Positions 1 to 44,560 of a stretch of 44,560 nt of DNA are shown in pieces. Position numbers and translations under genes: made by a program. Positions within the stretch are counted from its first letter, which is position 1, and each line of letters begins with the position of its first letter. Under the pieces are notes generated by a model. That model saw only the letters and a program-made list of their open reading frames with translations, did not search any database and was not told where the DNA came from. This DNA is from Fusibacillus kribbianus (GTDB lineage Bacteria > Bacillota > Clostridia > Lachnospirales > Lachnospiraceae): contig NZ_JASGBQ010000024.1 of the NCBI RefSeq assembly GCF_030053595.1, positions 1 to 44,560 of the forward strand, given 5' to 3'.

Positions 1-3
1 GCC

Positions 4-48
4 AAACCCCGGCCGAGATATCCCAAAATGATATCTGAGCCGGGGTTT
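4..48 (+). terminator. Strong hairpin at window edge, possible terminator
   Basis: AAACCCCGGC (4-13) pairs with GCCGGGGTTT (39-48), and after a 2-nt internal mismatch AGATATC (16-22) pairs with GATATCT (30-36), closing a 7-nt loop. The stem is long and GC-rich at its base. Only three T follow on the plus strand, so a classical intrinsic terminator is not certain; it may end a gene left of the window or work for the minus strand. A second small hairpin, AGGAGC-GTT-GCTCCT, lies at 64-78. Confidence 0.45.
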
Positions 49-106
49 CTGAGCTAAAAACGAAGGAGCGTTGCTCCTGACCTACAATCGTTCAGATTTT
101 AGGTCA

Positions 107-135
107 TTCTGCAACACTCCCTGTCATGTTATAAT
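107..135 (+). promoter_or_regulatory. Promoter (extended -10) of the decayed two-component locus
   Basis: A perfect TATAAT lies at 130-135, preceded by TG at 127-128 (extended -10). The -35 region is weak; TTCTGC at 107-112 lies 17 bp upstream. It points at the response regulator that starts at 199. Confidence 0.6.
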
Positions 136-198
136 AAAGTAACGTCAGTGTTCCGGGCTTTGTGCACTGACACGAAAAGAATCGGGAGGGACAGACGG

Positions 199-669
199 AT
201 GAGCAGCCGGATTCTGATCGTGGAGGATGATTCTGCGATCGCAAATCTTCTGGAAATCAATTTGAAGGTGGCCGGGTTAAAAAGCGGCGCCGAGGATTAT
301 ATTGTGAAGCACTTTGAAATTCTGGAGCTTCTTGTGCGGGTGGAAAAGGTGCTGGCAAGAAACGGGAGAAGGGAAACGGTTCTGACAGCAGGGGAGATAA
401 AAATTGATCTGGACCGGAGAACGGTATGGAAGGGAAAGCAGGAGATCTTCTTAAAGCCCATGGAATATGAACTGTTGGTGTTGTTTGCCAAAAATCCGAA
501 GATGACGTTTACCAGGGAACAGCTTTTGAAGGAGGTATGGGGAGAGACCTTTATGGGGGAGACCCGTACCGTGGATGTGCACATCGGCAGGCTCAGAAAA
601 AAACTGGAATGCCCGGATCTGATCCGGACCGTCTCGCGGATTGGGTATCGTCTGGAGGGTATGAAATGA
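199..669 (+). pseudogene. OmpR-type response regulator with most of the receiver domain deleted
   Basis: This 156-codon frame starts at ATG 199 (GGGAGGG at 184-190). It begins as a normal receiver (ILIVEDD acidic pocket, residues 4-10) but runs directly from strand-1/helix-1 (about residue 27) into the last receiver segment (SGAEDYIVKHFE). About 60 residues are missing, including the phosphoacceptor aspartate and the Thr/Ser switch, and the usual KPF is KHF. The C-terminal winged-helix DNA-binding domain (ERRTVW-like start through TREQLL, RTVDVHIGRLRKKL, GYRLEG) looks complete. The frame is kept across the deletion, so a short protein with an intact DNA-binding domain could still be made, but it cannot be phosphorylated. 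Its stop overlaps the start of the kinase gene (ATGA, 666-669), as in a working operon. Family assignment is secure; whether it is functional is unknown. Confidence 0.75.
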
Positions 670-2054
670 AGCTGTATCATAAAATCATGCTGGTTGTCTG
701 CGGTGCGCTGCTGGTCTGCGGCGCATTTTGCTGCTTCCGGCTGGGGAACCGGTATCTGGACCGACAGCTTTCCAGACTGACGGAGGAGGAGATCACCTCC
801 TTCGAGGGAATGGAGTACATTTTGCGGGAGGTCTATGAGATCAGCGCGGGAGAGGCGGAAAGGCCGGAAATGTACAATAAACGGATCCTCGGAGAGATCT
901 TTGAAAATGATCTGTTTGAGGATTGTATTCTGTAGAATGCTTCGGAGATCATCTGCGACCATTCTCCCCGGTTCGGGGTGGAATATGAGACCTTTGCAGG
1001 GCAGGCGGCGGAGGGGAAGATCGATTTTGGGATCCATACCATCGGCGGCGCAAAAATCCTGGTACTGGCTGCCGGGGAGCCGTGGGTCAGTGCGGATGCG
1101 TACCTGTTCCGGTTCCGGGATGTGACGGTGGTCTACGAGGATATGTGGGGACTCTTGAGAACCTTCGCTGCGATCTGGATCCTGTTTCTGATCCTGCTCA
1201 TGCTGGTGAGCGCAGCTTTTATGAAGTTTTTGCTGCGGCCCCTGAAGGCGCTGGAGCAGGCGGCCTACGAGGTGAGCAGAGGCAATTATGACGGGACCAT
1301 CGAAACCGGAGGGAAGGATGAGCTGGGCGATATTTCCAGGGCCTTTGCCATTATGAAGATGGGGATCCGGGAGCGGGAGGAAAAGCTGGAGGAGGTCAAT
1401 TAACAACAGAAGCTTCTGATCGGCAGCCTGTCTCACGAGATCCGTTCCCCGATGACCTCTGTTCTCGGCTATACCGACATGCTTCTTCACGTGGAGATCG
1501 ATGAAGACACCGGAAAAATGGCCCTCCAGACCATTTATGACCAGGCGAACTATCTGAAAAACCTTTCCGCAAAAATGATGGAGCTGTCCGGCCTTTACCA
1601 GAATAATTCCATTCAGGTGGAGGATTGCAGTGTGGGACAGCTTCTGGAGGAGAGCAGGAAGACCGTGGCGAGGAAATGGCCGGAGATTACCTTTGTGTGG
1701 AAGGAAAAAGAGAATTTTCGGATGTCCGGGGATACGGACCTTCTGACCAGCCTGTTTCAGAATCTGCTGGATAACGGGGCAAAGGCCTCCCGGCCGGGCC
1801 AGAAAATTGAGATCGGGCTGAGGCCGGGCTTTATTTCTATTCGGGACTTCGGAAAGGGAATTCCGGAGGAAGAGATCGGGAAGATCTGCCGGCCTTTTTA
1901 CAAGGTGGACCGGTCTAGGACGGGAAGGGACGGGATCGGCCTGGGCCTGGCCATCTGCAGACAGATCCTGGAATTTCATCACGGAGAGATGAACATAGAA
2001 AGTGTACCGGGAAAAGGTACGACAATAAGTTTACAATTTGTTACAAACTGTTGA
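666..2054 (+). pseudogene. Sensor histidine kinase broken by two in-frame stop codons
   Basis: One reading frame runs from ATG 666 to TGA 2052-2054 (463 codons) but is interrupted by TAG at 933-935 and TAA at 1401-1403. Across both stops the frame continues with sensible kinase sequence. In order: N-terminal membrane segment (residues ~6-25), extracytoplasmic part, second membrane segment near 1165-1225, HAMP (FLLRPLKALEQA), H-box SLSHEIRSPM right after the second stop, N-box FQNLLDNGAKAS, G1 RDFGKGIPEE and G2 GIGLGLAICRQ. Each stop could come from a glutamine codon (CAG to TAG, CAA to TAA) by one C-to-T change. The gene is the partner of the deleted regulator just upstream (4-nt overlap). 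Nonsense decay is the simplest reading; consensus errors in the assembly are the alternative. Confidence 0.8.
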
Positions 2055-2083
2055 ATACTTGGAAAGACTCTTTTCTGTATACT

Positions 2084-2221
2084 GAAAATGAGATCCTGCC
2101 GGTGTGGGTCGCCCACGGAAATATCAGATGGTCAGAAGAAGAGAATGGAGAAAAGAAGGAAGAGGTCTATTATAATGGAATCATAGGGAGGGTCAATGCC
2201 GTGACCGGGGAGATGCTGTAA
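2084..2221 (+). pseudogene. 3' remnant of an unidentified third gene of the two-component locus
   Basis: In one frame the sequence after the kinase stop reads as plausible protein for about 45 codons (ILPVWVAHGNIRW, then EEVYYNGIIGRVNAVTGEML) and ends at TAA 2219-2221. Codon choice looks like the neighbouring genes. There is no start codon with a ribosome binding site, so it appears to be the last part of a gene whose 5' portion has been deleted. The ending resembles the C-termini of secreted or lipoprotein partners of two-component systems (a residue pattern like 'YY..G..G.VNA.TGE'), but I cannot name the family. It could also be chance coding-like sequence. Confidence 0.4.
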
Positions 2222-2227
2222 CATTCC

Positions 2228-2256
2228 TTGCTTTTGCCGGCCGGATAAGCTATAAT
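2228..2256 (+). promoter_or_regulatory. Promoter of nrdG
   Basis: TTGCTT (2228-2233), a 17-bp spacer and a perfect TATAAT (2251-2256) precede nrdG by 40 bp. Confidence 0.75.
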
Positions 2257-2295
2257 AATCCGTACAGGTATATTATGATAAGAGGGATACGGATT

Positions 2296-2817
2296 ATGTA
2301 CTATGGAAATATCAAGGAATGTGACATTGCAGACGGCCCCGGCGTGCGGGTGACGCTGTTTGTATCGGGCTGCCGGAATCACTGTAAGGGCTGCTTCAAC
2401 CCGGACACCTGGGATTTTGACTATGGACAGCCCTATACAAAGGAAACGGAACAACAGGTCCTTTCGCTTCTTGCGCCGGATTATATTCAGGGACTTACCC
2501 TTCTCGGCGGCGAGCCCTTTGAACCGGAGAACCAGCGGGAGCTGGTGAAGCTTTTAAAAAGAGTGCGGGAGGTATTTCCTCAAAAGGACATCTGGTGTTA
2601 TTCCGGGTATCTCATTGATGTGGACATGATTTCCGGAGGGCGGGTGCATACGGAGGTGACGGATGAGATGCTTTCCTGCATCGATGTGCTGGTGGATGGT
2701 CGGTTCGTGGAGGCGGAGAAGGATCTGACGCTCATGTTCCGGGGGAGCAGGAATCAGAGAGTCCTTCGGCTGGAGAAGGGAAAAGTGGTGGAGGAGCTTT
2801 ATCCTGTGAAAAAGTAA
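2296..2817 (+). CDS. nrdG: Anaerobic ribonucleoside-triphosphate reductase activating protein
   Basis: A 173-residue radical SAM activase. It uses a [4Fe-4S] cluster and S-adenosylmethionine to generate the glycyl radical on NrdD for oxygen-independent deoxynucleotide synthesis. The CX3CX2C motif is C26-C30-C33 (GCRNHCKGC), followed by the SAM-binding GGEP (LLGGEPFEPEN). Length is normal for NrdG. I chose ATG 2296 because it has AAGAGGGA at about the right distance and gives the family N-terminus (MYYGNIKECDI); ATG 2275 lies upstream in frame without an obvious site. The gene has its own promoter and terminator, so it is a single-gene unit; the usual nrdD partner is not next to it and must lie elsewhere. 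Confidence 0.93.
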   Translation: MYYGNIKECDIADGPGVRVTLFVSGCRNHCKGCFNPDTWDFDYGQPYTKETEQQVLSLLAPDYIQGLTLLGGEPFEPENQRELVKLLKRVREVFPQKDIWCYSGYLIDVDMISGGRVHTEVTDEMLSCIDVLVDGRFVEAEKDLTLMFRGSRNQRVLRLEKGKVVEELYPVKK

Positions 2818-2823
2818 CGCACG

Positions 2824-2877
2824 GGAGGCTGCACTGTCCTGAAATTATGATTTCAGGAGACGGTGAAGCCTCCTTTT
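2824..2877 (+). terminator. Rho-independent terminator of nrdG
   Basis: GGAGGCT (2824-2830) pairs with AGCCTCC (2867-2873), the stem continues through partly paired bases, and CCTGAAAT (2838-2845) pairs with ATTTCAGG (2850-2857) around a TATG loop. TTTTC follows. The hairpin covers the GTG at 2863, which argues against that codon as the start of the next gene. Confidence 0.85.
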
Positions 2878-2934
2878 CTATTTATTGAAACAAATACATA
2901 TACTGTAAATGACGGAATAACCGGAGAGATTCCT

Positions 2935-3627
2935 TTGAAAAAATGTGTGGAGTTTATCATGGGGGTGGGACTTCTGCTGGCCGCCTTTCTCCTATCGGGC
3001 CCGGCGGCCCATCTGTGGCAGGAAAGCGCCCAGGTGTCCGGCCAGACGGCGCCGGTGGTGGTACTGGACGCCGGCCATGGGGGAGATGACCCGGGAAAGA
3101 TCGGTATCAACAAAGTACTGGAAAAGGACATCAACCTGTCGGTCACTCTGAAGACGAAGGCGCTTCTGGAGGCTGAGGGGGTGGAGGTGGTGCTGACGCG
3201 AAAGGATGAGAACGGCCTTTATAAATCCACCGATGGGAACAAGAAGCGGGCGGATTTAAACAGAAGGTGCAATCTGATCGAGGAGAGCGGCGCGGATTTT
3301 GTGGTCAGCATCCACCAGAACAGCTACCGGGACGGCGGTGTCCGGGGAGCGCAGGTCTTTTACTATAAGGATTCCGAGGAAGGAAAAAAGCTGGCGGAAG
3401 CGATCCAGAACGTGTTTAATGAGACCATAAGCAGCGAGAAAAAACGGGCGCCCAAGGCAAATGGAGAGTATTATATGCTGCTTCATGTTTCCTGCCCCAT
3501 CGTGATCGCCGAGTGCGGCTTTTTGAGCAACTGGGAGGAGGCGGAACGGCTGAAGGATGACGCGTATCAGGACCAGGTGGCGGAGGCGCTGGCAAAGGGG
3601 ATCCTGAGCTATCTGAGCGCCAGATAA
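2935..3627 (+). CDS. N-acetylmuramoyl-L-alanine amidase (Amidase_3, CwlD-like)
   Basis: A 230-residue zinc amidase that cuts the bond between N-acetylmuramic acid and L-alanine in peptidoglycan. Residues ~4-27 form a hydrophobic signal or anchor segment, so it acts outside the membrane. The Amidase_3 domain follows: LDAGHGG with zinc ligand H48, ligand E63 (VLEKDINL), third ligand in SIHQNS and the catalytic glutamate in IAECGFLSN. I place the start at TTG 2935, with GGAGAG at 2923-2928, because a longer frame would begin at GTG 2863 inside the nrdG terminator hairpin. Size and architecture resemble CwlD, which makes muramic-delta-lactam in spore cortex; a general autolysin is equally possible because the spore context is not visible. 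Confidence 0.88.
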   Translation: MKKCVEFIMGVGLLLAAFLLSGPAAHLWQESAQVSGQTAPVVVLDAGHGGDDPGKIGINKVLEKDINLSVTLKTKALLEAEGVEVVLTRKDENGLYKSTDGNKKRADLNRRCNLIEESGADFVVSIHQNSYRDGGVRGAQVFYYKDSEEGKKLAEAIQNVFNETISSEKKRAPKANGEYYMLLHVSCPIVIAECGFLSNWEEAERLKDDAYQDQVAEALAKGILSYLSAR

Positions 3628-3654
3628 TTTCAAACAACTTTTACAAACTGTCTC

Positions 3655-3683
3655 TTTCCATTTTGTCTCAATAATGCTATACT
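3655..3683 (+). promoter_or_regulatory. Extended -10 promoter giving a (nearly) leaderless sua5 mRNA
   Basis: TATACT at 3678-3683 is preceded by TG at 3675-3676 and lies 17 bp from TTTCCA (3655-3660). The expected transcription start, 6-8 nt beyond the -10, falls at about 3689-3691, on or next to the sua5 start codon. Confidence 0.6.
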
Positions 3684-3693
3684 TAAAGTTATG

Positions 3694-4764
3694 ATGAATA
3701 CAAAACTGGTTAAAATAGACGAACTTCATATGGATGAGGCGGCCATCGCCGAGGCGGGAAGAGTGCTTGCCGAGGGGGGACTTGTGGCTTTTCCCACGGA
3801 GACGGTATACGGCCTTGGGGCCAATGGCCTTTGTGCGGAGGCAGCTGCCAAGATCTATGCGGCGAAGGGACGTCCTTCGGACAATCCGCTGATCCTTCAT
3901 ATCACATCCATGGAGGAGCTTTATCCGCTGGTGTCGGAGATCCCACCGGAGGCAGCTGCCCTTGCCGAAGCCTTCTGGCCGGGTCCTATGACCATGGTCT
4001 TCAAAAAAACAGACCTGGTGCCTCACGGAACGACCGGCGGTCTTGATACCGTGGCGGTGCGGATGCCGGAGCATCCGGTGGCGAGGGCCATCATCCGGGC
4101 AGCGGGAGTTCCCATTGCAGCGCCCAGTGCCAATACCTCCGGACGGCCGAGTCCCACAAAGGCGGCTCATGTGCTGGAGGACATGGACGGAAGGATCGAT
4201 ATGATCGTCGATGGCGGCGAGGTGGGAATCGGTCTGGAATCCACGATCATCGATGTTTCGGAGGGGACGGCGACGATCCTGCGGCCGGGGTATATCACAA
4301 AGGCCATGCTGGAGCAGGTGATCGGGCCGGTGGCTGTGGACAAAGCCAGCCTCGGCGGCCTTTCGCCGGATGTAAGACCAAAGGCGCCTGGGATGAAATA
4401 CCGCCACTATGCGCCGAAGGCGGAGCTTACCGTGTTTCGCGGACCGGTGGAGACGGCCTGCAGGGCCATTGAGAAGGCTCTTGCAGAGGCAGAGGCGGCA
4501 GGCCTCAGGGCAGGAGTCATCTGTACCGAGGAGTCCCGGGACAGATACTATGCGCCGGTGAAGAAGTGTGCAGGCTCAAGGGAAAATCCGGAGACGGTGG
4601 CGCACAATCTTTACGATGTGCTTCGGGCCTTCGACGAGGAGCAGGTGGACTGCATTTATTCGGAAAGCTTTGACGGGTACGCCCTGAGCGGCGCCATTAT
4701 GAACCGCCTGTTAAAGGCGGCAGGACAGAGGGTCGTTCAGTGCGGCGAAGAGAAGGAAGTCTGA
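3694..4764 (+). CDS. sua5: L-threonylcarbamoyladenylate synthase, long Sua5 form
   Basis: This enzyme condenses threonine, bicarbonate and ATP to threonylcarbamoyl-AMP, the first step of tRNA t6A37 synthesis. The YrdC-type domain spans roughly residues 10-210 (FPTETVYGLGAN, AAKGRPSDNPL, FWPGPMT, APSANTSGRPSPT), and a C-terminal Sua5 domain follows an APGMKYRHYAPKA linker, so it is the two-domain form (356 residues). ATG codons at 3691 and 3694 are adjacent; MNTKLVKID from 3694 matches the family N-terminus as I recall it. There is no ribosome binding site upstream and the promoter leaves almost no 5' leader, so translation may be leaderless. It heads the sua5 - ywlE-like - rpiB order that also occurs in Bacillus (ywlC-ywlE-ywlF). 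Confidence 0.93.
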   Translation: MNTKLVKIDELHMDEAAIAEAGRVLAEGGLVAFPTETVYGLGANGLCAEAAAKIYAAKGRPSDNPLILHITSMEELYPLVSEIPPEAAALAEAFWPGPMTMVFKKTDLVPHGTTGGLDTVAVRMPEHPVARAIIRAAGVPIAAPSANTSGRPSPTKAAHVLEDMDGRIDMIVDGGEVGIGLESTIIDVSEGTATILRPGYITKAMLEQVIGPVAVDKASLGGLSPDVRPKAPGMKYRHYAPKAELTVFRGPVETACRAIEKALAEAEAAGLRAGVICTEESRDRYYAPVKKCAGSRENPETVAHNLYDVLRAFDEEQVDCIYSESFDGYALSGAIMNRLLKAAGQRVVQCGEEKEV

Positions 4765-4788
4765 CGGACAGAAAGGCGGGTGAAGCAG

Positions 4789-5265
4789 ATGGCAAGAGTC
4801 AAAAAGGTCATTTTTGTCTGCAGGGATAATACCTGTCTCAGCAATATGGCGGCAGCCGTATTTGAGGATATCCGCGGGGAGCGGGAGATCCAGGTGGCCT
4901 CCAGAGGGCTGGTGGTGCTGTTTCCGGAGCCCATCAACCAGAAAGCGGTGGCCATTTTAAAGAGCCATCAGCTGACACTTCTTTCCCAGGAGGCGACGGC
5001 TCTGGAAAAAACAGATTTTGTACCGGGAACCCTGGTGCTTACCATGACAAGAAGCGAAAAGCAGGAAGTGAAGCAGCGGTTCCCTGAAATGCCGAATATC
5101 TTTACTCTGCGGGAATTCACCGGCCAGGAGGGAGACATTGAGGAACCTCTCGGCGGCAGTCTTGCGGATTATGGGGCATGCTATGAACATATTGACCTTC
5201 TGGTGAAGGTGGCAGCAGAAATTATTTTCAAGGAGGAAGAAGACAATGATAGCATTGGGCTGTGA
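4789..5265 (+). CDS. YwlE/low-molecular-weight phosphatase homologue lacking the catalytic arginine
   Basis: 158 residues of the low-molecular-weight tyrosine/arginine phosphatase fold. The family P-loop is CX5RS with catalytic Cys and Arg. Here it reads VCRDNTCLSNMA: C11 is kept but the arginine position is Leu17 (CTC; a CGC codon is one base away). The general-acid loop, usually DP-x-GG, reads EEPLGGS, so the aspartate is also changed. Position between sua5 and rpiB matches YwlE, the protein-arginine phosphatase of Bacillus. By family knowledge, loss of the P-loop Arg should abolish or greatly reduce catalysis, so this may be a binding-only protein. ATG 4789 is preferred to GTG 4780 because AAAGGCGGG (4772-4780) is then 8 nt away. 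Its 3' end overlaps rpiB by 20 nt and carries the rpiB ribosome binding site. Confidence 0.82.
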   Translation: MARVKKVIFVCRDNTCLSNMAAAVFEDIRGEREIQVASRGLVVLFPEPINQKAVAILKSHQLTLLSQEATALEKTDFVPGTLVLTMTRSEKQEVKQRFPEMPNIFTLREFTGQEGDIEEPLGGSLADYGACYEHIDLLVKVAAEIIFKEEEDNDSIGL

Positions 5266-5674
5266 CCATGGCGGATATGAACTGAAGCAGGAGATTATCG
5301 CCTATCTGGAGAAAAACCATCTGGAATATAAGGATTTCGGATGCTTCGGGACAGAAGCTGTGGATTATCCGGTATACGCCAAGCTGGTGGGACATGCAGT
5401 GGCTGACGGGGAATGCGAAAAGGGAATCCTGATCTGCGGGACCGGGATCGGCATTTCCATCGCAGCCAATAAAATAAAGGGAGTGCGCGCGGCACTCTGC
5501 TCCGACTGCTTTTCCGCAGAAGCCACAAGGCTCCACAATGATGCTAATATTCTGGCCATGGGAGCGCGGGTGCTTGGGGCCGGGCTGGCGGTCAAGATCA
5601 CCGACACATTCCTGAATACGCCGTTCTCCGGGGATGAGCGTCATGCAAGACGGATCAGCCAGATCGAGGATTGA
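5246..5674 (+). CDS. rpiB: Ribose-5-phosphate isomerase B
   Basis: A 142-residue RpiB/LacAB-type isomerase that interconverts ribose 5-phosphate and ribulose 5-phosphate in the pentose phosphate pathway. Visible active-site elements are CDHGG (D7, H8), the catalytic-cysteine loop ICGTGIG (C64, T66) and RLHNDAN (H97). AAGGAGG at 5230-5236 places the start at ATG 5246, inside the end of the upstream gene, which suggests translational coupling. Length is normal. Confidence 0.95.
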   Translation: MIALGCDHGGYELKQEIIAYLEKNHLEYKDFGCFGTEAVDYPVYAKLVGHAVADGECEKGILICGTGIGISIAANKIKGVRAALCSDCFSAEATRLHNDANILAMGARVLGAGLAVKITDTFLNTPFSGDERHARRISQIED

Positions 5675-5715
5675 TCCTGCCGGGAGAGTCTTTTCAGGAA
5701 GAAAGCGAGGCAGAA

Positions 5716-6204
5716 ATGTCAGGAAAAAGACAGGATTATATTTCGTGGGATGAGTATTTTATGGGCGTGGCGGAGCTTTCAGCCATGCGCTCCAAGGATC
5801 CCAGCACACAGGTGGGAGCCTGTATCGTGAGCCAGGACAACAAGATCCTGTCCATGGGGTACAACGGATTCCCCAAGGGATGTCCCGACGATACATTCCC
5901 GTGGGAGCGGGAGGGGGACGACCCTTATGAGACCAAGTATTTTTACAGTACCCACAGCGAGCTGAACGCCATCCTGAACTACAGGGGCGGAAGCCTGGAG
6001 GGCAGTAAAATCTATGTAACTCTTTTTCCCTGCAACGAATGCGCCAAGGCGATCATTCAATGTGGAATTAAAACCATCATTTATGCAGATGATAAGTATG
6101 GCGATACAGCTGCCGTGCGGGCTTCCAAACGGATGCTCCGGTCGGCGGGCGTGGAGCTTAAGCCTTATAAGGCCACGGGGCGAAAGCTTGAGGTCAAGGT
6201 GTAA
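5716..6204 (+). CDS. comEB: dCMP deaminase (ComEB-like cytidine/deoxycytidylate deaminase)
   Basis: A 162-residue zinc deaminase converting dCMP to dUMP for dTTP synthesis. The zinc and catalytic residues are H80-x-E82 (THSELNAI) and PCNEC (C106, C109). NGFPKGCPDD is typical for the dCMP deaminase branch. ATG 5716 has GCGAGG upstream; an in-frame TTG at 5671 overlaps the rpiB stop but gives an uncharacteristic N-terminus. The gene sits between rpiB and the ATP synthase accessory genes in the same direction with short gaps, so probably one operon. Confidence 0.92.
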   Translation: MSGKRQDYISWDEYFMGVAELSAMRSKDPSTQVGACIVSQDNKILSMGYNGFPKGCPDDTFPWEREGDDPYETKYFYSTHSELNAILNYRGGSLEGSKIYVTLFPCNECAKAIIQCGIKTIIYADDKYGDTAAVRASKRMLRSAGVELKPYKATGRKLEVKV

Positions 6205-6215
6205 GGAGGAGTTTT

Positions 6216-6452
6216 TTGAAAAGAAAACACAGGGAGCTTGTCCGCTGTCTGTCGCTGGTGAGCCAGCTGGGAATTACCATGCTGACGCCGGTCGTCCTTT
6301 GTGTGGCGCTGGGAATGTGGCTGGATAAAAAATTTTCCACCTGCTTTACACTGCCCCTTTTGATTCTGGGGGTTCTGGCCGGCGCCAGAAGCGCATATCT
6401 TCTGGCAAAGAAGGCAGTTTCGCCGGGAGATGAGGGGGATAAGGATGATTAA
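6216..6452 (+). CDS. Small two-helix membrane protein, AtpZ/AtpI-type
   Basis: 78 residues with two hydrophobic segments (about 17-36 and 43-66) joined by the WLDKKF turn, as in the AtpZ family encoded ahead of F-type ATP synthase genes. AtpZ with AtpI has been linked to Mg or Ca uptake and to c-ring assembly in some bacteria; the role here is inferred from position only. The start is TTG 6216, with AAGGAGG at 6204-6210. The 3' end overlaps the next gene by 8 nt. Confidence 0.8.
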   Translation: MKRKHRELVRCLSLVSQLGITMLTPVVLCVALGMWLDKKFSTCFTLPLLILGVLAGARSAYLLAKKAVSPGDEGDKDD

Positions 6453-6870
6453 ATATACCGGTCAGGTGGTGCGCGAGGTGCTTGTCGGCATCGGACTGTG
6501 GGGGCTTTTGGGAACCGTTGTGGTTCTTATTTTCTGGGGGCTTTCGGGAGGTGTGCTGTCCGGATTTCTTCTGGGAATTCTTATGGCGGCGGCATATTTT
6601 TTCCATATGAGTGTGACGCTTGAGACCTCTGTCGATATGATGGAGGAGAAATCAGCGAAAAACCATGCCTTTCGGGCGTATCTGATCAGAGTTGCCGTGG
6701 GGGCAGTCGTGCTTGTCCTGGCCTGGAAATCGGGCTGGTTCAACATGATGGCGATCCTGGCCGGCCTTTTTACCCTGAAGCTGGGGGTATATATGAGGCC
6801 CTTTGTACACAAGGCTTTCTGTCATTTCGGAAAGGACGCGGATTCGGACCGTGAATCTTCCGGGGACTGA
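6445..6870 (+). CDS. atpI: ATP synthase subunit I-like protein (AtpI)
   Basis: 141 residues with four predicted membrane helices (about 14-33, 36-56, 76-94, 97-115) and hydrophilic ends. This topology and its position just before atpB fit the AtpI family, thought to help assemble the c-ring. Sequence conservation in this family is low, so the call rests on topology and context. ATG 6445 uses the GGGGG stretch at 6434-6438; the in-frame ATG 6430 is less likely. Confidence 0.75.
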   Translation: MIKYTGQVVREVLVGIGLWGLLGTVVVLIFWGLSGGVLSGFLLGILMAAAYFFHMSVTLETSVDMMEEKSAKNHAFRAYLIRVAVGAVVLVLAWKSGWFNMMAILAGLFTLKLGVYMRPFVHKAFCHFGKDADSDRESSGD

Positions 6871-6881
6871 AGGATATAAAT

Positions 6882-6902
6882 GCGGCTGCGCATTGCAGCC
6901 GC
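6882..6902 (+). other. Intergenic hairpin before atpB
   Basis: GCGGCTGC (6882-6889) pairs perfectly with GCAGCCGC (6895-6902) around a 5-nt loop. No T-run follows, so it is not a standard terminator. It lies between the atpI stop and atpB ribosome binding site and could be an mRNA processing or stability element. Confidence 0.6.
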
Positions 6903-6937
6903 TCCACAACCTACTTTAACAAGAAAGGGGTGAGAGC

Positions 6938-7633
6938 ATGAGAATGATTTTATGTGAAGCGGATTTTGCCATACATGGATTGGTAAATTATAAGCTGTTC
7001 GGACACAGCGTGTGGCTGACGACAACTCACGTTGCCATGGTGATCGTAACGATTGTGATCCTGATCTTTGCCATTGCGGCCAATCGCTGCATGAAGAAGG
7101 CCAAGGAAGTACCCACCGGCTTCCAGAATGTGGTGGAGCTGATCGTGGAGATGCTTGGGAAAATGGTTACGACCAATATGAAGCAGCCGAAAAAATTCCT
7201 GAATTATATCGGGACGCTGTTTCTGTTTATTCTGATCTGCAATCTGTCGGGCCTTCTGGGGCTCCGCGGACCGACGGCAGATTACGGCGTGACCCTCTGT
7301 CTGGGCCTCATTACCTTCTGCATGATCCAGTATAACGGAATCAAATGTCAGAAGATGGGACACTTCAAGGCGCTGTTTGAGCCGATCCCGCTGTTTTTTC
7401 CGATCAATCTGATCGGCGAGATCGCGACACCGATTTCATTGTCATTGCGTCTGTTCGCCAATATGCTGGCCGGAACCATCATAATGGCGCTGTGGTATGG
7501 AATCATACCGATTTTCATTGCAAAGCTGGGTATTCCGGCATTTCTGCATGCGTATCTGGATCTGTTTTCCGGGTGTATCCAGACATACGTGTTCTGTATG
7601 CTGACCATGGTATACGTGGACGACAAAATGTAG
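6938..7633 (+). CDS. atpB: ATP synthase F0 subunit a
   Basis: 231 residues, five or six membrane helices. It forms the ion half-channels beside the c-ring. The key helix carries SLRLFANMLAG with the essential arginine; EIATPISLS and the C-terminal helices are typical. The start is ATG 6938 after AAAGGGG. It is the first of eight genes in the standard order a-c-b-delta-alpha-gamma-beta-epsilon. Confidence 0.96.
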   Translation: MRMILCEADFAIHGLVNYKLFGHSVWLTTTHVAMVIVTIVILIFAIAANRCMKKAKEVPTGFQNVVELIVEMLGKMVTTNMKQPKKFLNYIGTLFLFILICNLSGLLGLRGPTADYGVTLCLGLITFCMIQYNGIKCQKMGHFKALFEPIPLFFPINLIGEIATPISLSLRLFANMLAGTIIMALWYGIIPIFIAKLGIPAFLHAYLDLFSGCIQTYVFCMLTMVYVDDKM

Positions 7634-7933
<300 letters not shown>

Positions 7934-7973
7934 AAATAGATCCTGACAGAAAAGGAAGAAAGGAGGCGGAACA

Positions 7974-8527
7974 TTGGAAGCGATTTTGGCAGCAGGAAAT
8001 TTGCTGGTGGCTGCCGGCGAGAGCTATGACAGAATCCTGGGACTTGACGTTCAGCTGATTCACGATGCGCTTTTTACCGGCGTCAATGTATTTATCCTGT
8101 TCTTTGCTTTGTCCTATCTGCTTTTTAATCCGGCGAGAGCCATGCTGGAGAAGCGTACCGAACGGATCCGGACGGACCTTGACACTGCCGCGAAGGATAA
8201 GGAAACGGCAGCCGGGTTAAAGACGGAGTACGAGGCAAAGCTTAAGGATATCGATAAGGAAGCGGAAGCGATCCTTTCCGAAGCCAGGAAGAAGGCTCTG
8301 AAGAGAGAGGAAGAGATCCTGGAGGAGGCAAAGGCGGAATCCGCACGCATCATTGAGAGAGCCGGCCGCGAGGCAGAGCTTGAGAAGAAGAAGGCTCTTG
8401 ACGAGATGAAGCAGGAGATGATTACCATTGCGTCCATGATGGCCGGCAAGGCTGTGGCGGCGTCCATTGACGGAAAGGTTCAGGACGAGCTCATTGAGAG
8501 GACGTTAAAGGAAATAGGTGATGAGAC

Positions 8528-8540
<13 letters not shown>
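7974..8540 (+). CDS. atpF: ATP synthase F0 subunit b
   Basis: 188 residues: an N-terminal lead, one membrane helix (about residues 36-55), then a long charged coiled coil (residues ~60-165) that forms the peripheral stalk joining F0 to subunit delta. The start is TTG 7974 with a strong AAAGGAGG at 7960-7967. It overlaps atpH by 13 nt. Confidence 0.93.
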
Positions 8541-10616
<2,076 letters not shown>

Positions 10617-10620
10617 TTCT

Positions 10621-11490
10621 ATGGCGACAATGCGCGAAATCAAGAGAAGAAAGGCCAGCATCCAGAGCACGCAGCAGATCACCAATGCCATGAAGCTGGT
10701 GTCTACGGTAAAGCTGCAGAAGTCCAGAGCGAAGGCGGAGAATACGAGGCCTTACTTTGACATGACCTACTCTACCGTCTGCTCCATCCTGGCCCATACT
10801 CAGAATGTGCGCCACCGCTATCTCATAAAGGGAGCTTCGGAAAAGAAGGCAGTCATCGCCATTACCTCCAATAGAGGTCTGGCGGGCGGCTACAACTCCA
10901 ATATCGTGAAGGCCGTCATGGGCGGCATCGAAGCGGAGGATGCGAAGCTTTATTCCATCGGACGAAAAGGGCGGGATGCCCTCACCAGAAGAAACTATGA
11001 GCTTGCGGCAGATTATTCCGACGTGATCGAGGAGCCGACCTATGCCGACGCGGCAGCTATCGGAAGGAAGGTTCTGGAGGCTTACCAGAACGGAGAAGTG
11101 GGCGAGATCTATCTGGCCTATACCTCCTTCAAGAATACGGTGAGCCATGAGCCGAAGCTGATCAAGCTGCTTCCTGTGGAGCTTTCCGAGGAAGAGATAA
11201 AAGCTGGCAGCGAGGCGGCCGGAGAGCGGGAATGCCCCATGAATTACGACGGCGACGAGGAAGAGGTACTGGATGCACTGATTCCCGGTTATGTATATAA
11301 TCTGATCTACGGCGGCATGCTGGAGTCCATCGCCAGCGAAAACGGCGCCAGAATGCAGGCAATGGATTCTGCAACCAGCAACGCGGAGGAAATGATCGAC
11401 AAGCTGTCACTGCAGTACAACCGGGCAAGACAGTCCTCCATTACTCAGGAGCTGACGGAGATCATTGCAGGCGCAGAGGCTTTGAATTAG
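10621..11490 (+). CDS. atpG: ATP synthase F1 subunit gamma
   Basis: 289 residues. The central rotor shaft: N-terminal and C-terminal helices form the coiled coil (TMREIKRRKASIQSTQQITN at the N-terminus; MDSATSNAEEMI and the LQYNRARQSSITQELTEI end at the C-terminus). It begins four bases after atpA ends. Confidence 0.96.
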   Translation: MATMREIKRRKASIQSTQQITNAMKLVSTVKLQKSRAKAENTRPYFDMTYSTVCSILAHTQNVRHRYLIKGASEKKAVIAITSNRGLAGGYNSNIVKAVMGGIEAEDAKLYSIGRKGRDALTRRNYELAADYSDVIEEPTYADAAAIGRKVLEAYQNGEVGEIYLAYTSFKNTVSHEPKLIKLLPVELSEEEIKAGSEAAGERECPMNYDGDEEEVLDALIPGYVYNLIYGGMLESIASENGARMQAMDSATSNAEEMIDKLSLQYNRARQSSITQELTEIIAGAEALN

Positions 11491-11507
11491 CAGTCAGAAT
11501 AAGATAG

Positions 11508-12971
<1,464 letters not shown>

Positions 12972-12982
12972 GGGGTGTTTAG

Positions 12983-13390
12983 ATGGCTTCTGAAAAAACA
13001 TTTGAACTTCAGGTAATCACTCCCGACAGGGTCTTTTATAAGGGCGACGTGGAAATGGTGGAGATGAACACCAGAGAAGGCGCCATCGGTGTCTATAAGA
13101 AGCATGTACCCACCACCTGTATCCTGAATCCTGGGATCCTCACCATCCATCTTCCGGACGGTGAGAAGCGGAAGGCGGCTCTTCACGGCGGCTTTGCAGA
13201 AATCCTGAAGGACCGGGTCACGGTTCTTGCAGAGGCGGCAGAGTGGCCGGAGGAAATCGATGTGGATCGTGCCGAGCAGGCGAAGGAACGTGCAGAGAAA
13301 CGGATCCAGGCTCATCAGGAGGGCGTGGATGTGACGAGAGCCGAGATGGCGCTCAGACGTGCGCTGACGAGAATCAAGGCAGCCAAATAA
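12983..13390 (+). CDS. atpC: ATP synthase F1 subunit epsilon
   Basis: 135 residues: N-terminal beta-sandwich (FELQVITPDRVFYKGD) and C-terminal helical hairpin that can inhibit rotation. It starts 11 nt after atpD and ends the operon. No hairpin with a T-run follows, so transcription may continue into the aldo/keto reductase gene. Confidence 0.95.
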   Translation: MASEKTFELQVITPDRVFYKGDVEMVEMNTREGAIGVYKKHVPTTCILNPGILTIHLPDGEKRKAALHGGFAEILKDRVTVLAEAAEWPEEIDVDRAEQAKERAEKRIQAHQEGVDVTRAEMALRRALTRIKAAK

Positions 13391-13485
13391 ATAAAAGAAC
13401 AGCCGGCCGGCGGCATTTTCGGAATCTGACAGGAGGAAGAATGCACCGGTCGGTTTTGTATCGGTACGGGACAGGAGGAATTTTT

Positions 13486-14502
13486 ATGGAATATCGTGAA
13501 TTAGGGAAAACCGGCCTTATGGTTTCCAGGCTCGGACTGGGGGGCCTTCCGCTGCAGCGGATCGACGCAGCCGGAACAAGAAAAATTCTGGAACGGCTCA
13601 TGGAGGCGGGGGTCAATTATATTGACACGGCCAGGGCTTATACAGTCAGCGAGGCACTTCTGGGTGAGGGCCTTCTTGGGATCCGGGATAAATTTATTCT
13701 GGCAACCAAGAGCATGGCCAGAACAAAGGCGGAGATGGAAAAGGATATCGACATCAGCCTTAAAAATCTGAAGACGGATTACATCGATCTTTATCAGGTA
13801 CATAATCCAAATGAAGCGCAGCTGGAGACCGTGATGGCGCCCGGCGGTGCGCTGGAGGTACTTATGGAGGCGAAGGAGGCCGGAAAGATCGGCCATATCG
13901 GCGTGACGGCTCATTCTCCAAAGGTGTTTGAAATGGCACTTTCCCTTCCCTGGGTGGAGACGATCATGTTTCCCTACAATATCGTGGAGAATCAGGGCGA
14001 GGAATACATCCGCGCATGTCAGGAGAAAAACATCGGCTTTATTGCCATGAAGCCCATGGCAGGCGGAAATATTGAGGACGGCAGCCTGGCAGTCCGCTAT
14101 ATTCTCGCTAATCCCAATGTGACCGTGGCGATCCCCGGCATGGCGTCGGTAGAGGAGGTAGCGGAAAATACAGCCGCAGCCAACGATCCTTCTCCTCTCA
14201 CCGGGGAAGAAAAGGAGAAAGCGGCAGCCATTGTGAAGGAGCTGGGAACTCAGTTCTGCCGCCGCTGCAATTATTGTGCGCCCTGTACAGTAGGCATCAA
14301 TATCTCCAGTGTCTTTTTGTTTGCCGGATATCTGCGCCGCTATGATCTGGCCGGCTGGTCCAAGGACCGGTACGATCTGCAGCCGGTCAAGGCTGACGCC
14401 TGCATCGAGTGCGGCGCCTGCGAGAAGCGGTGCCCGTATCAGCTTCCCATCCGGGAAATGCTGAAGAAGGCCCACAGGGATCTGGAAGCAGTGAAGAAAT
14501 AA
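13486..14502 (+). CDS. Aldo/keto reductase with C-terminal iron-sulfur domain
   Basis: 338 residues. An (alpha/beta)8 aldo/keto reductase domain (residues ~1-250) shows ELGKTGLMVSRLGLGG, the Asp-Tyr-Lys-His tetrad in IDTARAY, LATKS and YQVHNPN. It is followed by a cysteine-rich part: CRRCNYCAPC and CIECGACEKRCPYQLPI, a [4Fe-4S] ferredoxin-like signature. This is the COG1453 type found in anaerobes; the substrate is unknown. ATG 13486 has AGGAGG at 13473-13478 and gives the family N-terminus. A second in-frame ATG at 13441 also has an AGGAGG (13431-13436), so a 15-residue longer form is possible. Confidence 0.9.
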   Translation: MEYRELGKTGLMVSRLGLGGLPLQRIDAAGTRKILERLMEAGVNYIDTARAYTVSEALLGEGLLGIRDKFILATKSMARTKAEMEKDIDISLKNLKTDYIDLYQVHNPNEAQLETVMAPGGALEVLMEAKEAGKIGHIGVTAHSPKVFEMALSLPWVETIMFPYNIVENQGEEYIRACQEKNIGFIAMKPMAGGNIEDGSLAVRYILANPNVTVAIPGMASVEEVAENTAAANDPSPLTGEEKEKAAAIVKELGTQFCRRCNYCAPCTVGINISSVFLFAGYLRRYDLAGWSKDRYDLQPVKADACIECGACEKRCPYQLPIREMLKKAHRDLEAVKK

Positions 14503-14503
14503 A

Positions 14504-14521
14504 CAACCGAAAGAAAGGTTG
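14504..14521. terminator. Small hairpin between convergent genes
   Basis: CAACC (14504-14508) pairs with GGTTG (14517-14521). On the minus strand it is followed by TTTATTT, so it may weakly terminate the ketopantoate reductase-like transcript. The stem is short. Confidence 0.35.
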
Positions 14522-14523
14522 GC

Positions 14524-15477
14524 TTAAAATCCCAGCTTATCTGCCAGTTCTCCGTAAACCGGCATGGGCACCTGGTACTGGTTTCCCAGACGGACCACCT
14601 CATACACAAGGCCGTCCACTTCAGACTGGTGCCCTTTTTTGATGTCCCGCTGCATGGAGGCGGTGGCTGTGGGAGCCAGGTCATCCATGATCTTCAGATT
14701 GATGGAGACAATATCCTCCGGCAGAGGGATTTCCATGGCGTCGGAGAGGGCTTTGACTTCCTCCACCAGAGAAATGAAGGTCTGGCGCAGGGGGCCATCC
14801 GGCTGCATGGCGGAGGCGGATACGTCGTAGGAGGCTCCGACGGCAGCCATGGGGGAGACAAAGGAAAATTTCCGGAGGGTATCCCGCTCGACCTGGTCCG
14901 AGAGAATGGGAAGGATCCCCGCGTCGGAAAGATCCGCTTCCACCAGCTTCAAGACGGGCATGGAAACGGTGCGCGTCCGGGAGTCCGTATCTTTACGGAG
15001 ACCAAAGACCACCCGGAAGATATCGCCGGACATGAGAAGACAGCCGGGCTGTTTGATCTCCGAAGCAATGTAAATACAGCCGTCGGTGACAGTCAGTTCG
15101 GGTAAAAGCGCCTGAAGCCGTTTCCCGGTGCCGTAAATGTTGAGAAGGGGAATCACAATGGTGTTCGGTCCGGCTGTCTGACGGATGAAGGGGACAGTCT
15201 CATCCAGGGAATAGCCCTTGACACAGACGAAAATAATGTCGGGGCATTCCCCGGCGTCCTTTTCGACACGGGCGCTGTATTCTTCCATGGTGCAGGCTTC
15301 GGCGGGCACAGAAAAGCCGCCGTGTCCGGTTTCGAGAAAAAGACCGTTTTCCCGTATGGCGTCCAGATGGGCGCCTCTTGCGATCAGAGTCACGTCCTTT
15401 CCGGCCACGGTCAGATAGAAGCCCAGTGCTCCGCCGGTGCCTCCGGCTCCGATGATCATATATTTTATATGGTTCAT
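14524..15477 (-). CDS. Ketopantoate reductase family protein (PanE/ApbA-like)
   Basis: 317 residues. N-terminal Rossmann fold with GAGGTGGALG binding NADPH, then VCVKGYSLDET and the C-terminal helical domain with MQRDIKKGHQSEVDGLVYEVVRLG, which matches the substrate-side motif (S-x-x-QD/RD...G...E-D/V) of the family. True PanE reduces 2-dehydropantoate for pantothenate synthesis, but many clostridial paralogues act on unknown substrates and no pan genes are near. ATG at 15477 has GGAGGA upstream; the longer frame to 15555 runs across the promoter. Confidence 0.85.
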   Translation of the reverse strand: MNHIKYMIIGAGGTGGALGFYLTVAGKDVTLIARGAHLDAIRENGLFLETGHGGFSVPAEACTMEEYSARVEKDAGECPDIIFVCVKGYSLDETVPFIRQTAGPNTIVIPLLNIYGTGKRLQALLPELTVTDGCIYIASEIKQPGCLLMSGDIFRVVFGLRKDTDSRTRTVSMPVLKLVEADLSDAGILPILSDQVERDTLRKFSFVSPMAAVGASYDVSASAMQPDGPLRQTFISLVEEVKALSDAMEIPLPEDIVSINLKIMDDLAPTATASMQRDIKKGHQSEVDGLVYEVVRLGNQYQVPMPVYGELADKLGF

Positions 15478-15510
15478 GATAAGATCCTCCCTGAAAGCTG
15501 TAATATCTCT

Positions 15511-15539
15511 ATTATGCTCCGAAACGCAGACCGGGTCAA
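15511..15539 (-). promoter_or_regulatory. Promoter of the ketopantoate reductase-like gene
   Basis: On the minus strand TTGACC (15534-15539), 17-bp spacer, CATAAT (15511-15516). Back-to-back with the nth promoter; the two -35 boxes are 6 bp apart. Confidence 0.75.
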
Positions 15540-15545
15540 TGAGAA

Positions 15546-15574
15546 TTGCAAACAACCGATGGTTGTGATAAAAT
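15546..15574 (+). promoter_or_regulatory. Promoter of nth, with inverted repeat in the spacer
   Basis: TTGCAA (15546-15551), 17-bp spacer, TAAAAT (15569-15574) with an upstream TG (extended -10). The spacer holds ACAACC-GAT-GGTTGT (15552-15566), a perfect 6-bp inverted repeat that would suit a repressor. Confidence 0.7.
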
Positions 15575-15609
15575 AATGGGAAAGCACAGGATAAGGAAGG
15601 AAATGACAG

Positions 15610-16242
15610 ATGACAAAAAAGGAACTGGCCCTTCAGGTTATTGACAGATTAAAGAAGGAATATCCCGACGCCGGGTGCACCCTGGATTATGACGAGGCAT
15701 GGAAGCTTCTGGTCAGCGTGCGGCTGGCAGCCCAGTGTACGGACGCCAGAGTCAATGTGGTCGTGGAAAAGCTGTATGCAGAATATCCAAGTGTGGACGC
15801 ACTTGCAGAGGCCGATGTGGACGACATTGAGCGGATCGTGCGGCCCTGCGGACTGGGAAGGAGCAAGGCCAGGGATATCAGCGCCTGCATGAAGATCCTG
15901 AAGGAGCAGTACGGCGGAAGGGTGCCGGATGATTTTGAGGCTCTCTTAAAGCTTCCGGGAGTTGGACGCAAAAGCGCCAATCTGATCATGGGAGATGTGT
16001 TTGGGAAGCCTGCCATTGTCACAGACACGCACTGCATCCGTCTGACCAACCGGATCGGGCTGGTAGACGGCATAAAGGAGCCGAAAAAGGTGGAAATGGC
16101 CCTGTGGAAGATCATTCCTCCCGAGGAGGGAAGTGATTTCTGTCACCGGCTGGTGTACCACGGAAGGGATGTGTGCACGGCCAGGACGAAGCCTTTTTGC
16201 GATAAGTGCTGTCTGGAGGATATCTGCGCCAGACATATCTGA
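15610..16242 (+). CDS. nth: Endonuclease III (DNA glycosylase/AP lyase)
   Basis: 210 residues. It removes oxidised pyrimidines in base excision repair. The helix-hairpin-helix is LPGVGRKSAN, containing the catalytic Lys, and the catalytic Asp is in VTDTHCIR. The C-terminal cluster loop has four cysteines (VCTARTKPFCDKCCLEDIC), but the first spacing is CX7C instead of the CX6C of E. coli Nth. AAGGAAGG precedes ATG 15610. Confidence 0.94.
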   Translation: MTKKELALQVIDRLKKEYPDAGCTLDYDEAWKLLVSVRLAAQCTDARVNVVVEKLYAEYPSVDALAEADVDDIERIVRPCGLGRSKARDISACMKILKEQYGGRVPDDFEALLKLPGVGRKSANLIMGDVFGKPAIVTDTHCIRLTNRIGLVDGIKEPKKVEMALWKIIPPEEGSDFCHRLVYHGRDVCTARTKPFCDKCCLEDICARHI

Positions 16243-16259
16243 ACCAGATAGACTTTTTT
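16236..16259 (+). terminator. Weak terminator overlapping the nth stop
   Basis: TATCTG (16236-16241), AAC loop, CAGATA (16245-16250), then GACTTTTTT. The stem is only 6 bp and AT-rich and includes the stop codon. Confidence 0.4.
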
Positions 16260-16285
16260 ATTAAATGATACAGGGAGAAGGAGTC

Positions 16286-17281
16286 ATGGAGAAACGTAAA
16301 TTCGGAAAATCAAATGTAAGCGGTTCCGTTATCGGACTTGGAACCTTTGCCATGGGCGGCGGCCAGTGGTGGGGCGAGTTTGACGAGGGACTTGCAGAGG
16401 AGACCATCGTGGAGATGCTGGATGCAGGGATCAATACCCTGGATACTGCACCGATCTACGGTCTGGGCAGAAGCGAGGAAATCGTAGGGCGTGCGCTCAA
16501 GAGGATGAACCGTGAGGACGTGGTGATCTGTACCAAGTGCGGAAACTGGTGGCATGATGTCCGTGGTTCCCGCCGTAAAGTGGATATGTACGGCGTGCCC
16601 ATTTACAAGGCACTGGACAGAAGCACCATCCGGGAAGAGGTGGAATACAGCCTGCGGCGTCTCGGGACCGATTACATCGACGTATATTACACCCACTCCC
16701 AGGCAGAGCCGCCTGTGATGACCACCATTGAGGAGACCATGTCTGCTCTGATGGATCTGAAGCGGGAGGGCAAGATCCTCGCCATCGGTGCGGCCAATGT
16801 GAGCATGTGGCACCTGGAGGAATATGTGAAGTGGGGTGAGCTGGATATTATCCAGCAGAAATATTCTCTTCTTGACCGGGCGATCGAGGCGGAGATCGTT
16901 CCGTTCTGCATCAAGAACAACATTGCGATCCAGACCTACTCCGTGCTGGAGAAGGGCCTCCTGACCGGACGGTATCAGCGGGGAACCCAGGTGGAAAAGG
17001 GAAATATCCGGGAGGAGAGCCCCTGGTTCCTGCCTGAAAATATCGGAAAGCCGTTGGATCTTCTGGATGGCTGGAAGGATCTGTGTGAAAAATATGACTG
17101 CCATGTGGGCAATCTGGTCATTGCCTGGACGAAGCAGCAGCCCGGCATCACCAACGTGCTCTGCGGCGGACGCCGTCCGGATCACATGAAGGACAATGCA
17201 AGAGGCGGCGATATCATGATCGACGATGCAGATATGGCACGTATGAATAAGGATATTGCAGAAAAGATCGTGCTTGCGTAA
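16286..17281 (+). CDS. Aldo/keto reductase
   Basis: 331 residues, (alpha/beta)8 NADPH-dependent oxidoreductase. RKFGKSNVSGSVIGLGTFAMGG opens the barrel, in two parts here; the tetrad is in LDTAPIYG, CTKCGNW and YYTHSQ, and the C-terminal cofactor segment is VLCGGRRPDHM. The catalytic-His neighbourhood HSQ differs from the common HWPD. Unlike the reductase at 13486 it has no iron-sulfur domain. ATG 16286 has AGGGAGA upstream; ATG 16265 lacks a site. Substrate unknown. Confidence 0.9.
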   Translation: MEKRKFGKSNVSGSVIGLGTFAMGGGQWWGEFDEGLAEETIVEMLDAGINTLDTAPIYGLGRSEEIVGRALKRMNREDVVICTKCGNWWHDVRGSRRKVDMYGVPIYKALDRSTIREEVEYSLRRLGTDYIDVYYTHSQAEPPVMTTIEETMSALMDLKREGKILAIGAANVSMWHLEEYVKWGELDIIQQKYSLLDRAIEAEIVPFCIKNNIAIQTYSVLEKGLLTGRYQRGTQVEKGNIREESPWFLPENIGKPLDLLDGWKDLCEKYDCHVGNLVIAWTKQQPGITNVLCGGRRPDHMKDNARGGDIMIDDADMARMNKDIAEKIVLA

Positions 17282-17299
17282 GCGCAAAACAGAATTAAT

Positions 17300-17354
17300 A
17301 AAGACAGGACATCTGAGAAAACGAGGTATGGATTCTCAGGTGGCCTGTCTTTTT
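17300..17354. terminator. Bidirectional terminator between convergent genes
   Basis: AAAGACAGG (17300-17308) pairs with CCTGTCTTT (17344-17352), and CTGAGAA (17313-17319) pairs with TTCTCAG (17333-17339). T-rich tracts occur on both strands, so it can serve the aldo/keto reductase on the plus strand and the cysteine desulfidase-like gene on the minus strand. Confidence 0.85.
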
Positions 17355-17369
17355 ATCCGAAGCAGAAGA

Positions 17370-18740
17370 TCAGCTTCGCTCTGCCTTGGCGGTCATGATA
17401 TCCAGAATCGTTCGTTCCGTTTCTTTCATACCGGGGTCTGCGATCAGCCCCATCTGCCGCATGGTGTCCTCAGGCCTGCGGGCACAGATTCCGTGCTCCG
17501 GCTCAATGGAAATGCCGGAGAGGGCCAGATCGACGGCACGCCAGGCGGCGTCAACGGCGACGATGCTCTTCATGGTGCAGCCATGATTTCCTCCGTCGCA
17601 GATCATACCGGTGATCCCTGCTGACATATTGTTGATGACGCGGGTGAGAAGGGCGGCAGTGTCCTGACAGCCGGCAGCTTCTTTGCCGGAGCCCCGGGCC
17701 TTCATCCAGGCCACGGCGCAGGCCATACCGGTACCGGCTGCAATGCCGCAGCCGCAGAAGGCGGACAGGCGGCCGGAATATTCCTTGATATACATGGTGA
17801 TCAGATAGCTGAGTGCGGTGGCGCGAAGGAGAAGCTCCTCGCTGAGACCCTCGCACTTTTGAACGGCGTAAAGAGGCATGGTGCAGATGATTCCGTGGGC
17901 ACCGCTGCCGGTGATGCTCATGGCAGGGCGGTCCAGGCCGAGAACGCGGCCCTCAATGGCGCCTCCGCTGAGAAGCTGGGCAGTCGCCTTCTCGTCATCG
18001 GAAAGGACAGTCCCTCCGTTGCCTGAAAGGAGCGTCCTGGCAATGACTGTCCGGTCCGAGGCCATGGAGAAGGAAAACAGCTCCAGATTGACCTGGTAAG
18101 CAGCTAAAAGCGGTGCCAGTTCTTCTGCGGGAACCGTCTCTGTATAGTGAAGGAGCTCTTCCAGGGAAAAGCGGTGAATGGGATGGAGGCAGGCTTTCTC
18201 TGCGCCTGCGAAGGTATCAGTGGGGGAGCCGGCGGAGGCCTCAATTCGGGAATGATCACCGTCCTCATCCGGTTCCAGTCCATAGACAAGCGTTCCGTTT
18301 ACCTTCACGTACTGCAGGTTGGTGTGGGAATGCAGAATGGCAGCCTCACACCAGCCTTCTTCTGTTTCCAGGGTAGCTATTATGGAAATATCAGAGCTTA
18401 TGGAGGCAAGCTTTGCACGGATCAGCCCTTTTGAGACCAGATCTTTTGCGGCTTTTCGCTCCTCACCGGTGATGCCGGACAGAACCTCCAGTCCTTTTTC
18501 CGGCTGACCGGCTACGAGACCGAGAGCAGCACTGATCAGGATCCCCGTGTCGGAAACACCGGGTACACCGCAGGTAAAAGCGTTTTTGTACATTCCGGAA
18601 TTGAGGGCGATCGTTAGGGCCTTGACGCTGCCGCCCAGGTATTTTCGGGTATAGGAAACCGCCAGGGCGATGGCAGCCGGTTCGGTGACGCCCAGAGCGG
18701 GCTTCATATCATCAAGAATCAGTGAAGTAAGGATGTGCAT
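17370..18740 (-). CDS. cyuA: L-cysteine desulfidase family protein (UPF0597/CyuA-like)
   Basis: 456 residues, related to the alpha chain of iron-sulfur L-serine dehydratases. Members split L-cysteine to H2S, pyruvate and ammonia with a [4Fe-4S] cluster. The conserved cysteine segments are FTCGVPG, FCGCGIAAGTGM and MICDGGNHGC, together with GVTEPAAIALA at the N-terminus. The start is ATG at 18740 with GGGAGGA (18747-18753); the longer frame to 18836 runs through the promoter. Activity on cysteine is a family inference and a serine-type substrate cannot be excluded. Confidence 0.85.
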   Translation of the reverse strand: MHILTSLILDDMKPALGVTEPAAIALAVSYTRKYLGGSVKALTIALNSGMYKNAFTCGVPGVSDTGILISAALGLVAGQPEKGLEVLSGITGEERKAAKDLVSKGLIRAKLASISSDISIIATLETEEGWCEAAILHSHTNLQYVKVNGTLVYGLEPDEDGDHSRIEASAGSPTDTFAGAEKACLHPIHRFSLEELLHYTETVPAEELAPLLAAYQVNLELFSFSMASDRTVIARTLLSGNGGTVLSDDEKATAQLLSGGAIEGRVLGLDRPAMSITGSGAHGIICTMPLYAVQKCEGLSEELLLRATALSYLITMYIKEYSGRLSAFCGCGIAAGTGMACAVAWMKARGSGKEAAGCQDTAALLTRVINNMSAGITGMICDGGNHGCTMKSIVAVDAAWRAVDLALSGISIEPEHGICARRPEDTMRQMGLIADPGMKETERTILDIMTAKAERS

Positions 18741-18783
18741 GGAAGATCCTCCCGGAAATATTCTTAAATTGTATCTCAGCTTC

Positions 18784-18811
18784 AGTATATCAGAAAATCT
18801 CAGGTTTGTAA
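18784..18811 (-). promoter_or_regulatory. Promoter of the cyuA-like gene
   Basis: On the minus strand TTACAA (18806-18811), 16-bp spacer, TATACT (18784-18789) with TG one base upstream (extended -10). Confidence 0.65.
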
Positions 18812-18817
18812 CAAAAA

Positions 18818-18836
18818 GTGAACACAAAAAGTTCAC
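18818..18836. promoter_or_regulatory. Inverted repeat between divergent promoters, operator-like
   Basis: GTGAAC-N7-GTTCAC, perfect 6-bp arms. It lies 6 bp upstream of the cyuA-like -35 box and 6 bp before the CIRCE-like element of the L25 promoter, a position suited to a regulator of either gene. The binding protein is not known to me. Confidence 0.45.
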
Positions 18837-18842
18837 AAAAAA

Positions 18843-18869
18843 TTAGCACTCGCCTCTTGACAGTGATAA
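18843..18869 (+). promoter_or_regulatory. CIRCE-like HrcA operator at the L25 promoter
   Basis: TTAGCACTC (18843-18851), exactly 9 nt, then CAGTGATAA (18861-18869). The CIRCE consensus is TTAGCACTC-N9-GAGTGCTAA; the left arm is perfect and the right arm matches 7 of 9. The element overlaps the -35 box and the start of the spacer of the promoter at 18857-18885. Confidence 0.7.
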
Positions 18870-18885
18870 TAATAAGCGTTATATT
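18857..18885 (+). promoter_or_regulatory. Promoter of the L25 gene
   Basis: Consensus TTGACA (18857-18862), 17-bp spacer, TATATT (18880-18885). It leaves a leader of about 100 nt before the gene. Confidence 0.85.
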
Positions 18886-18990
18886 ACGAATAGAACATAA
18901 GGGACAACCGAAGTTCAAAACAACACTACTTAACAAAACCTCTTTGTGGAAGGCTGCTAAGCAAATCAGATTTTTGGAGGAAAAGATAAA

Positions 18991-19572
18991 ATGAATACTT
19001 TAAAAGCTGAAAAAAGAAGCATGGACGTCAAAGCAAAGAAACTCAGAAGAGAGGGTTACGTCATCGGCAATGTCATCGGACGGGAAATTGAAACTTCCAT
19101 TCCGATCAAAATGCAGAAGAAGGATGTGGAACGGCTTCTGAAAACGGACGGCAAGGGAAGCCAGATCATGCTGGAGGTGGACGGAACACCTTATGATGCA
19201 CTGATCAAGGATGTGGCATACAATCCCAATGCCGGAAGAATCGATGAAATTGATTTTCAGGCGCTGGTAAGCAATGAGAAGGTACACTCTGTGGCAGAGG
19301 TGATTCTTCTCAATCATGAAAAGCTGGCGGAAGGTGTACTTCAGCTGAACCTGAGCGAGATCGCATACAAGGCTTTGCCGGCAGCGCTTGTGGATAAGGT
19401 TCGGATCGATGTGGGAGAGATGAGGATCGGCGATGCAATCAGAGTAAAGGATCTGGATATCGCTGCGGATAAGGACATCGACCTGACCACAGATCCGGAA
19501 GCAGTGGTAGTGACTGTTACGGCAATTCACCCGGAAGCGGTACCGGAGACAGCTGAGGAGACGGAATCCTGA
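18991..19572 (+). CDS. rplY: 50S ribosomal protein L25, CTC type
   Basis: 193 residues: the N-terminal L25 domain that binds 5S rRNA (residues ~1-95) plus the C-terminal TL5/CTC domain (~100-185) with an acidic tail. The long form is the general stress protein CTC of Bacillus. TTGGAGGAAAAG precedes ATG 18991. The promoter carries a CIRCE-like site, so heat or protein-folding stress may induce the gene through HrcA; in Bacillus ctc uses SigB instead. Confidence 0.93.
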   Translation: MNTLKAEKRSMDVKAKKLRREGYVIGNVIGREIETSIPIKMQKKDVERLLKTDGKGSQIMLEVDGTPYDALIKDVAYNPNAGRIDEIDFQALVSNEKVHSVAEVILLNHEKLAEGVLQLNLSEIAYKALPAALVDKVRIDVGEMRIGDAIRVKDLDIAADKDIDLTTDPEAVVVTVTAIHPEAVPETAEETES

Positions 19573-19647
19573 AGCTGTCCGTGGCAAAGAAGGATCCGGC
19601 TGCTGTTGAGAAAAAGGGATATATCGCGATCGAGGGATGAGATCAAA

Positions 19648-19735
19648 ACCGGCAGAGCCGGTGAGGGGCCGACGCTTTGGCATAAGGTATGCTGCAGAGC
19701 ATACCGGAGGCTGAGGGCGCCGGCTCTCTTTTTTT
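19648..19735 (+). terminator. Terminator after L25 with alternative pairing
   Basis: AGAGCCGG (19654-19661) pairs with CCGGCTCT (19720-19727), followed by C and seven T (19729-19735). Inside is a perfect hairpin GGTATGCT-GCAG-AGCATACC (19686-19705). The 5' arm can instead form ACCGGC-AGA-GCCGGT (19648-19662), which excludes the terminator stem. Confidence 0.75.
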
Positions 19736-19750
19736 GCCTGTTTCCGGGTG

Positions 19751-19779
19751 TTGACGGATAAAAAACGAATCATTATAAT
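19751..19779 (+). promoter_or_regulatory. Promoter of the radical SAM gene
   Basis: TTGACG (19751-19756), 17-bp spacer, TATAAT (19774-19779). Confidence 0.85.
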
Positions 19780-19815
19780 TGAGAGGGAAAGACGAAGAGA
19801 AAGAGATTTGTGATC

Positions 19816-21615
19816 ATGGAAAAAAAGCCTTTAACATGCCTGCTGGTGGCGATCAATGCAAAATATATCCATTCCAATCTGGCTGTATACAGCCTGCGGG
19901 CCTGTGCTGAAAGAGAACTGTGCCGCCGGGGAGCGGCTGCAGATGTGAGGGTTGAGCTGGCAGAATATACCATCAACCACCGGGCTGCAGAGATCCTGGA
20001 CGATATTTATATGAAGAAGGCGGATATTCTCTGCTTTTCCTGTTATATCTGGAATATAGAATATGTAAAGACCCTGGTAAAGAATCTGAAGCGGCTCTGC
20101 CCGCAGACTCCCATCTGGCTGGGCGGACCGGAGGTGTCCTTTGACTGCGAAGCAAGGCTTTCGGAGATCCCGGAAGCCGACGGGATCCTATACGGTGAGG
20201 GAGAACGAAGCTTTCCGGCCCTTCTTCTGGGCTTTCGTGCGGCAGCAGAAGAGAGCAGGTCAGCCGTACCGTTCAGGCCGGCCGGTTATCCCGACGGATG
20301 CGCCTACCGCAGAGAAGACGGAGGGGTGGAGATCACACCGCCGGCGCCCTTTGCAGATATGGCCGAGCTTCCCTTCGTGTATGAGAATATGGAGGAATTT
20401 CAAAACAGGATCCTGTATTATGAGACCAGCAGAGGCTGTCCTTTTTCCTGCAGCTACTGCCTGTCCTCTGTGGACAAAACCCTCCGTTTCCGGCCCATGG
20501 AGCTGGTGAAGCGGGAATTATCCTTTTTCCTGGAGCAGCAGGTACCGCAGGTGAAGCTTGTGGACCGGACCTTTAACTGTAAAAAATCCCATGCCATGGA
20601 GATCTGGACCTTTCTCAGGGATCATGACAACGGCGTAACCAATTTTCATTTTGAGATTGCGGCGGATGTTCTGGATGAGGAAGAACTGTCCCTGCTGGAG
20701 ACCATGAGGCCGGGTCTTATCCGGCTGGAGATCGGTGTCCAGTCCACCAACGAAAGAACATTGGAAACCATTCGCCGGAAAACGGATCCGGAAAAGCTGA
20801 GAAGAGTAGTTCTGAGACTTGAGAAGAAGCGGAATGTCTGCTGTCATCTGGATCTGATCGCCGGTCTTCCCTATGAGGATTATGAGAGCTTTGGAAGATC
20901 CTTTGATGATGTCTACGACCTGAGGCCGAATGAGCTTCAGCTTGGCTTTTTGAAGGTATTAAAGGGGTCTCCCATGTATGATGAGGCCGGGCAGTATCAT
21001 ATTCTGTATCAGGCAGAGGCTCCCTTTGAGGTCCTTGAGACACCCTGGCTGTCTCATGAAGACGTGATCCGGCTCAAGCAGGTGGAGGATATGGTGGAAA
21101 TCTATTATAACAGCCGCCAGTTCCTGCATTCCATGGAAGCCCTGCTTCCCTGTTTCGGCAGAGCCTTTCTTATGTATGAGGCGCTGGGACGGGAGTATAC
21201 AGCGCGGGGAATGGGAAAAAAGAAGCATGTTCGGGCGGCTCTCTATCAGTTCCTTCTGGATTTCGCTGCGGAGCATACCACGTTGAATCCGGACCGGTTC
21301 CGCCAGATCCTGACTCTTGATTATTATCTGAGAGAACACGCAAAACGGCGGCCGGAGTTTGCCCTGCCGGATGAAGAGTATCGGGACGGGATCCGGGAAC
21401 GGCTGTTTGCGGAATTCCCCGGGGAGAGTGCCGGCAGTCTTATGAGGACGAAGCATGTAGAGGTCTTTCTTCCGCCTTTTACAGAAGAGGAAGAATACTG
21501 GCTGTTTGATTATGAAGAGAGGGATCCGCTGACGGGGAATGCACAGGTTAAATGTCTCACCCGGAGGAAACCAGTCGGAAAGAGAGGAAATGATTATGAT
21601 AAATATGAGAAATAA
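19816..21615 (+). CDS. B12-binding domain radical SAM protein
   Basis: 599 residues. The N-terminal cobalamin-binding-like Rossmann domain (~5-135; LLVAINAKYIHSNLAVYSL, then ADILCFSCYIWN and WLGGPEVS) is followed by a radical SAM barrel with CX3CX2C in SRGCPFSCSYCLSS and a C-terminal DUF4080-type domain. The family is common in Firmicutes with unknown substrate; methylation or methylthiolation chemistry is only inferred from the domain pair. ATG 19816 is preferred to GTG 19810 by spacing from AAAGAG. A small membrane-peptide gene overlaps its 3' end. Confidence 0.88.
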   Translation: MEKKPLTCLLVAINAKYIHSNLAVYSLRACAERELCRRGAAADVRVELAEYTINHRAAEILDDIYMKKADILCFSCYIWNIEYVKTLVKNLKRLCPQTPIWLGGPEVSFDCEARLSEIPEADGILYGEGERSFPALLLGFRAAAEESRSAVPFRPAGYPDGCAYRREDGGVEITPPAPFADMAELPFVYENMEEFQNRILYYETSRGCPFSCSYCLSSVDKTLRFRPMELVKRELSFFLEQQVPQVKLVDRTFNCKKSHAMEIWTFLRDHDNGVTNFHFEIAADVLDEEELSLLETMRPGLIRLEIGVQSTNERTLETIRRKTDPEKLRRVVLRLEKKRNVCCHLDLIAGLPYEDYESFGRSFDDVYDLRPNELQLGFLKVLKGSPMYDEAGQYHILYQAEAPFEVLETPWLSHEDVIRLKQVEDMVEIYYNSRQFLHSMEALLPCFGRAFLMYEALGREYTARGMGKKKHVRAALYQFLLDFAAEHTTLNPDRFRQILTLDYYLREHAKRRPEFALPDEEYRDGIRERLFAEFPGESAGSLMRTKHVEVFLPPFTEEEEYWLFDYEERDPLTGNAQVKCLTRRKPVGKRGNDYDKYEK

Positions 21616-21703
21616 GAAAACAAAGCGCGTTTTTGCAGCCGCAGTGGTCATTGTTCTTGTTCTGGCCATGGTGGTACCCGTGGTGCTCAGCGCAGTACTG
21701 TAA
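21596..21703 (+). CDS. Small single-helix membrane peptide (35 residues)
   Basis: The peptide starts MINMRNKKTKRVF and continues as an uninterrupted hydrophobic segment rich in Val, Leu and Ala to the end (VVIVLVLAMVVPVVLSAVL). A basic N-terminus followed by a single helix is typical of small membrane proteins. GAGAGG (21582-21587) lies 8 nt before ATG 21596, and the gene overlaps the end of the radical SAM gene by 20 nt in another frame, which suggests coupled translation. Function unknown. Alternative starts are ATG 21590 and 21605. Confidence 0.65.
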   Translation: MINMRNKKTKRVFAAAVVIVLVLAMVVPVVLSAVL

Positions 21704-21763
21704 AGACAGACATGTTGAAAATATGAATTTTATTGTGATACTTTTAAGATTCTGTGACGGCAC

Positions 21764-21791
21764 TTGAAATTCCTGAAAGTTATGTTACAAT
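21764..21791 (+). promoter_or_regulatory. Promoter of the VanW-domain gene
   Basis: TTGAAA (21764-21769), 16-bp spacer, TACAAT (21786-21791) with TG at 21783-21784 (extended -10). Confidence 0.7.
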
Positions 21792-21847
21792 AAATAGAAC
21801 ATGATGGGAGATTATAATTCCTGTTTGATTGAGGAAAGGAACCGAAT

Positions 21848-23488
21848 ATGAAGAAAAAATGTGCGTGGGTGCTGACGCTTGCGCTTCTGGCAGTTGTGAT
21901 GATGCCGGGGATGGCGTTTGCGACCGGAGAAACGGAAGGATCAGCCGCAGAGACAGATGCTTCCGAGGGGGTTGTGACCCTTGATACGCTGGATGCGCTT
22001 TCTGCGCAGGAGGCGGAGGATCCTCAGGCTGATTTAAAGAAGGCAATGGAAATAAGCCCGCTGCCTGCGGATGCGGTCATTGCCGACGGAGTATACATTG
22101 AGAATATCGATGTCAGCGGGATGACAGCGGAGCAGGCTCTTGAGTCTGTGCTTTCCAGAGTGGAGGAGCTTGGAAAGAAGAAGTTTACCCTGACTCTTGA
22201 GGGCGCCGATGATGTGGAGCCTATTGTCGTGGAGATGTCGGAGCTCGGTCTCGGAACTCAGGGCCTTGCTGAAAGCGTGATGGAGGCGGTATCGCTCGGA
22301 AAGAGCGGAAACCTCATCGTCCGTTACAAGGCAGAAAAGGATCTTCAGGTCACCAACAAAAAATATGATCTGAAGCTGGCCTTTGATAAAAATTCTGTGA
22401 CGGACTTTATTACGGAAAAGACGGCGGATCTGGCTGTGGAGCCGGTGAATGCAGAACTGACCCATAGCGGAGACGGATTTTCTGTGAGTCAGAGCAAGAC
22501 CGGTATCAAGGTAAATAAGGATGCGACTGTAACCGCCATCATGAAGGCACTGGGAAGCTGGAATAAGGAGGATGCCACGGTGGCGGCAGTGGCGGAGATT
22601 ACCCAGCCTGAGCGGACGACAGAGCTTCTGTCCATGGTTCAGGATAAGCTGGGAAGCTTCACGGTAAACAGCAGTGCCAGCACTGAAAAGTTCAAGAACC
22701 TGAGCAGAGGTATGGAGCTTACCAGCGGCACCCTGATCATGCCGGGAGAGAGCTGGTCCATGCATGCTGCCCTTTCTCCCTTCTCTGCGGAGAACGGTTA
22801 TACTGAACAGATCGCATACCAGGACGGCGGATATGTGATGGAATACGGCGGAGGCATCTGCCAGCTGGCCACGACTCTTTACAATGCGGCTCTTCGGGCG
22901 GAGGTCCATGTATCCAAGCGTTTCAACCATTCCATGACTGTGGGTTACACCGATTACGGCCTGGATGCCACCGTCAACGACGGCGGTTCCAAGGACTTGG
23001 AGCTGACCAACGATTTTGATTTCCCTATTTATATTGAAGGTTCTGCCAGCAGGAGCAGCACCACCTATACCATCTGGGGTCTGGAGACAAGACCGTCCAA
23101 CCGGACGCTTAAGTTTTACGGTGTGACGATCAGCGAGTCCTACCTGCCCGACGAGGTGACCGTCGATCCGAACATGGCACCCGGCACGGAAAAGGTGGTT
23201 CAGGCAACCTCCTATCCGGCCCTTGTTGCGGAAGCCTACAAGGAAGTGTGGGTAGACGGTGCTCTTGTGGATAAGATCAAGCTTCACACCGATAAGTACA
23301 GGGCTTCTGCCAGAAAGGTCGTGAGAGGACCGGATGCGCCGGCTGTTGATCCCAATGCACCGACTGATCCCAATGCACCGGCAGATCCCAATGCACCGAC
23401 GGATCCTGCGGCGCCGACAGAGGCTCCGGCGACAGATCCTGCACCGACGGATCCTGCAGCTGATCCCGGTACAGGGACAGCTTCCTAG
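21848..23488 (+). CDS. Secreted VanW family protein with Pro/Asp-rich tail
   Basis: 546 residues. A signal peptide (residues 1-25, likely cut after AFA) is followed by an acidic linker, a putative peptidoglycan-binding domain repeated in this family (~75-260; IENIDVSGMTAEQA), and the VanW domain (~275-400) with the strongly conserved GGGICQLATTLYNAAL. A short C-terminal beta part follows, then a low-complexity tail of DPNAPT-type repeats. VanW proteins occur in vancomycin-resistance clusters and widely in clostridial envelopes; their biochemical role is unknown. The tail lacks an LPXTG signal and may span or bind the wall. GAGGAAAGGA precedes ATG 21848. Confidence 0.9.
   Translation: MKKKCAWVLTLALLAVVMMPGMAFATGETEGSAAETDASEGVVTLDTLDALSAQEAEDPQADLKKAMEISPLPADAVIADGVYIENIDVSGMTAEQALESVLSRVEELGKKKFTLTLEGADDVEPIVVEMSELGLGTQGLAESVMEAVSLGKSGNLIVRYKAEKDLQVTNKKYDLKLAFDKNSVTDFITEKTADLAVEPVNAELTHSGDGFSVSQSKTGIKVNKDATVTAIMKALGSWNKEDATVAAVAEITQPERTTELLSMVQDKLGSFTVNSSASTEKFKNLSRGMELTSGTLIMPGESWSMHAALSPFSAENGYTEQIAYQDGGYVMEYGGGICQLATTLYNAALRAEVHVSKRFNHSMTVGYTDYGLDATVNDGGSKDLELTNDFDFPIYIEGSASRSSTTYTIWGLETRPSNRTLKFYGVTISESYLPDEVTVDPNMAPGTEKVVQATSYPALVAEAYKEVWVDGALVDKIKLHTDKYRASARKVVRGPDAPAVDPNAPTDPNAPADPNAPTDPAAPTEAPATDPAPTDPAADPGTGTAS
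23348..23419 (+). repeat. 18-bp tandem repeats in the VanW gene tail
   Basis: Three near-identical 18-bp units (GATCCCAATGCACCG plus a variable Thr/Ala codon, 23348-23401) and a degenerate fourth unit (23402-23419) encode DPNAP[T/A]. Length variation between strains is likely. Confidence 0.85.
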
Positions 23489-23513
23489 AAACGGAATCTG
23501 ATAAAGAATCCTG

Positions 23514-23542
23514 ATGCAAACTTAAAAAAAGTATGATATACT
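23514..23542 (+). promoter_or_regulatory. Promoter just ahead of a terminator-like hairpin
   Basis: TATACT (23537-23542) with TG at 23534-23535 (extended -10); a weak -35 (ATGCAA, 23514-23519) lies 17 bp upstream. Initiation would fall at about 23548-23550, at the base of the hairpin that follows. Confidence 0.55.
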
Positions 23543-23545
23543 GTA

Positions 23546-23582
23546 GAGGCCACGTCCCTTTGAGGGGACGGAGGCCTCTTTT
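23546..23582 (+). terminator. Terminator of the VanW gene / 5' hairpin of the next transcript
   Basis: GAGGCC (23546-23551) pairs with GGCCTC (23573-23578) and CGTCCC (23553-23558) with GGGACG (23565-23570), then TTTT. It can end VanW transcripts, while RNA started at the promoter inside it would begin within the left arm. Confidence 0.8.
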
Positions 23583-23619
23583 GTCCAGAAAAAGAAAGCA
23601 AGAATTTTGAGGGATATGT

Positions 23620-24159
23620 ATGAAACCAGGACAGGATATTGTCATGACAGGATTCATAGCGCTGGAGGGTACCGTACGGGCGGTGGAGCTTGAGGAGCCG
23701 CGCCTTCGAAAGACCCTTCCCCAGGATCTGCTGGATACGGCAAAAAGCTTTCGGGAATATCTGAAGGCAAGTCCGGAGGCCGCAGTCGCGCGGCGGCATG
23801 GTGAAACAGCCATGCAGGAAGTGAGGGAAGGCGGCATTTTTACAGCGCTGTGGAATATGGCGAAGGAACATCAGGTGGGACTTACGGTCTGGCTGAAAAA
23901 AATTCCGGTGCGGCAGGAGACCATTGAAGTCTGCGAGGTGCTGGAGCTGAATCCGTATGAGCTTCTGTCAGGAGGCTGTACACTTTTCACGGCAGACAAT
24001 GGGAACGACCTGCTTTGCCGGTTTGAGGAGGCGGGGATTCCCGCTGCGTTCATCGGCAAGATCACAGACTCCAATGACCGCATTATCCTGAACGGAGAAA
24101 ACTGCCGGTATTTGAACCGGCCCGGAGCGGATGAAATCGAAAAGCTCGGTATAAAATAG
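23620..24159 (+). CDS. Stand-alone AIR synthase-type C-terminal domain protein
   Basis: 179 residues matching the C-terminal domain of the PurM/HypE superfamily (AIRS_C): KPGQDIVMTGFIALEGT, then EGGIFTALWNMA, the LKKIPVRQETIEVCE segment and the final GKITDSNDRII. The ATP-binding N-terminal domain is absent, and the upstream DNA is a terminator, so it is encoded alone. Full-length HypE-like relatives in clostridia carry both domains. Either a natural single-domain protein or a 5'-truncated gene that kept a start (GAGGGA at 23609-23614). Function unknown. Confidence 0.7.
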   Translation: MKPGQDIVMTGFIALEGTVRAVELEEPRLRKTLPQDLLDTAKSFREYLKASPEAAVARRHGETAMQEVREGGIFTALWNMAKEHQVGLTVWLKKIPVRQETIEVCEVLELNPYELLSGGCTLFTADNGNDLLCRFEEAGIPAAFIGKITDSNDRIILNGENCRYLNRPGADEIEKLGIK

Positions 24160-24177
24160 AGGGAAAGGAAAAGAAAA

Positions 24178-24660
24178 ATGAGAAAGAAAATTTTGGCTTC
24201 CATAGAGAAGAACAGCAGAATCGATGTGAAGGACCTGGCAGTCATGCTGGGCGAGGATGAGGTTTCTGTGGTAAACGAGATTGCCGCCATGGAGGCGGAG
24301 GGGATCATCTGCGGTTACCATACACTGATCAACTGGGATAAGGTGACAGACGAGAAGGTGACGGCCCTCATTGAGGTGAAGGTTGCGCCCCAGCGGGGAA
24401 TGGGCTTCGACAGCATTGCGGAGCGGATCTACAAGTACGATGAGGTCCATGCCGTATATCTGATCTCCGGAGATTTTGACTTTATGGTGATCCTGGAGGG
24501 GAAGACCATGAAGGATGTGGCGCAGTTTGTGTCCGGAAAGCTGTCTCCTCTGGAATCGGTACTCAGCACAGCGACCCATTTTGTGCTGAAGAAGTATAAA
24601 GACCACGGAACCATACTGGAGCAGAAGAATACAGATGAAAGGATGTTGGTGACACCATGA
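24178..24660 (+). CDS. Lrp/AsnC family transcriptional regulator
   Basis: 160 residues: N-terminal winged helix (MRKKILASIEKNSRIDVKDL onwards, in two parts) and C-terminal RAM ligand-binding domain (LIEVKVAPQ, VHAVYLISGDFDFMVILEG). Members sense amino acids. The stop overlaps the start of the aminotransferase gene (ATGA, 24657-24660), so it probably controls or senses the product of that enzyme. AGGGAAAGG precedes ATG 24178. Confidence 0.9.
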   Translation: MRKKILASIEKNSRIDVKDLAVMLGEDEVSVVNEIAAMEAEGIICGYHTLINWDKVTDEKVTALIEVKVAPQRGMGFDSIAERIYKYDEVHAVYLISGDFDFMVILEGKTMKDVAQFVSGKLSPLESVLSTATHFVLKKYKDHGTILEQKNTDERMLVTP

Positions 24661-25826
24661 GAAATCCCTTATCAGATAAAGCAGTGAGTCTGGAGCCTTC
24701 CGGCATCCGGAAATTCTTTGATATTGTAAGTGAGATGCCGGACGCCATTTCCCTGGGCGTTGGCGAGCCGGATTTTGACACTCCCTGGCATGTGAGGGAA
24801 GAGGGAATCTACTCTCTGGAAAAGGGCCGGACCTTCTATACCTCCAATGCCGGATTAAAGGAACTGAAATATGAGATCGCAGCTTATTTAAAGCGCCGCT
24901 GTCAGGTGGAATATGATCCGGACCATGAAGTGATGGTGACAGTGGGCGGCAGCGAAGCCATTGACCTGGCGCTGCGTGCCATGATCAATCCCGGGGATGA
25001 GGTGCTGATCCCTACTCCCTGCTATGTATCTTATTATCCCTGCGCCGTACTGGCGGATGCGGTACCGGTCGTGATCGAGTTAAAGGAGGAGAATGAATTC
25101 CGTCTGACTGCCGAAGAGCTTCTGGCCAGCATCACACCAAAAACAAAGGTGTTGATTCTTCCCTTCCCCAACAATCCCACCGGAGCGATCATGGAGAAGG
25201 AGGATCTGGAGGCCATTGCGAAGGTGGTCATCGAGAAGGATCTGCTGGTCATCACCGATGAGATCTATTCGGAGCTCACCTACAGCGGAGATCATGTGAC
25301 CATTGCGGCTCTTCCTGGTATGAGGGAGCGAACGGTACTCATCAACGGCTTTTCCAAGGCCTACGCCATGACCGGATGGAGACTGGGCTACACGGCTGCT
25401 CCCAGACTGATTCTGGAGCAGATGCTGAAGATTCATCAGTATGCCATCATGTGTGCGCCGACCACCAGCCAGTATGCAGCGGTGGAGGCTATGAGAAATG
25501 GCGATGCCGATGTAGCGATGATGAGAGAATCCTACGATCAGAGAAGAAGGTTTGTGCTCGCTTCCCTGCGGGAAATGGGACTTTCCTGCTTCGAACCCAA
25601 GGGGGCCTTCTATGTGTTCCCCAACATCAAGAAATTCGGAATGAGCTCTGAGGAGTTTGCAGAGACGCTTCTGAAAAAAGAAAAGGTGGCAGTTGTGCCT
25701 GGAAGCGCCTTCGGTGCCTGCGGAGAGGGCTTTATCCGGATCTCCTATGCCTACTCTCTGGAAGCACTCAAGGAAGCCCTGGGAAGAGTTTCCCGGTTTG
25801 TAAAAGAGCTGGAGGCACAGAAATGA
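24657..25826 (+). CDS. Pyridoxal-phosphate aminotransferase, class I/II
   Basis: 389 residues, fold type I. The PLP lysine is in NGFSKAYAMTGWRLGY; other markers are GVGEPDFDTP, LPFPNNPTGAIM, ITDEIYSEL and a C-terminal RISYAYS arginine. It resembles the PatA/AspC branch, probably an aromatic or aspartate-type aminotransferase; the exact substrate is not readable. It is coupled at both ends by 4-nt ATGA overlaps to the Lrp gene and trmL. Confidence 0.92.
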   Translation: MRNPLSDKAVSLEPSGIRKFFDIVSEMPDAISLGVGEPDFDTPWHVREEGIYSLEKGRTFYTSNAGLKELKYEIAAYLKRRCQVEYDPDHEVMVTVGGSEAIDLALRAMINPGDEVLIPTPCYVSYYPCAVLADAVPVVIELKEENEFRLTAEELLASITPKTKVLILPFPNNPTGAIMEKEDLEAIAKVVIEKDLLVITDEIYSELTYSGDHVTIAALPGMRERTVLINGFSKAYAMTGWRLGYTAAPRLILEQMLKIHQYAIMCAPTTSQYAAVEAMRNGDADVAMMRESYDQRRRFVLASLREMGLSCFEPKGAFYVFPNIKKFGMSSEEFAETLLKKEKVAVVPGSAFGACGEGFIRISYAYSLEALKEALGRVSRFVKELEAQK

Positions 25827-26332
25827 CACCTGCTCCGATGAATATTGTGCTTCTGGAGCCGGAGATGCCGGCCAACACCGGCAATATCGGCCGGACCTGT
25901 GTGGCCACCGGAAGTCGTCTTCACCTCATTGAACCGCTGGGCTTTAAGATCAATGAAAAGGCCGTGAAGCGGGCGGGGCTGGATTACTGGGACAGTCTGG
26001 ATGTGACGGTGTATGACTGTTATCAGGATTTTCTCGAGAAGAATCCTGAGGCGGTGAAAAAAATGTACATGGCAACCACAAAGGGACCTCACGTGTACAC
26101 GGAGGTTTCCTATGAGCCGGGTGCCTATATCATGTTTGGAAAGGAAAGCGCCGGTATCCCGGAGGAGATTTTAAAGGATCACCCGGAGACGGCCATCCGA
26201 ATCCCCATGTTAAATGAGATCCGCTCTCTGAACCTGGCAAATTCGGTGGCGGTGGTGCTCTATGAGGCACTGCGCCAGAACAGTTTTTCCCATATGCAGC
26301 TTACAGGGAAGCCGAGAAGCTTTGAGTGGTAA
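25823..26332 (+). CDS. trmL: tRNA (cytidine/uridine-34-2'-O)-methyltransferase
   Basis: 169 residues, SPOUT methyltransferase with the deep trefoil knot. Motifs are PANTGNIGRTC (motif 1), FGKESAGIPEEIL (motif 2) and IPMLNEIRSLNLANSVAVVLYE (motif 3, longer than shown in key residues). It methylates the wobble ribose of tRNALeu. Length is standard for TrmL. ATG 25823 overlaps the aminotransferase stop; ATG 25838 is an alternative. Confidence 0.93.
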   Translation: MTPAPMNIVLLEPEMPANTGNIGRTCVATGSRLHLIEPLGFKINEKAVKRAGLDYWDSLDVTVYDCYQDFLEKNPEAVKKMYMATTKGPHVYTEVSYEPGAYIMFGKESAGIPEEILKDHPETAIRIPMLNEIRSLNLANSVAVVLYEALRQNSFSHMQLTGKPRSFEW

Positions 26333-26340
26333 ATAAAACG

Positions 26341-26382
26341 AGCCGGACATGGATTCGTACGGAATTCCATGGCCGGCTTTTT
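26341..26382 (+). terminator. Terminator of the Lrp-aminotransferase-trmL unit
   Basis: AGCCGG (26341-26346) pairs with CCGGCT (26373-26378) and CATGGA (26348-26353) with TCCATG (26366-26371); five T end the signal (26378-26382). Confidence 0.88.
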
Positions 26383-26422
26383 CGCGGGTATTTTGATCAG
26401 CCGATATCGGTTTTGCGGCATC

Positions 26423-27835
26423 CTAGCTCCGGTGGGTGGGGGCCTTCTGCAGGGTGAAGATAAATTCTGTTCCGATGCCTTCCGTGCTGATCACGTCAAT
26501 GTTTTCGTTGTGGGCAGCGATGATCTCCTTGGTGATGGAAAGGCCCAGACCGGTGCCGGTCTTATCCCTTCCACGGGAGGAATCGGATTTATAAAACCGG
26601 TTCCAGATCTTTTTCTGGCTTTCCTTTGGAATACCGATTCCGCTGTCCTTGACGGAAACGAAGATCTTTTCATGGCGCTCATAGGTCTCGATCCAGATGG
26701 TAGACGCGGGCTTTGAAAATTTTATGGCATTGTCGATCAGATTATACAGCACCTGCTGGATCTTGCCCATGTCCGCCTGAACGTAAAAGGCGCGCTCGCC
26801 GAAAAGCAGGTCAAAGGTCAGCTTTTTCGGTTTGCAGATGCCCTCAAAGGTGGCTACGGTATTGCGGATGATCTGATTGATATCGAAGGTGGTCATATCC
26901 AGCATATTGCCTTTGGAGTCCAGTGTCTGAAGGGCCAGGGTACTGGCAGTCAGCTTGGTCAGCCGTTCTGTTTCGGAAATGACCAGCTTCATGTATTTTT
27001 CGTGGAGCTCCGGAGGAATGGTACCGTCGATCATGGCCTCCAGATAGCCTTTGATGGAGGTCAGCGGAGAACGGAAATCGTGGGACACATTGGAAATGAA
27101 TTTCCTCTGGTCCTCCTCCTTGTTGCTGAGTTCGTGAGCCATAAATTTCAGAGTGTCAGCCAGATAGCCGATCTCATCCTCCGAATGGAGAGTCAGCTCG
27201 TATTTCAGATTTCCGGCGGCGTACTCATTGGCGGCTGCGGTGATCTCCCGGATCGGATGGAAAATATAGGTGCGGAAGATCCAGAGGATGATCAGAGAAA
27301 GAAGAAAAATGATCAGGAAGGTCGTGTAAATGATATTCAGGATCTGATCCCGCACAGAATAGATTCCGTCCAGAGACTGATGGACGACCACATATCCATA
27401 CGTATTGAAGTTGGCGGAAATGGGAGCAGTGACGGTCAGTACTGAATTTTCAAACATATGGTAGTAATGGCCGATGACATAACGGCCCCGTCCCTGCTCA
27501 GAGGGGTCAAATTCTTCGATCACGGTGTCTGTGGGCTCATTGTCGCTCCGGTACACGATTTTTCCCTGCTGTTCCACGATCCAGATGTCTGCATCGAAAT
27601 GGGAGGCGATGGAGGCAAGCTGAGGACTCAGGGATTCGATGTCGATCACGGAGCCGGAATACTGCTGCCGGCAGGTGGAGGCAATGACACTTGCCTCATT
27701 GTAGAGCTGGTCGGCTCTGTCGCTTTCCAGATAACGGAGGGTCATATTGGATGAAAAAAAGGCAATGGTTATGAAGCCGAGAACTCCGAAGACCAGATAG
27801 CCGAACAGAACCTTTACATAAAGAGAAACTCTCAT
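26423..27835 (-). CDS. Sensor histidine kinase
   Basis: 470 residues. Two membrane helices (about 8-28 and 168-190) flank an extracytoplasmic domain; then HAMP (FHPIREITAAANEYAAGN), H-box NVSHDFRSPLTS, N-box LYNLIDNAIKFS, G1 VKDSGIGIP and G2 GTGLGLSITKEI. All catalytic boxes are intact, unlike the kinase at 666. The ATG overlaps the stop of the response regulator gene by 4 nt, so the pair is co-translated. The signal is unknown. Confidence 0.93.
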   Translation of the reverse strand: MRVSLYVKVLFGYLVFGVLGFITIAFFSSNMTLRYLESDRADQLYNEASVIASTCRQQYSGSVIDIESLSPQLASIASHFDADIWIVEQQGKIVYRSDNEPTDTVIEEFDPSEQGRGRYVIGHYYHMFENSVLTVTAPISANFNTYGYVVVHQSLDGIYSVRDQILNIIYTTFLIIFLLSLIILWIFRTYIFHPIREITAAANEYAAGNLKYELTLHSEDEIGYLADTLKFMAHELSNKEEDQRKFISNVSHDFRSPLTSIKGYLEAMIDGTIPPELHEKYMKLVISETERLTKLTASTLALQTLDSKGNMLDMTTFDINQIIRNTVATFEGICKPKKLTFDLLFGERAFYVQADMGKIQQVLYNLIDNAIKFSKPASTIWIETYERHEKIFVSVKDSGIGIPKESQKKIWNRFYKSDSSRGRDKTGTGLGLSITKEIIAAHNENIDVISTEGIGTEFIFTLQKAPTHRS

Positions 27836-28542
27836 CGTTTTACCTCAAATTTATAGCCGATTCCCCATACGGTGGAAAGCTGCCATGCAGGATGGTCGTC
27901 CAGCTTCTCCCGGAGCCGTTTGATATGGACGTCCACGGTCCTTGTGTCCCCGGCGTATTCATAGCCCCAGATGTGATCCAGAAGCTGTTCTCTGGTAAAC
28001 ACCTGGTTGGGAGAGGAGGCCAGGAAATAAAGAAGTTCCAGCTCCTTGGGAGGCATTTCCACAGAACGCCCCATGCAGATGACAGAATAGTTGGTCAGGT
28101 TTACGATCAGGTCGGGATATTCCACGTACTGGCCGTGCTGTTCGGGAATCGCGGGGGAAGCAGGGGCGGCAGCTGCCGTCCGTCGGAGCACAGCCTTGAC
28201 TCTGGCCACCAGCTCCTTGGAATCAAAGGGCTTGATGATATAATCGTCGGCGCCGAGCTCCAGTCCCAACACCTTGTCGAACACCTCGCCCTTGGCCGAG
28301 AGCATGATAATGGGGACGGAGGTGTCCTTGCGAAGCTCCCGGCAGACCTGGTAGCCGTCGATGCCGGGAAGCATCAGATCCAGCAGAATGAGATCCGGCT
28401 GAAAGACGGGAAAGGCCTGAAGTGCAGATTCCCCGTCATGAACGATCTGCGTTTCGTAGCATTCCTTTAAAAGATAGAGAGAGATAAGCTCCGCAATATT
28501 CTCATCATCGTCTACAATCAGTATTTTCTGTTTCGCTGCCAT
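27832..28542 (-). CDS. OmpR/PhoB-type response regulator
   Basis: 236 residues: intact receiver (ILIVDDDENIAEL, phosphoacceptor in LILLDLMLPG, LSAKGE, YIIKPF) and winged-helix output domain (TREQLLDHIWG, RTVDVHIKRLREKL). An Ala/Pro-rich linker joins them. GGAGGGA precedes the ATG at 28542. It follows mutS2 by 10 nt, its ribosome site touching the mutS2 stop, so it is probably transcribed with mutS2. Confidence 0.95.
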   Translation of the reverse strand: MAAKQKILIVDDDENIAELISLYLLKECYETQIVHDGESALQAFPVFQPDLILLDLMLPGIDGYQVCRELRKDTSVPIIMLSAKGEVFDKVLGLELGADDYIIKPFDSKELVARVKAVLRRTAAAAPASPAIPEQHGQYVEYPDLIVNLTNYSVICMGRSVEMPPKELELLYFLASSPNQVFTREQLLDHIWGYEYAGDTRTVDVHIKRLREKLDDHPAWQLSTVWGIGYKFEVKR

Positions 28543-28552
28543 GATGTCCCTC

Positions 28553-31018
<2,466 letters not shown>

Positions 31019-31039
31019 AAGCAATTCTCCTCGACTGTT

Positions 31040-31068
31040 AGTATACCAGAATTTGGCGTGAGTGTACA
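31040..31068 (-). promoter_or_regulatory. Promoter of mutS2
   Basis: On the minus strand TGTACA (31063-31068), 17-bp spacer, TATACT (31040-31045) preceded by TGG (extended -10). The leader is only about 15 nt, just enough for the ribosome site. Confidence 0.65.
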
Positions 31069-31132
31069 GAGGGTACCGTGCTGCCCCGCCGACACTGATA
31101 CCGGTGTCTTTTGAAAAAATTTATGAAAATAC

Positions 31133-31161
31133 TTTAAAATAAGGGGGATATCACGTATAAT
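31133..31161 (+). promoter_or_regulatory. Promoter of the HtrA-like gene
   Basis: TTTAAA (31133-31138), 17-bp spacer, TATAAT (31156-31161). A second candidate, TTGAAA (31111-31116) with TAAAAT (31135-31140, 18-bp spacer), overlaps upstream. Confidence 0.65.
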
Positions 31162-31223
31162 GAATACAATCGGGCAAATGGCCCATGCAGTTGTGTTGTC
31201 GTCTGTTATCAGGGAGAAGTTGT

Positions 31224-32654
31224 ATGGCAGATCTGGAAAACAGGAATCGAAAGGATTCGGGAAATCACAATCAGGAACATCACAATCAGGAACATCATAA
31301 GGAGAACGAAGAGCTTCGGGGACAGGAGCAGTCCCGGGAGGAAGAGCACGGGTCCGAATCGGAGGCTTTTTCTGAGGAGGATAATCCGCCGGTTTTCGTG
31401 CGGGAACGGGTGCTGGGGCGCGCAGAGATCAGGAGAAACTGGATCCGGCGCATTGTGATGCTGATCGTCGGCGCAGTGGTGTTCGGCGCAGTTTCCTGTG
31501 TGGTTTTTGTGTGTTTAAAGCCTCATGCGGAGAAATGGTTTGAAAAGGAGGAGCCGGAGACGGCCATCCATCTTCCACGTGACGAGGAGACAACGGAAGC
31601 TCCGACGAGGGAAACGCCGCCCGAAACGGAGCCGGAAACGGAGACGAAGGAAGATATCAAGGAAGTTGTGGAATCGGCGGTGGAGTCGTATCAGTGGGGA
31701 ATCGCGGATTATGAAAGCCTGTATCAGGCTCTTGGAGAGATCGCTTCCCAGGCCAACCGGGGAATCGTGACAGTGACCACCATCACGCAGACCATGGATC
31801 TGTTTGACAATCCCATTGAGACGGAGGGAAAAGCCTCCGGCGTTATCTGGAATATCAGTTCTTATGAGATATTGATCCTGACCGGTTATCAGGCCCGGAA
31901 CAATGAAATGGCAGTGCAGGTAACCTTCTGCAACGGAAGCCGTACGGAGGCTTCGGTAAAATCTGTGGATGAGCGGACGGGAATTGCCATTGTCAGCGTT
32001 CCCCTGGCCAGCGTGGATCAGGAAACCAGGGAAAAGATCGAAGTTGTTCCCCTCGGAAATTCCTTTGAGGCGAGGGCGGGACAGCCTGTGATCCTGGTGG
32101 GAAGCCCCAAGGGTTACGTGGGCTCCTTTGTCTACGGCATGATCACTTATGTCCGTTCCGGTGTTCCGCGGGAGGATATGGAGGTCCGCATGCTTTATAC
32201 AGATGTGTCCACGGACAGTCAGGCCACTGGTTTTGTGATCAATACCAAGGGGCAGATCGTGGGCATGATCACTTCGAAGACGACGGGAACGAATACGGCG
32301 GCCATCGGGATCTCTGATCTGAAGAGCAGTATTGAGCGGCTGTCCAACGGATCCAGGCTGGCATATCTGGGAATCATCGGCCAGGAGGTCACCGAGGAGA
32401 TCAGTGCAAAAAAACAGATTCCCAGAGGAGTCTACGTGGCGGAGGTGGTTCTTGAGGGAGCGGCCTACGAGTCCGGCCTTCAGAGCGGAGATATCGTGGT
32501 TGGAATCGACGATACAGAGATCCGCAATATGAATACGATCGAATCCTTCCTGGAAGGAAAGGTTCCGGAGTCGGTCGTTATGATATATGTGCAGCGAAAG
32601 GGCCGGGACGGCTATACAAAGATGGAAATTCCGGTGAAGCTGGGAGCCAGGTAG
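31224..32654 (+). CDS. HtrA/DegP-like membrane protein lacking the catalytic triad
   Basis: 476 residues: a charged cytoplasmic head (1-75), one membrane helix (~76-98), a Thr/Glu-rich linker (115-145), a trypsin-like domain (~165-365) and a PDZ domain (~375-470; YLGIIGQE, YVAEVVLEGAAYESGLQSGD). The fold markers of S1C proteases align, but the catalytic positions do not: the TNNHV histidine is Gln223 (LTGYQAR), the TDLAV aspartate is Gly253 (RTGIAIV), and GNSGGP reads SQATGF (around 332-337). I therefore call it a pseudoprotease, probably an envelope scaffold or sensor. AGGGAGAAG precedes ATG 31224. Confidence 0.85.
   Translation: MADLENRNRKDSGNHNQEHHNQEHHKENEELRGQEQSREEEHGSESEAFSEEDNPPVFVRERVLGRAEIRRNWIRRIVMLIVGAVVFGAVSCVVFVCLKPHAEKWFEKEEPETAIHLPRDEETTEAPTRETPPETEPETETKEDIKEVVESAVESYQWGIADYESLYQALGEIASQANRGIVTVTTITQTMDLFDNPIETEGKASGVIWNISSYEILILTGYQARNNEMAVQVTFCNGSRTEASVKSVDERTGIAIVSVPLASVDQETREKIEVVPLGNSFEARAGQPVILVGSPKGYVGSFVYGMITYVRSGVPREDMEVRMLYTDVSTDSQATGFVINTKGQIVGMITSKTTGTNTAAIGISDLKSSIERLSNGSRLAYLGIIGQEVTEEISAKKQIPRGVYVAEVVLEGAAYESGLQSGDIVVGIDDTEIRNMNTIESFLEGKVPESVVMIYVQRKGRDGYTKMEIPVKLGAR
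31266..31295 (+). repeat. 15-bp perfect tandem duplication
   Basis: CACAATCAGGAACAT occurs twice in tandem (31266-31280, 31281-31295) in the head of the HtrA-like gene, encoding a repeated NQEHH-type segment. It looks recent and keeps the frame. Confidence 0.9.
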
Positions 32655-32689
32655 CCGGGACTGACCGGGGAAGACAGAAGGAGAGAGAC

Positions 32690-33634
32690 ATGAAATATAT
32701 TGAAATTCTGCGTGAGGGTGAACGGGTTTCTGAGGTTTATCTGTGCAAGACCAAGCAGATTGCCAAGACGAAAATGGGAAAGACCTATTATTCTCTCACG
32801 CTGCAGGATAAGACCGGTACGGTGGATGCAAAGATCTGGGATCTGTCCGCCGGAATCGATCATTTTGAGGCACTGTCCTATATTAAAATTGACGGGGACG
32901 TTACCAGCTTTCAGGGAGCGCTCCAGATCAACATCCGGCGCCTCCGGGTGGCATCGGAGGGAGAATACAATCCTGCCGATTATCTGCCGGTATCCTCCAA
33001 GGACATCGGCCAGATGTACGGAGAGCTGCTGGGCTTTGTGAAGAGTATTAAAAATGAAAAGCTGAGAACACTGGCTGAGAGCTTTTTTGTGAATGATACA
33101 GAGTTTGTGAAGGAATTCCGCAGCCATTCGGCGGCAAAAACTGTTCATCACGGCTTTGTGGGAGGACTTCTGGAGCACACCCTCAGTGTGGTGAAGCTCT
33201 GTGATTTTTACTGCGTGCATTATCCGATCCTGAAGCGGGATCTTCTGATCGCTGCCGCCCTGTTCCATGATATCGGAAAGACCAGGGAGCTTTCGGATTT
33301 TCCGGAAAATGCCTATACCGATGAGGGCCAGCTTCTGGGCCACATCGTCATCGGAACGCTGATGGTGGATGAGAAGATCCGGCGGATCCCCGGCTTCCCT
33401 GCAAAGACGGCAGCGGAGCTTAAGCACTGCATTCTGGCCCATCACGGAGAATTTGAATACGGTTCGCCGAAGAAGCCGGCCCTTGCGGAGGCGGTGGCGT
33501 TAAACTTCGCTGACAATACAGATGCAAAGATGCAGACCCTGACGGAGCTGTTTGACAGCAATGCGGGCAATCACGACTGGCTGGGCTTCAACCGGCTTCT
33601 GGATTCCAATGTGAGGATGACGACGGAGCTGTAG
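32690..33634 (+). CDS. yhaM: 3'-5' exoribonuclease YhaM-like (OB fold plus HD domain)
   Basis: 314 residues. N-terminal OB-fold nucleic-acid-binding domain (~10-100; YYSLTLQDKTGTVDAKIWD) and HD metal-dependent phosphohydrolase domain (~155-290) with HHGFVGGLLEHT, the LFHDIGKT HD pair and ILAHHGE. Length equals YhaM, an RNA 3'-end trimming enzyme of Gram-positive bacteria. AGAAGGAGA precedes ATG 32690, 35 nt after the HtrA-like gene. Confidence 0.9.
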   Translation: MKYIEILREGERVSEVYLCKTKQIAKTKMGKTYYSLTLQDKTGTVDAKIWDLSAGIDHFEALSYIKIDGDVTSFQGALQINIRRLRVASEGEYNPADYLPVSSKDIGQMYGELLGFVKSIKNEKLRTLAESFFVNDTEFVKEFRSHSAAKTVHHGFVGGLLEHTLSVVKLCDFYCVHYPILKRDLLIAAALFHDIGKTRELSDFPENAYTDEGQLLGHIVIGTLMVDEKIRRIPGFPAKTAAELKHCILAHHGEFEYGSPKKPALAEAVALNFADNTDAKMQTLTELFDSNAGNHDWLGFNRLLDSNVRMTTEL

Positions 33635-33680
33635 GGCAGCCTGTGCGGCAGAAATGTGCAGAGTAAAGGGAGTAACGAGC

Positions 33681-35105
33681 TTGGAAAAAAATCAGATATT
33701 TGAAATGACCATTGAAGATATGAGCGAGCAGGGCGAGGGGATAGGCAGAGTTGATGGCTATACCCTTTTTGTTAAAGACGCTGTGATCGGAGACCGGATC
33801 CGGGGAAAGGCGGTCAAGGTAAAGAAAACCTACGGTTACGGCCGCCTTGTTGAGATCCTGGAACCGTCGCCCTTCCGGGTAAAGCCGGGCTGTCCGGTGG
33901 CTGCGCCCTGCGGCGGCTGTCAGCTTCAGGCCATGTCCTACGAACGGCAGCTTGCCTTTAAAGCAGATAAGGTGAGAAACCACCTGGTGCGGATCGGCGG
34001 CTTTCAGCCGGAAACGCTTCCCATGGAGCCCATTATCGGCATGGAGGAGACTGCACCGTATGGAAACGGAGAAATGGCAGATCCTACGATCCGGGGGCCG
34101 TTCCGTTACCGGAATAAGGGACAGTTTCCCTTTGGACGATCCAAAGACGGCAGGATCATTTACGGATTTTATGCGGGGCGGACCCATTCGATCATTGAGG
34201 CGGAGGACTGCCTTCTGGGGGCACCTGTGAACCGGAAGATTCTGGAAACGATCCGCTCCTTTATGGAGGAGTACGGGATCGAGCCTTATGAGGAGGAGAT
34301 GCACAGAGGGCTTGTCCGCCACGCGCTGATCCGCGTGGGCTATCATACAGGGCAGATCATGGTCTGTCTGGTCATCAATGGAAACAATCTTCCAAACAGC
34401 AGGCGGCTGGCGGAGGAGCTGATGAAGATTGAGGGGATGACATCCGTTTCCCTCAACATTAACCGGGAAAAGACCAACGTGATCCTGGGCAATAAAATGG
34501 TGTATCTGGCGGGCAGCCCCTATATCACTGACCGGATCGGGGATCTGACCTATCGGATCTCTCCCCAGTCCTTCTATCAGGTGAATCCGGTGCAGACGGA
34601 GCGGCTTTACGGAAAGGCTCTGGAATTTGCCGGCCTTACCGGGCAGGAAACTGTGTGGGATCTGTATTGCGGCATCGGTACCATTTCTCTGTTTCTCGCA
34701 AAGAGGGCAAAGCAGGTCTACGGCGTGGAGATCGTTCCGGCGGCCATTGAGAATGCCAGGGAAAATGCGGCATTAAATGAGATTTCCAATGTAGAGTTCT
34801 TTGTGGGGAAGGCGGAGGAGGTGCTGCCGGAATGGTATGAGAACCACGAGGGCGCTTCGGCCGATGTCATTGTGGTAGATCCACCCCGGAAAGGCTGCGA
34901 TGAGACGCTGCTGTGCACCATGGTCAAAATGAATCCGGAAAAGATCGTTTACGTGTCCTGCGACTCCTCGACTCTTGCCAGGGATCTCAAATATTTATGC
35001 CGGGAGGGATACCGGCTGGAGCGGGTGCAGCCGGTGGACATGTTCCCCCAGGGGGTGCATGTGGAAACGGTAGCATTTTTGAATGCCGGAAGAGAACAGA
35101 ATTGA
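33681..35105 (+). CDS. rlmD: 23S rRNA (uracil-C5)-methyltransferase, RlmD/RlmCD family
   Basis: 474 residues. TRAM domain (~1-60), iron-sulfur cysteines (GCPVAAPCGGCQ and AEDCLLG), then the SAM-dependent domain with YCGIGTISLFLA, VVDPPRKGCDE and the catalytic-cysteine motif VSCDSSTLARD. It makes m5U in 23S rRNA. The start is TTG 33681 with AAAGGGAG (33665-33672); an in-frame ATG at 33654 has no site. A second paralogue lies at 39082; Gram-positive genomes often have two such enzymes. Confidence 0.92.
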   Translation: MEKNQIFEMTIEDMSEQGEGIGRVDGYTLFVKDAVIGDRIRGKAVKVKKTYGYGRLVEILEPSPFRVKPGCPVAAPCGGCQLQAMSYERQLAFKADKVRNHLVRIGGFQPETLPMEPIIGMEETAPYGNGEMADPTIRGPFRYRNKGQFPFGRSKDGRIIYGFYAGRTHSIIEAEDCLLGAPVNRKILETIRSFMEEYGIEPYEEEMHRGLVRHALIRVGYHTGQIMVCLVINGNNLPNSRRLAEELMKIEGMTSVSLNINREKTNVILGNKMVYLAGSPYITDRIGDLTYRISPQSFYQVNPVQTERLYGKALEFAGLTGQETVWDLYCGIGTISLFLAKRAKQVYGVEIVPAAIENARENAALNEISNVEFFVGKAEEVLPEWYENHEGASADVIVVDPPRKGCDETLLCTMVKMNPEKIVYVSCDSSTLARDLKYLCREGYRLERVQPVDMFPQGVHVETVAFLNAGREQN

Positions 35106-35117
35106 GAGTAGGAGCCA

Positions 35118-35885
35118 ATGGATTATTATTTTTTAATTATCACAATCATTGATGTCTTTGTGCTGGGAATCATGTGTATTCTTACAAAATATAATGAGAC
35201 AGTAAATAAACAGAGAAAACAGTGGTTTATCCGGTCTTTCGTATTGATTATTGTGATTTCTGTTCTGGAGGTAGTTACCGTTGCGATGGATAAAGGGCCG
35301 GTGTCCCTGTGATGGCTCAATATCATTGCAAACTATCTGGGATTTGGTTTGACGCCGGCAGTTCCGATTTTTCTTGCCCATGTAACATGGCTGTGTGTCT
35401 CGCTCCTGGCAATTCTTTTCTTAACATATTGCAACGGAATGTGGCAGCAATTGGATGGACTTACCGGCCTGTTGAACCAGAACAGTTATCTGAACAAGAC
35501 AGATGCATTATCACAAAACGGAACCCTGATTGTGTTTGATATTGATGATTTTAAGAAAATAAATGATAATTATGGTCACTTAATTGGAGATCAATGTCTG
35601 AAAGAGATTGCAGCGTCCATTAAAAAAGCCTATTCAAAAGACGGATTTTGTTACCGGATCGACGGGGATGAGTTCTGTGTTTTATTAAAGGAAAATGCGG
35701 ATGCAGAAGCAGATTACAGAAAACTGATAAATGAATTGAACAGCAGAAGGAAAATGCAGAATTATCTTCCCTATGTTTCTATCGGTTCCGCGTCGTTTAC
35801 GGCAGGGGACGACATTCTGACAGTCAAAGAAACCGCAGATCAGAATATGTATCAATTCAAGAGGCGGAAAAAAGCAGGGAAATAA
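35118..35885 (+). pseudogene. GGDEF-domain membrane protein broken by nonsense codon and deletion
   Basis: One frame from ATG 35118 to 35885 is interrupted by TGA at 35310-35312, after which it continues in frame (WLNIIANYLGFGLTPAVP). A CGA-to-TGA change would explain it. The membrane part has only about three or four helices and jumps from PIFLAH to VTWLCVSLLAIL, so I suspect an internal deletion as well. The C-terminal GGDEF domain is full-size (LDGLTGLLNQNSYL, FDIDDFKKINDNYGH) with signature DGDEF in place of GGDEF. An active diguanylate cyclase could only come from an internal start or readthrough. It lies 12 nt after rlmD. Confidence 0.75.
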
Positions 35886-35952
35886 AACAGGTGACAGCCT
35901 TTTGCGCAGGAAAAATTAACGGAAATAGTTGGAAGATCGGAGAAAAAGTATC

Positions 35953-36168
35953 ATGGTACAGAAGAAACAGATCCTTATTGTGGAAGATAATGAACTCAAT
36001 CGGGAGATCTTAAGCGAGATCCTGTCCGTGGAATATCAGATCCTGGAAGCGGATAACGGCCTGGAGGCGCTGGAGCTTCTGGAACAGTATAAGGACAGCG
36101 TGTCGCTGATTCTTCTGGATATCTATGTTGAGCCGCGAAAAACCAAAGAAGTCGTGAGGGAAAAATTT
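35953..36168 (+). pseudogene. N-terminal receiver fragment fused in frame to the next gene
   Basis: From ATG 35953, about 60 codons encode the first half of a response-regulator receiver (ILIVEDNELNREIL, acidic pocket, then SLILLDI with the phosphoacceptor Asp). It then continues without homology (YVEPRKTKEVVREKF) straight into the isomerase/epimerase frame. The rest of the receiver and any output domains are gone. The N-terminus is like the large clostridial receiver/GGDEF/EAL proteins, matching the broken GGDEF gene upstream. Confidence 0.75.
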
Positions 36169-36951
36169 ATGAATACAGTTTACATTTCCCATTTGTTTCC
36201 GGATCAGGAGTTTAAGGAGATTCTGGACGAAACACCGGGACTGGGGATTGAGACGATCGAATTTGGAATAGGAGATAATCTGGATCATGGACAGGCTGCG
36301 CTGACTGCGTATCGGGAGCGGCTGGGATCATATCTGACCGGGCGGCCGGTCTCTGTTCATGGGCCCTTTCTGGATCTGAATCCGGGGAGCTTTGATACGC
36401 TGATCCGGCAGGCGACCATGACCAGATTTCGTCAGGCATACGCCTGCGCTAAGGATCTTCACGCTGAAAGAATTATTTTTCACAGCGGATTTAATCCGGA
36501 TACCTGCTACGAGATAGGATGGCCGGACAAGGCAGCAGAGTTTTGGCAGGAGTTTCTGGAACAATGTGATGGAACCATAGCGGTACATCTGGAAAATGTG
36601 CTGGATCTTCATTGGGAGGTTGTGGCGGAGATCCTCGATAAAGCGGACTGCCCATATTTTACAGCCTGTGTGGATGTGGGCCATGTAAATACATATTCCG
36701 TCCAGACCCCCGCGGAATGGCTGACAGGACTGGCCGGGAAGATCGGTCATCTTCATCTCCATGACAACAATGGGAAACGGGATGAGCATAAAGCCCTTGG
36801 TACCGGGACGATTTCTCCGGATGAGCTTTTTTCTGCGATTTGCAGCTGTTGTCCAACGTCCGGAATGACCTTTGAACACACGGACGGGGCTGCAGTTCGG
36901 CAGAGTCTGCAGGTACTTTTCCATTGTAAACCCATCGGCTTTCCAGTATAA
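36169..36951 (+). CDS. Sugar phosphate isomerase/epimerase (xylose isomerase-like TIM barrel)
   Basis: 260 residues. AP-endonuclease-2/xylose isomerase-like barrel: SVHGPFLDL, IIFHSG, VHLENV, VDVGHVN and HLHDNNGKRDEH carry the metal-binding His, Glu and Asp residues. Substrate unknown; members include epimerases and hydroxypyruvate isomerases. I place the start at ATG 36169, with GTGAGGG eight bases upstream, although the frame is open back to 35953 and a receiver-fusion form of 332 residues could be made. Confidence 0.8.
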   Translation: MNTVYISHLFPDQEFKEILDETPGLGIETIEFGIGDNLDHGQAALTAYRERLGSYLTGRPVSVHGPFLDLNPGSFDTLIRQATMTRFRQAYACAKDLHAERIIFHSGFNPDTCYEIGWPDKAAEFWQEFLEQCDGTIAVHLENVLDLHWEVVAEILDKADCPYFTACVDVGHVNTYSVQTPAEWLTGLAGKIGHLHLHDNNGKRDEHKALGTGTISPDELFSAICSCCPTSGMTFEHTDGAAVRQSLQVLFHCKPIGFPV

Positions 36952-36976
36952 TAAAAGCTGGAAAAGAGGGATGAAA

Positions 36977-37870
36977 ATGGAAGGCTGCAGGCTTTGTCCG
37001 CGAAATTGCGGCGCAGACAGGAGCGCGGGGCAGACCGGTGTCTGCAAAACCGCGGGGGAAAATGGGGTTTATGCTGCAAGGGCAGCACTTCATATGTGGG
37101 AGGAACCATGCATCTCCGGGGAAAAGGGCTCCGGTGCAGTGTTTTTCAGCGGTTGTCCGCTTCGCTGTGTGTACTGCCAGAATTATCATATTGCTCATGC
37201 AGAGTCAGGCAGATGGATCTCTGTGGAGCGGCTTTCAGAAATATTTCTGGAGCTGCAGGCGAAGGAGGCGGCCAACATTAATCTGGTGACGCCGACTCAT
37301 TATACTCCGGAGATCATCCGGGCAGTGGAAATGGCCAGGCAGCAGGGGCTTTGTATTCCTATTGTGTATAATTGCAGCGGTTATGAAAAGGTGGAAACCC
37401 TGCAGACTCTGAAAGGAATTGTGGATATTTACCTGACAGATTTTAAATATATGGATTCGGAGGCGGCAGCGAGGTATTCGCGGGCAGCCGATTATCCGGA
37501 GGTGGCTAAGGCTGCCCTGGAGGAGATGGTGCGTCAGACCGGCGAGGCAGTGTTCGATGACACGGGAATGATGAAAAAGGGCGTGATCGTCCGTCATCTT
37601 CTGCTTCCGGGTCATCTGAAGAATGCCAGAGCAGTGGTGGATTATGTTTACAGGACGTATGGAAACCGGGTGTATCTGAGTCTGATGAATCAGTATACGC
37701 CGCTTCCCCACGTGCGGGACTGGCCGGAGCTCAACCGCCGGGTAACAAAACGGGAATATGAGAGACTGATCGATCATGCTATTTCCATCGGTGTGGAACA
37801 TGGCTTCATTCAGGAGGGAGAGACCGCCGAGGAGAGCTTTATTCCTGCCTTTGATGGGGAAGGATTGTAA
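36977..37870 (+). CDS. Radical SAM protein, PflX-like (pyruvate formate-lyase activase-related)
   Basis: 297 residues. N-terminal cysteines CRLCPRNCGADR precede the radical SAM motif CX3CX2C in FSGCPLRCVYCQN; barrel strands follow (VTPTHYTPEI, IVYNCSGYE, DFKYMDSE, VIVRHLLLPGH). This is the COG1313 family; its substrate is not established. ATG 36977 is chosen because AAAAGAGGG (36962-36970) lies 6-7 nt upstream, whereas ATG 36971 directly abuts it. Confidence 0.88.
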   Translation: MEGCRLCPRNCGADRSAGQTGVCKTAGENGVYAARAALHMWEEPCISGEKGSGAVFFSGCPLRCVYCQNYHIAHAESGRWISVERLSEIFLELQAKEAANINLVTPTHYTPEIIRAVEMARQQGLCIPIVYNCSGYEKVETLQTLKGIVDIYLTDFKYMDSEAAARYSRAADYPEVAKAALEEMVRQTGEAVFDDTGMMKKGVIVRHLLLPGHLKNARAVVDYVYRTYGNRVYLSLMNQYTPLPHVRDWPELNRRVTKREYERLIDHAISIGVEHGFIQEGETAEESFIPAFDGEGL

Positions 37871-37889
37871 GAGAACCGGGAGGAACGAA

Positions 37890-39092
37890 ATGGGAAACGG
37901 AATTTTAACATTGAAAAAGGGAGAGGGCCGTTCGCTGAAGGCGGGAGGCCCCTGGATCTACGATAATGAGGTGGCAAGTATTGTCGGAACCTTTGAGGAC
38001 GGAGATATCGTGGAGGTTCACGATTTTGACGGTTATCCCCTCGGAAGGGGCTTTATTAACAGAAAATCGAAGCTGATCGTCCGTATGATGACAAGAAACA
38101 AGGATGCTCAGGTGGATGAAGCGTTTATTCGTATGCGGGTGAAAAATGCCTGGGAATACCGGAAGAAGGTTGTGGATACCGGAAGCTGTCGTGTGATTTT
38201 CGGAGAGGCGGATTTTCTGCCCGGAATCGTGGTGGACAAGTTTTCCGATGTGCTGGTGGTACAGTCCCTTGCCCTTGGAATCGACCGGTTTAAAGGACTG
38301 ATCATTGAGGAACTGAAGGCCCTCATGGCAGAGGACGGCATTCGGATCCGCGGCGTCTATGAAAGAAGTGACGCAAAAGTCCGTGAGCAGGAAGGAATGG
38401 AGCGGACGAAGGGCTTTATCGGCGATCCCTTTGACACCAAGGTGGAGATCGAGGAGAACGGGGTCCACTATATGGTTGATGTGAAAGAGGGACAGAAAAC
38501 CGGATTTTTCCTGGATCAGAAATACAATCGGAAAGCAATCTGGAAGCTGTGTTCCGGCGCACGGGTGCTGGACTGCTTTACCCATACCGGCTCCTTTGCC
38601 TTAAATGCGGGACTGGCCGGGGCGGCCCATGTGACGGGGGTGGACGCTTCTGAGCTGGGAGTGGCCCAGGCACGGGAGAATGCGGCGCTGAATCATCTGG
38701 AGGACAGGGTGGATTTTGTTTGCGCCGACGTGTTTGAACTCTTGCCGGAGCTGGAGAGAAAGGGAGAGAAGTTTGATGTGGTGATCCTGGATCCGCCGGC
38801 CTTCACCAAATCCAGAAACTCCATCAAAAATGCAGTGAAGGGTTATCGGGAGATCAATCTGCGGGCCATGAAGCTCATTAAGGACGGAGGCTATCTGGCA
38901 ACCTGCTCCTGCTCCCATTTTATGGATTATGAACTGTTCACCCAGACCATCGGTCAGGCGGCGCGCAATGTTCACAAACGGCTCCGTCAGGTGGAATACA
39001 GGACCCAGGCTCCGGACCATCCGATCCTCTGGGCAGCAGAGGACTCTTATTATTTAAAATTTTATATCTTCCAGGTGTGCGATGAAAAATAA
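37890..39092 (+). CDS. rlmI: 23S rRNA m5C methyltransferase, RlmI family
   Basis: 400 residues. N-terminal PUA RNA-binding domain (~1-75; SLKAGGPWIYDNEV), a middle domain (RSDAKVREQEGM), and a class I SAM domain with LDCFTHTGSFALNA, VILDPPAFTKS and TCSCSHFM. E. coli RlmI modifies C1962. GGGAGG precedes ATG 37890; the 3' end overlaps the next gene by 11 nt. Confidence 0.9.
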   Translation: MGNGILTLKKGEGRSLKAGGPWIYDNEVASIVGTFEDGDIVEVHDFDGYPLGRGFINRKSKLIVRMMTRNKDAQVDEAFIRMRVKNAWEYRKKVVDTGSCRVIFGEADFLPGIVVDKFSDVLVVQSLALGIDRFKGLIIEELKALMAEDGIRIRGVYERSDAKVREQEGMERTKGFIGDPFDTKVEIEENGVHYMVDVKEGQKTGFFLDQKYNRKAIWKLCSGARVLDCFTHTGSFALNAGLAGAAHVTGVDASELGVAQARENAALNHLEDRVDFVCADVFELLPELERKGEKFDVVILDPPAFTKSRNSIKNAVKGYREINLRAMKLIKDGGYLATCSCSHFMDYELFTQTIGQAARNVHKRLRQVEYRTQAPDHPILWAAEDSYYLKFYIFQVCDEK

Positions 39093-40473
39093 AGACGAGA
39101 AAAAGTTTGCGGCGGAGCGGGGCGGAGGCCGGAAAGGCGGGAGACAGAACCCGACGGGGAAAACAGAGCTGAGACAAAAAACGGGAAAGGAAGTCCGACA
39201 AGAGCGCTCTGCAGCGGTTCCCGGGACAACGCTGTGCCCGGTCTCCAAAAAGTGCGGAGGCTGTGACTATCAGGGCCTTTCCTACGAAGAGCAGTTAAAG
39301 AAAAAACAGAAGCTTGTCAATCAGCTTCTGAAAGACCTGTGCCCGGTGCGCCCGATTATAGGTATGGAGAACCCTTATCATTACAGAAACAAGGTTCATG
39401 CGGTTTTTGACAGACGCCGGGACGGCGCCATTATTTCCGGGGTCTATGAAAAGAACAGCCACCGGGTCGTGTCGGTTGATAGCTGCATGATTGAGGACGA
39501 AATTTCCGATGCCATTATCCGTGATATCCGCGGCCTTTTGAAGTCCTTTAAGATCCGGATTTTTGATGAGGACAGTGGCTATGGCCTTCTCCGCCATGTT
39601 CTGATCCGCCGGGGTTTTGCCTCCGGCCAGGTGTTGGTGGTACTGGTGACTGCATCACCGGTCTTTCCGTCCAAAAACAATTTTGTGAAGGCTCTCCGTC
39701 AGCTTCATCCGGAGATCACCTCGGTTGTGCTGAATGTCAATGACAGGAGGACAAGCATGGTGCTGGGCGACCGGGAGATCGTCCTCTATGGAAAAGGGTA
39801 TATTGAAGATACTCTTTGCGGCAAGATCTTCCGCATTTCTCCGAAATCCTTTTATCAGGTGAATCCTGTTCAGACGGAGCGCCTTTATGGGAAGGCCATG
39901 GAACTGGCGAAGCTTCGCGGGACAGAGAGGGTCATCGATGCCTACTGCGGGATCGGAACGATCGGCCTGACCGCCAGAGACAAAGCCGGAGAGGTCATTG
40001 GCGTGGAGCTGAATCCCGATGCCGTCCGTGATGCCGTTGCCAACGCCAAACGGAACGGAGTCAAAAACATCCGCTTTTATCAGAACGATGCCGGAAAATT
40101 CATGGTGGAGATGGCAGAGCAGGGCGGGCATGCCGACGTGGTGTTTATGGATCCGCCCCGGGCGGGAAGCGACGAGGCCTTCCTTTCCTCTGTGGTGAAG
40201 CTGGCACCGGAAAAGATCGTCTACATTTCCTGCAATCCGGAGACTCTGGCCAGGGACCTTAAGTATCTGGTGAAGCGGGGATATCGGGCCGAGGAGGCGT
40301 GGCCGGTAGATATGTTTGCATGGACTAGTCATGTGGAGACTGTTGTTCTCTTGTCCCAACGGAAAGCGGACGATTATGTTGAGGTGGAGTTAGAATTGGA
40401 TGAGCTTGATGTGACGAGTGCGGAGAGTAAGGCGACTTATAAGGAGATTAAGGATTATGTCTTAAAAGAGTGA
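39082..40473 (+). CDS. rlmD: Second RlmD-family 23S rRNA (uracil-C5)-methyltransferase, 3' end cut by IS
   Basis: 463 residues. Basic N-terminal lead instead of a TRAM domain, cluster cysteines LCPVSKKCGGCDYQ, the SAM domain (AYCGIGTIGL, FMDPPRAGSDE) and the catalytic ISCNPETLARD. The normal enzyme ends near HVETVVLLS (about residue 427); here about 35 more residues follow (ADDYVEVELELDELD, then YKEIKDYVLKE). The tail resembles one seen on homologues in which an integrative element has entered the gene's 3' end. It stops at TGA 40471-40473, which is the first trinucleotide of the IS3 element, so the tail is itself truncated. The catalytic part is intact. Confidence 0.9.
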   Translation: MKNKDEKKFAAERGGGRKGGRQNPTGKTELRQKTGKEVRQERSAAVPGTTLCPVSKKCGGCDYQGLSYEEQLKKKQKLVNQLLKDLCPVRPIIGMENPYHYRNKVHAVFDRRRDGAIISGVYEKNSHRVVSVDSCMIEDEISDAIIRDIRGLLKSFKIRIFDEDSGYGLLRHVLIRRGFASGQVLVVLVTASPVFPSKNNFVKALRQLHPEITSVVLNVNDRRTSMVLGDREIVLYGKGYIEDTLCGKIFRISPKSFYQVNPVQTERLYGKAMELAKLRGTERVIDAYCGIGTIGLTARDKAGEVIGVELNPDAVRDAVANAKRNGVKNIRFYQNDAGKFMVEMAEQGGHADVVFMDPPRAGSDEAFLSSVVKLAPEKIVYISCNPETLARDLKYLVKRGYRAEEAWPVDMFAWTSHVETVVLLSQRKADDYVEVELELDELDVTSAESKATYKEIKDYVLKE

Positions 40474-40547
40474 TGTTGTATAAATAAAGTTGACACCTTA
40501 TTCTCAAAGAATTCATGTATAATATAGAGAATAAGGAGGAACTCTCA

Positions 40548-40889
40548 ATGTCGCGTACCCAACGTAAATACGACCACGAATATAAGGTCCAGGCTGTCAA
40601 ACTTGCCAGAGAAATCGGCGGTGCTAAGACAGCCAAAGAATTAGGTATTCCAGAAGGAACCATCCATACATGGCTAAAAGCAGTTAGAGCCGGCACATTG
40701 GATATTGGCAACGGTGCACATACTCCAGAAAGTGCAATGAGCCTCGCTGAGGAACTTGCTATGCTCCGCAAACGCGTCAAGGATCAGGATAAAGAAATCC
40801 GGCGTCTCAAAGAGGAAAATGAATTTCTCGAGGAAGCAAGTGCTTTTTTCGCAGCCAGCCGTCGGAAGTCGGCAAAAACCAAAGAATGA
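40548..40889 (+). CDS. IS3-family transposase OrfA
   Basis: 113 residues: helix-turn-helix DNA-binding domain (KYDHEYKVQAVKLARE, ELGIPEGTIHTWLK) and a C-terminal leucine-zipper-like coiled coil (LAEELAMLRKRVKDQDKEI). AAGGAGG precedes ATG 40548; the in-frame ATG 40515 has none. Its stop overlaps orfB by ATGA. Confidence 0.93.
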   Translation: MSRTQRKYDHEYKVQAVKLAREIGGAKTAKELGIPEGTIHTWLKAVRAGTLDIGNGAHTPESAMSLAEELAMLRKRVKDQDKEIRRLKEENEFLEEASAFFAASRRKSAKTKE

Positions 40890-41794
40890 CGTTCATTGCC
40901 ATAAAAACAGAAGACGGCGCGATTAAGGGAAAACTCTCATTCTATTGCCGGATGCTTGGTGTCAGCCGCCAGGGGTTCTACAAATATCTTGCTAATAAAG
41001 ACCGGCCCTGGAAATATCAGGACCTCGCTGATGCTATAAGAGCAATCCATACGGAGGATGAATACAATGATACCTATGGGCGTATTCGCATGTATCAGGC
41101 ACTTCTCCTTAAGAAACCGGAAGGACTCAAAATTCCTAGTGAGCGAACCGTCTACAGGGTCATGGATGAAATAGGTCTTAGTCATCGACCAAAGCGTAAG
41201 CCGAATGGTATTACCAAAGCTGATCGGGAAGCTCGTAAGTCAGATGATCTTCTGAAGCGAGATTTCAAATCCGATAAGCCACTTGAAAAATGTGTAACTG
41301 ACATCACAGAAATCAAGGCTAAAGATGGAAAACTATATGTTTCAGCTATCTTTGACTGCTTTGATTCCAGTGTCCTTGGCCTGGCAATGGAAACCAACAT
41401 GAAAGCAACTTTGTGTGAGCATACCCTGGATAATGCCTATCTGGCATACCCTGATCTGCGAGGGGCTATTGTACACTCTGACAGAGGAACACAATATACC
41501 AGTGAAGCCTATCGTAAGGCTCTAGCAAAATACGGCATTATTCAAAGCATGAACAGTGCTGGTGGCAGGTGTCACGATAATGCCCGATGCGAAAGCATGT
41601 GGGCCAGAATGAAAAGTGAGCTTCTCTATGACCGCTACAATACGGAAACTGTGACCACAGAGGAACTGAAGGTTCTCATTTGGAGATATTTCATCAGTTA
41701 CTGGAATAACAGGAGGATCTGCTCTGCTAACGGTGGGCTTCCTCCGAGCATCAAGCGCCAGAGATACTATCAATCTTTGGACCTGGCTGCATAG
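40886..41794 (+). CDS. IS3-family transposase OrfB (DDE integrase)
   Basis: 302 residues, retroviral-integrase-like. HTH_21 region (~45-100), then the rve core with catalytic residues in VTDITEIK (D), HSDRGTQYTS (D) and DNARCESMWARMKSE (E). The frame is intact and starts in the ATGA overlap with orfA, so it may be made by reinitiation rather than the fusion frameshift common in the family. The element therefore looks capable of transposition. Confidence 0.95.
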   Translation: MTFIAIKTEDGAIKGKLSFYCRMLGVSRQGFYKYLANKDRPWKYQDLADAIRAIHTEDEYNDTYGRIRMYQALLLKKPEGLKIPSERTVYRVMDEIGLSHRPKRKPNGITKADREARKSDDLLKRDFKSDKPLEKCVTDITEIKAKDGKLYVSAIFDCFDSSVLGLAMETNMKATLCEHTLDNAYLAYPDLRGAIVHSDRGTQYTSEAYRKALAKYGIIQSMNSAGGRCHDNARCESMWARMKSELLYDRYNTETVTTEELKVLIWRYFISYWNNRRICSANGGLPPSIKRQRYYQSLDLAA

Positions 41795-41842
41795 TCAGTG
41801 ATATCTTTGAGACAAATGTGTCAACCAATATTGACAATATCA

Positions 41843-42184
41843 AAAAGAAATCCAAGATGTAATAACATTTGGTGTTGGTTTGAACATGAAACTGGTAAAC
41901 AACTAGCAAAATTATCATGTGAATTTGATTACAAAAAAGGTGAGCCTGTATTTCGTAAATGGTATTTTTATGATTCAGCATTAGAATCTTTTAAAAAAAG
42001 AAATCCGCATATTAATATTAATTCTCTTCCATCTGATTATTTTGATTGTATGATAAGAGCATCATATAGTGACACTGAAATTGGAGATAAAGGAATAATA
42101 ATAACTAAAGAAGAGTTTTATAAATATAAAGAAGAAGTAGAGAAACTAAGAGGAACAGTAGACGGGTCAGTGGCGTTATTATAG
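41843..42184 (+). pseudogene. 5'-truncated hypothetical gene next to the IS
   Basis: The frame is open from inside the IS end to TAA at 42182-42184 and has no good start codon after the IS boundary. About 113 codons lie outside the IS: CWFEHETGKQLAKLSCEFDY, then a charged region and KEEFYKYKEEVEKLRG near the end. Composition is AT-rich, unlike the core genes. I do not recognise the family. A hybrid beginning at GTG 41798 within the IS end could be expressed. Confidence 0.55.
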
Positions 42185-42261
42185 CAGAAAGAGGTGTTAA
42201 ATATGCAAGTAACAGAGTGGTAATATTAAATTTGTGGACTAAGACAACGGGAGGGACAAAA

Positions 42262-43446
42262 ATGGAGAAGAAGCAATGTATTGCATTTTATTCAGATAAG
42301 ATTGTTAAGATTGACATTACGCCATATATAAATCTGTTGCTAAAAATGTATGAAGAAACCGGAATAATAGTTGTCAATGATGCCTTAAAATATGGTGAAG
42401 GCATAATGTATAGTGTTTTAGAAACTTTGACGGATAGAGAGCAAAAAGTTATTAATTTGAGAGTTGGAATTAATAATTTAGAAGAAAAAACTGTTGAAGA
42501 AGTTGCGAGTATTTTAAGCTTAACTTGTGAACAAGTGTCGGAGGTTGAGGCTAAAGCATTTAGAAAATTACGGCATCCTTCACGTTCAAAAAGTCTGACT
42601 GGAAGAAATATGTATAAGATTCTTCTTGAAAAATACGATGACTTTTATTCATCAAGATTATCTGACCTATTGATTGAGGAAATAGTTTCACTTGTTGAAA
42701 ATAGACAGAATCGAAGCTTCTATATAGAAAAAATTATGAAGAGATATGGTGTTTCAATAACTACTAAAGAAGATATTAAAGAAAATATTGATTATGATTT
42801 AGATGAACTAGAATTATCTGTTAGGGCATATAATTGTTTGAAAAGAGCAGGAATTAATACTTTTTCTGAATTGGCGCATATGTCTGATGGCGAATTGAAA
42901 CACGTTAGAAATTTGGGACAGAGATGCTATGATGAAGTTAAACAGAAAATGAAAGAGGTTGCAGGTGTTTCAGAGGATGGATGTAATACAATTGTTTTTT
43001 CTTATAATGGTGATAAGACAGTATACAAATATTTTGACGTAGATACTCAGAAGATTGCAAAATCAATCTATGTTAATTTCGTCAATATGAGACCGGGTGC
43101 AAAAATCATTCTTAATGCGCCTTTATCTCCAGGCTTGCAAGACATTCTTCTTTTGAAAGGGTATTTGTATATCGAAGATGTCTATAGTGATTCGGAACAA
43201 TTGATTAAACAGTTACAGGCATTTGGTTTTGAAGATTTTGCACAAGAAATATGTATTTTTAAAGAAATGCAGGAAAAACCAAATGAGGATGAAAGGGTTT
43301 ATATTTGCCCGATGGATGATGAGGTGCTGGAATTTATACAAAATAAAGAATGTTCTTCTGCAGGTGACTTTATTGAAAAGGCAGAAAGCGTAGAAAATGA
43401 AAAAATAGTTGATTTGGCCAAAAGGTTATTGGATGCATCGATTTAA
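42262..43446 (+). CDS. Sigma-70 region 4 / RNA polymerase alpha-CTD fusion protein
   Basis: 394 residues, AT-rich. Residues ~54-112 match region 4 of primary sigma factors (LTDREQKVINLRVG, VEEVASILSLTCEQVSEVEA, then KAFRKLRHPSRSK almost as in RpoD). Residues ~178-234 match the alpha subunit C-terminal domain (LELSVRAYNCLKRAGINT, VRNLGQRCYDEVK) with Arg188 and Asn191 at the positions of E. coli R265 and N268. The last ~155 residues are unrecognised. In the recognition helix the arginines that read the -35 box in RpoD (R584, R588) are Cys89 and Ser93. It probably binds DNA and/or RNA polymerase as a regulator of the island. GGGAGG precedes ATG 42262. Confidence 0.8.
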   Translation: MEKKQCIAFYSDKIVKIDITPYINLLLKMYEETGIIVVNDALKYGEGIMYSVLETLTDREQKVINLRVGINNLEEKTVEEVASILSLTCEQVSEVEAKAFRKLRHPSRSKSLTGRNMYKILLEKYDDFYSSRLSDLLIEEIVSLVENRQNRSFYIEKIMKRYGVSITTKEDIKENIDYDLDELELSVRAYNCLKRAGINTFSELAHMSDGELKHVRNLGQRCYDEVKQKMKEVAGVSEDGCNTIVFSYNGDKTVYKYFDVDTQKIAKSIYVNFVNMRPGAKIILNAPLSPGLQDILLLKGYLYIEDVYSDSEQLIKQLQAFGFEDFAQEICIFKEMQEKPNEDERVYICPMDDEVLEFIQNKECSSAGDFIEKAESVENEKIVDLAKRLLDASI

Positions 43447-43749
43447 GAATATTATTAAACGTATTATGAAGAGTAAAGTAACAACATAGAAAAGGCAGAG
43501 GATGAAATAATTCAAAGAAAAGGTAATATACGAGTCCGAAAGTTTAGTCTAATTAAGGAAATGGATTTCTAAGAGTTCCAAAATGCTAGTATTTATGCAC
43601 GTTTGAGGGGTGGGTTCAAATGAACCCACCTTTTCCTATTGAAAGGGTTCATCGTTATTTTGTGAGACCGTTTCAAAGTGGACCTGTTGACAAACGATAG
43701 TGTCAATAGTTTTTCGCAAATTTAATTTCTGCCGTTCAGCAGATGGCAG
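43447..43749. other. Non-coding AT-rich gap containing a terminator and an IS end
   Basis: No convincing gene. It holds the terminator at 43609-43634 and, toward the transposase, TTGACA-N8-TGTCAA (43687-43692 and 43701-43706), probably within the terminal region of the IS256-family element. The exact IS boundary cannot be set because its other end is outside the window. Confidence 0.5.
43609..43634 (+). terminator. Terminator downstream of the sigma4/alpha-CTD gene
   Basis: Perfect 9-bp stem GGTGGGTTC (43609-43617) / GAACCCACC (43622-43630), loop AAAT, then TTTT. Confidence 0.88.
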
Positions 43750-44560
43750 TTAACCGGCTATGATATCAGACAGCAGGTCATCCTCTGGTTTGGAAAGGTG
43801 ATCCATATTCATGTAACGTCTGGTTCCCCATTGGGTTCCGGCTACATGGCGCAGTCTGGCACATACGAGCATCAGAGCACTTTGGCCGTCAGGAAAAGCG
43901 CCGATTGCTTTGGTTCGGCGTTTGATCTCTCGATTCAGCCGTTCAATGGTATTATTGGTCCGGATTCTGGTCCAGTGCTGTGTTGGAAAGTCCATGTAGG
44001 TTAGAGTTTCTTCAATGCCATCCTGTAGCTTTTTGGCAGCAGAACTAAGCTTCATTTCCTTCAGTTTTTCAGCAACCTGTCGTGCCTTCTCACGTGCTGC
44101 TTCCTTGCTCTCCTGGGCATGAATGGCCTTTAACATCATGGCTACAGCCTTCATCTTATTACGTGGAGTAACAGAGAAAATGTTCCGGTAAAAATGGACA
44201 GTACAGCGTTGATAATGGGCATCCGGAAATACTTCTGGTATGGTTTCAAGCATTCCGAGATTTTTATCTCCGATGATCAGGCGGACTACAGTTAAGCCTC
44301 GCTCTTTCAGCCATACAAAGAAGGATCGCCAGCTCTCCTTGTCTTCTTTCATCCCTTCAGCTGCACCGATGATTTCACGGCAGCCATCGTTGCTGACTCC
44401 AATGGCAACAAGGATAGAAACATTTTGGATTTCACCACCCCAACTGCGTTTCAGATAGACGCCATCCACATAGACATACGGATAGCTGCCGACCAATGGG
44501 CGTGTACGCCAAGTTTCGATATGCTCATATGCCTTTTTATTGAGGTTGCTGATAGTGCCT
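43750..44560 (-). CDS. IS256-family (mutator) transposase, 5' part beyond window
   Basis: At least 269 residues; the frame is open to the window edge, so the N-terminus is missing. DDE residues are visible: Asp in VYVDGVYLK, Asp in LIIGDKNLGML, and Glu in RTNNTIERLNREIKRRT, which is the IS256 signature. QRCTVHFYRNI (the conserved C/D-x2-H region) is present. No stop or frameshift is seen in the visible part, so it may be functional. Confidence 0.93.
   Translation of the reverse strand, partial: GTISNLNKKAYEHIETWRTRPLVGSYPYVYVDGVYLKRSWGGEIQNVSILVAIGVSNDGCREIIGAAEGMKEDKESWRSFFVWLKERGLTVVRLIIGDKNLGMLETIPEVFPDAHYQRCTVHFYRNIFSVTPRNKMKAVAMMLKAIHAQESKEAAREKARQVAEKLKEMKLSSAAKKLQDGIEETLTYMDFPTQHWTRIRTNNTIERLNREIKRRTKAIGAFPDGQSALMLVCARLRHVAGTQWGTRRYMNMDHLSKPEDDLLSDIIAG

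Follow-up and report, generated by a model that had tools for sequence, protein, structure and literature searches.

Genomic context

The window, by which we mean the whole stretch of DNA analysed here, is an entire contig (C17) of 44,560 bases, and the contig end falls within the right-hand insertion sequence (IS). The features considered here are as follows, with L008 denoting a close relative found in another assembly.

40489..41825, + strand: IS3-type element with orfA (40515-40889) and orfB (40886-41794), inverted repeats GTTGACAC...GTGTCAAC at its ends (Pfam, end reading)
41798..42184, + strand: ORF of 128 aa starting in the IS3 end (ORF list, profile and homology searches)
42249..42255, + strand: GGGAGGG, a likely ribosome-binding site 6 nt 5' of the ATG (direct sequence reading)
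42262..43446, + strand: gene for a 394-aa protein with sigma4 and alpha-CTD (ORF reading, Pfam; dN/dS 0.198 against L008)
42415..42576, + strand: Sigma-70 region 4 (sigma4), residues 52-105 (Pfam PF04545, E 1.8e-11)
42523..42543, + strand: recognition-helix segment TCEQVSE, residues 88-94, with the -35-reading residues replaced (alignment, residue table)
42766..42957, + strand: RNA polymerase alpha-CTD, residues 169-232, DNA-binding residues mostly kept (Pfam PF03118, E 2.1e-24, residue table)
42967..43443, + strand: unrecognised C-terminal module, residues 236-394 (identity with L008, Pfam, own HMM)
43609..43630, + strand: perfect 10-bp hairpin followed by TTTT, a possible but weak terminator of the 394-aa gene (inverted-repeat search)
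43750..44559, - strand: IS256/Mutator-type transposase, cut by the contig end (Pfam)

The 394-aa frame opens with the ATG at 42262 and closes with the stop at 43444-43446. The initial annotation had placed it in an AT-rich, IS-bounded island, and this description stands, with a G+C content of 31%, an IS3-type element on the left and an IS256-type element on the right. The G+C fraction of the gene is 0.316 compared with 0.527 for window positions 1-40480, within which the lowest value of any 1185-nt stretch is 0.407, and its GC3 is 0.25 compared with 0.63 and 0.62 for two upstream genes. Two copies of the IS3 orfB and three of the IS256/Mutator transposase, including that at 43750..44559, are present in the genome. 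By eye, no target duplication was found at the IS3-type element (40489-41825), the outside bases of its two ends being unmatched, and this suggests an adjacent deletion or recombination. The 128-aa ORF (41798-42184) starts inside the IS3 end and found no relatives among the phages, plasmids and L008 genome searched, and it is therefore probably what is left, at the 3' end, of an upstream gene that has been cut. The hairpin at 43609..43630 was not called in a terminator scan, and Rfam returned zero matches over 41000-44560.

Two RNA polymerase-derived modules in one protein

That two RNA polymerase-derived modules occur in one protein, as initially annotated, was borne out by Pfam, with both domains above the curated cut-offs (Sigma70_r4, 43.8 bits against 24.1; RNA_pol_A_CTD, 85.5 bits against 23.8), and a sequence search of the PDB agrees: RpoD region 4 (E 2e-15) and an alpha-CTD chain (E 1.2e-15) were recovered, RpoD/SigA region 4 and alpha-CTD chains being the nearest solved structures by sequence.

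The sigma4 domain has undergone a change at its DNA-reading face that is even larger than the loss of -35-reading arginines first proposed from Cys89 and Ser93. Cys89, Gln91, Ser93 and Glu94 stand where we take R584, R586, R588 and Q589 to lie in E. coli numbering, and L008 is identical at all four positions (C/Q/S/E). In this lineage, consequently, the sigma4 face seems to have lost the ability to read -35 DNA. Elsewhere the domain is well kept in both proteins, which retain E585, K593, R596, K597, R599 and R603; the patch from K593 to R603 is presumably the side facing activators and the alpha-CTD. The suggestion that the segment RKLRHPSRSK faces the polymerase flap was only partly sustained, in that the segment is present but the flap-binding end helix that should follow it is replaced: SKSLTGRNMYKILL is found in the window protein, compared with the RSRRLKDFLD end helix in the genome's own RpoD-like protein. 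An end helix of the RLKDFLD type is absent from the window protein, from L008 and from the six viral members compared. As described in the relevant part of PMC2988021, this end helix in the primary sigma factor contacts the beta-flap, and other residue numbers for -35 reading (R516, R518) are in use in a passage of PMC8321222.

Since region 4 is RpoD-like, one could consider that the protein is a new sigma factor replacing the housekeeping one. Sigma regions 2 and 3 were not found in the window protein by Pfam, so the feature that would define such a factor is missing, and the residues that read the -35 element are lost. Region 2 was absent among the five Pfam families returned up to E 10, and the NCBIfam matches (25 of 49 listed) fall in region 4 or the alpha-CTD only. 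We regard this explanation as extremely improbable; because region 2 was not found and the base-reading residues of sigma4 are lost, the protein is not expected to function as a sigma factor.

The alpha-CTD, by comparison with sigma4, is largely intact. The initial annotation held that the UP-element residues are retained, and we can extend this to R265, N268, C269, G296 and E302, with K298 replaced by Arg and S299 by Cys. The domain still looks capable of binding A+T-rich DNA. The acidic residues at the alpha-CTD 259/261 positions are also retained, as is R603 in sigma4, and we take these to be needed for contact between sigma4 and the alpha-CTD. Contact between the two domains in cis is possible, given that the acidic 259/261 positions are conserved. 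The N-terminal assembly and dimerisation domain of RNA polymerase alpha was not found in the window protein, in which only the CTD matches; the NCBIfam match to TIGR02027 spans positions 225-291 of 298.

A close relative and the C-terminal module

A peptide pattern, suited to detecting close relatives alone, was scanned against 84,980 genomes; it matched 28 times and yielded a single relative, L008, which comes from a Lachnospiraceae metagenome assembly and whose contig begins inside the gene. The two proteins are 78-80% identical over residues 23-394, and the genes are 83% identical at the DNA level with the reading frame open in both genomes. Purifying selection is evident between them, with a dN/dS of 0.198 overall, 0.193 for sigma4, 0.316 for the alpha-CTD and 0.159 for the C-terminus, these figures being a simple estimate from one pair. 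Because dN/dS is low, and lowest in the C-terminus, selection seems to have kept the gene and the C-terminus most strongly; from residue 235 on, 138 of 160 residues are identical. The alpha-CTD hairpin in L008 is disrupted by a 30-nt in-frame insertion and nearby changes, and given this insertion DNA binding by the L008 alpha-CTD may be dispensable.

These observations also bear on whether the gene is simply a mobile-element relic in decay that no longer has a function. Insertion sequences on both sides, a truncated upstream ORF, a contig that ends in an IS and the altered alpha-CTD in L008 are all in keeping with a relic. Against this, both copies of the gene, at 83% DNA identity, have an open frame, dN/dS is low (although for one pair and by a simple estimate) and a likely ribosome-binding site is present, and we consider decay improbable.

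The C-terminus had been described as unrecognised and proved to be so. Pfam placed zero families above cut-off in residues 235-394, a model built from two sequences was of low confidence (pLDDT 56.1) and Foldseek found no matches to it in the PDB at E <= 0.001. A structure model of the whole protein, made without an alignment, reached a pLDDT of 40.6 and was not used. Among the collected loci, our own HMM of the module matched L008 and copies of the window gene and nothing else. In viral contigs, a DNA pattern for the conserved C-terminal stretch gave 0 matches and the C-terminal profile found no relative. Two candidates were rejected: a second, degenerate alpha-CTD, seen by eye at about residues 285-335, received an hhalign probability of 0.4%, and a distant C-terminal match in G121 (E 0.002) was attributed to chance, the long ORF overlapping it reading by eye as alanyl-tRNA synthetase.

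Overlapping genome sets were also searched; in many genomes part of the first-look candidates was scored (e.g. 9 of 19), and absences are thus not strict. The whole protein recovered only its own gene among 195 relatives' genomes (E <= 1e-20) and among 398 genomes from the phylum (E <= 1e-17); the C-terminus likewise recovered only its own gene among 397 genomes from the family, with one chance match besides among 392 from the order. A cut-off of E <= 1e-22 was useless as a filter, as RpoA passes it in 248 of 250 genomes, and only the score order was used; among the matches listed in those 250 genomes besides the gene itself, none was better than 7.5e-31 and none covered both domains. Named plasmids (148 records matching) and phages (39) gave no match with 80% coverage, and the best 20 of each cover a single domain. 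One of these records, L010 (NZ_CP149721.1), is a C. difficile "plasmid" that carries a ribosomal protein/rpoA operon and is probably a mislabelled piece of chromosome; it is the one opened among 12 matching C. difficile plasmid records.

It had further been supposed that the mobile neighbourhood might point to regulation of a defence or mobile system. The mobile setting is supported, since the gene is IS-bounded and shifted in G+C and the 10 listed genomes of the same genus gave no match at E <= 1e-20. Evidence for a defence link is weak because the PADLOC matches (MzaA and PglW) cover only the generic sigma4 and alpha-CTD, and a defence role is left with one loose hint, a partial gajA-like gene lying some 4.7 kb downstream in L008 with other genes in between. 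This gene (L008 5821-6720; PADLOC, Gabija, E 9.7e-75) shares the region downstream of the homologue with a BlaI/BlaR1-like pair and two DUF6033-like proteins, one of them below cut-off. Directly after the homologue, a short frame (L008 1170-1330) resembles by eye the end of a RelE/ParE-type toxin gene.

Related fusions in viral contigs

Profile scans of IMG/VR revealed viral ORFs in which sigma4 and the alpha-CTD are both present. With the alpha-CTD as query, sigma4 lay in the same ORF at 45 of 67 loci (46 with a lenient search), a share that overstates the frequency of fusion because the query alignment comprised four viral fusions and the window protein. The 46 distinct viral fusion sequences form 40 clusters at 90% identity and 37 at 50%. 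Further analysis used a set of 48 sequences, after removal of identical sequences and of five additional copies of the window gene; the later finds G1184 and MT835636 are not in it. As a control, 31 loci with a cellular RpoA-type ORF (L002, L010 and L097-L125) were scanned with the same profiles, and zero ORFs had both domains.

Pfam, applied to 42 of the 48 sequences, recognised both families in all 42 and HTH_3 in 14, and sigma region 2 was not seen in the 42 (25 of 34 Pfam families listed). An HTH is N-terminal in three viral proteins, of Cro/CI type in two that are near-identical and HTH_17 in one, and an HMM of these three N-termini matches 8 distinct contigs, the source three included. 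Upstream of sigma4, 30 of the 46 viral members carry a P-x-N-L box, mostly after Tyr or Trp, compared with 1.5% of shuffles.

The residues of both domains are mostly conserved in the viral members. In sigma4, R586 is found in 46 of 46 and R588, Q589 and R596 in 44 each. R584 is Arg in 30 and Lys in 2 more, and R/K584, E585 and Q589 occur jointly in 28, so that -35 reading is not certain in the viral members either. In the alpha-CTD, R265 and G296 are each found in 46, E302 in 45 and N268 in 44, and the joint set of R265, N268, G296, K/R298 and E302 in 39. The 259/261 positions (columns labelled 'E' and 'E259?' in the residue table) are acidic in 36 and 35 of the 46.

The viral neighbourhoods were examined in 40 loci, for which 155 ORFs were listed, 120 of them on the same strand and 96 of those scanned. 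Among the 96, PHROG families (25 of 141 listed) for helicase matched 5, DNA methyltransferases 4 each (with some ORFs in common) and DNA polymerase 2, helicase and methyltransferases being the most frequent; these are small numbers. A fused helicase and DNA methyltransferase of 840 aa (L012 4899-7421) lies directly upstream of a viral sigma4-alphaCTD gene. The class extends beyond IMG/VR, with another member (G1184; box YPLNL) in a single further genome out of 331 from the taxonomic class, where a replication-initiation-like gene lies 6.6 kb away, and a diverged member in the human-gut phage record MT835636.

Alpha-CTDs with other partners also occur in viral contigs. Several short viral frames (L136, L164, L180, L187, of 69-98 aa, and others) are barely more than an alpha-CTD, and at the start of L182 two alpha-CTD-like units appear by eye in tandem.

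Origin of the fusion

The window protein and the viral members share the order of sigma4 then alpha-CTD within one ORF, and the linker of 67 residues in the window protein compares with 23-88 across the 48 sequences. The window protein may descend from the viral class. The two domains, however, give different signals. For the window alpha-CTD the viral-fusion profile gives 81.3 bits and the RpoA profile 73.1, whereas for its sigma4 a profile built from 38 sigma-factor ORFs, most of them viral, gives 85.4 bits and the viral-fusion profile 55.2, bit scores across different profiles being only roughly comparable. The trees, which rest on domains of about 60 residues and are weak, disagree in the same way as the profile scores.

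Given that the window sigma4 is nearer to sigma factors and retains a longer RpoD-type loop, the fusion in this lineage may have arisen separately from the viral ones. In its full form, this explanation would have an RpoD-type sigma4, an alpha-CTD and a new C-terminal domain joined independently in the mobile DNA of this bacterial group, in convergence with the phage proteins. The sigma4 tree, in which the window protein and L008 join six viral ORFs that have sigma4 only (support 0.83), favours it alongside the sigma4 scores and loop, while the slightly greater nearness of the alpha-CTD to the viral fusions (the tree being weak), the identical domain order and a linker length within the viral range speak against it. 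On balance we find an independent fusion somewhat unlikely.

Proposed function

Our best explanation, held tentatively, is that the window protein is a transcription regulator that has moved horizontally, belongs as a diverged member to the phage-type sigma4-alphaCTD class and carries a C-terminal module of its own. Sigma4 and an alpha-CTD in one chain would make a ready-made promoter reader, covering the -35 element and the proximal UP element independently of the polymerase core. The viral members, with DNA faces that are mostly intact and in some cases an N-terminal HTH, would bind promoter DNA and block or re-aim the host polymerase, to the advantage of phage promoters. For the window lineage, a protein-contacting role of sigma4 through the kept K593-R603 patch is more likely, and the alpha-CTD would sit on A+T-rich DNA. 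A signal, through sensing, or a partner would probably come from the conserved C-terminal module. The sequences themselves show the two domains, the changed residues, the recurrence of the pairing in viral contigs and purifying selection; DNA binding, polymerase contact, repression or redirection, and a role for the C-terminus are what we infer from them. The original suggestion of a factor joining or redirecting polymerase and altering its promoter choice agrees with both this anatomy and the viral relatives.

An alternative use of the same protein contacts would be as a polymerase-binding inhibitor, which blocks holoenzyme or activator function without reading promoters and in which the C-terminus is the trigger or effector. 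Both known members have lost the DNA-reading residues of sigma4 and one has also lost the alpha-CTD hairpin, AKAFRKLRHPSR is identical between the window protein and L008, and the C-terminus is the most conserved part, all of which would suit an inhibitor. The window alpha-CTD nevertheless retains nearly all of its DNA-binding residues, and the flap-binding end helix is absent; we consider an inhibitor unlikely.

Returning to the phage-type regulator, the recurrent pairing of sigma4 with an alpha-CTD points to a type of transcription control protein that has gone largely unnoticed. We would propose more broadly, and with greater reserve, that a varied and unnamed class of promoter-recognition mimics is encoded by uncultured phages and by some mobile elements of bacteria. 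Each would be one protein, with sigma4 and alpha-CTD in cis, a new PxNL box and, in some, an HTH, and would capture promoters by copying the polymerase's two upstream DNA readers. The window protein would be an offshoot of this class whose sigma4 reader has become a surface for protein contacts and which has gained a new C-terminal control module. Were this correct, a single small phage protein would reproduce the upstream half of promoter recognition, giving phages a new route to the take-over of host transcription and experimenters a simple system for studying the mutual contact of sigma4 and the alpha-CTD on DNA. The viral set, with its 37 clusters at 50% identity, offers diversity for structure prediction and bench work, and the window protein is a natural case in which the DNA-reading face of sigma4 is gone and the rest kept.

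Comparison with known systems

The closest counterparts in organisation are the 46 unnamed viral fusions from IMG/VR, which have the same order of sigma4, linker and alpha-CTD with a linker in the same range. These mostly keep their DNA-reading residues, including the invariant R586 that is Gln in the window protein. At the position of the PxNL box the window protein has PYINLL, without the exact box, an HTH was not recognised at its N-terminus, and 160 residues follow its alpha-CTD compared with 0-42 in the viral members. Among cellular proteins, RpoD/SigA shares region 4 with its RpoD-type loop and RKLRHPSR, and differs in that the window protein lacks regions 1-3 and has changed recognition residues and end helix. 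RpoA shares the equivalents of R265, N268, G296 and E302, and differs by the N-terminal assembly domain, which was not found in the window protein.

Two defence proteins share single domains with it. MzaA, of the MZA anti-phage system, is matched by region 4 at positions 601-666 of a 683-position profile, and membership was rejected on this segment, the only one matched, at 62.0 bits against an NCBIfam cut-off of 800. PglW of type 2 BREX has an alpha-CTD-like domain (PADLOC match; PMC12839542, in the part concerned), and membership was again rejected, PglW being a large kinase to which only the generic domain matches and no other match was seen.

No single family covering both sigma4 and the alpha-CTD was found among the matches listed, in PHROGs, Pfam, NCBIfam or PADLOC, and no paper on a sigma4-alphaCTD fusion in the open-licence PMC literature. 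Among cultured phages, the 'RNA polymerase subunit alpha' of Bacillus phage Goe8 (QDP42789.1) ends in an alpha-CTD, and sigma4 was not found in it; the protein (L193 1959-2591, MN043729.1) has 210 aa and an N-terminus that by eye is like that of L150. Sigma appropriation by AsiA and MotA of phage T4 is a phage route that alters the action of region 4 at the promoter, as set out in part of PMC2988021, and the window protein resembles it by analogy only. Standing outside every family tested, a sigma4-alphaCTD protein would work like the phage factors that take over transcription.
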